Positions 1-64,000 of a stretch of 64,000 nt of DNA are shown in pieces; position 1 is the first letter of the stretch; every line of letters starts with the position of its first letter. Source of the DNA: Diphasiastrum complanatum (taxonomy: Eukaryota > Streptophyta > Lycopodiopsida > Lycopodiales > Lycopodiaceae); the NCBI GenBank assembly GCA_029204225.1, contig MU831961.1, positions 1 through 64,000 on the forward strand. The letters are read 5' to 3'. Both the position numbers and the translations under genes were made by a program. Below the pieces are notes generated by a model. That model did not search any database, was not told the origin of the DNA, and worked only from the letters and a program-made list of their open reading frames with translations.

Positions 1-322
1 AGAAGTAAGTAAAAAGAAATCATAAAAAAAAACAGATCCTCTAAGAGCAGGGGATATGTGAACAACTGTGCCGAGGATCTCAATACATGAAAGTCTTTTC
101 CAACTTCTTCTTGTATATCATGTTTCTAATTATGTGATATTGATTATGTGAATGATGTCTACTGATATCTGCTGAAATACCAAGTATAGGTCATATATTC
201 AACAAGTGAAAAAATACCTTTACATTTGACCTAACAAATATCCACGACACGAAAGCATTCTTTTCTTAGGAATGAATAAATCTCGAAATGAAGATTATCT
301 ATTCATGAGGATGTTTCACATT
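1..322. other. AT-rich flank without gene
   Basis: No open frame, exon or RNA gene can be supported here. The stretch is AT-rich and runs into a purine tract and a possible LTR start at 323-338, so it is most likely the degenerate 3' internal end of an LTR retrotransposon. Confidence 0.3.
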
Positions 323-640
323 TGAGGAGGGGGGATATGTGATGCCATGTATTTGTTAAATAATGAATATTTTCTCAAATTGGCAATTCATACTTGGAAA
401 TGAAGATATGTGCTGGGACAAATATATATTATGAAGAGGCCTATATCATTTTTGGGAATATAAATGCTAAGGACCTGTCTTCCACTAAAGGACAAGATCT
501 CCAGAACTGAAACGATGCTTGGAACACGAAGTTGACTAGATTTGTATCGTTACTTTAAACTAGAGCGCCGCACCAGGAATCTCTAGAGGTGTGTTTGCAC
601 ATTTCATAGGAAATAAAAGGAAGACACGCATCATTCTCAC

Positions 641-729
<89 letters not shown>

Positions 730-872
730 AAGAAGTGAATAGAGAAACAAATGTTATCTTTTCTGATTTTTGTTTTCTGCATTGCTTAGTGCGAGTGGTT
801 TCAAGTCTACTAGAAATCTCTTATGCACTACTTAAATCACTCTTTGTTCAAACAGTTCAGTAGTACATCACA
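323..872 (+). mobile_element. Candidate 3' LTR with polypurine tract
   Basis: A purine-rich stretch (TTGAGGAGGGGGGATA, about 322-337) resembles the polypurine tract that primes plus-strand synthesis in LTR elements. It is followed by TGTGATG at 338. A matching CATCACA lies at 866-872, giving a TG...CA unit with 7-bp inverted termini, as LTRs have. The unit is about 535 bp and contains the AG microsatellite at 644-726. No second LTR or target duplication is visible, and the true end could be further right (an ...CTAACA end near 1100 is an alternative). Confidence 0.4.
644..726. repeat. (AG)n microsatellite, about 83 bp
   Basis: Uninterrupted AG/GA dinucleotide repeat. Apparent open frames across it encode only alternating Arg-Glu or Ser-Leu and are not genes. 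Confidence 0.95.
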
Positions 873-1348
873 CTCGTTTGTTGTATTTCCGTGAAGTTGA
901 ATTAAAGAGCTATCTTTAAACTAACTTACCTGTCTATGCGAATACTTTGTGTTCGGCACCCAAGTAACGTATCCCTTTGATACAATATTTCACGGTAATT
1001 GATAGAGAAGTATGTATACATATATAAAATGCTAGTCCCTGCTTTGAGGAATTGAGTTATTGATCTATATTCGTGTTTGTGACGAAATAAATATTTCTAA
1101 CATATTCGTGAACTACTTGAGTTCTTTAATCGTGACTGGACTTTAGTTGTTGGGGAACTTCTGTCTAGAATACATTAGTTCAAGAATAAGATTAACTTTC
1201 AGTTTGTTCGTACACGTCTGCATCATAGAGTCGACAAGTGAGGGAGGATTTTGTAGTGGGTTTCTTTCCTTGCCTAACCTAAATCCAAGATCTAGTCAAT
1301 CTAGCATCAAAGAGACGAAGTTAGTTGTCACGCGTAGGTTCGTTCCCA
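873..1348. other. Intergenic or LTR-derived sequence
   Basis: No gene is recognised. The sequence ends exactly where a dispersed repeat begins (TGAGAGCGATAG at 1349). The 72-codon open frame at 1147-1365 shows no recognisable domain. Confidence 0.3.
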
Positions 1349-1950
1349 TGAGAGCGATAGTATAGTTCAGATTTCAACATGAATGGAGGATCTAACTCTA
1401 ACATCCATTAACCCTACGATCCATTAACACTACATCCATTAACACTATGCATCCACGACAAGATAGCTTACTCTTTCTCTCTCTCCCTTTCTCTCTCATA
1501 AAAAGTATAACAACATACAATCCCAATAACATTCAGATTCAACAATTAGCAAAATCCGAAAAAAGCATGAGAGAGGAGGAAAAGTGATAGAGAGTAAGGA
1601 CATTCATCAATCCATTCCTGAAGAGAACCAATCTGCTTTATTGAAATGAGAAAATGAACATGTGTAGGAACTTGAGTTGGTCTCTTTTTATAATAGAGAG
1701 GAGTACCCTGGCCTCTGAATCCTATTGGTCCATTTTTGCCTCCCTAATTATTCAAATTTAAAAATGTGTGAGAACCATCAAGAATTGGAGAGAACCTCAA
1801 CATCATTCACTAACTTGACATTTAGGCCCTACGACATTAAAAGTCCTGCAAAAAGGTCTAAAGTCCTTTTATTGACTTTCTAATTAATCAATGTGATCAT
1901 CGGGTTGAACTTACACACGCGGGGTGCCAAATCCCTCTCACTTATTAACT
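1349..1950 (+). repeat. Dispersed repeat copy A (LTR-like)
   Basis: About 600 bp starting TGAGAGCGATAGTATAG. It is closely matched by copy B at 21815-22447 and more distantly by copy C at 26040-26452. Copy B begins TG and ends CA, which suggests a solo or orphan LTR. Copy A is cut off at its right end by the microsatellite cluster starting at 1955. It contains a short CT-rich block and no coding capacity. Confidence 0.6.
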
Positions 1951-1954
1951 AGGG

Positions 1955-2112
<158 letters not shown>

Positions 2113-2146
2113 TATTTTAAATATTAAATCAATGCAAAATGTTGAA

Positions 2147-2296
2147 AACACACACACACACACACACAATCTATTCATCTACTACCCTAAATCTTAATCA
2201 AATCACACACACACACTCTCTCTCTCTCTTTCTTCATTATCTTAAATTCAAAATGCAAGACACAATACATACACACTTCTTCCCTTTTCTCTCTTA

Positions 2297-2378
<82 letters not shown>
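2147..2378. repeat. (AC)n and (CT)n microsatellites
   Basis: Short (AC)n runs near 2148-2168 and 2203-2216 are followed by CT-rich sequence and a clean (TC)n tract at 2300-2378. ATG-initiated frames through this block are low-complexity artefacts. Confidence 0.9.
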
Positions 2379-2381
<3 letters not shown>

Positions 2382-2571
2382 TATCATTCTTAGTCTTAAA
2401 TAAATAAAAATCTAACAGTCTATTACTACCATAGATTATGTATTTATCTATAATCTTAAATTCTACATCAATGCAAAATGTTAAACATTATCTCAAATAA
2501 TTCTAACAATCTATTATAAACACTATCAAAAATTAATCTATTATAAACACTATCAAAAATTAATCTATTAT

Positions 2572-3178
<607 letters not shown>

Positions 3179-3560
3179 TCAAACAGACGTCGGAATCCGA
3201 CGGCCTCCAAACACGTCAGAATCTGACGTCTGTGACCATTCAGGCCCGGACAAACATGCCAGATGTCGTGGACAGGCTTTTGGCATGCTGATGTGGACAT
3301 CGGAATCCAACACGTCGGATTCTGACGTCCACGTCGGATGACACGTATTTTTGTTTAAAAAAATTCTGTTACAGGTCATATCCATGTCTGCAAGTTGGAA
3401 TCCGACATGTCGGACTCCGACGTGCCTTTGAAAAATTGGTTGCCGCCCAGATTTCTCGATCGTCAGACTGTGATTTTTGGATTTTTTACTGGGACGTCGG
3501 AACTTGACGTGTCGGATTGCGACAGATTATGAAATTTTTGAGCATACGTCAGACGCGGAC
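3179..3560. repeat. Cluster of TCGGANTCCGA / ACGTC palindromic motifs
   Basis: At least eight variants of a short inverted motif lie within 400 bp, for example GTCGGAATCCGACG near 3188, GTCGGATTCTGACGTC near 3317, GTCGGACTCCGACGTG near 3409 and ACGTCGGAACTTGACGTG near 3493. They sit just upstream of and into the gypsy gag fragment. A second, smaller cluster is at 28287-28392, also beside gag. They may be regulatory (ACGTC resembles a bZIP core) or a short repeat; only the pattern itself is seen. Confidence 0.5.
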
Positions 3561-5150
3561 GTCAAAATTTGCGCGATATGTTATTGTGAATCTACAGCTG
3601 TTATGGATGCGGAGAAGGGCACAGAATTGCGGACTGTTTTCACAAGGGCATATTTATGCCTTTTTGTTAAAAAGGTGGGATACGGGCATTGCTACAAGAA
3701 TTGCCCATTAAGACCTGGAGCTAGTGCACCCTTAAATTTAATCACAGTACGACACAACAATAGTTCCAAGAAGGTTGCCATAGAAGACTCCAACTCCACA
3801 TGTTCCGGTGTTAGCGATTACGCGAGCCCAAATACGAAAAGGAGTGGCACCATCACCACCCCCCTCAATATCATTGGCAAATGATCAACCCTCCACCACA
3901 GGACCATATCCTAATGTAAGTAAAAAGAATAATGACAATACCAAAAGATACGCCATTGAGGAGGCACGAGTAGAGGAAGCTACACAAGCCAAGGACATAC
4001 CTACAGTACCTCTAGCTATGGATGTACCACCAACAAGATCACCATTGAGGATAGATCTTAACGACTATTTGCACCATCGTGAGATACCTTTTCAGATGGG
4101 AGAGCCGGAAGTTCCACAAACGGGAGTGCTCACAAGTCTACTGACTAGCTATATGAACTTATCCCTTGGAGAGTTCTTGCAGATTGCACCTCAAACAAAG
4201 GGTGTCCTTGCAGATTGGATCAAATCAGGACTGAAGCAAACTGCAAAAGAACTCTTGTATTCTGCGGGCTATGAAGGAACTAGCATGTCCTACACATTGG
4301 AATAGTGTGAGAGAGTGAACAACACACCATCACTCTGCTGATCAAGTAGAATAGATACGAGGACGAAGCTGCGGTGTTAGATGGAGGATCAGGAGTCAAC
4401 TTGATATCCACTACCTTAATATATCAAAAGTGAGGATTGCAAGGACTGAAGCCAGCAATATTTGCTATCAAATTAGCGAATCAGACATCCCAGTAAAGAT
4501 AGTGGGAGTACAATTCGTAATCACATTCATGGTAGTGGAAATTCCAGAGTCTCCTTCCACCTATCGCATTTTACTAGAAAGACCTTGGTTGAGAGTTGCG
4601 CAAGTGGTTCACAACTGGGGAACAAGAAAACTCACCTCTGAGAATCGATAATAGGTTGTAAATGTAGATCCAACTAGTTGGGCAGTGAAACCTGTTACAC
4701 CCAAGGCTGATGATGGATCGTCCAACATAGATCACACCATTGATCGCCCAAGGCAAGCCAAGGGAGGTTATTATGATTCTCAAACAGATATTGTATGTTG
4801 GATGAACGCTTTAGCAACAATTGACTGTATGGCTGGGCATGCATGTTAACTAGACTCAGATACAGAACTTAGCACATCATCCCCCAAGGGTTACACCCTT
4901 GACACACCAATAACTTATGAGGTGAACATGATCAATGTGGCAGGGTTAGCAGCGGAGCCTATACCAGAGCAAGTTGAAGATGACTTAGTGCCCTGACGAC
5001 ATGCCTTCTCCTACAACGAAGAAGCTAAGTTGACAGATGAACATGTCCTGCAACATATGGATCCTGATCGATTTGGAATGAGGAAGATACCAGCTCAACC
5101 TCCACAAAAATCACCAATAGCTAAAGTTTCCAAGGTGGAACCACCCAAAG
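3560..5150 (+). pseudogene. Ty3/gypsy gag C-terminus and protease region, broken
   Basis: Decayed remains of a gypsy polyprotein, plus strand. A cysteine-rich segment around 3660-3715 (YGHCYKNCPLRP) resembles the second gag zinc knuckle of plant gypsy elements. A proline-rich linker with a Leu-rich helix follows (open frame 3808-4305). The segment at 4430-4651 carries STYRILLERPWL, the conserved region after the retropepsin active site in many plant gypsy proteases. Frames are broken by stops at several points. The element is cut at 5150/5151 by the inserted non-autonomous LTR element and resumes after 10820. RT and RNase H of presumably the same element lie at 11601-13150. Confidence 0.6.
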
Positions 5151-5979
5151 TGTGAAAAATGCAAAAATTATGCTTGGTCAAGGCCAAATCTATGTATATA
5201 GGATGATTACACATGTGTGGAGCCTGTTTCCACTTGTGAAATAAATGTACTTTTCACATGTAGTACAATCATATAGCTTGTACATATAGTTTAAGTCAAG
5301 TTCTATTGGCTAAAAAGGCCAAAATCATGTTTTTTAGCCATATGCCACATGGCATCAATCTAGAGATTGCATGAAGCCACATCATGAGATTAGGTGTCAA
5401 ATCCCATGTGTAGAGGTCTTCTCACACATATGGAATAAGCTGAGGAAGTCGAAACTGCACTTGTAGAAGAGTTTGCACTAGTTCTCTATATAGTAGAAAA
5501 ATGGACCAAAAGTGCTCAAAATAGAAGATTTTGTCCAAGTGTCAATTTTGCATGATGAATCATCACATGACAAAGAACCCTCACACATGTGAGATCAGAG
5601 GGATGATCAGTACCATGATCTCCCACTTTTTGTATATATAGAGCCACGTTTGGCCATAATCAAAGAAGCAACACCGATCTTGGTTTTGGAGGCAATTCTT
5701 GTCAATCTCATCATTTGTCTTGATTTTTCTTGATAGTTTTGGGTTCCTATCATATTGTACTTTGATTTCAGGCTATAGTCCGTACACTGACAGGTTTTCA
5801 CACGTGTGAAACTATCAAGTACAATTCCCTTTCATTTATGATTGTTCTTGTTAGATTTTCTCATCTAAATTTGATCTAGATTGATCTAAATCTTGTGTAG
5901 ATTGATAGATCAATTGTATCTAACATCCAATCACTCTTGTGGATCATTTTAGGATCCATTATTGGTCCAATTTCCCACA
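5151..5979 (+). repeat. 5' LTR of non-autonomous element copy 1
   Basis: 829 bp, TG...CA bounded. It contains CACATGTG/CACACGTGTG palindromes, including a perfect 16-bp palindrome TTTCACACGTGTGAAA at 5796-5811, and a possible TATA box (TGTATATATAGAGCC near 5631). It is homologous to 9986-10820 and, in reverse, to 16372-17203 and 20835-21668. Confidence 0.85.
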
Positions 5980-5992
5980 TGGTATCAGAGCC
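5980..5992 (+). other. Primer-binding site (initiator tRNA-Met)
   Basis: TGGTATCAGAGCC lies immediately 3' of the LTR. This is the usual primer-binding site of plant LTR elements, complementary to the 3' end of initiator tRNA-Met. Confidence 0.85.
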
Positions 5993-6029
5993 AAGTACAA
6001 GAGGATTCATGAAGATTTGATGGGGTTGA

Positions 6030-6370
6030 TCCAAAACTAAGCCCAAATTAGCAAGTCTTTGGAAACTAGCTAATTTTGATGTGGCGAGTTGGATAGGATA
6101 GGTATACTCAAAATTTATGGACAAAAACTTGTTGTGGGCTGCAGGGGTACTTTTCACACGTGATAGAACGTACAGTACTAGTTTTGGAGCCTTATCTTCC
6201 AGTTTGATGCTAAATCTCCCAAATTAGCAAGTTTGTGGAAACTAGCTAATTTTGAGGTAAAGAGTTTGAATTGATAGCTAGATTCAATTTTTTTGTACCA
6301 AAACTTGTTGTAGGCTGTAGGTGTACCTTCCACACGTGTGGGGCTGTACTGAACCTGTTTTGGTTGAGAA
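6030..6370 (+). repeat. Leader tandem duplication, about 185-bp unit
   Basis: Two diverged copies (about 6045-6170 and 6218-6350) share CCCAAATTAGCAAGT, GGAAACTAGCTAATTTTG and ACTTGTTGTRGGCTG, and each ends near a CACACGTG palindrome. Copy 2 of the element has only one such unit (about 20635-20790), so the duplication is specific to copy 1. Confidence 0.65.
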
Positions 6371-7084
6371 AACTCAAATTGATGCATAATTTGACTCAAA
6401 CACCCAAATTTAGAGATTTTTAGTGCAAATTCAAGCTTTTTCTATAGAGATTCTATTCCTATGATTTGTTCTTGGATTAGATCATCCAAATAATTTAATT
6501 TGAAGCTTGATTAAGTTGCATTAAATGTGTTTCTTTGATTTTTTGAGTACATGTCAAAGTTGAGAGAGATATTGCCAAAAATCATAGATTAAGGAGTGAT
6601 ATGCAAGGTGTGTTGAAATCCATTGTACCATCACTCTAGATTTGTTCAAGAGTGATAGGGTCAAGTTTAGAAGCATCAATTTGCTAGAAAACATCTTTGG
6701 ATCTGTCCTCTAAGTGAAACCTTTGAGAGTTTCTAGTGCATATAGAGCATCTATGCAAATCTTTTGTAAAATTTGACATAGATTGGCTTCAATTGAGAGT
6801 TCTAGAAAAGAAATTGAGATCCAAGTCATATTGTTCAACCCTACTCAATATGTTTGAGTGATTGTTAGGCTTGAAAAAAATTCATTGAGGTGTGTATATG
6901 TGTAGAGAGAGATCCAATTTTCTAAGAGTTCCTTTGTAGAGGGCAAGATCTAGAAGCTCATTTTGTGTTGTTATTGGTGGAGAATTTGTCTTCTCTTAGG
7001 TGATCAAATCTTTCTAAGTGGAATTAGCTCTTTGAAGCACAATATCTTAGTGAGAAAGAAGAATCACAACTTTTGATTTTGAAT

Positions 7085-7800
7085 TTCATTCTAACTCTTA
7101 AGAGGTAGAGTCATTGGTGGAATCCAATAGGGGTGAATGAATTCAATTTATTGAGCAAAAATTGACATAGTATATGTATGAAACTCAAATTAGTTCTATT
7201 CAACTTTCTTTGTGAGAGTGTGAGGGTTAATTTGTGATCCCATTGGATGTCTAGAACAAGGAAGAGTCCATATTTGAGTGTTCATGCATGGTTGAGATCT
7301 TTGTGAATCTCTCTGTGTCTGATTTTTTAAGCTTGGTGAAAAATTCTTGACATAGGTTGTTATCAAACTATTACAAATCCATTCCAAATCTCAAGAGTGA
7401 GATGGATTCCAAAAGGGGTGATTGGATCTTAATTTTATGTGTTTGAATCAAATGTACATGTCAAGTTTGAGTGATCTAGTGTAGATCCTATGTTTTGTGA
7501 AAATTGGTGGTATAGTTTATTGTCAAACCAAATCAAATTCATTCTAAATCTCAAGAGTGAGATTATTTGGGTCAAAGAGTGAGTCCAAAAGAAGTGATTA
7601 AGTTTGATTTTCATGTGTTTGAAACAAAACCCATCTTTTATTCAAGAATCTCAAGTGTTGAGAGAACTAGTCAAGTGAAAAGGAAAATTTAGGTGTCAAA
7701 TCTTTTCATATCCATTTCAACTCTCAAAAGAAAGAGTCATTGGAATTTGTTGAGTCCAATAGGAGTGTTTGGATCTTATTTCTTTTGTGATTTGATTCAA
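7085..7800 (+). repeat. Leader array of about 160-bp degenerate repeats
   Basis: Four related units begin near 7088, 7382, 7542 and 7712. Each has a form of CAAATCTCAAGAGTGAGA followed by TCCAAAAGGGGTGATT and a TTTGAATCAAA tail. The spacing is about 160-170 bp for the last three. Corresponding units occur in the leader of copy 2 (about 19375-19930), so the array belongs to the family. Its function is unknown; packaging or promoter roles are possible but not shown. Confidence 0.6.
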
Positions 7801-7915
7801 AGATTGTGTGCTCTTTTCTTAGTGATCAAAGCAAAGTTTCCAAATGCCTAATCATTAGTGTGAAGATTGATTCTTAGATTTGTGAGCTAGATCTTTTGTA
7901 GATCCTGCTAGATTA

Positions 7916-9863
7916 ATGAATATGTTCAAATCTAGTCTCTTGAGAGTCACAAATTATATTTGTAGAATCATATCACAAGGTTTTTGTCTTATCATGACAT
8001 CAATAGGTGGCATCCTATGGAAGGAAAGTAAGGATTCTAAGTGCAACCTTTGTGGCAAGGGAGGATGTTTTCCCTCAAGATGCTACAAAAAGAAGACTAA
8101 TCCATCCAAGGAGAACCAAAGAAAGGGAGCCGAGGTGAAGGATGGAGCTTCAAGTTCAAAATGAAAATACAAGAAAGACAAGTCCAAGGAAAGGTGTTTC
8201 CTTTGTGAAAAGGTGAATGGGGCTTGGAGTCTCACAAGGACTTGCAAGATTTGTCTTCAAGAGTCCATCACAACACATGTCAAACCTTTTGAAATTTTTT
8301 ATTTGGAAGTGCATTGTTTGATTCAGATGCAAAGATAGATGCCACTTTCATGAAAACAACTTGGATTTATTTCATGTCCTTGAAAAGTATTTTGCTTGGA
8401 ACTTCAGATAAGTTCAAACTTATTGTTATGATCCAAGAGAAATCAATCAAGAATAAGGAGGAGCAATCACAAAATGAAAATAGTTTCATTTATGCTCTCA
8501 TGTCAACTTATGAAGAACTATTTTGTTTTGTAAAGATTTTTCTATCTCAAAGGTGGATTAAGGCAATACTAGTTAAGTGTGATGCCTTAAAAGATAGCAA
8601 AGTATGTTTTCCTTGTAGCTTACATTAGTAATGAAGTCAAGGAAATTGAAATGTCTTCATAATGTAGGATATTTTGGTTTCAATAAGATCATGAATGATG
8701 TTTTCATTCATAAAGATGAAAATTGTAAGTTTTCATTCTTAAAGGCAAGTTGTAAACTTCTTATGAGGATAAGTGAAGCATCCAAAGTGGACACTTATAT
8801 CCATAAGCAAGTAGTTAGCCTTATTGAGATGGAAATACCTTTTGATTTCAATATTAGAAAAATCATGCCAAGTTGTGGTGATTTTTGGACTTATGTTTCT
8901 AGCATAAGTAATCTTGATAGGAAGTGCATATTGTATGGTCATAGTTGTTGTGATCATTATGAGACATGGAGGTCTCGGATTTCCATCAAGAAGGAGCACC
9001 ATGAAGAGGATCTTAAAGAGTCAACTCAAGGTTTAAGTGTGCCAAGGATTGAGGAGGAGAGTCCTTCTCAAGGTTCAAGTGTGCCAAGGATTGAGGAGGA
9101 GAGACCTTCTCAAGCTGTGATTCCAAAAAGAAACTCAAGAAACATAGTTGAGCCCATGTCGCTCACATTTCAAGGGAAAGAGGAGTACATCTCATGTGGT
9201 ATACATCTCATACTTACTTCTCTTATGTCATTTGATGAATCAATTTGCTTTAGTGAGATCATTGCATCTCAAAATTGGAGTAAAGCCATACTAGTTGAGT
9301 ATGAAGTTTCTCTTGAGAAAATTAATGATGTTCTTAAAAGTTTGAAATTGATTTTAGATCAATTAGAAAGCAATTGGTTATCTCATCAAATGTATGCTCT
9401 TGAGTCATGCAAGAGCAAAAGTGATTTGTTCACTCATAGTTTGAAAATTTCTATTGAGGCAAATTGTAAACTCTTTATGAGAGAAAGTGAATAATCTTCT
9501 AAAGACACTTATCTCCATAATGAAGTATTTAGCCTCATTGGATCTGAGATTATCATGGTAAACAAGCATGAAGATATGATGCAAACACTTTGTTATTATA
9601 GCATGCATAGTCTTGCCAATTTGGATGAGTCTAATTCTCTACATCGTGGTGACATGATGTTAGACCTTTGTGATCCTAATAAGTCAAGAAGAAATCTTTA
9701 TTTCCTCATGGAGGAGCATGCACATAAATAAGGAGCAAGCTTCAAGGTCAAGCATCTACATGAAATTTGGAAGGAATCAATTTTGGAGGTGCTAGGATGG
9801 TGCAAGGCTCTCAAGTTCATCAAAGATGTCAACATCAAAGAAGCACTATCATGGATATGGTGA
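7916..9863 (+). pseudogene. Unknown zinc-knuckle/repeat protein, copy 1, broken
   Basis: The only protein of the non-autonomous element, about 620 codons in the inferred ancestor, here interrupted near 8161, 8628, 9492 and 9729. Order of parts: an N-terminal knuckle-like CNLCGKGGCFPSRC (7.9-8.16 kb; the usual His is Cys here), a Lys-rich stretch, a second cluster of the type CxxC...CKIC, then two diverged copies of a ~190-residue module. The modules share a Cys-Phe...SQxWxKAILV motif, then CKLxMRxSE and DTYxHxxVxSLI. An acidic segment with a short tandem repeat (VPRIEEE twice) separates them. No catalytic motif of protease, RT or integrase is seen. A gag-like packaging role is inference only. 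The minus-strand copy at 17330-19239 is better preserved. Confidence 0.6.
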
Positions 9864-9973
9864 TCTCAGATCAACATCAAGCTCATTGGCTGATCTTCAA
9901 ATCTTTTGAACCAGCAAAGACCAATTCGGCCCATGGAGTCAAGTTCAAGATCGTCATGTTTTTATCAAGCTAG

Positions 9974-9985
9974 ATTTTTGAGGAG
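9974..9985 (+). other. Polypurine tract of copy 1
   Basis: TTTTTGAGGAG directly precedes the 3' LTR start TGTGAAAAATGC. The same context occurs in reverse at 17204-17218 in copy 2. Confidence 0.6.
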
Positions 9986-10820
9986 TGTGAAAAATGCAAA
10001 AATTATGCTTGGTCAAGGCCAAATATATGTATATAGGATGATTACACATGTGTGGATCTTGTTCCCACGTGTGAAATAAATGTACTTTTCATGTAGTACA
10101 ATCATATATCTTGTACATATAGAGTAAGTCAAGTTCTATTGGCTAAAAAGGCCAAAATCATGTTTTTTAGCCATATGCCACATGGTATCAATCTAGATAT
10201 TGCATGAAGCCACATCATGAGATTAGGTGTCAAATCCCATGTGTAGAGGTCTTCTCACACATGTGGAATAGGCTGAGGAAGTCGAATTTGCACTTGTAGA
10301 AGAGTTTTCACTAGTTCTCTATATAGTAGAAAAATGGACCAAAAGTGCTCAAAATAGAAGGTTTTGTCCAAGTGTCAATTTTGCATGATGAATCATCACA
10401 TGACAAAGCATCCTCACACATGTGAGATCAGAGGGATGATAAGTACCACGAGCTCCCACTTTTTGTATATATAGAGCCACATTTGGCCATAATCAAAGAA
10501 GCAACACCAATCTTGGTTTTGCAGGCAATTCTTGTCAATTTCATCATTTGTCTTGATTTTTCTTGATAGTTTTGGGTTCCTATCATATTGTACTTTGATT
10601 TCAGGCTGGAGTTTGTACTCTGACAATTTTTCACATGTTTGAAACCAGTAAGTACAATTCCCTTTCATTTTTTATTGTTCTTGTTAGATTTTCTCATCTA
10701 AATTTGATCTAGATTGATCTAAATCTTGTGTAGATTGATAGATCAATTGTATCTAACATCCAATCACTCTTGTGGATCATTTTAGGATCCATTCTTGGTC
10801 CAATTTTGCAGATTTCCACA
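9986..10820 (+). repeat. 3' LTR of non-autonomous element copy 1
   Basis: About 835 bp, homologous to the 5' LTR with scattered substitutions and small indels. The 16-bp palindrome of the 5' LTR is decayed here (TTTCACATGTTTGAAA near 10628). Its last ~75 bp are repeated at about 11173-11250 by a tandem duplication. Confidence 0.85.
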
Positions 10821-11600
10821 CAAGACACCAATTAATAAGAAAAATCAATTGAAACAACGCTACAGCCAGGTGATCTGATGGAGTGATCTACTCAAAGAAG
10901 CAATAGCTACGATGGATATAGATATTCATAATCATGAAGCGAATATCAAACCAGTTTCCAAGAAGGATAACAAGGATGTATCCAAAAAGAAAAAAAGAAA
11001 GTGTTCGACTCCTTGAAATCTATCCGGTTTAAACCAGATGTACCATCATCACCACAGATGACTGGAAGCCCAAAGATTACGAGTCGTGCTAAGATGAACA
11101 TGCTGAAGGAGGAAATTTTGACAAATGCCAGTTCACAAGATGCTAGTGACCCTAAAAAACTATACCTTAGATCGATTGTACTAACATCCAATCACTCTTG
11201 TGGATCATTTTAGGATCCATTCTTGGCCCAATTTTGCAGATTTCCACACATGACACCAATTAATAAGAAAAATCAGTTGAAACAACGCTACAACCAGGTG
11301 ATATGATGGAGTGATCTACTCAAAGAAGCAATAGCTACGATGGATATGGATATTCATAATCATGAAGCGAATATCAAACCAGTTTCCAAGAAGGATAACA
11401 AGGATGTATACAAAACGAAAAAAAGAAAGTGTTTGACTCCTTGAAATCTATTCGGTTGGAACCAGATGTAGCATCATCATCACAGATGACTGGAAGCCCA
11501 AAGACTATGAGTCGTGCTAAGATGAACATGCTGAAGGAGGAAATTTTGACAAACGCCAGTTCACAAGATGCTAGAGACTCTCAAAAACCATACCTTAGAT
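10745..11600 (+). repeat. 428-bp tandem duplication across LTR/gypsy junction
   Basis: Unit 1 (about 10745-11172) and unit 2 (about 11173-11600) are head-to-tail copies offset by 428 bp. Each contains the last ~75 bp of the 3' LTR plus ~350 bp of flanking gypsy pol spacer. They differ by many single substitutions and small indels. The junction sequence AGATC(A/G)ATTGTA is shared by both sides, suggesting short-homology recombination. The duplication must post-date the LTR element insertion. Confidence 0.8.
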
Positions 11601-13150
11601 GACATAGTATTTATGATGCCACAAGCACAAAGAGAACCTGATCAAAGTCAAGAACCGGAAGAACAAATCTTTGAAAGACCTGTGCAAAAATCTAGCTGAG
11701 ATAGGTGAAGAGGAGAAGATTGTTCATTTGGAAGAACAATTGACACCCACTCAATTTTCACAGCTACGTACCTTGTTAGGGAAGACAAAGATTGTTTTTC
11801 ATGGTCATACAAAGATCTGAAGGGTGTACCACCAACAATAGTCCAACACACTATAGCCTTGGTGAAGGGAGTAGTCCCCAAGGTGAGCTGATATTATCGC
11901 TGCAATCCCAATTACACAGAACTGATCAAATAGGAGTTGCAAAAACTGCTCGATGCCAAATTCATTTATGAAATCGAGCATACAGAATGAGTACCATTGA
12001 TAGTCATAGTACCCAAAAAGAACGACAAAATGCGAATCTATGTAAATCTGAAGACACTAAATGCGGTTACATAGAAAGATCATTTTTCCTTATCTTTCAC
12101 GAAAAGTGTTTTGGATCGAGTAGTAGGAGCAGAAGCTTACAATCTTTTGGACTGCTTTAGCGGCTACAACCAAGTAAAGATAGGGCGAGAAGATCAACAT
12201 AAGATAGCATTTATGCCTATAAGATAATGCCATTCGGACTTTGCAATTTCCAAGCACCTTCCAGTGAGTCATGCAAGCGGCATTCAAAGATTACCTATAG
12301 AAGTTTCTAGAGATTTTCTTGGATGATTTGTGCATGCATGGGGAGAAAGTGTTGAAGCAATGATGCGAGTATCATATATCCTTGAACCTAGAAATGTGTC
12401 AGTTTTGGGTGACACATGGCTTGATATTGGGTCACATCGTATCAAGACACGGAATCATCACAGATCTATCAAAGATAAGGGTCAATGTTGATCTGCCGCC
12501 CCTAGGGATGATTCGCGGGGTCTATGTTTTCGTGGGTCATGCTAACTACTATCAGATCTTCATTCTGGATTTTGCGAAGTTAGAATGACCAATTTATAGA
12601 CTTACTATGGAACCTCATTGGACAGAGGAAGCCTTATAGGCGTTCTAGAAGCTTAAGATGCATTGGTCTCTACGCCAATTTTACGACAGCCCAATTGGAC
12701 AATAGAATTTCATGTGCACACTGATGCTTCAAATTATGCAGTGGGAGCTATCTGAACCTAGCCAAGAGAGTGCAAAAAAAACATTCCAATTCGATTTGCC
12801 AGCCGACAGCTCATTGACTAAAAAATGAACTACTCTACCATAGAGCGGGAAGCACCGGCCATGATTTATACTGTTAAGTTTAGGCATTATTTGATGGCCA
12901 CACAATTTGCATTTTATACAGACCATCAACCCTTGCCCTATCTAGTTAATAGAACTTGCAACATAGGGCAGATAGTCCGCAAACCCTCCAACAGTATCCC
13001 CTACCAAAACTGGTGGCGGTCCCATGACACTTGCAATATGCAATTATTGGGGACTTTTATTTGCTTCACGCCGAATCTTGATCAAATGGTACTGCACCTT
13101 CTCCATAAAGTCGAGGCGGGTAGTATTAAAATCCAAATTGTGGGGTAGAA
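11601..13150 (+). pseudogene. Ty3/gypsy reverse transcriptase and RNase H, broken
   Basis: Frameshifted and stop-ridden gypsy pol. Recognisable steps: FIYEIEH...VIVPKKNDKMRI (about 11960-12035), the LLDCFSGYNQVKI palm motif (about 12143-12180), the catalytic FLDDL (about 12314-12330), the LGHIVSRHGI thumb region (open frame 12382-12588), and RNase H with HTDAS (about 12718) and YSTIEREA (about 12829) followed by FYTDHQPL. Similarity stops near 12970, where CCGCAAACCCTCCAACAG interrupts it. This is probably the 3' part of the element whose gag/protease lies at 3560-5150. Not functional. Confidence 0.8.
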
Positions 13151-13208
13151 AACAACGGTGGGCTCCGGCAATCCACTTTGAGACTGTCCATGATGTGAAG
13201 CGTGATTC

Positions 13209-16016
13209 CTAGGAGCCTCCCATCATTGCTGCACAAAAGTATAAACAAGCAGCCGACAACTGATCTTTGATTTGCTCTAAGGCCATCGGCTTATTTGGAT
13301 CGCATGCCAGAGGAGGGAGGCAATTGTCCCATCTGGTTGCCACTGACGCCAACAGAGTTAGATCTTTAACAAACAATGCCGATTGTCGTGTCGTTGGATC
13401 TGGAGAGTGGACATACTCTCTCTGATAGACTTGTAAGGCTCGGTGGAAGTCCACTGAGATGGTCCAGCTGTAGGGCTGATGGATGATTGGCCAATTGGGC
13501 GTATGGATGGTGATTTTGTCCATAGCCAATCCCAAATCTTTCCATTTATTCCTTCACGGCATTGGCACATAATAAAGGTCAACCCGCAATTGGTGAGGGC
13601 TGACGACGTAACTCTTGATTGATTCTAGAGTTTTGTCAAACATTGTAATTCTCCATGCCGGCTGCTCTCCCAATGCATGTATTTTGTCCAACTCTTTGTC
13701 GGCTTCTATCTCGGAGGTCTTAAACTTCATAACCCAACCACCACGCGAGGACTCATGCGGATGTTGCTTTAAGAAGGTCTGGATCTGGTCCTCAACACTG
13801 ATGGGCTTTCTGAATAGAGGTGTGGTCCTTGATGAGGATAGACCTGCTTGTACTGCCGGTAAGATTGGCGGTTGTTCTGCTATATCTGGAGCTCCCCCCT
13901 AGTCCATGCTGGAATCTACCCCTGTATCCATTTGTACATCTTCTTGGCGCAAAGAGGAGAATTGTGGCATGACCGGTATGGGGATTTGTGGTCCGGCTTC
14001 CAATACTTGAGCGGCTGCTTTTTCATAGGCGGTGATGGTCTCTTTAGCCTTTGCCAACTCGGTTGAAGCTGCTCCTTTGAACCTGTCAAAGCGGCCTAGG
14101 AATCTCTGAAGGGCCACTTTGTATGTTTCCACTTTCTTGAACAAATATGCGATCTTCGTCGGTGTGACTGGATGATCTGGTATTTGCATTTGAAAATAAG
14201 CATCACGCTCAAGGGTGGTCGCATCCAATTCACCTAGGAGACGCGTGCGATCATGTTCCGCCATCTGCAATTGACCCTTCAACAGTTGCACCTGTTGTTT
14301 TGCATCCTGCACGGCCTTATCCACCTGATCTTGTTCGGTTGTCAGGGCATTTTGCAGAGAGCTGATGTAGTCTTCCAAGCGATCAGCTTGTTGCTGGGCC
14401 AACTTCTCTTCGGCTTCAGCCTTGTCTTCATGCTATTTGGCAATCTTTAACTCTCAATCTAGCTGGACAATCTTCTGGCTGATCAGAGTGCTTTTGGACC
14501 CCATATCGGAGATTCTCTGTTCCATTTCTTTCTTCTTGTCAAGCATAGACTGGATCACTTGCGCAAGGCTTGAAACCAAACCGAGAGCATCACCAGAATC
14601 GACTATCATGGAGGTGGCAACAACAAGAGGACCTGATAGTACTGTCCTTGGTTGGCGTGAAATAGGTGCCAGTACTTCTTCTTTTTCAAAAATGCCTTCC
14701 TCCTCAAAACCCTCAGGCACAGTGGCGTCGAACTGTTTCAGTGATTTCACAGCTTTGTCGACCCAAAGTGCGGCTGGGCTATCTTGCTTGTGAGGTTGCT
14801 GGCTGACATCTTTAACACTGACAATAGTGTCATAGATCTGTTCGAATCCTCTTCCAGGGGATTGGAGGTTAAAGGGCGCAGGGCTGTGGGGCATTTCAAA
14901 AATTTTGGCGGCCCCAAGGGGGTCAGAATCATCGAACATATCCATAAAAAATTGTGTGTTTGGTGAAGTGGCTTCGGTGTGCGCAAGTGAGGCGGCCTGG
15001 GTAGCTGTGATGGGAATGGTAGGCCCAATGGTCACAAACTGTCCTTGTGTGGAAGCAGAGGCGAGGGAAGCATCAGAGGCAGGGGGAATGGGAAGTTCAG
15101 TGCAAACAGCAGCAGGAGGTGGAAGCGCAGCTGACGATGTATGTCTAGTACGACGTCGTGACAAGGAAGGCGAGTCAGAAATGAAGATCTCGCTGCGTGG
15201 ACGACGACGACTATGAGAACTTGAGGCTTGGTGTGCTTCTTCATAGACCGAAAGCACAGAATCCAGGTGGAAACCATGGATTTTGTTTTCTAGGTGAGAA
15301 GCGGCTAGAAGAGACAATAAAGAGCCAGCAGCGAACTGCTGCTTAGTATTGGCCTTAATAGCTCGTTTGAGCTCACCAGAAACAATCTTGAACAAATTAT
15401 ATGGTTCAAGAGGGGCTTTGGCCAACTTGGTGTAGGAGTCCACTATTCTATGGAGGATTTGTGATGTGATGCAGTCTTTTCTAAGGTTGCCAACCATCAG
15501 GAAGCTGTTCAGTAACTGGGCAGCAGCGTGTATTGAAGGCTCAGTGATGGCTTCCAAAAGGTATCCGTCATTGGTCCAGTGTAGATCATTGGTGAGGTCA
15601 ATGTATGGCTTGATGGTCTGTTTGGCCTGCTTGTGATTGGGTGAGGCCTGTGTACCAGATGCTATGCCTATGGCTGCAAGGGCGGCCTCAGTGACACGCA
15701 CCTTGTGTGTGGCTCCCTGGAAAGTGATATAAAATCTGGATTTCTCTTGCTTCCACGTACTGAAGGCAAGAGTAATGAAATCCATGTTGATTCTATCAGA
15801 AAAGGCTCTCTCTTGAATACCCATCGCAGTGAGCAGAGGCTCCGCAAGGGTCATCCACTGAGTGACCATGCTTGTGCTAGGAAGGATCATGATGTCCGTT
15901 GCAGATGGGACATCACGATAGATAGTATAGCGCATAGACTGGGAAGTATCGGTAGAAGACATGATGAGCAAAAAGGAAATGTAAGACACGTGAAAGTGTA
16001 TTAGAAAGCAAGTCAT
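13209..16016 (-). pseudogene. ORF-A copy 1: long coiled-coil repeat protein with in-frame stops
   Basis: One continuous minus-strand frame of 936 codons broken only by stops at 14454-14456, about 14406, 13899-13901 and 13554-13556. From the start at 16016 (or the second Met about 20 codons in): a conserved domain containing PLLTAMGIQERAFSDRINMDF and TFQGATHKVRV; a segment WTNDGYLLEAI...AAQLLNSFLMVGNLRK; an Arg/Ser then Pro/Ala-rich linker (about 15080-15200); and a long region of heptad-like heterogeneity (about 13980-14450, LAQQQADRLEDYISSL...) that should form a coiled coil. Related fragments lie at 22448-22651, 25165-25524 and 27565-27880, so it is a mobile repeat protein. I do not recognise an enzyme domain; a gag-like or extra-ORF role is inference. 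Confidence 0.65.
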
Positions 16017-16371
16017 GAAGTTTGGAAGGCTTTGGTCGCAGGAAAAATTCGCAAGAGCTTCGCTAGCACAAGTGAGAAATTAATTGAATTCAACCAACTT
16101 ACAGGTGAATTTGGTGGGTCCATTACACTGAATACTAGTTTGGCTGATCAGTTCAAAAATTTGCAGGCATGTACAATATTGTGAAAATATGCTATAGAAA
16201 TCTCGGCGAAAGTTTCTGGGAATCAGAACCTATCAGGCAAACATTTTCCAAGGCTGGCGAAGGATGAACCTTCGCCCAGAAGGATCCTTTGTCGAGGTAC
16301 TATCATAAATACTTTTTTTTCACAATCTGAACCTATGGACAACCTAATTTGGACATTTTAAGATCATCTAG
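16017..16371 (-). promoter_or_regulatory. Upstream region of ORF-A copy 1 (LTR-like, split by insertion)
   Basis: Matches, in reverse, the upstream regions of the ORF-A copies at 25525-25860 and 27000-27560. It includes CTGCAAATTTTTGAACTGAT, which aligns with CTGCAAATTTTTGTCCAG at 27369, and a GAACCTTC motif at 16266-16273. It continues on the far side of the inserted element at 21669-21814, where three more GAAnnTTC motifs occur. The TATA position seen in copy 4 (CCTATAAAAGGG) is decayed here. Confidence 0.45.
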
Positions 16372-17203
16372 TGTGCAAAAAGTACAAAAAGGACCAAGAG
16401 TGGATCCTAATCTGATCCTCAAGAGGGATTGGTTGTCAGATTACTTGATTTATCAATCTACTTCAGATTAAAATCAATCTAGATCAATTCTAGACACAAA
16501 ATCCTAACAAGAACAATCATTAATTGAAGGTAAGTGTACTTTATGGTTTCACACGTGTGAAACACTCTCTGAGTACGGACTCCAACCTGAAAATCAAGTA
16601 CACATTGATAGAACCTCAAAACAATCAAAACAAATGTAGACAAATGGAGAGAATCACTCAAAATTGCTTCCAAAACCAAGATTGGTGTCTCACACTGATT
16701 ATGGCCAAATGTGGCTCTATATATACAATAAGTGAGAGCTCGTGGTACTGATCATCCCTCTGATCCCACATGTGTGAGGGTGCTTTGTCATATGATGATT
16801 CATCATGCAAAACTGACACTTGGACAAAACCTTCTATTTTGAGCACTTTTGGTCCATTTTCCTTCTATATGGAGATCTACTTGGAAATCTTTTAGAAGTC
16901 CAAATTCGCCTAATTCAGCTTATTCCACACGTGTGAGCTGTCCTCTACACATGGGATGTGACACCTAACCAAAATATTTGGCTCATGCAATCAATAGATT
17001 GATGCCATGTGTCATATATCTAAAAAACTAGTTTTTGGCCTTTTTAGCCACTAGAACTTGAATTAAATCATATGTACAACCTATATGATTATGGTACATG
17101 ACAAGTACACTATTTTCACATGTGGGAACAGGCCCACACATGTGTAATCATCCTATATACATGATTTTTGGCCTCTACCAAGCTTATTTTTGCATTTTTC
17201 ACA
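16372..17203 (-). repeat. 3' LTR of copy 2
   Basis: 832 bp; in element orientation it begins TGTGAAAAATGC and ends ...TTTTTGCACA. It contains the 16-bp palindrome TTTCACACGTGTGAAA at 16547-16562 and further CACATGTG/CACACGTG variants near 16768, 16926 and 17117. Confidence 0.92.
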
Positions 17204-17218
17204 CTCCTCCTCAAAAAT
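17204..17218 (-). other. Polypurine tract of copy 2
   Basis: In element orientation TTTTTGAGGAGGAG immediately precedes the 3' LTR start. Confidence 0.65.
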
Positions 17219-17329
17219 CTAGCTTGATGGAAAACATGATGATCTTGAACTTGACTCCATGGGCTGAATTGGTCTTTGCTAGTTCAAAAGGTTTGAATAT
17301 CAGCCAATGAGCTTGATGTTGATCTGAAA

Positions 17330-19239
17330 TCACCATATCCATGATAGTGCTTCTTTGATGTTGACATCTTTGATGAGCTTGAGAGCTTTGCACCATCCTA
17401 GCACCTCCAAAATTGATTCCTTCCAATTTTCATGTAGATGCTTGACTTTGAGGCTTGCTTCTTCTTCATGTGCATGCTCCTTCATGAGAAAATAAAGATT
17501 TCTTCTTGATTTATTAGGAACACAAAGATCTACCATCATGTTACCACGATCTAGAGAATTAGACTCATCCAGATTGGCAAGACTATGCATGCTATAATAA
17601 CAAAGTGTTTGCATCATATCTTCATGCTTGTTTACCATGCTAATCTCAGATCCAATGAGGATAAATACTTCATTATGGAGATAAGTGTCTTAAGAAGATG
17701 ACTCACTTACTCTCATAAAGAGTTTATGATTTGCCTCAATACAAATTTTCAAACTATGAGTGAACAAATCGCTTTTGCTCTTACATGACTGAAGAGCATA
17801 CATTTGATGAAATAACCATTTGCTTTCTAATTGATTTAAAATAAATTTCAACCTTTTAAGAACATCATCTATGTTCTCAAGAGAGACTTCATGCTCAACT
17901 AGTATGGCTTTACTCCAATTTTGAGATGCAATGATCTCACTAAAGCAAATTGATTTATCAAATGAATAAGAGAAGTAAGTATGAGATCTATACCACATGA
18001 GATATGCTCCTCTTTCCCTTGAAATGTGAGCCACATGGAATCAACCATATTTCTTGAGTTTCTTTTTGGAATCACAACTTGAGAAGGTCTCTCCTCCTCA
18101 ATCCTTGGCACACTTGAACCTTGAGATGATTCTTTAAGATCCTCTTTATGGTGCTCCTTCTTGATGGAAATCCGAGACTTCCATGTCTCATAATGATCAC
18201 AACAACTATGACCACACAATATGCACTTCCTATGATTATCAAAATTACTTATGCTAGAAACATAAGTCCAAAAATCACCACAACTTGGCATGATTTTTCT
18301 AATATTGAAATCAAAAGGCATTTCCATCTCAATAAGGCTAACTACTTGCTTATGGATATAAGTGTCCACTTTGGATGCTTCACTAATTCTCACAAGAAGT
18401 TTACAACTTGCCTTTAAGATTGAAAACTTACAATTTTCATCTTTATGAATGAACACATCATTCATGATCTTATTGAAACCAAAAGATCCTACATTATGAA
18501 GATATTTCCATTTCCTTGACTTCATAACTAATGTAAGCTTACAAGGAAAACATATTTTGCTATCTTTTAAGGCATCACAATCAACTAGTATTGCCTTAAT
18601 CCACCTTTGAGATACAAAAATCTCTTCAAAGCAAAATGGTTCTTCATAAGTTGACATGATAGCATAAATGAAACTATTTTCATTTTGTGATTGCTGCTCC
18701 TTATTCTTGATTGATTTCTCTTGGATCATAACAATAAGTTTGAACTTATTCAAAGTTCCAAGCAAAATAATTTCCAAGGACATAAAATAAATCCAAGTTA
18801 CTTTCATGAAAGTGACATCTATCTTTGCATCTTGAACCAAACAATGCACTTCCAAATGAAAATTTTCAAAATATTTGACATGTGTTGTGATGGACTTTTG
18901 AAGACAAATCTTGCAAGTCCTTGTGAGACTCCAAGCCTCATTCACCTTTCCACAAAGGAAACACCTTCTCTTGGACTTGTCCTTCTTGTATTTGCATTTC
19001 AAACTTGAAGCTCCATCCTTCACCTCGGCCCCCTTGCTTTGGCTCTCCTTGGATAAATTGGTCTTCTTTTTGTAGCATCTTGAGAAAATATATCCTCCCT
19101 TGCCACAAAGGTTGTACTTAGGATCCTTTCTTTCCTTCAATAGGATGCCACCTATTGATGCCATGTGAATAAAAACCTGTGATATGATTCTACAAATGTA
19201 ATTTGTGACTTTCAAGAGACTAGATTTGAACATCTTCAA
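17330..19239 (-). pseudogene. Unknown zinc-knuckle/repeat protein, copy 2, nearly intact
   Basis: From the Met codon at 19239 the frame is open for 446 codons (to 17899). A frameshift near 17950-18000 moves the homology to the frame of 17690-18034, and one stop at about 17690 separates the last stretch (17330-17638). Parts in order: NLCGKGG-type knuckle near residue 42 (outer Cys and His replaced by Tyr), second cluster CFLC...CKIC near residues 92-112, module 1 (about residues 190-340), CILCGHSCC cluster near residue 352, acidic VPRIEEE linker, then module 2 across the frameshift. Module 2 repeats module 1 motifs (SQNWSKAILV against SQRWIKAILV; EANHKLFMRVSE against KASCKLLVRISE). No enzyme motif is visible. 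Function unknown; a structural, RNA-binding role is a reasonable guess only. Confidence 0.65.
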
Positions 19240-20821
19240 TAATCTAGAATGATCTACAAAAGATCTAGCTCACAAACCTAAGAATCAATCTTCACACTAA
19301 TGACTAGTCACTTGGAAACTTTGCTTTGATCACTAAGACAAAAGCTCACAATCTTTGAATCAAATCACAAAAGAAATCAAATCCAATCTCCAATTGGACT
19401 CATGAAATACCAATGACTCTTTCTTTTGAAAGTTGAAATGGATATGAAAAAGATTTGACACCTAGATTTTCCTTTTCACTTGACTAGTTCTCTCAACACT
19501 TGAGATTCTTGAACAAAAGATGGGTTTCGTTTCAAATACATGAAAATCAAACTTAATAACTTCTTTTGGACTCACTCTTGACCCAAATAATCTCACTCTT
19601 GAGATTTAGAATGAATTTGATTTGATGAAAACAAACTATACCACCATTTTTTCACAAAGCTTAAAAATTAGACAACTAGAGATTCACAAAGATCTCAACC
19701 ATACATGAATACTCAAATACGGACTCCTCCTCATTCTAGACATCAAATGGGATCACAAATTGACCCTCACACTCTCACAAAGAAAGTTGAATAGAACTAA
19801 TTTGAGTTTCATACATACTATGTCAATTTTTGCTCAATAAATTGAATTCAATCACTCCTATTGGATTCCACCAATTTCTCTACCTTTTAAGACTTGGAAT
19901 GAAATTCAAAATCAAACGTTGTGATTTTTCTCACTAAGATATTGTGCTTCAAAGAGCTAATGCCACTTAGAAAGATTTGATCACCTAGGAGAATACAAAT
20001 TCTCCACCAATAACAACACAAAATGAGTTTCTAGATCTTGCCTTCTACAAAGGAAGGAGCTCTTAGAAAATTGGATCTCTCTCTACACATTTGTCATAGA
20101 CACCTTAATGACCTTTTCAAACCTTCAAATCACTCAAACAAATTGAGTAGGGTATAACAATGTGACTTGGATCTCAATCCTTTTTCTAGAACTCTCAATT
20201 TAAGCCAATCTATGTCACATTCTACAAAAGATTTGCATAGATGCTCTATATGCACTAGAAACTCTCAAAGCTTTCACTTGGAGGACAGATCCAAGGATGT
20301 TTTCTAGAAAATTGATGCTTCTAAACTTGACCCTATCACTCTTGAACAAATCTAGAGTGATGGTACAATGGATTTCAACCTTTCACCTTGCATATCACTC
20401 CTTAATCTATGATTTTTAGCAAAATCTCTCTCAACTTCAACATGCACTCAAAAAATCAGAGATAATCAATTAATGCACCTGATTCAAGCTTAAAATTTAA
20501 TTTATTGGCTGATCTAACCCGAGAACTAATCAAGGGATTAGATTCTCTATAGAAAATGCTTGATTTTGCACCAAAAATCTCTCAAATTGGGTGTGTGAGT
20601 CAAATTGTACAAATTTTTGAATTTTCAGCCAAATCGGAGCTGTACGGTCTCACACGTGTGAAAAGGGTTCCTACAGCCCACAACAAGTTCTGGTCCAAAA
20701 ATTTTGAGAATATCTATCAAATCCAACTCGCTACCCAAAATTTGACTAGTTTCCAAAAAACTGCTAATTTTGGCTTTGATTTGGATTAACCCTATCAATT
20801 TCAACAAAATCTCTTGTACTA
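19240..20821 (-). other. Long leader of copy 2
   Basis: About 1.6 kb between the primer-binding site and the open frame. It contains degenerate ~160-bp repeats (about 19375-19930) matching those of copy 1, and one unit (about 20635-20790) of the sequence duplicated in copy 1, with a CACACGTGTG palindrome near 20650. No coding potential is recognised. Confidence 0.55.
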
Positions 20822-20834
20822 GGCTCTGATACCA
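20822..20834 (-). other. Primer-binding site of copy 2
   Basis: GGCTCTGATACCA on the plus strand, i.e. TGGTATCAGAGCC in element orientation, directly abutting the 5' LTR at 20835. Confidence 0.88.
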
Positions 20835-21668
20835 TGTGCAAAAAAGTGCAAAAAGGACCAAGAGTGGATCCTAATCTGATCCTCAAGAGGGATTGGTTGT
20901 TAGATTACTTGATCTATCAATCTACTTCAGATTAAGATCAATCTAGATCAATTCTAGACACAAAATCCTAACAAGAACAATCATTAATTGAAGGTAAGTG
21001 TACTTTATGGTTTCACACGTGTGAAACACTCTCTGAGTACAGACTCCAACCTGAAAATCAAGTACACATTGATAGAACCTCAAAACAATCAAAACAAATG
21101 TAGACAAATGGAGAGAATCACTCAAAATTGCTTCCAAAACCAAGATTGGTGTCTCACACTGATTATGGCCAAATGTGGCTCTATATATACAATAAGTGAG
21201 AGCTCGTGGTACTGATCATCCCTCTGATCCCACATGTGTGAAGGTGCTTTGTCATATGATGATTCATCATGCAAAACTGACACTTGGACAAAACCTTCTA
21301 TTTTGAGCACTTTTGGTCCATTTTCCTTCTATATGGAGATCTACTTGGAAATCTTTTAGAAGTCCAAATTCGCCTACTTCAGCTTATTCCACACGTGTGA
21401 GCTGTCCTCTACACATGGGATGTGACACCTAACCAAAATATTTGGCTCATGCAATCAATAGATTGATGCCATGTGTCATATATCTAGAAAACTAGTTTTT
21501 GGCCTTTTTAGCCACTAGAACTTGAATTAAATCATATGTACAACCTATATGATTATGGTACATGACAAGTACACTATTTTCACACGTGAGAACAGGCTCC
21601 ACAAATGTGTAATCATCCTATATACATGATTTTTGGCCTCTACCAAACTTATTTTTGCATTTTTCACA
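20835..21668 (-). repeat. 5' LTR of copy 2
   Basis: 834 bp, near-identical to 16372-17203. The perfect palindrome TTTCACACGTGTGAAA is at 21011-21026. A TATA-like CTATATATAC lies near 21180 on the plus strand. Followed by the target duplication TCTAG. Confidence 0.92.
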
Positions 21669-21814
21669 TCTAGCAGGTCGACGAAGGTTCATAATGAGGT
21701 TAAGGTGCTCGGTGAAGGTTCCCAAAATGGCATATTATTGATCCTTTGCCTGACTCAAAAACTGGATTTTTCCTGAAAATGAACCTTCACCCACCTCAAA
21801 TTAGATAAATCTAG
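21669..21814 (-). promoter_or_regulatory. GAAnnTTC-rich distal upstream region of ORF-A copy 1
   Basis: Three exact GAAnnTTC sites (21683-21690, 21714-21721, 21781-21788) in 146 bp. The motif is the core two-unit heat shock element. Contiguous with 16017-16371 before the LTR element inserted. Regulation by heat-shock factors is inference. Confidence 0.4.
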
Positions 21815-22447
21815 TGAGAGCGATAGTATAGTTCAGATTTCAACATGAATGGAGGATCTAACTCTAACATCTATTAACACTACATCCATTAACACTATGC
21901 ATCCACAACAAGATAGCTTACTCTTTCTCTCTCTCCCTTTCTCTCTCATAAAAAGTATAACAACATACAATCCCAATAACATTCAGATCCAACAATTAGC
22001 AAAATCCAAAGAAAGCATGAGAGATGGAGGAAAAGTGATAGAGAGTAAGGACATTCATCAATCCATTTCTGAAGAGAACCAATCTACTTTATTGAAATGA
22101 GAAAATGAACATGTGTAGGAACTCTAGTTGGTCCCTTTTTATAATAGAGAGGAGGGCCCTGGCCTCTGAATCCTATTGGTCCATTTCTACCTCCCTAATT
22201 ATTCAAATTTAAAAAAGTGTGGGAACCATCCAGAATTGGAGGAAAATCCAACTTCATTCACTAACTTGACATTTAGGCCCTGCGACATTAAAAGTCCCGC
22301 AAAAAGGTGTAAAGTCCTTTTATTGACTTTCTAATTAATCAAATCTCTATGTGATCATCGGGTTGGACTAACACACGCAGGGTGTCAAATCCCTCTCACT
22401 TATTAACTAAGGTTAGGGTTGCCTTGGGATCCGCAAACCCTCTAACA
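21815..22447 (+). repeat. Dispersed repeat copy B (LTR-like)
   Basis: 633 bp, begins TGAGAGCGATAGTATAG and ends ACCCTCTAACA, so it has TG...CA ends like an LTR. It closely matches copy A (1349-1950). No 5-bp target duplication is seen at its ends. An ORF-A fragment (-) abuts its right end. Confidence 0.6.
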
Positions 22448-22655
22448 GATTTGGAAAGAGACCTTTTTCTTCCTAAGGTTGCCAGCCATCAGAAAGTTGT
22501 TCAGAAGTTGTGCAACAACATGGAAGATAGAATCTTTAATGGCCTCTAGCAGATAACCATCATTCGTGTGATACTGATTGATGGTAGTATAAACAAAAGA
22601 CTTAATAGTGGACTTGATTGTTTCATCCTTGTTAAGTTCACCTACTTTCAATTGA
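22448..22655 (-). pseudogene. ORF-A fragment, copy 2
   Basis: A 69-codon minus-strand frame (ATG at 22651) with NDGYLLEAIKDSIFHVVAQL and LNNFLMAGNLRK. It corresponds to the middle segment of ORF-A copy 1 (NDGYLLEAITEPSIHAAAQL; LNSFLMVGNLRK). It is cut off by repeat copy B. Confidence 0.6.
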
Positions 22656-23038
22656 AAGGCTATTGAGGATCGAGTCCGTCCTTAAAGAAACTCATTATCT
22701 TACACCACCATCTTTGAGAGCAAGTTGTAGTATGAAAGAGATTGGGAGAGCTCAAGGGAGAGATCATAATTCACGCTGGGCCTCGTTTAGACTAAGAATT
22801 CATGGAAGTTCTTTATTCCATCATTGGCTCATGCACCTCTGTACACGCATTCTGAGCATTTCTATCTATTATCACCATTCCGATTCTGACAGGCATCACA
22901 CCAGACAATGACATTCTGTGGGAAATTTTGACGAGAACCTACATTCGATTCCTATTCATCGCAGACAGAGGAGCATTTGGAATGAACTGCTAGTAGACGA
23001 CTAGCATGTATGCTGCAGCTCCTCGTTGGCCCTGCTCG

Positions 23039-23200
23039 CTATCTCTGCCTGGCCCTCGCTGCGCCTGCATCTGCCCACTGCCTCGCCTCTCTGGGTGCTC
23101 GTGGAAGGCCTCCTACACGTCCTCACTATCTCTGCCTGGCCCTCGCTGCCCCTGCAGCTGCCCACTGCCTCGCCTGTCTGTGTGCTCGTGGAAGGCCTCC
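23039..23200. repeat. Tandem duplication, 87-bp unit
   Basis: Two copies (from 23039 and from 23126) of a GC-rich unit starting CTATCTCTGCCTGGCCCTCG and ending GTGCTCGTGGAAGGCCTCC, with a handful of differences. Open frames across it are low complexity and have no known domain. Confidence 0.75.
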
Positions 23201-23857
23201 CGGCAGCCTACTGCAACTCATCGCTGCCTGGAGCTCCTCGCTACCTGTCTACTGATCGCTGCCCTGCCTCTGTCTGCGGCCCTGTGGTCAACTGCCTGCG
23301 TCTCTGTCTTCCATCGTAGACAAAGAGAGCACCTCTGAATTTTTGTTGAATCCATGGAAATCATATGCCATTCTGACTTTGGTCTCCATCACAGATAGCT
23401 ATCTCCCTCTTTCAGCAGATAGACAGACAAAACATCTATGAATGCTCCTGAAATGAAATTCTCATAGCGAATGAGTTCTACCTTACATCACAGACCAAGA
23501 GAGAGTACTTAAGCAATCCGTTTCTGGTTTCTGCTTGTTCATCGCTGATAGGAAGAGCCCATCTCTGAATTTCCGTTGATCATTCTGCTGTTTTCCATCA
23601 CATCATAGACAGAGCACTTCATTCCTTCACACACAGAATGAAAGATCAATTGGTTATGCCTGACCATCGTTGACTGTTTGAAACACCTGTCCTCATTATA
23701 TGTCATCTAAGTCCCACGGTTCAGTTCTGACCTTTGCTGCCAATCGCCCTGACAGAGGGCAATACTCAATGCTAGATGACATTCGAGAAGATAATGGATC
23801 ACATTTGAAGAGACCGAATACATTTCGAATCTCTGTATCCAGCATTCGAGCACATAT

Positions 23858-23941
23858 CCGTCGCATCCCAGAACGGCAAGCGAGACAGCAAAGGCAATAC
23901 CGTCGCATCCCAGAACGGCAAGCGAGACAGCAAAGGCAATA
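23858..23941. repeat. Perfect 42-bp tandem duplication
   Basis: The 42-bp unit beginning CCGTCGCATCCCAGAACGG occurs twice in a row without any difference (23858-23899, 23900-23941), so the duplication is recent. Confidence 0.9.
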
Positions 23942-25164
23942 AGATCGAGATTAAGCGGCATTCATGAGTAGTGCCTCTACGATTTCCGGCTTTTCTCTCA
24001 GGTGACACCTGAGGTAATGTGGTTTATCCAATTATGTGTCCAGTATATAGATTGTGAATGATGTATGCTAATCGGTGAATGGTTTCTTGTTATTATTTTG
24101 CAAATTCAGTACTCGCCTATTGAATGATTCATTACCTTCGTCAAGAGATAGAATGGTATTGTTCTCAAACGACAAGGTAATATTTCTTTTTAGTAGTACT
24201 ACGTGAATGTTTTAAAGAACCTTTACTGAATGAAACACCTGTATTGAAAGATAGGGAACCATCTGACATGTGAAGACGTAGACTAGGATTCAGCGCATTT
24301 GCCTTAACGTTTAGTGTGAGGTTTTGAATCGCCATTAACTTTCTAATTCTTTGATGGGAGTTTGATTACAAAATGATCAAAGTTCGTAGGCTATGGTTGA
24401 ATTTCTTAAACCAAGTAAACTATTTGAAGTTTGGTAGCGAATCGTTGGAGTTCTGGTTGGAATTATTGTAATGCTTAGTAACTGTGGTGTGGATTACTTT
24501 TTCATTCCTCGATGTATTAACCGAAAATTGTAGCCAGGAATCATATTGAAGTAAATGCGTTTACAAAAAGAATCGTAGGTTGGTTATTTTTACGGGTTGC
24601 TAGATCAGACTTGTGAATTAACCGGCTATACGGAATCGTCAAGGTTGAAGTGTTTCTTTCGTTTTGTCAATTATGAAGTCAATTGGATCCGACATCTGTG
24701 AAACACCAGAGCGGGCCGTCCACCATCCGCGGTTGAAAAACACCACCTTGGTTAAAGCGTTGCACTAGTCACACCCATCGTCGGTACTATCTAGCAAAAT
24801 ACCTAGACCCGACAATTGGCAAAAATACCGCCGCGTAGCAAACAAAGCGGTGCGTATAACTTGCACCCCACGAGCACTCATAGACAGTAAATCGGTTTTC
24901 AGCCCATGTAAGAGTTTTACTAACTCAATGGGGAAAGAGATATTAGCAAGATCCTAACGCGAATTAGTGATCAGAAGTTTTACGGAACTAGGATCCTAGA
25001 AAGCTAGTGAATCATTGCATCAAAAGTACTAGCACCCCCTCTTTACAATCATACTTCTGAGAGCTAAGAATACTCTCATTGGCTCGGGAGCACGGGGTAA
25101 CAGATGAAGCCCCCAGGATTGGATGTGACAGGACCTTCGTAACTCACGTAGGGCATAGCCACCA

Positions 25165-25524
25165 TCAGTAGTGCTGTCCCTTGACTTTTTTTTTAGGACG
25201 TTTTGGCTGGACCAATCCCCTGCTGAAAATGGCCCTGACACCCTGAAAAGTGATATAAACTTTAGCTTTGGTTTCATTCCAAGTGCCAAATGCCATGTTA
25301 ATAAACTCCATATTGATTTTATTTGAAAAGGCATGCTCATGGATCCCCATTGTCGTGAGCAAAGGCTTGGTAAGGTTCATCAATTCCATCACCTTGCTTG
25401 TGCTAGGAAGCGCCATGATGTCCGTTGAGGTTAGAACATCACGCAAAACAACTAAGCAGGTTGAGACACTGGTATCACTGGAAGACATGATGACAAATCG
25501 ATAGAAACTGAGAATAGAAGGCAT
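25165..25524 (-). pseudogene. ORF-A N-terminal fragment, copy 3
   Basis: 119-codon minus-strand frame. It shares the start context MSSSDTS (compare MSSTDTS in copy 1), then LPSTSKVMELMNLTKPLLTT and INMEFINMAFGTWNETKAK, ending near TFQGV. Downstream sequence (25165-25210) is unrelated and ends in a Lys-rich run, so this copy is truncated at a rearrangement. Confidence 0.65.
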
Positions 25525-25860
25525 GATAGTGTATCAGAAAGCCATGAATTTTTTTTGGAAAAGTTTGGTCGTGGAAAAAATTCGCAAGGGCTTCGCTAGT
25601 ACAAGTGAGAAATGAGATCGAATTCAGCCCGTTTATAGGTGAGGGTCTATTAGACAAAGTACTCGTTTGGCTCATCAATTATGGACAAAAATTTGCAGAC
25701 ATGTTCAGTATATAAAAATAGCTTTTAGAATTTTCAGCGAAGGTTGTCTGTAAGTCGGCGAAGATTGGTTGCCAAGAAACAAAAATTTATCAAGATTGAT
25801 GACGATTTTGTCTCCTTTTTCACCAAAATAGCAGAAATGGACGATTTTATTTGTTTTCTC
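25525..25860 (-). promoter_or_regulatory. Upstream region of ORF-A copy 3
   Basis: In reverse it matches the region before copy 4: a TATA-like CACCTATAAACGGGC near 25634, about 130 bp before the start codon, preceded by CTAATAGACCCTC and CTGCAAATTTTTGTCCAT. GCGAAGGTTG and GCGAAGATTG motifs occur near 25735 and 25758. This looks like an LTR U3/R end used as promoter. Confidence 0.45.
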
Positions 25861-26039
25861 TGAATTCTTCATATCCAAATGGATCTTAAGAATGGTGATT
25901 TGTATGAATTCCCCTTATCAACAATCAAATTAGATTTCAAACAAGAAAATCCATTCAAATCAAGCAAGATGTCTCCCAATTTGACCCTAAACAAGCAAGC
26001 TATTGTAATCCTATTATGCCAAAACAAGATACCTAAATG

Positions 26040-26452
26040 CAAGAAGCGTAAGAATGATCAATCCCAATAAGCATTAAATCCAACAGTTAATAAATCCAAA
26101 GAAAATATGAGAGTTAGATGAGGAAATATGGAGAGCAAGCACATTCCATATCCATTCCGTAAGAGGGCCAACCTGCTTGTATTAAAATGAAGAGAATATG
26201 TACAAATGATTCGAATTTACCACTATATATTGTGGAGTTTAGGGCTTTGGCCTCAAATCCTATTGGCCAATCTCTACCCTAAGTTTCAAAAAGTGGAGGG
26301 AACCCATTCAAAACTTGGAGGTTGGTGGGAACCCCTTTCATTCACTAAATTGACTATTAGGCCTCGTGACATTAAAAGTCCCACAAAAAGGCCTAAAGTC
26401 CTCTTATTAACTTTTAACTAATCAAATAGCTATGTGATCACCGGGTTGGACT
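26040..26452 (+). repeat. Dispersed repeat copy C (partial)
   Basis: Diverged relative of copies A and B. Shared landmarks are CAATCCCAATAA, GACATTAAAAGTCCCRCAAAAAGG and TATGTGATCACCGGGTTGGAC. Its right end joins the gypsy integrase fragment at about 26452. Confidence 0.55.
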
Positions 26453-26724
26453 TTTTACATAAGTTATGTGAAACTAGATTGATGGCAGTTCATGCACTAG
26501 CAGCAGAAAAAGCTCGTCGAAAGGCATGGCATGATCATCGATTACATAAGAAGGATCTGAAGGAAGAAGATCTTGCCTTAATGTATAAAACAAGATTGAT
26601 CAAGGGAAAGTTAAAATTTATAGGTGAAGGACCATATAAAGTCAAAGAGATACTATCTTATGGAGCAATGGTCTTGGAACACTTGGATGGTAAAAGATTT
26701 GACACTCTTGTGATTGGCAAATGA
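26434..26724 (+). pseudogene. Ty3/gypsy integrase C-terminal fragment
   Basis: 96-codon open frame. A region rich in Arg/Lys (AAEKARRKAWHDHR) and LALMYKTRL are followed by GKLKFIGEGPYKVKEI, the GPY/F module found at the C-terminus of gypsy integrases, where it binds DNA. No catalytic core precedes it; repeat copy C does instead. It is therefore the 3' end of a truncated pol. The following 250 bp is poly-A/T-rich spacer. Confidence 0.75.
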
Positions 26725-27560
26725 TTACGCAAGTTTTGGCAGCCTGATCCCTCAGCTTCTTTGATCATTTTTACTTTCTTTGTTTTACAATTTTGTTGTT
26801 TTGAATAGTTATTTTTATCTTTTTTTTGGAAAAGATAGTTTAAAAAAAAAAAACAAAAAACAAAAAGCAAAAAGAAAAATGATAAGCAAAAGTGAGGAAA
26901 GTCATCAGATCAGAAAAAAGAGAAAGGAATGTATTTTCAGAACTCAATGTTTGATGAAAATGACTAAAAGTTCACTATTTTAGTCAGATCTTCATTCAAC
27001 AAGTCATATGAACCTTTGTCAAGTTTCCAGTTAATACATCCAACTCAGATCTACCTATATTGAGTTGGACGAAGGTTGGTTTGCAAAAAAAATGCCTCTT
27101 TTGCAGCTAGGCGAGGGTTCAGAGCTATGCTACCTTGGGAACCTTCGCTGATCATGTTGTACTCATTATGAACCTTCATCAACCTGATAGATGGATTTAG
27201 AACACCAAAATTAGGCTGGGCAAATGTTGAGACCCTGAAATTTTCATTAAATACAGTACCTAGGCAAAGGTCTTCGTTGGATCTACAGAACCTTCGTCGA
27301 GTTATCTAATTGATCAGGAACCTTTGTCGAGAATTCTGAAAATAATTTTCATAGTATTGAACATGCCTGCAAATTTTTGTCCAGAACTGATAAGCCAAAC
27401 TCTTACTTTGTCTAATAGGCCCTCCAAATTAGCCTATAAAAGGGCTAGTTTTGAATTCATTTTTCACCTATGGTTCCCACGACCAAACTTCCTCCCGACT
27501 TTCACACGGCTCTTTGATACACTTCCAAGTCTTCTACTCTTTGTATCAGTTCCTACTTGT
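26725..27560 (+). promoter_or_regulatory. LTR-like promoter region of ORF-A copy 4
   Basis: Between the integrase end and ORF-A copy 4. Three exact GAACCTTC motifs (27139-27146, 27170-27177, 27288-27295) and near-matches (27008, 27070, 27317) cluster here. A clear TATA box, CCTATAAAAGGGC, is at about 27432-27444, roughly 120-130 bp before the ATG at 27565. The order integrase, spacer, motif-rich segment, TATA fits a 3' LTR, but its ends were not found. Heat-shock-type control is inference. Confidence 0.45.
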
Positions 27561-27564
27561 CATC

Positions 27565-27884
27565 ATGTCTTTTACCGATTCTGATACATCTGCATCTATT
27601 TCACCAAGATCTATCGTTCAACCTCAGCAGACATCATGGCGCTTCTTAGCACGGAAAAAGTAGCAAAATGGTTGAATTTCGCCGAGCCCTTGCTCAAGGC
27701 GATGGGTATTCATGCCATAGCCTTTTCAAGCAAAATAAGTATGGTTAGCATGGCCTTTGGTACGTGGAACGAGACAAAAGCTAAGCTCTATGCTACCTTT
27801 CAAGGAGTAGTGCATAAGGTGCGAGTTTCAGAGGCCACTCTTGTTCCAAACAATCGAAAGTTTACAAATTTGATAAAAAATTGA
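27565..27884 (+). pseudogene. ORF-A N-terminal fragment, copy 4 (frameshifted)
   Basis: Starts MSFTDSDTSAS, like the MSSSDTS start of copy 3. A frameshift near 27640 moves to the frame with LNFAEPLLKAMGIHAIAFS, MVSMAFGTWNETKAKLY and TFQGVVHKVRVSEATL. The homology ends near 27846, where sequence leading to a gypsy gag zinc-knuckle region takes over. Confidence 0.65.
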
Positions 27885-28262
27885 AGGCCTTACAAGGAGC
27901 TGTAGCATCATCAAGTGTACCAAATCAGAATCAGTTGCAGTATCCTTGAAGAGAAAATGTATGGTGTTCGGGTTGTACCCAGAACCATACCGCCAATGAG
28001 TGTCCAATTTTGAAACAGAATCTCAAACTCACACAATAGTATTGCCACTTGTGCAACACATCATCACACGAAACAACGTTCTACCCATTCAACTCCATGA
28101 TCATCCATCAAAAGAGGAATCAGTACCAAACCTCTTAACCATATTACCAAGGGGCACCGAATGTGGCACCTCGGTTTGGAACGTCGATGAATTAGCAACG
28201 CATGGCTTTGTCTGCACCACTAGGGCCAACTAACAATCAAGTGGCCCATGTGAACTTGACGA
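27885..28262 (+). pseudogene. Ty3/gypsy gag zinc-knuckle fragment
   Basis: Broken frame with WCSGCTQNHTANECP (CxxCx3Hx4C) near 27962, then YCHLCNTSSHE (CxxCx4H) near 28040 after a stop. Paired knuckles like these bind RNA in gypsy gag. Downstream it runs into a small cluster of ACGTCGGA-like motifs (28287-28392), the same neighbourhood seen around the gag fragment at 3.2-3.9 kb. Confidence 0.5.
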
Positions 28263-28286
28263 CAGTAGACCTGAGCAATAGTAGTG

Positions 28287-28392
28287 GTATCCGACGTTCC
28301 TTAAAGTTGTCAGAATCCGACGTCTGTTAACAGAATGATCAAAAAGTATGTCCGACGTGTGTCTGACGTATGCATTAGGATGTCGATTCTAA
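28287..28392. repeat. Second cluster of TCCGACGT-type motifs
   Basis: ATCCGACGTTCC, GAATCCGACGTCTG, GTCCGACGTGTGTCTGACGT and TGTCGATTCTAAC follow one another within about 105 bp, as in 3179-3560. Confidence 0.45.
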
Positions 28393-28937
28393 CATCTCAA
28401 ATTAGGTAAAAAAAATAAAAAAATGCGTAAAAAACAGCGCGCGTATTTTTCTCGGGCTGTTATTGGAGTTGAGTTCTTGGAGAGCGATGTTCGTGAATTG
28501 TTTTTAAAACAATATTTTTGAGTTGCATTCAACATTTGGATCAAACAACAAACTAAGCATGAGGTACTTTTCATTCTTAAACTACTTTTCATTTTATATT
28601 TTATTGCATTACTTCATGTTCATTATGAATGACAAAACTTTATTGCATTGGTTTGGGCACATCATAAATTTCATTTAGATTTTTAGATATAATATTGATT
28701 GTTGTTTTGAAATCTGACATTTCTTAGTTGATTATTACGTCAATCCACATCCCTAAATTTGACATTGCAATTTTTGAAAAAGAAAAACATTGCACATATA
28801 AAAGCAATGGCAATATAGCACGATCATTTGCAATAATAATATGTTTCATAATATGAATTAATGTATTACAAAATTGGTGCTTTAATGTCGCACGAGTCTT
28901 TCTAGATCTAACATCAACTAAAACTTATAAACCTAAT
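28393..28937. other. AT-rich intergenic sequence
   Basis: No gene, repeat or motif is recognised. It probably includes the 3' untranslated region and downstream flank of the minus-strand gene ending at 28938. Confidence 0.4.
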
Positions 28938-29563
28938 CTATTCGTCGTCATCGTGACGTCCAGTCTACATGAACACATGCAAACAAACTACCATAATATT
29001 TAATGCTTGATCGTATTAAATTAAATAAAATTGATGTCGAAATACAAACCACATTAGTATAAATACAAAAACTAGTACTTACATTTGGAGGATGACCCTC
29101 GCTCTTTAGTTTGTCGACTAATGCGTTGTACGATTTCCTGAAGGCAAATTTGTACTCCTCCTTAGTTGGCAGACGTCCATAGTCCGCCAACTATCCATGC
29201 ATTCAATTGAAGTTGAAATTAATTTAGGGCTACGTTGAAGCAGCTAGTCATAATGCATATAAAATCAAAGATAAACTATAAGAGTTGTGTAAGTTCACTT
29301 ACCATACTTGCTTGCAATCCTGCCTTTCTGCTCGAGTCCAACCTAGAATTGCCTATCCCATGCATCCTAGCGGCCGCAGCATCTTTTTGAATCTTGTATT
29401 TATCTACTATTCGTTCATCCGCTTCTACACGGTTCCAGTCACTTCTTGAACACCAGGAAGGCTTGGATTGCCCGTCCCTATAAGCTCGTTGTGCCATATC
29501 ACGACGATGCTTATGGATAATGTTGTTTTGTAGGCCGACGTGCACGTTGACAAACATTAAAGA
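28938..29563 (-). CDS. Uncharacterised spliced gene, last three exons
   Basis: Three minus-strand exons with consistent phase-0 joins: 29303-29563 (87 codons; acceptor TATATTCAG, donor ATG|GTAAGTG), 29083-29190 (36 codons; acceptor ATGGATAG, donor AAT|GTAAGTA) and 28938-28964 (8 codons and TAG; acceptor TCATGTAG). The protein end is acidic (RHDDDE). Exon 29303-29563 is basic and has SWCSRSDWNRVEADERIVDKY; the next has GRLPTKEEYKFAFRKSYNAL. I do not recognise the family. The arrangement of a basic region followed by a PT-x-E motif is loosely like proteins tied to CACTA transposons, but that is weak. Upstream exons were not found; a gypsy fragment lies at 29740-30960, perhaps within an intron. 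Confidence 0.5.
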
Positions 29564-29739
29564 CTGAATATACTTCTATGTATCTTTATGAAGTGTAGGT
29601 CATCAACATCATGATTGCAAAAATTTTTGAACAGTAATATCAAATGAAAAATGTGCTCCTCCCATCATGAGAAAACATGATTAGATCAGGCACTTCATAT
29701 GGCAAAACACATCTCCTCAGAATATCATTAGCTCTACGG

Positions 29740-30960
29740 TGTTAGGCTGGCCTGACATCATATATTCAACAATATCTTCTGCCCACTCAGGTACTGCATC
29801 AAGATAGCATTTGGAAATTCATCATCCACTTTAGTATTAACTAATGTTGTTTGTATCCTTGAGACATGACCGGCAACATAGTGTTGTTTATCCTTTTGAA
29901 CTATAACTCATCGAAAGTCAAATTCAATCAATAATAATAACCATCTTGCAATGTGTCATGTATTGCATGTCTTGTTTACCAAATATAACAAAGATTGATG
30001 ATCAGTATAAAAAACAAAATGTGTAGCCATTAAATAATGTCAAAAACTTTTTTACTGAAAACACCATAGCTAACGCTTCTCGTTCCATAGTTGAATAATT
30101 GATTTTCGCATCACTCAGTTGTCGACTACCAAATCTGATCGAAAATTCTTTCTTATACTCCTCCAGTTGTGTCAAGACCGATTCAATAGCATATTTTGAC
30201 GCATCAGTATGAACATGAAACTCAATTGTCCAATTTGGAGCTCTTAAGATTGGTGCAGAAGATAAGGTTTTCTTCAACTTTTCAAATGCTTCCAATGCCT
30301 CAATTGTCCAAATCGGTACAATAGTCAACTTGTATATAGGTCGTGCTAGATCCGCGCAGAGTAAGATAAATATTCGATAGTAATTTGCATGACCCATAAA
30401 AATGTATACTCCTCTAATTGTTCTTGGTGGAGGCAATTCCACAATAACCTTGATTTTGGAATAATCTATAGCAATTCCATATCTCAAAATATTGGGCATT
30501 TTTTTGGATTTAAGGAAATCTGGTATTTACGACATCGTTCAAACACTTTTTCCACATGATCCAGATGGTCTGTATTAGAACTATGGACTCCAAAATCATC
30601 CAAATAAATTTCAACAAATTTCTACAAATACTTCTTAAAAACAAACTACAGTGACTCGCTAAAAAGAACTCGGTGTGTTACAAAGTCCAAAGGACATAAA
30701 TTTATAAGTATAGGTTTCTAATTCTGTTGCAAAAGTTGTTTTATGTCGATCCATGTGCGATTTTAACTTGATTATATCCATTGAATTCATCCAAAAAACT
30801 ATATGCTTTTGCTCCAACAAGGCGATCCAATATGCTTCCATAAAAGACAATGAAAATTGATCTTTACGCGTGACTTTATTCAGTGCCTTTAGGTTCACAC
30901 AAATTCTCATCTTCAACACACTATCATGTTTAAAGAGGGGAACTTATATGGACTCTCCTA
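29740..30960 (-). pseudogene. Ty3/gypsy RT/RNase H fragment, broken
   Basis: Minus strand. 30919-30659 holds MRICVNLKALNKVTRKDQF and FMSFGLCNTPSSF (RT fingers/palm). The FLDD-containing stretch follows around 30550-30620 in broken frame. 30499-30002 holds the thumb-region motif GVYIFMGHANYYRIFI, RNase H HTDASKYAI (catalytic Asp) and YSTMEREALAMV (catalytic Glu). Remnants of the connection region continue to about 29740. Related to, but not a simple duplicate of, the plus-strand copy at 11601-13150. Confidence 0.8.
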
Positions 30961-33390
30961 ATTAGGTTACAAATAAAGGTCCTGTGGCATCAAAAAATTT
31001 GACTGATTTAGCTCAGTGACTCTAGGATCCAGTCAGTTTGACTCTTTACCTTTAAGGCTCTACCAACAATCATATTCTCCATTAAAACCTTGCATGCCTT
31101 TATCAACTCATCTATGAATTACTAGATCAATACATTAAATAACCAATAAATTGGATAATTTAAAAATAGGGTCTACAACATCCTACACTTGAAGCTCAAA
31201 CTGGAAAGCATGTGAATTTTAAGTTTTATTAATGTGATTGTGTTTACCATCACTATACAAATATATTTCAATGAGTACTACCAAGCCTCCACATAGGGCA
31301 TATATGAATATGGGGAGGGCTAAAATATCAAAGGAATAGGAAACCATATGCACCTCATTCGTTTGTTCCTGCTTAGCCCCCACTATGCTTCAAAGCTTAA
31401 AACTACAATATCTCCAAAATTGTCGTCGTTTTATGGAATGAACTTCTACTTTTAGAGGGATACCAAATAATCTCTAGGTTAACTTCTATTTCTCAAATCT
31501 TTTTTCATAGAGACACATACACTTGCCCATAAAGGGTATATTGCCACTACGATATTAAAAACCAAAGGTGTTGAAATCAAGTGAGTATTGCTAATGTCAA
31601 CCAATGATGTAAATTCTTTGTCCATAATCTATAGAGTTAAACCTTAAAAATTAACGAGTCAAAAACTTCATCTTATAGTGTAGATTCTAAAGCCTCAAGT
31701 TGAATGTTGGCTTCCATTGACAACTCACAATCAAATTTTGCTTAAGGCCTTGTTTTCTCATTGCTTATCGAGACCGTCTAGTACCATATCAACAGCCTCT
31801 TCCCACTTGTGGTTCTAGCTTTAAGTGCATAATGAAGAAAAGCCATCCTTAGATAAGATAGAAGAGGCCACTATTTCGTCCATTTCATAACCAACTAAAT
31901 TGTCCCAACAACGTATTCAAAGATAACGCTTGATGCATTTCCATTTGCTAACTAGCTAACAAACTAGTGCATGTATGTTTTGCAAGATGTGCTAAGACTT
32001 GTGATTTTCTTATGTTGCTTGTGTAAACACTTTGAAAAGCTAGTTCACAGATGAATGAGGTCCCCAAAAGTGGAATCCCTCTGCAATTTTTTTACTCAAA
32101 TGTTCCAATTGGACAAGTACTAGGTGCTAAGTTTGAGCAAGGAGTGTCATTCATAATATAGAAAAGGATCTCTACATTTTCTTTGTAAAAACTATTCCGA
32201 GGTAAAAAGGGATCTCTACATTTTCTTACTTTCTTTTAACAACCTGCAAAGAAATTTTCCATCTTATAAACTTTTGCAGAGGGATACAAATCCATGAGAA
32301 TCACAGAAGTGACTAAAACCAGACCAGATATGATGAGAATGATAGAAAACAGCGATCGATCTACATGGTGGACTTCTTTACTTCACTTCGCTCCTCAAGA
32401 TTGGTCTACACTGTGTAGCTCTTGGCGATAAGACGACTTCAGCAGATGTCTCCTGCGTTCCTCAAGCTTGGTCTTCAACAAAGGCCTCCGGTCCTGAAGG
32501 TCTCCATATGCATGTCAGAGGAGCAAATCGAAACAAAAACTTTCTCGCAACAAGATCCACAAATCCAATTTGAAAGTTGGAAACTTTACGACTGACAAGG
32601 CTCGCATGCCGAGGCAGGAGCTTCATCGTTTCGACTCATGGCACGACACCATGTACCATTCTGCCATAGCGGCCTCTCAGCTTGCATCAGGAGATCGTTA
32701 AACCTTGTTACAGCGCTTTCAGGACATGATCTTGTTGTTAAGTGTTGTGTTAAAGACAAATGATTTGTCAATACATTTGGGACATGATCTGTAAATTTGT
32801 AAAGACAAATGATGAACTTGTGTTCAAAATCAAAATTTGATACATCTACTTCTATCTAGTATTTATGCAAATATTCAGACGTGCCAATCAAGATGGTTTT
32901 CTTGGCTTCCTTTCTCCAATGCACCATGAATTTGTATGATCTTGGTGCATGCAAGGGTTTATTCTGATACTGTACATATTCTATTCCATTAATCTGTGCT
33001 ATGCACATAATTTGTATGCCTTGATTATCATTGCCCAAGTTAATGCTTTTATATTTCCATTGCAATTATTCAGCGTATGGAATTGTGACCTTTTCTTTTG
33101 TTTGCATTAAAAAGTCACTCTTTGTCAACCCATGGTAAGGATATAGAGTCAAGTCTTCTAGTCTAGCCTCGGTATCGTCATTAATAACTTACTCTTCATT
33201 TATATGATGTCAAATAATATTGTGAATGAAGTAATGGTCATTATATTTTAATAATTTCTTTGACAACACATTCTTATTACTTTTTCTTTGTACAAATATG
33301 TATACAAAATATCTTCCATATATTGGATGAAAAATTGATCGACTTTTCAAAGATGTCTTGAAGACTATGTAATTGATGGTTGGCAACGAT
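30961..33390. other. Degenerate sequence, no gene assigned
   Basis: The first kilobase probably holds the upstream, heavily mutated part of the minus-strand gypsy element (protease/RT approach), but I see no secure motif. 32300-32720 is GC-richer and unassigned. Short open frames at 32586-32771 and 32856-33065 (-) have no recognisable domain or splice support. Confidence 0.3.
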
Positions 33391-33394
33391 CATC

Positions 33395-33610
33395 TAAAAC
33401 CGTGAATACTAAAAAGTGAATATCTTCAATTTAGATCACGATTATTGTAAATATTAATCGTGAATATTGTAAATTCATGAATACCGATCGTAAATATTGT
33501 GAATATTGATCATGATTGTTGTGAACACAGATCACGATTATTGTGAATAGTGATCGTAAATACTAATCGTAAATACAAAAATATTTTGAATAATAATCGT
33601 GCAAAAAAGC
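33395..33610. repeat. Degenerate short satellite (AATCGTGAATATTG-like)
   Basis: About ten variants of a 12-17-bp unit, such as GATCACGATTATTGT, AATCGTGAATATTGT, GATCGTAAATATTGTG and GATCATGATTGTTGTG, run in both orientations over about 210 bp. Confidence 0.6.
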
Positions 33611-35502
33611 TAATAAATGCATTTGTCTGAACCTCACAAAAAATATTACAAATATGTAAACAAATTATTGCGTTGTGCAACTTCAAATAGTAAAAACAAA
33701 CTACTCATGATCAAATTTTTTATTATGAAATACAAACTTATCAAAAACATAAACATTTCCATATTCAAAATATACAATAATATATAAATTAGACATGAAT
33801 TACCTAAAAAGTGCATTAAATCCTATTTATCTTATCATGCTATCATACCACTTAACTTACATAGCAACAAATTGATGCTATTGCATGCAAAGGCAGAGAT
33901 TCGCGATCATTCACGTGCTCATCTTCTTATTATTTTACAACGATTATGGTGTAGATTAACAAGCTAAATACTTATCATATAGCCATTGTTGATCTCAAAG
34001 ATCTATGGCAATTTTCACTAATCGATGTTGGATTGAAAAGCAAATACGAGCAAGAGTTTTTTCTAAGACAACAAGGCCTGTGGTACAATCCACATCATTC
34101 TTGTTTCCACTATTAATACAAAGACCGCTACCAAAAGTGCTCTTTGCTCAAAATCCACAGTACTCCCATGCAACAATTTCTCATATCAACTACCATAGAT
34201 GTAAAAGAACATACAAGGGTCCAATAAATATAAAAAATTGTACAATATTCTAAGAATATCTGCAAAGCATGTCTCCTACACTTTTGATGGTGCACACCTA
34301 TACTTCAACTTAAAACACGTCAAAATTCATTGCCACAAACAAGTAACAACAAAAAAAACGATGCTTCAAAAAAATGTGGCTTCTCTCTAAGGAAAATAGG
34401 TTCAAGGTTGATACTTTGTTGACTTGAAAATCTCCTAGCACTCCAACATATACTACATATATCTACATGGGATGGTGTACTTGTAATTAGAAAATGTGAC
34501 ACTAAGTAGAGCATAGCTTTAATCTAGTAAATTCATAAGAATTTATCTTTATATTTTATTTTCTTTGTAGCTTAAGGTACAACAGCAACCAAAAATGCCT
34601 TGAAAGTGCCACATTTCAGCAAGTTTCCCAGATGAGTGATGTAATCACTCAACCATGTCATTGACAAGATACATGACCTCACCTGCCATGAACAACAACA
34701 ATTTTATGAGAGCATTAACCCCAAAAGCTAAATGCAGGAAAAGGAAAATGAGATGTTTCAAGCTTGGATTCATTACACAAAAATCATTATACACAAAAAT
34801 CCATAACTTCACTCAAGCTTTTCAGTTTGAGATGCTGAAAAGCTTGGCGGAGAAAAAAGAGTGAAAAGGATCATTCCCTGAATGAGGAAAAGCTATTATC
34901 TTCTCCAAAGAGTTGATTTTTTGGCGTTTTGCCCTGATCTAGCAGTAGCTCTGTATGGGCAAACAAGGTATGGCTTGGGTCTAGGTGAGCATGCTCATAG
35001 GCTGGGTGTATTGATAAAATTTGTGAATGTTGATGTCAAAATATGCTAGTGTCATTGATAACTTGGTGCGGACTGGGTATCAAGTGCTTCAAATGCTGGA
35101 CATCATGTTAGATCTTAATCACTTTCAAATGTGTATCACACCTGAAGCGAGGTTTGGAACTCTTTATGTGACTGTCAGTATTCCAGAATGCAAGAGCCAG
35201 GAACATAATGAGGATGAAAAATATGATGATTAGACAAGGTAGATGTTGCTGTGGGAAGTGACAGGTTGCAAAATGAATGTCTCTATTTAACCTCAACTTG
35301 TCACAATGCAATAAAATACAAATATATTGTGAATGCAAATTTTGATGAACTTTATTCGTAGTTGTGCTGTGTCCCAAAAACATGTACGAAGCACATGTTC
35401 CAAAATGCTCCAGGATTTTTTTTAACAGTCTCCACTTCCAGAATGCCACAGAACACTTTTGGTTTTAGCCCACATTGAGGGCAATGTTTTAGATGGAGGG
35501 AG
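33611..35502. other. Unassigned, probably internal part of an LTR element
   Basis: No convincing gene. The right end (GAGGGCAATGTTTTAGATGGAGGGAG, in part a polypurine tract) leads directly into an LTR at 35503, so at least the last few hundred bases are the 3' internal region of a plus-strand LTR element. An open stretch near 34912-35045 resembles no domain I can name. Confidence 0.35.
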
Positions 35503-35894
35503 TGTTATGGACATACATATAGTCCATCCTTCTCTATTTTTGACAGTATTTTTGGACGCGCAGTTATATTACATGTGACAGGTCTAGAAACACCATTTAC
35601 ATGGTTTTCTAATTTTAGCCCTAATTTTTGAATTTCACCTTCCCTCCGATTCTATTTGAAGGGAGTTAGGTTTTGTCCACTATAAATAGCCACTAAGGCT
35701 GGTCATTTAGTAGCTTTGATCATTTTGAGTGTTGGCCTGCTTGTAGAGGAGTTGTACTATTTTGGAGATCTTAGTTAGAGATCTGTCTAAGCTATCGGCG
35801 GCCATTGATATTCATACAGTTTCTTAGTTGGAGAATGCTTTTTGCTGTCTTTTATGCACCATTGATATCAAAATCTGTGAATTTGTTCATAACA
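35503..35894 (+). mobile_element. LTR (392 bp) with 7-bp inverted ends
   Basis: Begins TGTTATG and ends CATAACA. Preceded by the purine tract GATGGAGGGAG and contains a TATA box (CTATAAATAGCC near 35680). It is the 3' LTR of an element lying to the left; the matching 5' LTR was not found. On its right, AATGATACTGCAAGAAG is, on the minus strand, a splice-acceptor-like sequence of the host gene (see 36244-37336). Confidence 0.6.
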
Positions 35895-36243
35895 AATGAT
35901 ACTGCAAGAAGAAACCCAAACTTTATTTGTAACTAACTCCTTCATAATAATATCAATTACACCAAGATAAGCTAAGCTCACGTATAATTTAAAACATCTT
36001 GGATGAGACTCATAGATTGAAACTTGATTTATAATCTTCATTGCCCTTAGTGTGACCTAATTAGGATTTGCACCATATGTTTTGGGGCCCAATGATGACA
36101 AATAAGAGAAATTAAACCCTAGTCCAGCCTATTAACTAATTCTATGTGATTCCAATGAAAATTGAAAAAACTGCAACTTGCATGCTATTGATCAGAAAAA
36201 GTTCCAAACTAAAAATCATTTAGAAGAATCAGCAAAATATTAC

Positions 36244-37336
36244 CTTAATGCAAATTCACTATTTTCATATTTATTGCCACCAGTTGTGATCTCCAAATCA
36301 GTGTCTACAGCCTCCACATCGACTTCTTCATCCTCACCTTTATACTACATGATACCAACAACACCACCATATGAATTTCATTAACAAAGTACACCAAGTT
36401 TAGAAATTTCGTGTCTATGATGCCCTAAAAATGTCAATAATATCAGTAAGTCAACAGAGAAAAATTCGATCTTCTACTTTGGCGACAGGCAACCATCGAT
36501 TCAAATTTGCCACAAACCTCAAAAGAAGCTAAGAATAAGCCCAATTTCCCATAACAAAGCTACGATCTCTCATCACAAGAAGCCATCTTGCTACTTCACA
36601 AATGAAACCAAGAGCTGAGCTAACTTATCTAGTAAAAAGCCAAAAGTTGTATGTTCCAAAACTTTGGAGTGCTTTTGTTTTTGAAAACCAATGAGAAACT
36701 AATTGCTTTTCACCTTTTATTGTCTTCAGATTGGCCTCTTAGTGCACTTACATTGGGTAACAACAGATGGAAATTAATGCCAAAAGGTACTATTTCTATG
36801 AAGCAAGCCAAAAGGTACCATTTTTATGAAGAAAGCCAGTAGGTAAGACTTAAGTAGTTAATCAGCCCGATTGAGATCTGCAAATTGTTTCCACTCTACA
36901 ACAAAGGTCACCTCATGAAGCATGACCCTTCTCCTCTAAAAAGGTAAAACTTGGGTAAAACTTTTGGACTCCTAAGGTATCGGTTTGGTAAACGGCCCTT
37001 CAGGCCCTGCTTACCCTAAAATTAACATCCTACTGCATTCAAGTTGAGTCCCTAATATTTTGAATTGTGATAGAAAGTGATCAATGGGGATCCAGTGGTT
37101 AAGACATTGTCGACATAGCGGCCATCCTTCCCTTAAGTTAGGTGGCAATAGACTGTAGGTGGTCCTAAGTATGACATACTCAAAATGATTTCATCCTAAA
37201 CCTTTGAACATAGACTGAGCAAGATTCTGAATGTGGTAGTACCAATACATCAGTAGCTTTCCAAGTGACCTTTTTACCATCCATTATTCTAGAACCAAAG
37301 TCGTGTATCTCAATCAGCTTGTACTTGAATGGACTT
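36244..37336 (-). CDS. Probable downstream exons of the coiled-coil host gene
   Basis: Exon 36244-36344 (101 bp; acceptor TCATGTAG, donor TTAAG|GTAATA) encodes a strongly acidic stretch (YKGEDEEVDVEAVDTDLEIT, then a short polar tail). Exon with right edge 37336 (acceptor TTTTATTCTAG) reads SPFKYKLIEIHDFGSRIMDG and on to a stop near 37187; its donor is unclear. The phase of the latter does not join directly to the exon at 37859-38062 or to 36244-36344, so an exon is missing from my reading or the donor is misplaced. After 36244 the next acceptor would be TTCTTGCAG near 35909, directly next to the LTR at 35503-35894, so the gene may be broken there. Confidence 0.4.
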
Positions 37337-37858
37337 CTAGAATAAAACCAGGATTTACAAATCATAAGAATGTCATTTAACATAATCGAGAGCATATGGA
37401 GAGACAAAATACCAGAGACTTTTCAAAATTTTAATTATGTATGGCTGCAAATCTGCTTCAAAATGTAAGCAGTAAATCAAAACAGCAGTTACCAGGAAAC
37501 ATTTGCAAACTCGTACTAAGTTTGCAAAAAATGTTGCAAGTTTGACCAAAAAATGAAAATATCCTCAGAATCACGCTAGGTCAAAACCACCATTGCATGT
37601 TCTGGAATTCCTGTTATGGTTTCCTCGAACATGTTCCAGAAACTCTCGTTAGGGTTTCCCGAAACGCTGCTGTTTTAGAGAAAAAGGTTTGCTAATTTGC
37701 CTTTTCTTTTTTTTGTTTTTTGTAGTTTTGATAGGTTTCAATTTTTTTGATTTGAGTGTGATAAATATACAATATAAAAGCTTAGCAAAGAGTAGACCAA
37801 CTTGCAAACCATCAGTCAATTGATCCAGGCAGAACATCTTCAAAGTTCAAACAGATAC

Positions 37859-40800
37859 CTGCACATAATGGTTGGATGACAACGTGGACAGCTTGCTTAG
37901 TGAATATCCAAATAAAACATCGTCTACTCGGAAGGGTCTTGAAGCATTCGCTTTCCCATTTACCTCATCCTTCTCTTGGATGATCATGTGAGACCGATCT
38001 TCCTTTTGCTCAATGGGCTCTTCTGGATTGTTCCCTGCTTCTATCAAATTCATAAAGTTTCCCTGTTTTCTAGTCTACATTCCAAAATTAGAGCAGATAT
38101 TATGCAACCAACTTCAAGAAGTTGATATCATGACTCTGCAACCAGATTGAAGCTATACATGAGCCTACATCAGCTTAGCAGGAAAAAATAACAAATGTTC
38201 AAAGCAAGATACCTATGCCATGATTCTTAGATCAAACAAGCTCATAAACTCAACCTTCTCTAATACTGGGCTTGAGAGAAATTGCAGAGCATCCCCTCCA
38301 AAATTGCGAGCTTTACTCCGGCCATCAACAAACACTGTATCTGATTGTGTGTTGGCATCCATCAACTTTGTTAGATTGTGATATCTTGAGATATCACTGT
38401 CATCTACATCTGTTTTCTTTGTACCAATTTCCGCTTCATCTGACTGGAGAGAATTTACTGGTCTTGCTGCTGTTTCTTGCAATAGTGATACTTTTTTCTT
38501 CAATCCACCTGTGTCAAGCAGAACATAAAGTATGGTCGTAAGTGATGCAGAAGTATTCATGGGTTTAGAAATACAAAGTTGAGAAGGTATACAGCTTTGA
38601 AAGTTAAAAATGGATAACAATATTCACTGTCAAATTTTACTTTTCCTGGTCTTTCCAGTGATGGGTGGATCACTCTCATCAATTGCGCCAACAGTGACTG
38701 GATGTGAATCACCCTCACCACCAGTAACCTTCATAAGGTGTGCACCATTGTGAATTCCCTCTGGCTCTCCTTCGCTGACAATGTTAACGTCAGAATCTTC
38801 ACCACGTATGACTGGCCTGTTGTCCTCTTCTAGTGGCAACTCATCGACCATTTTTTGCAACTTTGCCTGTGCTCTGCAGATTTTTATAGTGAACCAAGAA
38901 GAACAAAGTTAAGAGGAGCTTATCCCTCTTGAGGCCTTCACAAGATTTCTGCTTTCAGAAACATTCAACCCATTTCGTTTTCAGAATAAACCATTTCACA
39001 ACATGACACAAACTTTTGGCCGAACACAAGCTCATAGGACAGCACGAAGAACCACCTGCCTGTCTTGCAGAGTTTTGAATTTGACAAATAAAACCTTGGG
39101 ATCAGTCTTGAGTCACACGCACTTATGGTCTCTATACAAAACACTACATCTTCATTCTGTCCCGGAGAGTTAAATCTTCGAGGGCTTTACGATATTTTCA
39201 CTATCATGAACTTCAGCTGATAACAGGTTAATGTACTACTGGTATACTGTACATCTCAATCATGTCCATAAATTTTTAGAGGCTTATTGTATAAGCAAGT
39301 ACTACTGTCAACTCGTATCTAGACCTACAATATCAGCGATCCTCACTCAAGGTAATGATGGATAATAGGTTCCCGCTTAACTCGTAGAAAAAGCTCACTC
39401 AAGGACCTTTGGCAGGTTAGCAGAGTAAATATGCAAAGGTGGTCGAGACTCTACCAGTTGTTTACAAATCTTCGTTCATCCTACCTTATAGGTTATCTTC
39501 TTCCCCATGCATAGAAACTCGTCTTCGAACCTCACTTTTGTAGCTCAGTCACTGCTATACAAAAAAGAGAGGAAGATGTAGCAGAAAGCATATCAGTGAA
39601 AACCAAGAACAGCAATCCACAAAGGGAAACTCGGCTGCCGCTCCATCATCTCTCTTCAAGGTAGCTTCTTCAAAACTCGATTTTCCTATTGGTGAAAACT
39701 GAGAACAATACACCCAAAAAAAGGAAACTATGCTGCTACTAAATGAACCATATCTGCTTAAAGGTAGCATTTTCAAAATTATTTTTCATTTGTTAACTTT
39801 AGCATAATAAGACTACGTTTCACTAAGAGCACTATGTGGATGCTGGCAATCAATCATCACCATTGACCAAAGTCACTAGACATGTAACAGCTCACGAGTT
39901 ACCACCAGAACACAAATGGTCTAGATCATTACTGAGAAATATATGCAGTTGTTTTCCTATGTGTAATCAGAAAGTATCTCAAAAGTAGTCTTAATGTCTC
40001 ATTAAGAGAATGAGTTCCTCTGTCCCCTACTGATTCAACTGGACAACCATAACTGATAATTATAGTTTCGAATCATAATGTAGCAATTGCTTTACTATCC
40101 TTATTTTTTGGTTTGAACTTTGTAGCTGTCTCATGTTGGTCAAACGCGTTGACAGTTGACGAAAGACCGAAAAAAATTAGGACAGAGGCAATCAGAGGAA
40201 AGAAATGCCAAAGCTACCAATGGTAAATGGCACCACCCATGGGTCACGATATCCTTTTTGAGACAGGAAAATATCTTAAATATATAGCAAGGCCAGCTGT
40301 CAAGAGCCCATGGAAAGGCCATATCATCATCTTGAACTCAAAGAGCTTTCAATGCCCCCTTATCCCAGTGCAAGGACGATGCACTCATGAAGAGTTCCCA
40401 ACCACACCTACCTCCAATCGTTGGCAGTCACCTTTCCGCATCCCTACCACCTCCCTCCTCATGAGCTGCCTATAAAGGAGAACACACGCCATGCAGAAGA
40501 TGTGCAAAAAATTTTCATGATCGAGGCTGAGTAGGTGAGATTTTCTTCTCATGGACATGCGGAGAGATGTTGCTTTGGCCGAACATTGGGTGTGAGATCT
40601 TTGTTCACTGCAAGAAGCAATCCTATCCTGCCAGAACGTAGTGTGAGACATGTTTTTTTATCTATAAGGAGAGCCATGCTTTCCTATTGTCACTGTGAGA
40701 TTCAAAATGGACGTGAAGTTTGCGATTGCATTTTGCTCAGCAATAAATTCTTCAAGAACAACCCCTAATAGAGAAGGTAGCTCCATGGTTTTATGGTCCT

Positions 40801-42422
40801 TTCAACATGATTGAGAAGTTGAGTGATGTTACTCCTTGGCTACAGCTACCAACTAACACAGATACATGTGATGTCTTTCATGCGAGTTTCTACATGCAAT
40901 TATCGGCCTCATGAGGCTTGGAAGATGGCAAACAATCCAAAGTTACTTACTTTCTAGCCGTTTCTTTCATTAAATACAATTGAATCATAGTCAACATCGT
41001 CGCGACATCTTGTGCTTTAGTTCATTGCGCCATTGTTGAGACTACATGAAGTATTTTGATGTACTTTGCTCTCCTGACCAAGCTTTTACACTTGCATTGA
41101 CAATTTAGTCAAGAATTCAACAACTTGAATCATTAGGGCAATATTTGGTTCCTCAGAGAAATTGTAGGCAAATGACTAGGGCTTGTATCAACGGTATATT
41201 GTGATTGGAGCCTTATTGATTCATTCAGACACTTGATTTATGCTCATTCAGTTGTAGCAAGTGCAGATTTACAACTTATGATAAGTGTTCAAGATAGCAC
41301 AATCTACTAGACTTGCAGAGAATCAAAATAGTCATGTGATTACTTGCCTTGTCATTTCCTCCTGAGCACGAGCTTGACGCATGTATACCTTGATTAGCTT
41401 CTTAATTTTTGAGCCCAGTCTGAAAGAGATACACACCGAATACTTCTTGTAAGCCATAATTACAAAATGACCCTTAAACTAGGAAAAATCTTATATCACT
41501 AACCATGACAAAAACCTTGGAAGACTAAACATGAGATCTATACCTTCTAAAATCTGTGCGTGCATCTGTCAACTTGGATTCCAAGTCTTTCTTGTGACTC
41601 GACCATTTCTCATTTTCCTGAGAATTCTTCTCCAAGAAATCCTGTCAAAGTGACATACTCCGCACGTTAACAGCTAATCTGAACTGAAAAAATTGCATTC
41701 AAGGTGGCTTAGACTTCAGTAATAAAGAAGCTGTTATCTCCAAGAAACACATATCCGAACATATCTAAGTGAAGGTCATAAAAACTAGCCTCAAGTTCCA
41801 ATTTATGATAGCTGAGCGCTTCAATGTCAGCCTCGACCATTTGTAACTGCACCAAGAAAATAAAAGATCTCAAATCCAAGAGACAATCAGAGCAAATTTA
41901 TAAAAATAGAGAACCTGACAAAACGCTGGTGCGGAACCACAAGGGCCTTGCCTTGGCTTTAGACACATTAACCAAGTTGGCATGAATGAGTATCGCTTTG
42001 AATGTGCCGCTTATAAAGTGATTCCAACAAGTCCATTCACATCATGTACAAGAAACTCAGTCAGGACAAAGCATCCCAACCACAAAACACAACCGTATGA
42101 TCATCAATCAAGCCACTTTCAGTGTTTTCTCACACGTACACATAGAACATGTGGCAAGATGTTAAAACTGCTTCTTCAAGGAACATAACTATCTCAAATG
42201 TATATGCAAAGACGAAATGGATCATGCGTATATTTATGATTCAGCAAGAACATGGATATTGGAGACCATCCTTAAAAGGAATCACTATTCAAATTGTTAT
42301 TTTATTTCGTCCTATCACAATAACATTCCACATACTAAACCCTGCTGGAGATGCACATGCTCAAATCACTATAATCCTACTTACATTACTTCAAAAGTTT
42401 GAAAATTATTCTCGTAAGCCTC
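37859..42422 (-). CDS. Host gene: acidic coiled-coil protein, seven phased exons
   Basis: Minus-strand exons, in transcript order: 42390-42422, 41790-41846, 41544-41641, 41348-41419, 38641-38873, 38255-38508, 37859-38062. All joins keep one reading frame. The first four encode a Lys/Glu-rich helix (for example LQMVEADIEALSYHKLELE, WSSHKKDLESKLTDARTDFR, KIKKLIKVYMRQARAQEEM) typical of coiled coils; later exons are acidic and polar (DVNIVSEGEPEGIHN; DVDDSDISRYHNLTKLMD). Two introns need GC donors to keep phase: GAG|GCTAGT after 41790 and AAG|GCAAGT before 41348. Exon 38255-38508 uses AAG|GTTGAG; reading on instead gives an in-frame stop just before a second good donor, a possible alternative end. 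The family is not recognised. No TE motif, so I take it as a true host gene; start and end of the protein are not seen. Confidence 0.62.
38874..41347 (-). other. Large intron of the host gene
   Basis: 2.5 kb between exons 41348-41419 and 38641-38873. It begins with the inferred GC donor (plus-strand complement at 41346-41347) and ends at ATCTGCAG. No transposon or additional exon with matching phase was recognised, although short unrecognised exons remain possible. Confidence 0.45.
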
Positions 42423-42759
42423 CTCAGAAGTTCAAGTATTGTTTTCATAAGGCTCAGCAAATCACATGACTCATTTATTGCTCTCGGTACTTCAAAATAA
42501 CTCATCTATGACCATTCTCAAATGTTACAAGAATCAAGATGTTCAATGCTTTGAAACTGCATAAATGTTGTGGGGGTCACAATGGTATCAAAAAGCCGAC
42601 ACTTAGCATATAAAGGTCTCCAATAAAACAAACAACTACTAGATAAGAAAGAGTAATAGATAGATCTCTACTCTACTCTACTCTCATAGTAAGTAAATAT
42701 GAGAGGTGATACACTAAGTGTGGATGTCCATGCTGAGAAGAAATGTACAGATCTAAACT

Positions 42760-44760
42760 CTCAGCTAAGACGGTTGAAAAAGGATGTGATATGTGTGCTC
42801 GATGAAACCATAGGATCTGGTACAGTAGTGATCTGTGGACGATGACTATGTCTCATACTCTGGTGCTGATTGGGACGACGTCTCCGAATAGATGCTGTCC
42901 CTCTAGAAGTCCGAATATCAAGTCTGTGAGGTACCGAATGACGCTGATCGTGGTGTCGATCTCGCATAGGGGTAGGATATCGTCATCTGTCTCTGAATCC
43001 GCCCGAGCTCTCCTCTTGGAGAAGAAATTTGTGATCTGAGTCTATGTATCATGAATATATCTGGCTAAGCAAAGACTCTGTGAATCAAGAACATCTCGTG
43101 TAACATAAGGGCCACACACCAAGGATCCTCATAGGCGATGAGAGAATGTAAAGTAGTCGGTGAGTCTCTAAATAAGCACTGATATCGACCATGTATATGA
43201 TAATAAGCAGGACATATGAAGATGAAATGTTCCTCAGTCTCCACCTGTCCCAGTGAACATAGCCAGCATATCCTCATGGGGTACCCTGGAAGTCAAGTCT
43301 CAATCTCAAGCTGATGTGAAGATACTCTGAACTGTCTCAGTGTAAATCTCAAACAATGTGATAACCCAAAGTCTAAGTATTGCGGGTGGACTGGAAAGCC
43401 CGATACATCAAGCTCTAGGAAATGAGTCTGATAGAAGTCGGGTTTAACACCCAATTGTCCTTGCCAACTATGTCGAAGATAAGCCCGATAAATGTATCAC
43501 CTGATACTAACTGTAGACTGAAGATTGGTGCCATATAACTTCGTGAGAACATGCTCAATCATGATAGTGCGGTAATTACCAGGTAACATGGGGTCACCAT
43601 TTTTATGGATAGGATGTATGATGTTAGTGCACCAAGAGGATGGGAAGCCTTCAACAATAGCGTGGTTGAGGAGAGTGGATAGTGTGGGGGCAAGAGCGTC
43701 GGAGGCTTGAACCAGTAGCTCGGATTCAAGATCTTCAATGTCTCTAGTTCGATGGGTTTTCAGTCATTTGATTGTTGCCCGAACCAAATCAGGGGTGAAG
43801 AAATTGAAGTCCGAAGGTCGAGGAGAGATGGAAATGGGCGTATCAGTGGGTATAGTGTAAAGCTGAGTAGCATAGTCAGTCCAGATATGTAGATTGTCCA
43901 GGAGACCGGGTGGGGCACGGGGGATAAACTCACGCCAAAAGGCACCAGAAGAGGAACTGAAAAGGAGGTTCACAAGGCGGTTCCCTTCGGAGTCATCATA
44001 GGCACGTTTTTTGCGACGGAGTGTGCGGTTGTACAATTGCCTTGAGGAGCGAAGGAGATGGGGGGCATGGAAACGAGCATGTGTGACAGTGTGATGAAGG
44101 GAGTGGCATTTCGTGTCGTACCATGGTGGATGGAAAGGTCGAGGTGATCGTGGATGAGCTAGTTTGTTGTTGTGAGGTTTAGATGGAAAGGCAAAAGTTG
44201 CAGCAGAGTGGAGAGAAGTGGTGAGGAAGGTGGCTTGAGAGTTTTGTTCTCTTTATCGCTCTTTCGAAATGGTGGCTGAGATGACTGAAGAAATGGGGGC
44301 GCTAGGCTTGGTGCCTTTCTTCAATACTGCTGCCCATGAAAGGGTTTCTTCTTTATGCTGCTCAATCTTATTTTCTAGCTCCCGTATCATGGTGGTAGTC
44401 GATTCCGAGGTTGCAACCTGCTTAGTACTGAGCATTTGTTCCAATGAGGCAACTTTGGACTGCAACAAGTTCTTTTCTTTGAGTAGAGAGACCACTATTC
44501 CCTTCAATTGTCCAAACCTTTGTCGTGATGATGGAGAGTAGCTTCCAAATTTTTTTTGGCTTCAGTAAAAGCATCCTGAGAATCCGGGATGCCTCTGACA
44601 TGGACATTGAGAGCCTTTTGCTCTTTCAACCGGCTCTTAGTAAGCGTAGCAGAAATGAAAGAAACTGGAGCATTCGCTGATTTTCCTGGACCTTTGAGAA
44701 TATCTGCCCAAGATTGGATAAATGTAAGATGTTGCTCCACGTTACTTTCGAGTGTTGGAA
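42760..44760 (-). pseudogene. LINE copy (-), ORF1 tail plus internally deleted ORF2
   Basis: Minus strand, read from 44760 downward. 44740-44504 is an ORF1 piece (SWADILKGP...SRLKEQKALNVHVRGI). 44507-44253 is a second ORF1 piece (helical; SWAAVLKKG). Then come the EN-RT linker (RPFHPPWYDTKCHSLHHTV, about 44110), the pre-RT region WTDYATQLYTIPT (about 43890) and NYRTIMIEHVLTKLYGT (about 43560). At about 43505 the sequence jumps to the C-terminal region (YRAYLRHSWQGQLGVKPDF), so the RT core is missing. The C-terminal zinc knuckle is CWLCSLGQVETEEHFIFIC (43065-43277). It lies inside the giant intron of the host gene. Confidence 0.75.
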
Positions 44761-45045
44761 TTTAATCTAACTCCTACTCATCCCAACAGCCCTTTTTCCT
44801 TCTTTCAAATGAAACCTGCAAAAAATGAACTATTTTTCAACAGTTTGCATTTTTAGACAGAGAGAGAGAGAGAAGGATTGCTTTTAGGTCCTCATTCACG
44901 TTCCTCGAAATAATTTATGGAACTCTAGAAACAATTGCTGAGGGTCAATATGTTTCTAATCATGAGATTGTTAATACGTATCTGAGAAAAAAGTGCAAAA
45001 CTGGACAATAACCTAGGTAAATTATGACTGATGCCATGGTCACTT

Positions 45046-45049
<4 letters not shown>

Positions 45050-45102
<53 letters not shown>
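45050..45102. repeat. (GA)n microsatellite, about 53 bp
   Basis: Pure GA repeat. A shorter (GA)n is nearby at about 44859-44873. No LINE 3'-end sequence is attached. Confidence 0.95.
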
Positions 45103-45105
<3 letters not shown>

Positions 45106-46318
45106 GACATAAAAACTTATGTACTATATCTGACCTTAAATTAAAACTGTGTATCAGTGTTATGTTTGACGTCTATATTTTCTGATTTGAAACCCTATAT
45201 AAACTAAATTATTTGAACCCTATATGGGATTCATATCCTAACACTATATTGGATGTATACTACTTTCTATACCAGCGAATAAATTCAATTCCAGGACATT
45301 GCACTGGTTTGATTGTCACATTCTGGATGCCTATTCCAGAATATCCAGGATCGGAATGGTGTTATGATGCAACCAATAGTGACAGGATGCCTGACACTAA
45401 TAAAAAAAATCATACATTAGATAAATCAGTGAGCTTAGAGAATAGTGCACACAATTCACCCTTAGAACGTTCAGACGCCCTTTAAGTTACTGTGCAATTG
45501 TTAAAGCTAAAAAATACTAAGAATTGAAAAAGTTAAAAACACTTTTGCAAATCTGAAGAAGGCTGAAATTTTACAAAAGCAAGCTAGGTAACAAGAGATG
45601 CTCAAAGACTGCCCATAGACTAGCAATCCACTATATGGCTCCAATCTGTAAGCTTCAGGGCTCTCAAAATGCTCAAAAATAGGGCGGTGGCCCACCTAGC
45701 TCCCAACAAACCCTAACTCAAGGTGACAGTGATGCCAAATCCCATACAATCTTGGAAAGGAACTGCTTTGATACCAAGTCTCACAAAGCACACCAAAGAA
45801 GACACCAAATATCCAATTTATGGTTTCTCCTTAAAGTACATATCAAGTTACAAGCAGAGCACTGTTGCTAAGTCTCCTCCTAGCCTCCTGTTGCATAGAG
45901 TATGATGAGGAATGCCTCTCTCTAAGCTCATGTATCAATAATCCTCAAGCACCCCCTTAACCCTGATCCTCTCCTAACATCGACACATGGCGAGCCCCAT
46001 GCTCAGTCGACACTTGCCACATTGGCAAGTGAGGAGGACCGTTCGACATGTGTCACTCATGCACTGGACCAAGTGACTGCCTCGTTGACCAATCAACTCC
46101 TACTTTTTAGGAGGTCAGTCTAGTAGCCTCTAAATTAAGACCCAGTACCCTATACTAAATACAAGCAGGTCAGCAAGTTAACAAAAACCTGCTATTTACA
46201 TTTTCTTACAAAAGACCACAGGCCGGTATGAGCCATTTCAATATTTATAATTTACAATTTACAAGTCTAACGTGTTCACATTGAGGCATGAATCTAAGTA
46301 CAGGACATGAAGGTAGGT
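45103..46318. other. Unassigned, possible minus-strand LTR
   Basis: No gene is supported. GCTTTGATACCA at 45766-45777 is a near match to the reverse of the tRNA-Met primer-binding site (one substitution: TGGTATCAAAGC), and the sequence to its right (about 45778-46280) could be a degenerate LTR. The 90-codon frame at 45213-45485 (+) has no recognisable domain. Confidence 0.3.
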
Positions 46319-47220
46319 TTATTAAGTGCTACATACATGGCTCCTCATGGTATGACCTGTGGCTCTATGAGCTACGTAAGTCTGGGTAGTATGAAGTCTC
46401 TGGTCTCTATGTCTAGAGAGGTCATCGTTGTCTATCCGTGATATTCTACAAGGGTGTAATTTGAAGTTGCACGTCAGAGTGGCTCTAGCTAAACTGGTTG
46501 ACATAGACTCTGTCGTAGTAAAAGCATCTCTTTGAGTGACCATGAGTGTGCCACAATGTGGATCCTCATATGTTATAATCGATCTCAGTGTGACAGGTGT
46601 GTCTCGAAATAGGCAATCATACCACCCTTTGATCTTATAGTAGATTGGGCATCTGAATAAGAAGTGATCCTCAGACTCACCTCTCACAAAGAACATAGCG
46701 GGCAAATCCTCCCCTCCCGCGAGGCATCTAGTCTCAATCTTCAGCTGATGTGATGAGACTCGGAGTTGGCCCAATATGAATCTCTGATCGTATGATAATC
46801 CTAAGTCCAAGTAGCGTGGTAGAATTGGGAACCCTATTTTATCACGTCATGCTCGACCAAGATATGCTCAATACAAAAAATATCTGATGTAGTCGTGGGT
46901 ACCTGAGGGAAGGTCCATGATAGAGATACCAAATGTGTCAAGTAAGCGAAAGGCCTCGAAAAACCATGATAGACAATACATGACTATGAAGATGCTGCAA
47001 TGATGTGAGTGTGCTTGTGTGTATCTTTGTGCATCCAAGGTGCTGACCAAAGATGGCATCAACCTGTAGAGGTGGGACTATAAACTTTGCCAGAATGATC
47101 TGATGTGGGATGATGGCTTAGCTCGTATCGTATGTGATAACATAAAAATCTGTAAGTGTGAGATACTGGCCCAATTAGACGGGGTGAGACCTGAACACCA
47201 TGCCTTGGTGGTAGGCCGTT
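46319..47220 (-). pseudogene. LINE C-terminal fragment (-), heavily mutated
   Basis: Minus strand remnants of the same LINE family: a stretch like HLVSLSWTFPQVPT (about 46900), QRFILGQLRVSSHQLKIET (46750-46810), the knuckle region SEDHFLFRCPIYYKIKGWYD and CLFRDTPVTLRSIITYEDPH. Several frameshifts and stops. No 3' microsatellite tail is attached. Confidence 0.7.
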
Positions 47221-47819
47221 GGTGGGGTCTAGCCTATCACTTTTCCTAGTGTTTTCCTCTTATATTTGTAGATTGTCAATTTCAAACCCTTGTTTGCTAA
47301 TTTTCGAAGGAAAATAGTTTGTAGGTTGCTAGAATTTGGCTGTAAAAGATCTATTCTGTCTCGTTCTCTTAGGAATTGAGGTGAAAAAAGCTTATTTGTG
47401 CTTTGTTTCAAGTGCTTTTGTTGCTGGTTTTTGCACACTTTTGCAGGTTGCTCCGCTTTTTCTTGGCTAGTTTCTGCTATGGCATCTTGTAGTGATACTA
47501 CACATGATTCTCAAAGGATTGATGCACTTTCTGCCAAAGTTGATGGCTTGGAGTTGATGTTGAAGCAAATCTTAGAGCAATTGAAGCTTGGCCATGCACC
47601 TGAAAGAGTCAGTGGTACAGGGAATTTGGGTGGTGAGCCTGGTTCTATTGAAAGAGTGCATGATGACCCACCACTTGAGTCTGAAGTTTGTACAACCTTC
47701 CTGCAAGAATGCCCTCAGCTACTACTTCATTGTCCTTCCTTTTGATGAGACACCATTCTTCATCAAATTGACACCAAAACTAAATCCCGAGCACTTTCTC
47801 CAACTGCAATAAGTTGTCC
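47221..47819 (+). pseudogene. Possible gypsy gag N-terminus
   Basis: ATG near 47479 starts MASCSDTTHDSQRIDALSAK, followed by a Leu-rich helix (GLELMLKQILEQLKL) and an acidic segment; the frame ends at 47745. Short N-terminal helices of this style occur at the start of some plant gypsy gag proteins, including the one at 60718. Upstream AT-rich sequence could be its leader. No downstream gag domain remains. Low certainty. Confidence 0.35.
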
Positions 47820-48846
47820 TCTCACTCGAGTAAAGTAATCTGTTATCGATTCACCTGGTACCCATCTTTGATGTATGTAGCTTATTAGTTAAGAAGAAAT
47901 TCGAGATTGATTTACAATATCGTACAGATATCCTAAGCCTCCTTGGGTCCAACAACATCTCTGATGTGAGGAATAATCATATCTTTAACATACAAATTAA
48001 TAATACGATGAGTTGCTCTCCTCCGCTTCAGATACTCTCGCAACTCCATGTCTGTAGTTGGAGGTATCTCAACACCTATGACAATGTCCCCATATTCACA
48101 TTCGGAGAACATTTTGCATCTTCAACTTCCAAATGCTAAAGTTTGTACCATCTGGCGTACTACATTCCGATAACACAACATCATTCAATCCTGCCATCGT
48201 CAAACAACAATACTGATCTCTAGCAACTTTTTCGACAATCTGATCTCCTCCTAGAAGATCCACGTTGTCCTTACAACAACGTTGACTCCACATGCAATTA
48301 ATGCTCCTTCAAAAATCTGATTGCACACCTACAAAACCAATCACTCTCCCTCACGTAGAATCTCGACAACTTCCAAGATTAAGAAGCTAGCTACCATGTT
48401 GGAATTTGATGCTCAAATTCAAGATAGGAGTGAACTAATCATATTAGCACTCTTACACACCAATCAAGATCAACATAAGAGATTTAAGAAAACTCAGATC
48501 AATTGAAGAATGAGCATAGCTCTCTACAATGGAATGAATTGAGGCGGGGGACCAGCCCTCCTTATATGATTTCTCTAGTCCTTAGCAAACGCTAAAAGCA
48601 TATAGCAAAAAAGCAAAAAGGAAAAAGCTGATTACTATAGTTGCTCTTTATTTTGGGTAAAAACCTTTATTAAATTTCTAAGTGAAAAATCATGTTCTAT
48701 TCTAGCACTGGTGTGCCCTCCTACATGCAAGACTAATAAGCTTGACTGTAGGACTTTGACATACTAAAAATATAAATGGCCCCTAAAATAGCTCGCAGGC
48801 ATGGCCAAACCAACAATAGGGGTGCAAATAAACATTAATTTCTAAT
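47820..48846 (-). mobile_element. Copia remnant (-): LTR and gag start
   Basis: About 48395-48846 is a diverged relative, in reverse, of the copia LTR at 56649-57071 (shared AGCACTC, GAATTGA, AGCTCGCAGGC). GCTACCATG at 48389 is a decayed primer-binding site. Downstream on the minus strand, 48293-48096 reads ECSTPDGTNFSIWKLKMQNV, a typical copia gag start, and further gag-like sequence (VIPHIRDVVGPKEA) continues to about 47850 with stops. The rest of the element is gone. Confidence 0.6.
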
Positions 48847-49089
48847 AGATCTTACTTAAATACAAGTGGAGGAACGAAGGAATTTCAAGAAGCTAATGCA
48901 TCAAGGAGAATTGCAATTTATCAAGATGGTCAAGTAAGATACTTGGATCGTGGGCCATCTACATCTAGTGCTTAGGAAGTTGGGGTCCCTAGGATAGGGA
49001 GCATCCCGAGGGGCCATCCACACCAATTGCATATCGGAGTGTGGAATGGTTATCGCGTCCACTCATCCTCTTCTGTAGCGAATTTGATT

Positions 49090-49800
49090 GATTTTATTTC
49101 ATAGGGAGATATTCTATTGTTCACAAAGACTCATGCGAGCCAGGAGCGAGGCTCACCTATGTTCCAGGGTTTCAAATGGGCCTCCCTATATACAGCTGAG
49201 ACACATTCCTCGAGTGGTAAAGGTTTTGGAGAGATTCATTATCACTTCATATAGAGTTTCTCAGTCAGAATGAGCATGCACGACGTCTTTAGTTAAGTAT
49301 TTCAAGACGATGCAATGGTTTTGACAGGGATCTCTTTTTTGATGTAGGTTACTTCCCTTCTGGGACTTCCTCCCTTGTTGAGAGTACTGGCTCCCCATAT
49401 AGTGATTTATCGACAGATATTCAAAAAGGGGCAACATCTTTTCACAAGTGACATTAATGCCAGGAACACTTCTCGTCAAGCTAAGTTTCACTCAGTTGAT
49501 GAAATACGTATCCATGCTCTTGATTGTGATGAGTTGGGAGTCACCAGGACTTCAGCTGACACACTAGGTCCTATCTGCTGAAATTTGGAGAACCACATGA
49601 GCTAGCCATCTATAATGGTCCAGCTTGTTGGCTTGATTCTAGGGGTTTCACATGACACCCTCAAAGTGGCAGTCACAACATAGTGGGTTACCTCATGGGA
49701 TCCCCTGCCTCCATCCCTCTTATTTTTTACTTCCTTGTATCTCCCACTACTTTATTTGACCACGTTTTCCTCTCTTTTCATCTCGAGATGCTGGTACAAC
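49090..49800 (+). pseudogene. LINE endonuclease domain, broken
   Basis: Broken frames contain ILLFTKTHASQERGSPMFQGF (start of an AP-endonuclease-like domain; the usual catalytic Glu position is altered), then INARNTSRQAKFHSVDEIRIH (GDFNAR-like motif near 49450), DELGVTRTSADTLGPIC, and a decayed SHNIVDYLM-like stretch near 49670. Such domains nick target DNA for target-primed reverse transcription. Stops and shifts rule out activity. Confidence 0.55.
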
Positions 49801-50245
49801 TGCTCCTCGGGCGCCACCCACGCAGGAGATGGATGATGAGATCTATATAGAGTTCTATAGACAGGCACAGGCTGACGCACGGGCTTTACGGCATTCGAGG
49901 AGGACCGACAGGCAGAGGGATAGGGCTGAGGAGGGGGATGATGAGGGCTTGGAGGGTGGAGAGGAGCTCAAGGCTGACTATCAGGAGGAGGAGTGGGTTG
50001 AGGGGGATACGGAGCAGGATGAAGAGATGGGGGCGGAGGCACAGGGCGATGACCTGGTTGACCTGCTGGTGGACCCTGATGCGGAGACAGAGGAGGAGCC
50101 AGCCATTCCTGCACGTAGGCCTAGAGGGAGACCTAGAAGTTCTGGTAACCTCTTTACTTCACCAATTACCTCACGACAGTGCTCTAGATATGCAGGCCAC
50201 TTTCCTTTCTTCCTATCTCCATATTGCTACCTCTCTCCTGGATGA
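49800..50245 (+). other. Acidic linker ORF in LINE
   Basis: A 138-codon frame from 49829 is very rich in Asp/Glu and Arg (EEGDDEGLEGGEELKADYQE, EEEPAIPARRPRGRPRSSGN). RPRGRPR resembles an AT-hook. It is in a different frame from the RT and has no counterpart in the LINE copies at 42.8-44.8 kb or 58.2-63.2 kb, so it may be inserted sequence. Confidence 0.4.
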
Positions 50246-52349
50246 CCTCCGCATATGGACCGACTACGCTACCAGCCTATATACCATACCCACAAACACA
50301 CCCACCTCTATCTCTCCACGCCCTTCTGAGTTCACCTTCTTCACCTCTGACATGGTACTCGCGGCCATCAAGAGAATGAAGTCCCATAAGGCAAGAGATA
50401 TTGAAGACCTCGAATCTGAACTCCTAACCCATGCTTCCGACCTCCTTGCTCCCACAATAGCCACTCTCCTCAATTCCGCCGTTGTTTCTGGTTTCCCTTC
50501 ATCCTAGTGCACCAACATCATCCATCCTATTCATAAAAATGGTGATCCCATGATTCCTGGTAATTACCGCACTATCATGATTGGGCATGTTCTCACGAAG
50601 CTCTATGGCACCATACTCCAGTCTGCAGTGAGCTCAGAAGCGGAAAACCGGAGATTACATGTATTGGGGCAGGCAGGTTTTAGATCTCATTATTCTACCA
50701 CTGACCATGTCTTCACACTCTGAGCTTTGATTGAGGAAGCTAAGTACAGGAAAGAGAGGGTATACTGTTGTTTTGTGGACTTCAGGAAAGCCTTTGATTC
50801 TGTACCACGCTCCCTACTCATTCAGAGACTTTGTGACCTTGGTTTCTCCACAGATATTGTTCTAGCAGTGATGGCTCTTTATGAGAAGGTCTTGGGATGT
50901 TTCCGACGTGACAGTGGCCTATTTGATCACATTTGGAGCACCATTGGGGTGAAACAGGGATGTTCTCTTTCACCGGTTCTCTTTGGATTATACATTGATG
51001 AGTTAGAGCGAGTCATCTCACAGTGTGGCGGGGCTGGATGTAGACTTGGCACCATTCTGATTGCTATTCTCCTCTATGCGGATGATGTGGTACTTGTATC
51101 CCCGACCAGAGAGGGATTACAGAGGCAGTTGGATTGTTTACAGGGATTTTGTACCAGATGGGGATTGGGGGTGAACACTACGAAGACCAAAGTTATGGTC
51201 TTCAACACTTCTCGAGCTTTCATGCAACGCCAGGAGTTCACCCTAGATGGGCAGGCCTTAGAGGTAGTTTCCTCTTATACTTATTTGAGAATACTCTTTT
51301 ATGGTCCTACCTTTAGCATGCGACAGGCGGCCACCACCCGACTTGGGAAGGGGCACTCCTCTCTTGTTCAGCTTGAGCGGTTTTGCTTCAAGAAGCTCAT
51401 CAGAGATGCTCCTAGTAAGTGTAGACTTTTTGATACTATTGTCACCCCCATTGCCATGTATGCAGCAGAGACATGGTGTACTGGTCTCTCATCATCACAC
51501 TGGGCCAGCATTTCACGATTACAGACCACTATGTTAGCTCGTATGATTCAAGCGAAGCCCTCAGTTCCGCACGAGATCCTTCTTGCAGAGTTTGCCGTTC
51601 CACCCATTCAGATAGATGCCGCTTTACATCTTATCACATATATTCAGAGAGTCCAGGCTCTGCCCGATGCAGATATGAGATATACACAGATAGCACTTGT
51701 TTCCTCACACTCACTTCATGACCAGGGCTATCGACTGTCGTGGTTCTCCCAGGCATCCCACTTCCTCCTTGAGTCATTTGGTATCCACATTACAGAGCTC
51801 CCCTCAGGTACTCATCAGTATATCAGGCGCGTCTTATATCGGGCATACCTCGATCATACTTGGAGGCGACAGCGTGGGGTTAAACCCGACTGTTACTGGA
51901 CTCACTTTATTGAGCTTGACATAGCAGGGTTCCCAGTTTTGCCACACTATTTGGACTCAGGGTTATCACACTGCTTCAGATTTACATTGGGCCAGCTTCG
52001 CGTATCATCACATCAGTTGGCTATTGAGACTGGGAGATTCCAGGGTATCCCGAGAGCGGAGCGGATTTGTCAGTTATGCTCCTTGGATGAGGTGGAGTCA
52101 GAGGAGCACTTTATCTTTAGGTGCCCAATATATTACCAGATCAGAGGGAGATACCACTGTTTGTTCCGTGACACACCCGTCACCCTACGATCCCTCCTAG
52201 CCTATGAGGACTCCAGATGCGCTGCACTCATGATACGGGAGATGTTTATACTACGACAGGGGCTGTCAGACAGCCCAGCAGAGTCATGTTTCTCAGCCTC
52301 AGATCACTTCTTTCTTCTCCAGGAGGAGAGGACGAGACCTAGTATTTGA
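50165..52349 (+). pseudogene. LINE ORF2: reverse transcriptase and C-terminal zinc knuckle
   Basis: One frame interrupted by a TAG at 50505-50507 and a TGA at about 50722, then open for 540 codons. RT motifs: YCCFVDFRKAFDSVPR (motif A, about 50765-50815), KQGCSLSPVLFGLYIDEL (motif B, about 50954), LLYADDVVLVS (motif C with catalytic YADD, about 51072) and GLGVNTTKTKVMVF (motif D). A long thumb/C-terminal region follows and then CQLCSLDEVESEEHFIFRC, a CxxC-x8-HxxxxC knuckle common at the end of plant LINE ORF2. Between ATFLSSYLHIATS and LLDDLRIWTDYAT about 260 bp present in the copy at 44 kb are missing. Lies in the host-gene giant intron. Confidence 0.88.
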
Positions 52350-52761
52350 TGATGATGATGATGGTGATGATGACTTACCTCCCCATAGAGATCGGAGACA
52401 GTGCCCCACACATACCCATGTTGCAGCACGAGCTACTCGACTTACCAGGAGGAGACCTCTTCACCCTCCTAGACGACGTCAGCGACCACCAGTGGCCCTC
52501 CATAGGGCCCGTATTACATCCTTTTACAGCATCAGCAGGACAGGATTGGATGATAGTGTCATACCCCACTCATGACTTTTAGCAGTATACATGCTCCCAC
52601 ATGTTTCATATATCATCACATCTATTTCAGTTCATAGCTTTAGATTTGTTATTTATGTTACCGTTTTGGAGACGTTTCATATGCTCCCATTGTTACCACA
52701 TACTTGACATGTACATTTACTAGTCTTATATGCCTTTTGGCATGGAAAAGACATAAATAAA

Positions 52762-52765
<4 letters not shown>
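52350..52765 (+). other. LINE 3' untranslated region
   Basis: Starts with a short GAT repeat after the ORF2 stop and ends CTTTTGGCATGGAAAAGAC, AATAAAGC. Its last ~45 bp match 57454-57492 in another LINE copy. Confidence 0.7.

Positions 52766-52857
<92 letters not shown>
52766..52857. repeat. (TC)n tail of LINE, about 92 bp
   Basis: Pure dinucleotide repeat directly joined to the LINE 3' end. Frames through it read Arg-Glu or Ser-Leu repeats and are not genes. Confidence 0.95.
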
Positions 52858-52860
<3 letters not shown>

Positions 52861-52911
52861 CGCGCGCGCGCGTAAGAGTGGGGAACGTAACTCCCCCCAC
52901 TCTCCATCACG
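52858..52911. other. CG-alternating tract and inverted repeat at LINE/copia junction
   Basis: CACGCGCGCGCGCG (about 52860-52872), an alternating purine-pyrimidine run, is followed by an inverted repeat GAGTGGGG...CCCCACTC (about 52877-52903). Copia coding sequence starts at about 52912. Confidence 0.6.
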
Positions 52912-55900
52912 AATCCAATATTGAAGCCATAAACGCATAATGTGTTTCTTCACCAGCTTCACAATAGTATCCACTTGAACATGTCAATCTCTTAGCTCCT
53001 TGTTGACTCGATTCTCCCTCATCCAACATTTGACTATCTTGTATAGTCTCACAATACCATCTTGGTAACTTCTTTATAGGTGACGTAGAAGGAGAATAAG
53101 TATCAAATACTCTTGACCTGTCTTTTTGTTTACCAAGATCCAATTGTGTACTCACCCTTGGTACAATTTGTGTAGAAGCTGTATCACTTGGACCTGTACC
53201 TTCCTGAACATCATCTATAACAGGAGTTTTTGATGTAGGAGAAAATACATCCTCCTCATGATCTTCTAGGTTAGAAGACTCACTTTCTTCGAACACAACA
53301 TCCCTGCTCATAATCACCTTCTTACTGGTAAGATTATAAAGGCGATATGCCTTCTCTTCCTCATCATAACCAAGGAATAAACACTTGATTGCCATTGAAT
53401 CAAGTTTTTGACGATTATCTTTAAGAATATGAGCATATGCAATACAACCAAAAACTCGTAGATGATCCACTTTAGATTTTATACTTGTGAAAGCTTTTTC
53501 TGGAGTTCGATTGAGAACAGCTTTTGTAGGACTTCTGTTAAGTAAGTAAATTGCTGTACAAACTGCTTCGCCCCACAAATGATTCTTGAGGTTCTTACCT
53601 CGTAGCATGCTTCGAGCACTCTCCACAATAGACCTATTCTTTCTCTCAACTACTCCATTATGTTGTGGTGTATCAGTTGAAGCAAATTGTCTCTTGATTC
53701 CATGTTCTTTGCAGAATTCGTGGAACTCTGTAGATATGAACTCACTTCCCTTATCTGAACGTAGAATCTTTATTTGCTTTCTTGTTTGCTTCTCAACAAG
53801 CGATTTGAACTGAGTCAAGAACTTAAAAGCTTGACTCTTATACTTAACCAAGTATATCCATACTTTCCTGGAAACATCATCCACAAATACCATGAGTAGG
53901 ATGCTCCCGCTATAGACTCAATCTGCATGGGACCACATAAGTCTGTATGAACAAGTTCCAAGATGTCCTTGGCTCTCTCTATATGCTCCATCCTTAGGAA
54001 ACCGCATACAATGATGCTTGCCCATAACACATCCTTCACAGATTTTTTCCGAAGATACAATATTAGGTAATCCTATTACCATATTATTGTCTTTTAGAAC
54101 CTATAAGCTTTTATAGTTCAGATGTCCAAACCTTTCATGCCACATCCTGCTCTCCATGCTATCAGAAGCTGCATAAACCTGATGATCCGATGTAGACGTA
54201 TCAAGTTTGTAAAGTCGACCTTCCAAAAATCCTTTGACCACAACTTTGTAACCTTTGTTTTTGTCTTTGATAAGACACTTCTGATCATCAAACTCACTTT
54301 CATGTTTTGTTTAGCGATAGCAGAAACTGAAAGTAAATTCTTCTTTAAACTTGGAACATAGAGAACATTCTTAATTTCTCCTATATTCCCTAAAGGTAAA
54401 TGTAAAGTCCTCAACCAAGAATCCTATTCTAGGCATGCCAATAATAGCAACAAAAGGGAAACAGATGGTGGACAAACCAAACCAACCAAACCTAGATCGA
54501 ACGGATCTAGCCCCCAAGCTATGGATTAATCTCAAAGAGGAGTGAGGCACCACACCAGCAGCATACGGCTACTAGTCTCACAATCAAGGATACACTAGTG
54601 AGAGCCCAATACGTATACTTATACCCTCCAAGGCCCATGCACCACTAGTAGTGCACTGTGACACCTCATTGGACACCTCTGCAGCCTATCTAGGCCACGT
54701 CATCGAGTTCCCCAATGACACATTAATAGACCCGTACAAATCCACCATCATGAGTTTAGGCCTACAACCATTAATTATGACCTTATACACATAAGGGCCC
54801 CAATTCCCTTATAGTCATAACTAACTTACGGGTTGTTGGTCTACCGATCTCTAGTGTGGACACGCTACCCGAGACCAATCATGGGCATGACATTCTTCCC
54901 CCCTTATTCAAGTTCTATCCTCAGAACTTAAAATTGGGGAAGTTCCTCCTTAAGCTTCCTTCCTATTCCCAGGAATCATCATCGTCTGTGCAATTTTTTG
55001 GTTGATTTGTCCACCATCTGTTTCCCTTTTGTTGCTTATTATTGGCATGCTTAGAATAGGATTCTTGGTTGAGGACTTGACAGTAAATGTACTCTCACTG
55101 TACCTCGACCTTTGATGTCGTAAGAAGAATTGTCTCCAAGCTTGACATGTGCATTTACACCACTGTCATCAAACTGTGTAAACCACTCACAATGTGGGAT
55201 CATATGTTGCGTTGCTCCAGAATCACCAACAGTCATTAGAGTTCTTTGATGTTGAAGCTGAGAATAACTCATAGCATCCCACAGCTTCACTTTTGTCATC
55301 GTCTTCAATGAAGTTGCCTGACTGCTTCTTCTTGTCCTGGATAGCCTTCTTTTTCCTGCACTCAAACGCAAAGTGACCATATTTACCACAAAAGTTACAA
55401 TTACCATTTCTCTTTGGATTGGACTTGGAACTGTCTCCTTTTTTTGTATTGTCCTTGCTTTTCTGCTTCTGATCCTTTTTACCTCCTTTCTTTTTGCCCT
55501 TCTTACCTTGATTCTTGGTAAAGAAACCTAGCTCCTTCAAATCTTCCCTAGACATCAAGTTTTGTCTTCGTAATTCTTCGCAACCCATTTAGCTCGTCGA
55601 ATGTCGGCGATCTGTCCCTCAAACTTAGTGTCATAACCAAGTTTTAATATTGAAATGGTAAGCTATTCAAAACAATTTCTACAAGAGTATTATCAAGTAC
55701 AATTTCCCCTATCGAAGACAACTGATCTCTTAGATCCTTCACCCTGGTAATAAAATCTGTAATAGATTCTTTTGATTGACTTACTCACCGTTTCATATGT
55801 ATTCCTAAGAATATCCCATGCATCCTTAGGCCCGACTGCATTCCTGATCAAAAGGAATAACCTTATCCTTCACGGATAAGTTGATGATATGGTGTGCACG

Positions 55901-56041
55901 TTGCACCCATTTCTCAAATGTCCTTCTATCTTGATCGTTGAGATCGTGAGCCATCACCTCGTCCCGTGACAATTTCCCAATAATCTGTGTCTTGAAGTAT
56001 ATTTTGAAATTTGAACTTCCACAAGCTGTAGTTAAATCCAT
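52912..56041 (-). pseudogene. Copia gag-protease-integrase, broken
   Basis: Read from 56041 down: gag start (MDLTTACGSSNFKIYFKTQ, WVQRAHHIINLSVKDKVI), gag zinc knuckle CNFCGKYGHFAFEC (about 55410, CxxCx4Hx4C), protease active site DSGATQHM (about 55228), the MITE insertion, pre-integrase VPSLKKNLLSVSAI (about 54350), then an intact 328-codon integrase stretch (53893-52907). Its catalytic triad is visible: Asp in VFVDD, Asp in LRSDKGSEF and Glu in HNGVVERKNRS. After it come LFLGYDEEEKAYRLYN and an acidic spacer. Frameshifts occur in gag and between protease and integrase. The proteins package, mature and integrate the element's cDNA; this copy cannot. Confidence 0.88.
54405..55082. mobile_element. 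Mutator-type MITE inserted in copia
   Basis: 678 bp with terminal inverted repeats of about 80 bp (54405-54483 and about 55001-55082), starting CCTCAACCAAGAATCCTATT on both strands with few mismatches. It is flanked by a perfect 9-bp direct repeat GTAAATGTA (54396-54404 and 55083-55091). In the copia frame the site reads VRVHL, restored exactly if one copy of the repeat and the element are removed. 9-bp duplications and long TIRs are typical of Mutator-like elements. No coding capacity, so it is non-autonomous. Confidence 0.88.
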
Positions 56042-56280
56042 CTAACTTGCTTGACTTCGGAAGAACGGATTCATGAAGGCTCCCCATCGTTGTTGTACAA
56101 AAATGATGGGCTTTCCACTAAGAATATAATTGCAAGCAACAATTTTTGAGGACAACTACCTGTCCAATTATTTCCTTCCCTGGAGATTACCTGTCCAAAT
56201 CTTGCCTATCTGGTCTCTGCTTGTCCCAGATACTGCCTACCTCAGTTCTTCCTGCCTGTAGAAATCTGCTCACTGCCTGT

Positions 56281-56591
56281 CCAGTTAGTACCTGCCCTGA
56301 ATCAGACCTGGTCTGGTCTCTGCTGCCTCAAATCAGACCTGTCCGGTTAGCACCTGCCCTGAATCAGACCTGTCCTGGTCTTTGCTGCCTCATCTCCAGC
56401 TGCTGCCGCGCTCAGATGCTGCCTGCACCTGCTGTAACCTGTAGCTATGTGGCATGCACCAGAAGTGCCGCCCTCACATGCTGCCTGCACCAGATCTGCC
56501 ACCCTCAGATGAACCTGTACCAGCTGCTGCCACCCTCAGATGAACCTATACCAGCTGCTGCCGCCCTCAGAAGAGCTTGTACCAGCTGTGA
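56281..56591 (-). repeat. Minisatellites in copia leader
   Basis: A 62-bp unit is present twice (from 56281 and 56343; core CCTGCCCTGAATCAGACCTG). A 31-bp unit is present three times (from 56499, 56530 and 56561; core CCACCCTCAGATGAACCTG). They lie between the primer-binding site and gag. The long open frame on the plus strand here (56146-56604) is Cys/Leu/Pro-rich low complexity and is not taken as a gene. Confidence 0.75.
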
Positions 56592-56636
56592 CCTGCACCA
56601 ATAACTTCTTCCGTAGATCCCGATCTTAGGAACCCT

Positions 56637-56648
56637 GCTCTGATACCA
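56637..56648 (-). other. Primer-binding site of copia element
   Basis: GCTCTGATACCA on the plus strand, i.e. TGGTATCAGAGC in element orientation, directly beside the LTR. Confidence 0.88.
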
Positions 56649-57071
56649 TGATAGAATCTCAGTGATTCTCAAACTCGGAGTAGACTAATCTTATTAGCAC
56701 TCACAAAATAACCAAACTCAAGAGGAAGAAGAGGAATCACAAGAACAATGAACTGAATTGATCTAAATTTATTCAACTTGAAGGAGGGCGCCCATCTGCT
56801 CTTATAGAGACAGGACATGCTTTTAAGGCAAAAGCTATTTGCCTACTATAACATTTGGTAAAAGCAGTTATGCTAATTACTAAGTCTCAAGAATAGCAAT
56901 CTATGTTAGCATAATCATAATATAGTATTCTATACTATTCTAGCTAAATTGGTACTATCTTAGGTACCTAGTCAAACTTTGACTTTGACTTATACTAGAA
57001 ATAGAAATAAGACCTTGAACTAGCTCGCAGGCTGGCGTCTACAATTAATTAATTAACCATTAATTCTAACA
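56649..57071 (-). repeat. 5' LTR of copia element, 423 bp
   Basis: In element orientation it begins TGTTAGAATTAATGGTTAAT and ends ...ATTCTATCA. The start matches the LTR start at 63969 (TGTTAGGAATTAATGGTTAA), which shows both copia copies are one family. Confidence 0.88.
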
Positions 57072-57099
57072 GTTCTACCACCTCCACCTTCATTTATCT

Positions 57100-57508
57100 C
57101 AACTACGTTCACCAAGAGCCGCTTGCGAGAGCAAAAGGCTCTTAATGTCCGAGTCAAAGGTATTACGAACTCCCATGATGCTGTTGGTGAAGCTAAAAAG
57201 TTTCTTGAAGAGAGTCTTCAACACCAAAACAAGGATATTGATACCCCATGGCGGCCTAAGAATCTGAGATTGTTCAGAGTTAGTGAAAGAGCTAGAGCAC
57301 TGAAGAGATGCCAGTTGAATCTGTAAATGGTCTTCGTACCATATAATCCTGGACATTATCCTCTTCTTAGTTAGTTTGGTTTTTTTTTAGTTATGTTGTT
57401 TGACGGCACTGCTCTGTCTTGGTTCCACTTTATTTGATGTACTTGTTCGTCTTATACGCCTTTTGGCATGGAAAAGACGTTAATAAAGCTTCTTCTTCTT
57501 CTTCTTCT

Positions 57509-57575
<67 letters not shown>
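57100..57575 (+). mobile_element. Mini-LINE: ORF1 fragment fused to 3' end and CTT/CT tail
   Basis: 57123-57325 encodes an ORF1 piece (LREQKALNVRVKGITNSHDA, EAKKFLEESLQHQNKDID) matching the ORF1 fragment at 44504-44740. Within about 100 bp the sequence passes to the LINE 3' end (CTTTTGGCATGGAAAAGAC at about 57459, AATAAAGCTT) and a (CTT)n(CT)n tail at 57490-57575. ORF2 (over 3 kb) is absent, so this is an internally deleted copy. Confidence 0.75.
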
Positions 57576-57578
<3 letters not shown>

Positions 57579-57868
57579 GATAGATGAGACTAATCATTGT
57601 TTCTTTTTAACTAAACACACATGCAATTGCATACACAAACTTATTTTTACATCTACATGTGATTCATAATACACAAATATCAACACATTCGAACATTATG
57701 TAAATGAGTTGCATATTCATAACTTCGCATTCAAATCTTTGAAGAAGAAACCTGCCACAATCCAAAGAGCAATGACTAGCAAAAGAGGGTGGGGAGGAGG
57801 GGGCACAAACTTTTAGTCTCTACGCAAAACTTAGAAGTAATTTATCGATTTCTTAGCATAGTACAAAC

Positions 57869-58019
57869 CTCTTCCTCAAGGGAGCCAATTGGACTGGAAG
57901 ATAGAGGTGTATCACTCTTTAGATTCCTAGTCTCATCATGGTCGTCGGCCCCAAGACTTTCTCCCGAGACATCACTGTATTGTGCATCTGTTGTTGAATA
58001 TAATCTCTTTGTGCCTCTT
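57869..58019 (-). CDS. Upstream exon of the coiled-coil host gene (across a giant intron)
   Basis: 151-bp minus-strand exon: acceptor TGTTGTGATAG, donor GAG|GTTTGTAC, one leading base then 50 open codons ending at phase 0. The product is polar and acidic (QYSDVSGESLGADDHDETRN, SDTPLSSSPIGSLEEE). Its phase and composition fit the next exon at 42390-42422 (EAYENNFQTFE), giving an intron of about 15.4 kb packed with LINE, copia and MITE sequence. Other exons could lie between; none was recognised. A preceding exon must end with two bases of a codon and lies outside or unrecognised. Confidence 0.5.
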
Positions 58020-59344
58020 CTATCACAACAATGAAAATTATCAGCTTAACACAAACACCCAAAACTTTATGTAGACTACCAACTACAGCAGAAAGCAAAC
58101 ACTTTCAATTAGTTATTCATTATTTCTTAGATGAACCAGATGAAGTAACATAAAATGAGAAATGTTCCACCAACTTTCTCCTTCCCATTGCCCATCACTT
58201 TGCTGTCCACTGATATCCAGGATTGTAATCTACATTAAACTCTTCCATGATCCTGATGGGAGCTGAAACCTATTCCCCTCGCACCATCTCAATATGGTAC
58301 ACTCTAGAGAAAAAGCTAGAACCCTTTATCAAACGGATGGATCTGATGAGGCAAGAGATTGACGACCTTAAGCTAGAAGAAGCAGAGTTGAAGAAAGAAA
58401 ATCTGAAGCTGCATAAAGGGACATCAAGCATACATGCATCTGCCAAGTTCTAGGACCTTCAAAGCAAATCAGAGCAACATAAAGAAAAGACCAAAACCTG
58501 GGCATCCATAGTGAAGGGTAATTTAAATAAATATGACTCTGACTTTCACCGTCATTTAACTAACATTTCAAAGAATTTATTGGAGAGCAAATCCCTCAAC
58601 ATTAGAATGAAAAGAGTCCCGAATACACGTGATTAAACCCAAGAAGCCAAACGACTTCTCAAATACCCTCGGCAATAAGAGCTCGGGTATGAAAAACCTA
58701 GCGGACAAAGGAGGACAACACCGCTTTGGTAATTAGGTCTACCTATCTAGAGAAGCCCTTTTGAGGGCCCTTAAATAAGGGCTAAGCTATGACATGCATG
58801 TATCTTCATGAACAATGATCTCACGTATATAGAAGTAGATGAGTGCCTCGAGGCAGTGGGTCACGCTTCATGGATAGGAGAAGAGTTCCAGATTGTCGCA
58901 CAGAGAAAGTCAAGTGCTCTGGGCAAGGAAGCACCCTGAGTCCCAACCACACCCATTGTGGATAACTTTTTGGAGCTGTAACCATATTCATTCATCCTCG
59001 ACTATAGGTAATTAACGAGACTCTATTGATGGTGGGGATATCATGTTTTTCATGGAGACACATGAGAGTCAATTGAAAGGCTTGCCTATAATTCCAAGCT
59101 TCACATGGGACTCAGTTCACCACAGAGTCAATTGGAGGCATAGGGCCAATCGAGTGACATGACTTTACTAGGATTCCATATGTCCAAGACTTGCGGTGTG
59201 GTCACCTATCTCTCACTCCATTTATATTTAATTTCAACATCTGCACCACTACACTTTCTTACCACTCTTCTCTCTTTCCACCTTGGTTCAGTTATAGATC
59301 ATACATCACGATCCCCTCCATCTATCTCTCGTGCCTCACGTTAC

Positions 59345-59795
59345 TGTTAGGGACCCAACTCCCTTGGGTCCCAAACCCAGACTTGAGACTAGACGATGAC
59401 TGGGCCAGTAGACTTGACCAGTGACTCGTGAACCTGCATGGTTGCCACGTGTCATGATCTAGGTGTGCACATGGCTTAGAGTCTCTCTCCTTGGAGGTAT
59501 ACAAGGGGAAGAAGGCTCAGTTGCCATCGATTCTATCTACCTAGGAGGAGGAGGTGGATGGAGAGCGTGTGCACGGCCAGGATGTATTTATAGCGTGAGG
59601 CAGGAGATGGCTGAGAGCCTAGCCGGTGGTATGGGACGCCATCTAGGATGGAAGTCGGATCCAGCTTGATACGGTTACATGCCAAGGCACGGTGGGTGGA
59701 CCCGAATTAGGTCCTATGACGGGGTGGAACGTGAATCGTTCGGTCTCTTGTGGTTAACCGACACCTGGAGGTTTGCAGTAAGTAAGATTGTAACA
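59345..59795 (+). repeat. 5' LTR of gag-only element
   Basis: 451 bp. Differs from the 3' LTR by scattered substitutions and by one extra GGA-type trinucleotide near 59550. Confidence 0.92.
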
Positions 59796-59797
59796 TA

Positions 59798-59810
59798 TGG
59801 TATCAGAGCC
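59798..59810 (+). other. Primer-binding site of gag-only element
   Basis: TGGTATCAGAGCC, two bases after the LTR end. Confidence 0.88.
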
Positions 59811-59997
59811 ACTGCATGCTGAAAGCAGGTGCGTTGATCCGCGGTAGATTTCTTGTAATTTACAATGCTTCTGACGGAATTCAAAATGGGCTTAAATCAT
59901 GTTTTTTATGCACTTTTGTGTGTTTGTCCTTCTTTGCTGTTTTTGGTTTTTGGATGAAATTTTTCAAAAAAAAACAGTTGTGGGGCCCTTGGCAGTG

Positions 59998-60472
59998 TGC
60001 CACGTGGACTGTCCAGAGGCAGACAGGTGGCAGTCCTCCTCAACTTGCATTTCCGCTCCAGGTTGAGGTAACGGACGGTGTCAAGGGGCCCCTCCCAGCG
60101 AAAAAAAAGGTGGTTGCTCGCTGTCTGAGCAGCGATGCAATAATACAACAAAAAAACTTGTATTGGATCCTTCTTAGCGCTGCCACATGGCACTGTCCGG
60201 GTCAGGACAGGTGGCACCTTCCAGCGGAAATCTGTTCCGCTCAGGATTGGAGGCCCGAGTCTCTGTTTCACAGGCCAGAGGTGTCAAATGAAGTTACTTT
60301 TGATCAGGTCCCGTTGGAAAACAGCGATGGAACCTCGTTTTCTATCTGATCATTCCAGAAAAGGAATGTTAGCCAGCGATGAGGGTACAGGAGGATCTGG
60401 CTGCCTACTGGGCAGAATTCTGGTGGGTGGCCAGTGTGCTACTGTGGTGCCAAGGTGGCACAGTATGGCCAC
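59998..60472 (+). other. Three bulged hairpins in the leader
   Basis: Hairpin 1 (59998-60032): TGCCAC, 5-nt bulge, CTGTC, loop, GACAG, GTGGCA. Hairpin 2 (60181-60216): TGCCAC, 6-nt bulge, CTGTCC, GGGTCA loop, GGACAG, GTGGCA. Hairpin 3 (60427-60472): GTGGCCA, 6-nt bulge, TACTGTG, 12-nt loop, CACAGTA, TGGCCAC. All three have two stacked stems with a bulge only on the 5' side. Their position between primer-binding site and gag is where retroelement packaging/dimerisation signals lie; that role is inferred. Confidence 0.65.
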
Positions 60473-60717
60473 TTGGCAGGTTGTAGGAAAGCATGGAGAG
60501 GGAGGCATACCTCTCCTATGCATGTTTTTTCTTGAGAATTAGAGGTGGAGGTGGTGGTGCATCCTCTCCTGGCTCTCTCTTATTCCTTTTGGCAGCCATG
60601 GACAATACCATTTGGTTTGTGAAGAGACAGCAAGAATAGTTTTATATCTACCTTCCTTGAGTAGCTTTTGATTCTCTTCTATCATTGCTTCTTAATTCAC
60701 CTCTCTTCTCCTAGTAA

Positions 60718-61337
60718 ATGGAGCCTACTCCTACTACACAGCCTATGTCCCCTGTTCATGAGGCTACAGTACCTGCCTCTGTTTTAGACCTTGATGCTTT
60801 GATGCTGGCTATTAACAGTCTACAGCAACAGATTGTGGATATGCAAGCTAAGCACAGTCGGGATCAGCAGGATCTCAAGGAATTGATGCAGCTAAGGCAA
60901 TTGGTGCATCAACCCTTGTTCACTCCTAAAGTTTTTGCTGGGGAAAAGAAGGATAGAACCCCGGAAGCGGTCTTGCAATGGCTGGATCGATAGAATTCGC
61001 ATTTTTCCATGCACGATTCATCCGAGGACAACAAGATCAATCTCGCCATCGTGTACCTACGAGGTAAAGCATTTACCTAGTGGCAAGATATAAGGGGTAA
61101 GCCTGAAGTTCCTAGGAATTGGAAGGATTTTTGTAAGGCCTTTAAGGCGGCCTTCCTTCCTATTCTTGATGATTTTGAATTTTACCGTCAATATGCGACA
61201 ATCCATATGGGGAACCGGCCCCTGGATCAGTATTTACAAGAGTTTCAAGAGGTCTATTCTCGTTTTGCAACTAGAATAGATCCTTTGCTAGTAAAGTTGC
61301 ATTTTAAACTGAGATTCCCTGAATTCCTTCCTTAGAT
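60718..61337 (+). pseudogene. Truncated gypsy-type gag with in-frame stops
   Basis: ATG at 60718; 91 codons to TAG at 60991-60993, then the same frame continues through a second TAG at about 61078 to a stop near 61335. The N-terminus has a Pro/Thr-rich start and a helix (LALMLAINSLQQQIVDMQAK-like). The gag domain has YLRGKAFT-WQDI, NWKDFCKAFKAAFLP and NRPLDQYLQEFQEVYSRFA, as in plant gypsy gag. It stops before any zinc knuckle; the purine tract and LTR follow within 30 bp. Activity in RNA packaging is doubtful because of the stops. Confidence 0.75.
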
Positions 61338-61345
61338 AAGGAATT
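61322..61345. other. Short perfect hairpin before the polypurine tract
   Basis: AATTCCTT, 8-nt loop, AAGGAATT (8-bp perfect stem) immediately upstream of AAGGAAGAGGGAA and the 3' LTR. Could be chance or part of the 3' processing region. Confidence 0.5.
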
Positions 61346-61361
61346 TTTAAGGAAGAGGGAA

Positions 61362-61809
61362 TGTTAGGGACCCAACTCCCTTGGGTCCCAAACCCAGACT
61401 TGAGACTGGACGATGATTGGGCCTGTAGACTTGACCGGTGACTCGTGAACCTGCATGGTTGCCACGTGTCATGATCTAGGTGTGCACATGGCTTAGAGTC
61501 TCTCTCCTTGGAGGTATACAAGGGGAGGAAGGCTCAGTTGCCATCCATTCTATCTACCTAGGAGGAGGTGGATGGAGAGCGTGTGCACGGCCAGGATGTA
61601 TTGCTGGCGTGAGGCAGGAGATGGCTGAGAGCCTAGCCGGTGGTATGGGACGCCGTCTAGGATGGAGGTCGGATCCAGCTTGATACGGTTACAGGCCAGG
61701 GCACGGTGGGTGGACTCGGATTAGGTCCTACGGCGGGGTGGAACATGAATCGTTCAGTCTCTTGTGGTTAACCGGCACCTGGAGGCTTGCAGTAAGTAAG
61801 ATTGTAACA
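61362..61809 (+). repeat. 3' LTR of gag-only element
   Basis: 448 bp, preceded by the polypurine tract AAGGAAGAGGGAA and followed by the target duplication GTTAC. Confidence 0.92.
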
Positions 61810-63150
61810 GTTACACTTTCAGTTCATCACACATTCCTTTATATCATGAATCACTCCTCTCTTTGCTCCACCACCTACCACTTAATAACCCCGTGAAAAC
61901 CCAAGCCACCCTCCTAAGCACTACTCTCTTCTATATTGTTGCTTCTCTTGCCTTCCTCTTCAAAAACTAAACCCAAGTCTAGATCCCACCACATTTTTTC
62001 TCGCAACACCTAGTATGATGAGGAATGCATATGCCTACACCATAGGTGATCCATGTTTGAGTCCTTCCCCCCAATCTTCTATGTTACACCATACGGCAGA
62101 ACCTCACTTTACTTCGATGTCAGAAGGTTGCCTACATGGAAGCTAAAACAAGAGACTCTTGGACTTCTTGTTTAGCTCTTATCTAGTTCCTTCTAGCATA
62201 AGTTTCTCCCTCGAGATCCTGCCCCACCTTTGATTGATCTACATGACTGGACCAGGTACGCCACCACTCTACAAATGATTCCTACAAAAACCCCCATTAC
62301 CATCTTGCTCGGATCCTCAAAGTCCTCATTTTTTACTCCCATGATGGTACACAAAGTCATCAATCGACTGTAATGTATTCATGCAGAACAGGCCAAGGAC
62401 CTTGAGCTAAAACTCCTTACAGATGCTGCCAATATCATATTCCCATCAGTTGCCACTCTCTCAATAGGGTTATCATTTTTGGTTTCCCATGCTCTTCGTG
62501 TATTGACATGCATACACCCCAAAAATTACCATACCATCGTATTTGGGCATATCATAGCCAAGTTGTATAGAACTATCTTGTAGGCAACAATGAGCAGTGA
62601 GGCAAAGTTTCAAAGGGAGCAAGTTTATTGTTGCTTCAAGCTATTCTCCAGTTGATATCTATATGCAAAGAGCCTTGGGGTTTGGAGATACTGATATGGG
62701 GAGGTTGAGATATCCTTGGCTAGCACTCATATTGTCTAGGAGTATTAACGTGCAGTGACAATATTTAATATGGTACCATTAAGCCTGCTGCCTCTTGCCT
62801 CCTGAAGTCGACATTCCCATATGTCACCTTTCTGAGGGAACTCACTCATACATCCGACAATATATTTAGAAATCATATATCCAAAGCGTCTAGCATGGCC
62901 CACAAGATTTGAGGGCCAAGCTAGATTTCTACAACACTCACTCCCTGGAGATGAATGCAGCAAGTGACCCGATCATGCCTCGGCATTTGGACTCTACACT
63001 ATCACACGATCTCGAATTCACTTTGAGATAGATCAAAGCATCTTCACACCAATTACAAGTGGAGATAGGTCAAACCTCCCTTCTACAACATTTCCTTACG
63101 ATTCCACCATTGAGGACAAATCCACCTTTCTTTCTAAGACCCTACACAGT

Positions 63151-64000
63151 TAATCGACAAAAATTTGATTCAAAGGCAATCAAGTGTTAATTCCTTGGTT
63201 ATGATGAGGAAGAGAAGGCATATCGCCTTTGTAATCTTACCAATAAGAAGGTGATTATGAGCAAGGATGTTGTGTTCGAAGAAAGTGAGTCTTCTGACCT
63301 AAAAGATCATGAGGAGGATGTATTTTCTCCTACATCAAAAACTCTTGTTATAGATAATATTCAGGAAGATACAGGTCCATGTGATACAGCTTCTACACAA
63401 ATTGTACCAAGGGTGAGTACACAGGTGGATCTTGATAAATGTAAGGAAAGGTCAAGAGTATTTGATACATAGTCTCCTTCTATATCACCTACAAAGAAAT
63501 TACCAAGATGGTATTGTGAGACTATACAAGATAGTCAGATGTTGGATGAGGGAGAATCGAGTAACAAGGAGCTAAGAGATTGATACGTTCAAGTGTCAAC
63601 TATTGTGAGGATGGTGAAGAAACGCATTATGCGTTTATGGCTTCAGTGTTGGATTCAGAGGATCCTTTATTTTATGAAGATGCTACAAAGGAACAAGTTT
63701 GGAAGACCGCTATGGATGAGGAGCACAATTCTATTATGAAAAACGAGACATGGGATCTTGTTGAACTTCCAGTAGGTAGAAAATGATTGGTTGCAAGTGG
63801 AATTATAGAACCAAGTTCAAGACTGATGGTTCTATAGATAAGTATAAAGCTGGTTGATCTATTGCAACACCAATGATCAAGTTGCAGATATCTTCACAAA
63901 AGGACTTGATCATGAAAATCAAGACACTCCTAGGGCTTATTGATAATCAATTATCCATTAAGGGGGAGTGTTAGGAATTAATGGTTAATTAATTAAATGT
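63151..64000 (+). mobile_element. Copia 3' portion (+), RT/RNase H deleted
   Basis: Starts in the integrase C-terminal region (FLGYDEEEKAYRLCNLTNKK; compare LFLGYDEEEKAYRLYNLTSK at 53.35 kb), continues through the acidic spacer and the RT entry (WKTAMDEEHNSIMKNETWDL, about 63705), then jumps at about 63855 to the RNase H end (CNTNDQVADIFTKGLDHE). RT catalytic core and most of RNase H are missing. The purine tract AAGGGGGAG (63960-63968) and the first 32 bp of the 3' LTR (63969 onward, TGTTAGGAATTAATGG) reach the window end. In-frame stops are present (e.g. in IKC-stop-FLG). Confidence 0.85.

Follow-up and report, generated by a model that had tools for sequence, protein, structure and literature searches.

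What do three inverted repeats in the untranslated leader of an LTR retrotransposon of Diphasiastrum complanatum signify? The window, that is, the whole 64,000-nt stretch of contig MU831961.1 that was analysed, contains a gag-only element to whose leader a first-pass annotation had assigned three hairpins (H1, H2 and H3), said to share a two-stem, 5'-bulged fold that is conserved as structure rather than as sequence and to act as cis signals of a non-autonomous element. We give about an even chance to a different reading, in which H1 and H2 represent the same cis-acting stem-loop of the genomic RNA, present twice in the leader of a pol-bearing element of Ty3/Gypsy order and most likely engaged in dimerisation or packaging.

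The structural features expected of a Ty3/Gypsy element (paired LTRs, target-site duplication, primer-binding site and polypurine tract) are all present in the window copy, which is laid out as follows.

59340..59344, + strand: target-site duplication GTTAC, read off the sequence; second copy at 61810-61814
59345..59795, + strand: 5' LTR (TGTTAG...GTAACA); identity to 61362-61809 of 94.7%, K80 0.051
59798..59809, + strand: primer-binding site TGGTATCAGAGC, recognised by eye
59798..60717, + strand: untranslated leader, 920 nt
59998..60032, + strand: H1, module copy 1; kept across subfamilies, inner stem weakened in the window copy
60181..60216, + strand: H2, module copy 2, a duplicate of H1 that has diverged; missing or degraded in some divergent loci
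60427..60472, + strand: H3, hairpin; kinship with H1/H2 not found
60718..61335, + strand: gag frame, truncated and interrupted by in-frame TAG codons at 60991 and 61078
61303..61319, + strand: junction of the private internal deletion; matches of relatives end at 61310-61319
61349..61361, + strand: polypurine tract AAGGAAGAGGGAA, adjoining the 3' LTR, recognised by eye
61362..61809, + strand: 3' LTR, pairing with 59345..59795

We take the primer-binding site to be of the initiator-Met tRNA type, and the role of AAGGAAGAGGGAA as polypurine tract is likewise our assumption. Domain search of the gag frame (60718..61335) matched Retrotrans_gag (PF03732) in its last piece, at 61081-61332 (E 6.2e-6), and gave no zinc knuckle match there, although this domain is present in a relative (L041, below). 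With two in-frame TAGs in the gag frame, the window copy is pseudogenic.

Relatives were searched for in the window's own genome (1.74 Gb); none was found in the viral contig collection or the genome contig collection. A query made of the internal part returned 2658 candidates, 40 of which were scored, giving 49 matches, and 40 loci were taken, the window's place included. In L003-L008, which reach 1.5 kb past the match, there is no second LTR. Among eight longer downstream stretches, five contain LTR sequence, beginning 2.5-9.3 kb in, and none appears in those of L041, L043 and L048. Pieces of two of the eight stretches (L041 and L046) were scanned for domains. L041 encodes a zinc knuckle (CCHC), protease, RT and RNase H, followed by a second protease match, and L046 encodes RT, RNase H, Integrase_H2C2, rve and SH3_Tf2-1, of which the integrase core rve is weak (24.2 bits, below the cut-off of 32.6). 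The order PR-RT-RNase H-integrase is pieced together from these two loci and is not found in the window copy itself; relatives run on into pol in Gypsy order.

A query spanning the junction, for which 40 matches among 1599 candidates were scored, is crossed end to end only by the window and by locus C1:89162347, and the other 38 of the 40 end at 61310-61319. The second locus has the window's flanks; ahead of 62568 the two sequences show 4 differences (3 inside the element). It is therefore the same insertion duplicated or an alternative assembly. In our reading, a short TTA is common to both sides of the joint. Because the junction occurs at one locus and its duplicate while 38 of 40 matches stop there, the gag-only form is best explained by an internal deletion, private to this insertion, in a longer element. 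The proposed non-autonomous element that keeps its cis signals is not borne out, since among the matches scored the deletion is private to one locus and the relatives carry pol; the hairpins were inherited from the longer family. A 'non-autonomous gag-only element' in one window can turn out to be a single deletion.

With LTRs and gag only, the window copy resembles the TR-GAG elements described in PMC8704663. Those have one full GAG ORF, whereas the gag of the window copy is interrupted and truncated and its deletion was found at one locus only. Membership of that class was rejected on two counts: the GAG ORF is not intact (two in-frame TAGs, no zinc knuckle match), and the junction, at one locus and its duplicate among the 40 scored of 1599, is not that of an amplified short family. 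A second short copy (L033; G000:C10:47761555-47763825) was formed by a different deletion and consists of the leader and 135 nt of gag fused straight to the LTR, without a polypurine tract. The leader of L037 (G000:C12:36335122-36337801) is a mosaic, with the first ~420 nt 75% like the window and the remainder 91%, as if two subfamilies had recombined.

The inverted repeats were searched for mechanically, under a plan drawn up after the matches had been seen: an outer stem of at least 6 bp, a bulge of 4-7 nt confined to the 5' side, an inner stem of at least 5 bp and a loop of 3-12. The leader (59798-60717) contains exactly three matches, H1, H2 and H3, and among 2000 dinucleotide shuffles of it one match occurs in 29 and two in none. 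An equivalent search for mirror-image, 3'-bulged hairpins found 0 in the same leader interval. When bulges of 0-10/0-10 are permitted, the leader has 4 matches, whereas shuffles average 0.22; in a set of 300, 3 matches occur in one shuffle and 4 in none. All three inverted repeats are present where the first-pass annotation had placed them, beyond chance, but the common fold attributed to them is the optimum for H2 only. Folded in isolation, the claimed structures of H1 and H3 are 5.7 and 7.5 kcal/mol worse than the respective optimum, with an ensemble probability of 0.0000 for both. The mean pairing in the whole-leader fold is 0.95 (outer stem) and 0.000 (inner stem) for H1, 0.046 and 0.99 for H2, and 0.006 and 0.000 for H3. 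H1 of the window is limited to five inner pairs because position 60021 is an A, where most aligned copies have a G. Local alignment of H1 with H2 scores 26 (mean of 60 shuffles 10.4, maximum 17), which backs their description as a diverged duplication. The scores of H1 with H3 (14; shuffles 10.3, maximum 14) and of H2 with H3 (10; shuffles 9.95) are near or at chance.

Two leader-wide measures were discarded. The fold energy has z values of -5.1 on the plus strand and -4.9 on the minus strand and is, being equally strong on the latter, not RNA-specific; 23 control windows include several at -3 to -6.7 and one at -19, in simple repeats. Palindromes of at least 8 nt number 3 in the leader and 2.99 in shuffles, and those of at least 6 nt show a mild excess (16 compared with 10.9) that 46 of 500 shuffles reach. 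Rfam gave no match in 59300-61900 up to E 5, and none in the whole window at gathering scores. Other repeated or paired features of the leader are CAGCGATG, present three times (60130, 60322 and 60374; 0.008 per shuffle), and CAGCG, present five times (0.44 per shuffle). A strong stem, GGGGCCCTTG.../...AAGGGGCCCC at 59982-60092, encloses H1 in the predicted leader fold and is paired in 83.2% of cells across copies, with many unpaired cells. A fourth bulged hairpin, A/T in composition, lies at 59937-59977, with bulges of 4 nt (5') and 1 nt (3') and 88.7% of cells paired across copies.

The module common to H1 and H2 spans ~36 nt and reads TGCCAC, RTGGCA, CTGTCC, a variable loop, GGACAG and GTGGCA. 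Its 5' bulge is a second copy of the 3' strand of the outer stem, and TGCCAC consequently has two mutually exclusive partners. In plan A, TGCCAC would pair with the distal GTGGCA to give the bulged hairpin; in pairing B, it would pair with the adjacent copy, forming either a small hairpin or a 12-nt palindromic duplex between two RNAs. The 5' arm forms a 12-nt palindrome by virtue of the same repetition, and plan A would hold this palindrome closed.

Conservation of the module was assessed in divergent subfamilies retrieved with the leader of L037 (789 candidates, 40 scored; 30 loci, L049-L078, 28 of them distinct). These were aligned with four earlier sequences in 32 rows, L037 and L049 being one place. 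The mean minor-base frequency of the H1 module is 0.046, whereas 413 windows of 36 columns average 0.20; the set is biased towards conservation because the query contained H1. The sole leader window as low overlaps the module, and the next-lowest elsewhere, just past the primer-binding site, has a value of 0.054. The result holds without L049 (0.047) and with the divergent rows and L037 only (0.043). By segment, the variability is 0.026/0.005 for the outer stem, 0.026 for the bulge, 0.010/0.026 for the inner stem and 0.183 for the loop. The exact module occurs in 19 of the 28 divergent loci and is present twice in 8, H2 being absent or degraded in part of them; the palindrome has no mismatch in 23 of the 32 rows (22 of 31 when L049 is set aside). 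It is imperfect in both H1 and H2 of the window copy, H2 having two central mismatches. Within the closer family, GCCACGTG of H1 has zero variants among the 29 copies that cover its outer arm. As the least variable part of the aligned leader across subfamilies, H1 looks like a selected cis element. The first-pass reading is thus supported as to the location of the hairpins in a retroelement leader and, for H1, as to a cis element, though not in its attribution to a non-autonomous element.

Covariation gives a different picture from that expected for a conserved structure. In 36 distinct H1/H2 sequences, 91.9% of cells pair, none of the 12 pairs differs at both positions, and shuffles have a higher covariation score (0.076) than the real sequences (0.055); the outermost pair fails in 23 of the 36. 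The window holds one copy of the element, and the comparison of its H1 with its H2 yields 0 both-side changes. In the divergent rows, the stems and the bulge are constant, the loop varies and no pair is changed on both sides. The first-pass annotation had named a lack of compensatory changes among genomic copies as evidence against its proposal, and this is what H1/H2 display: stems and bulge are kept as sequence, contrary to the notion of structure conserved in place of sequence, and the pairing is unproven by covariation. Folded alone, plan A is the optimum for 8 of 29 H1 copies of the closer family and for 21 of 32 H2 copies; for H1 of L037 it is the optimum at -16.4 kcal/mol, compared with -14.5 for pairing B, 1.9 apart. 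Homodimer (cofold) energies were rejected as evidence of dimerisation, since dimerisation is predicted to be favourable for every inverted repeat, so that the values discriminate little.

H3 was considered as a third copy of the module and rejected, its alignments with H1 and H2 being near chance and its claimed plan not conserved. The stems that are kept are an outer 7-bp stem (60427-60433/60466-60472) and an alternative inner 7-bp stem (60437-60443/60454-60460), separated by a 3x5 internal loop. The claimed inner stem is paired in 81.2% of the cells of 19 distinct sequences, compared with 95.5% for the alternative; one particular pair of the claimed stem is seen in a single copy out of 33 (a single distinct sequence out of 19). 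The corresponding counts in 13 divergent copies are 58 of 77 and 75 of 83 cells; they omit the 15 of 28 loci with a partial or no H3 match, most of which lack the 5' half, and H3 is accordingly not universal. A 6-nt bulge on the 5' side only is predicted in 5 of 33 copies folded alone. One of 14 pairs, in the outer stem, has a compensatory change (C-G to G-C) in 1 of 19 distinct sequences, shared by L007 and L009; that number is within the shuffle range, since in two tests 112 and 70 out of 500 shuffles attain it.

Both arms and the bulge are conserved in sequence around a loop that is free to vary, a pattern indicative of a stem-loop that is recognised rather than of structure alone. By analogy with Ty3, Ty1 and BARE, we infer that the module would serve as a recognition signal of the genomic RNA, its most likely roles being dimerisation and packaging. 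The window copy, made by internal deletion of a longer element, carries weakened versions of it. A dimerisation signal of the retroviral type should have a palindrome in or near the 5' leader, as is the case here (perfect in 23 of 32 rows), and should present it in a hairpin loop, whereas in plan A the palindrome is divided between the outer stem (5' half) and the bulge (3' half).

Yeast Ty3 genomic RNA dimerises through a 5' palindrome (PMC11381356), the functional one, PAL6, being 6 nt long and among those in GAG. The palindrome described here differs in being 12 nt long, in lying in the untranslated leader, in having a competing distal arm and in being sometimes duplicated, and its function is a candidate one. 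Ty1 provides a further analogy for a genomic-RNA dimerisation and packaging signal (PMC4974528). The BARE1/BARE2 pair of barley is a plant LTR system with dimerisation and packaging signals, in which a parasitic derivative is packaged in the particles of its partner (PMC3735527). Unlike the present element, BARE belongs to the Copia superfamily, and BARE2 constitutes a subfamily, not one isolated deletion like the window copy. Little is known of packaged RNA beyond BARE according to the same source, and we regard the signals by which RNAs of plant LTR retrotransposons dimerise and are packaged as poorly defined. A 36-nt leader module that is near-constant across divergent subfamilies of one genome is a concrete candidate to probe. 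It is not described in the titles or abstract openings among the open-access matches listed, for searches in which the motif was not a query term; as these cover part of the literature and leave subscription papers outside, the absence is weak evidence of novelty.

We take the likeness of the module to primate lentiviral SL1 to be one of plan only. Under structural entrapment, the conformation of the lentiviral leader affects presentation of the dimerisation signal (PMC2494553). The sequence is another one here, and the competing strand directly repeats the second half of the palindrome. An 'entrapped palindrome' switch in Gypsy genomic RNA is conceivable on this pattern, although we think it unlikely: the monomer would be the translated form, in which the distal direct copy holds the first half of the palindrome, and release would permit the 12-nt pairing and packaging. 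Duplication of the module would then tune the switch.

The conservation of the module could instead reflect a DNA-level site, which we judge rather unlikely. The CACGTG core of H1, which we label a G-box, would be bound by bZIP or bHLH proteins as a leader enhancer, and the hairpin would be incidental dyad symmetry. CACGTG is retained in 29 of 29 H1 copies as the sole fully kept CpG among 24 leader CpG sites, the fold excess is alike on both strands, and an enhancer in the leader of Drosophila copia is cited in PMC2829016. Yet such a site leaves unexplained the distal arm GGACAGGTGGCA, which is equally conserved with a variable loop between, and most closer-family H2 copies have CACATG with the arms still kept.

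Control of translation, by shunting or internal entry as in plant pararetroviruses, would be in keeping with the strongly structured leader and with the 22 ATGs that lie ahead of the gag ATG if the start is assumed at 59620. Shunting in CaMV and RTBV requires a short ORF and a stable stem (PMC2241666), but no short ORF is shown to end at the base of the module, and a small duplicated module is unlike one large shunt stem; we consider this explanation improbable. We give equally little credence to neutral inheritance, under which the inverted repeats would be functionless and the module conserved through the youth of the copies. In the closer family, H1, H2 and H3 are ordinary windows (37th, 19th and 16th percentile of variability, with a window of 35 nt for H1), the window copy is pseudogenic, and L049-L078 were fetched by similarity to a stretch containing H1, a bias towards conservation. 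Across subfamilies, however, the variability of the module is ~4x lower than the average over aligned leader windows, and what variation there is falls mainly in the loop. The model of a non-autonomous gag-only family with three leader hairpins that share structure and not sequence can draw on the three plan matches of the window copy, on L033 as a second short copy with its leader present and a different deletion, and on the one compensatory pair in the H3 outer stem, but is already contradicted by a deletion confined to one locus and its duplicate, by H1/H2 without covariation and by an H3 plan that is not conserved, and is scarcely credible.

Other repeats were noted in the window. Within 1349-22412, the stretches 5149-10806 and 16372-21668 are related and inverted, with direct terminal repeats that are 94.9% and 98.3% identical, and both are bracketed by a further direct repeat (1349-1954/21815-22412); the region has the appearance of LTR elements inserted one within another, or of an inverted duplication. 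The fragments 52911-53420 and 63148-63656 form an inverted pair with 92% identity, and the translation of the latter looks Copia pol-like.
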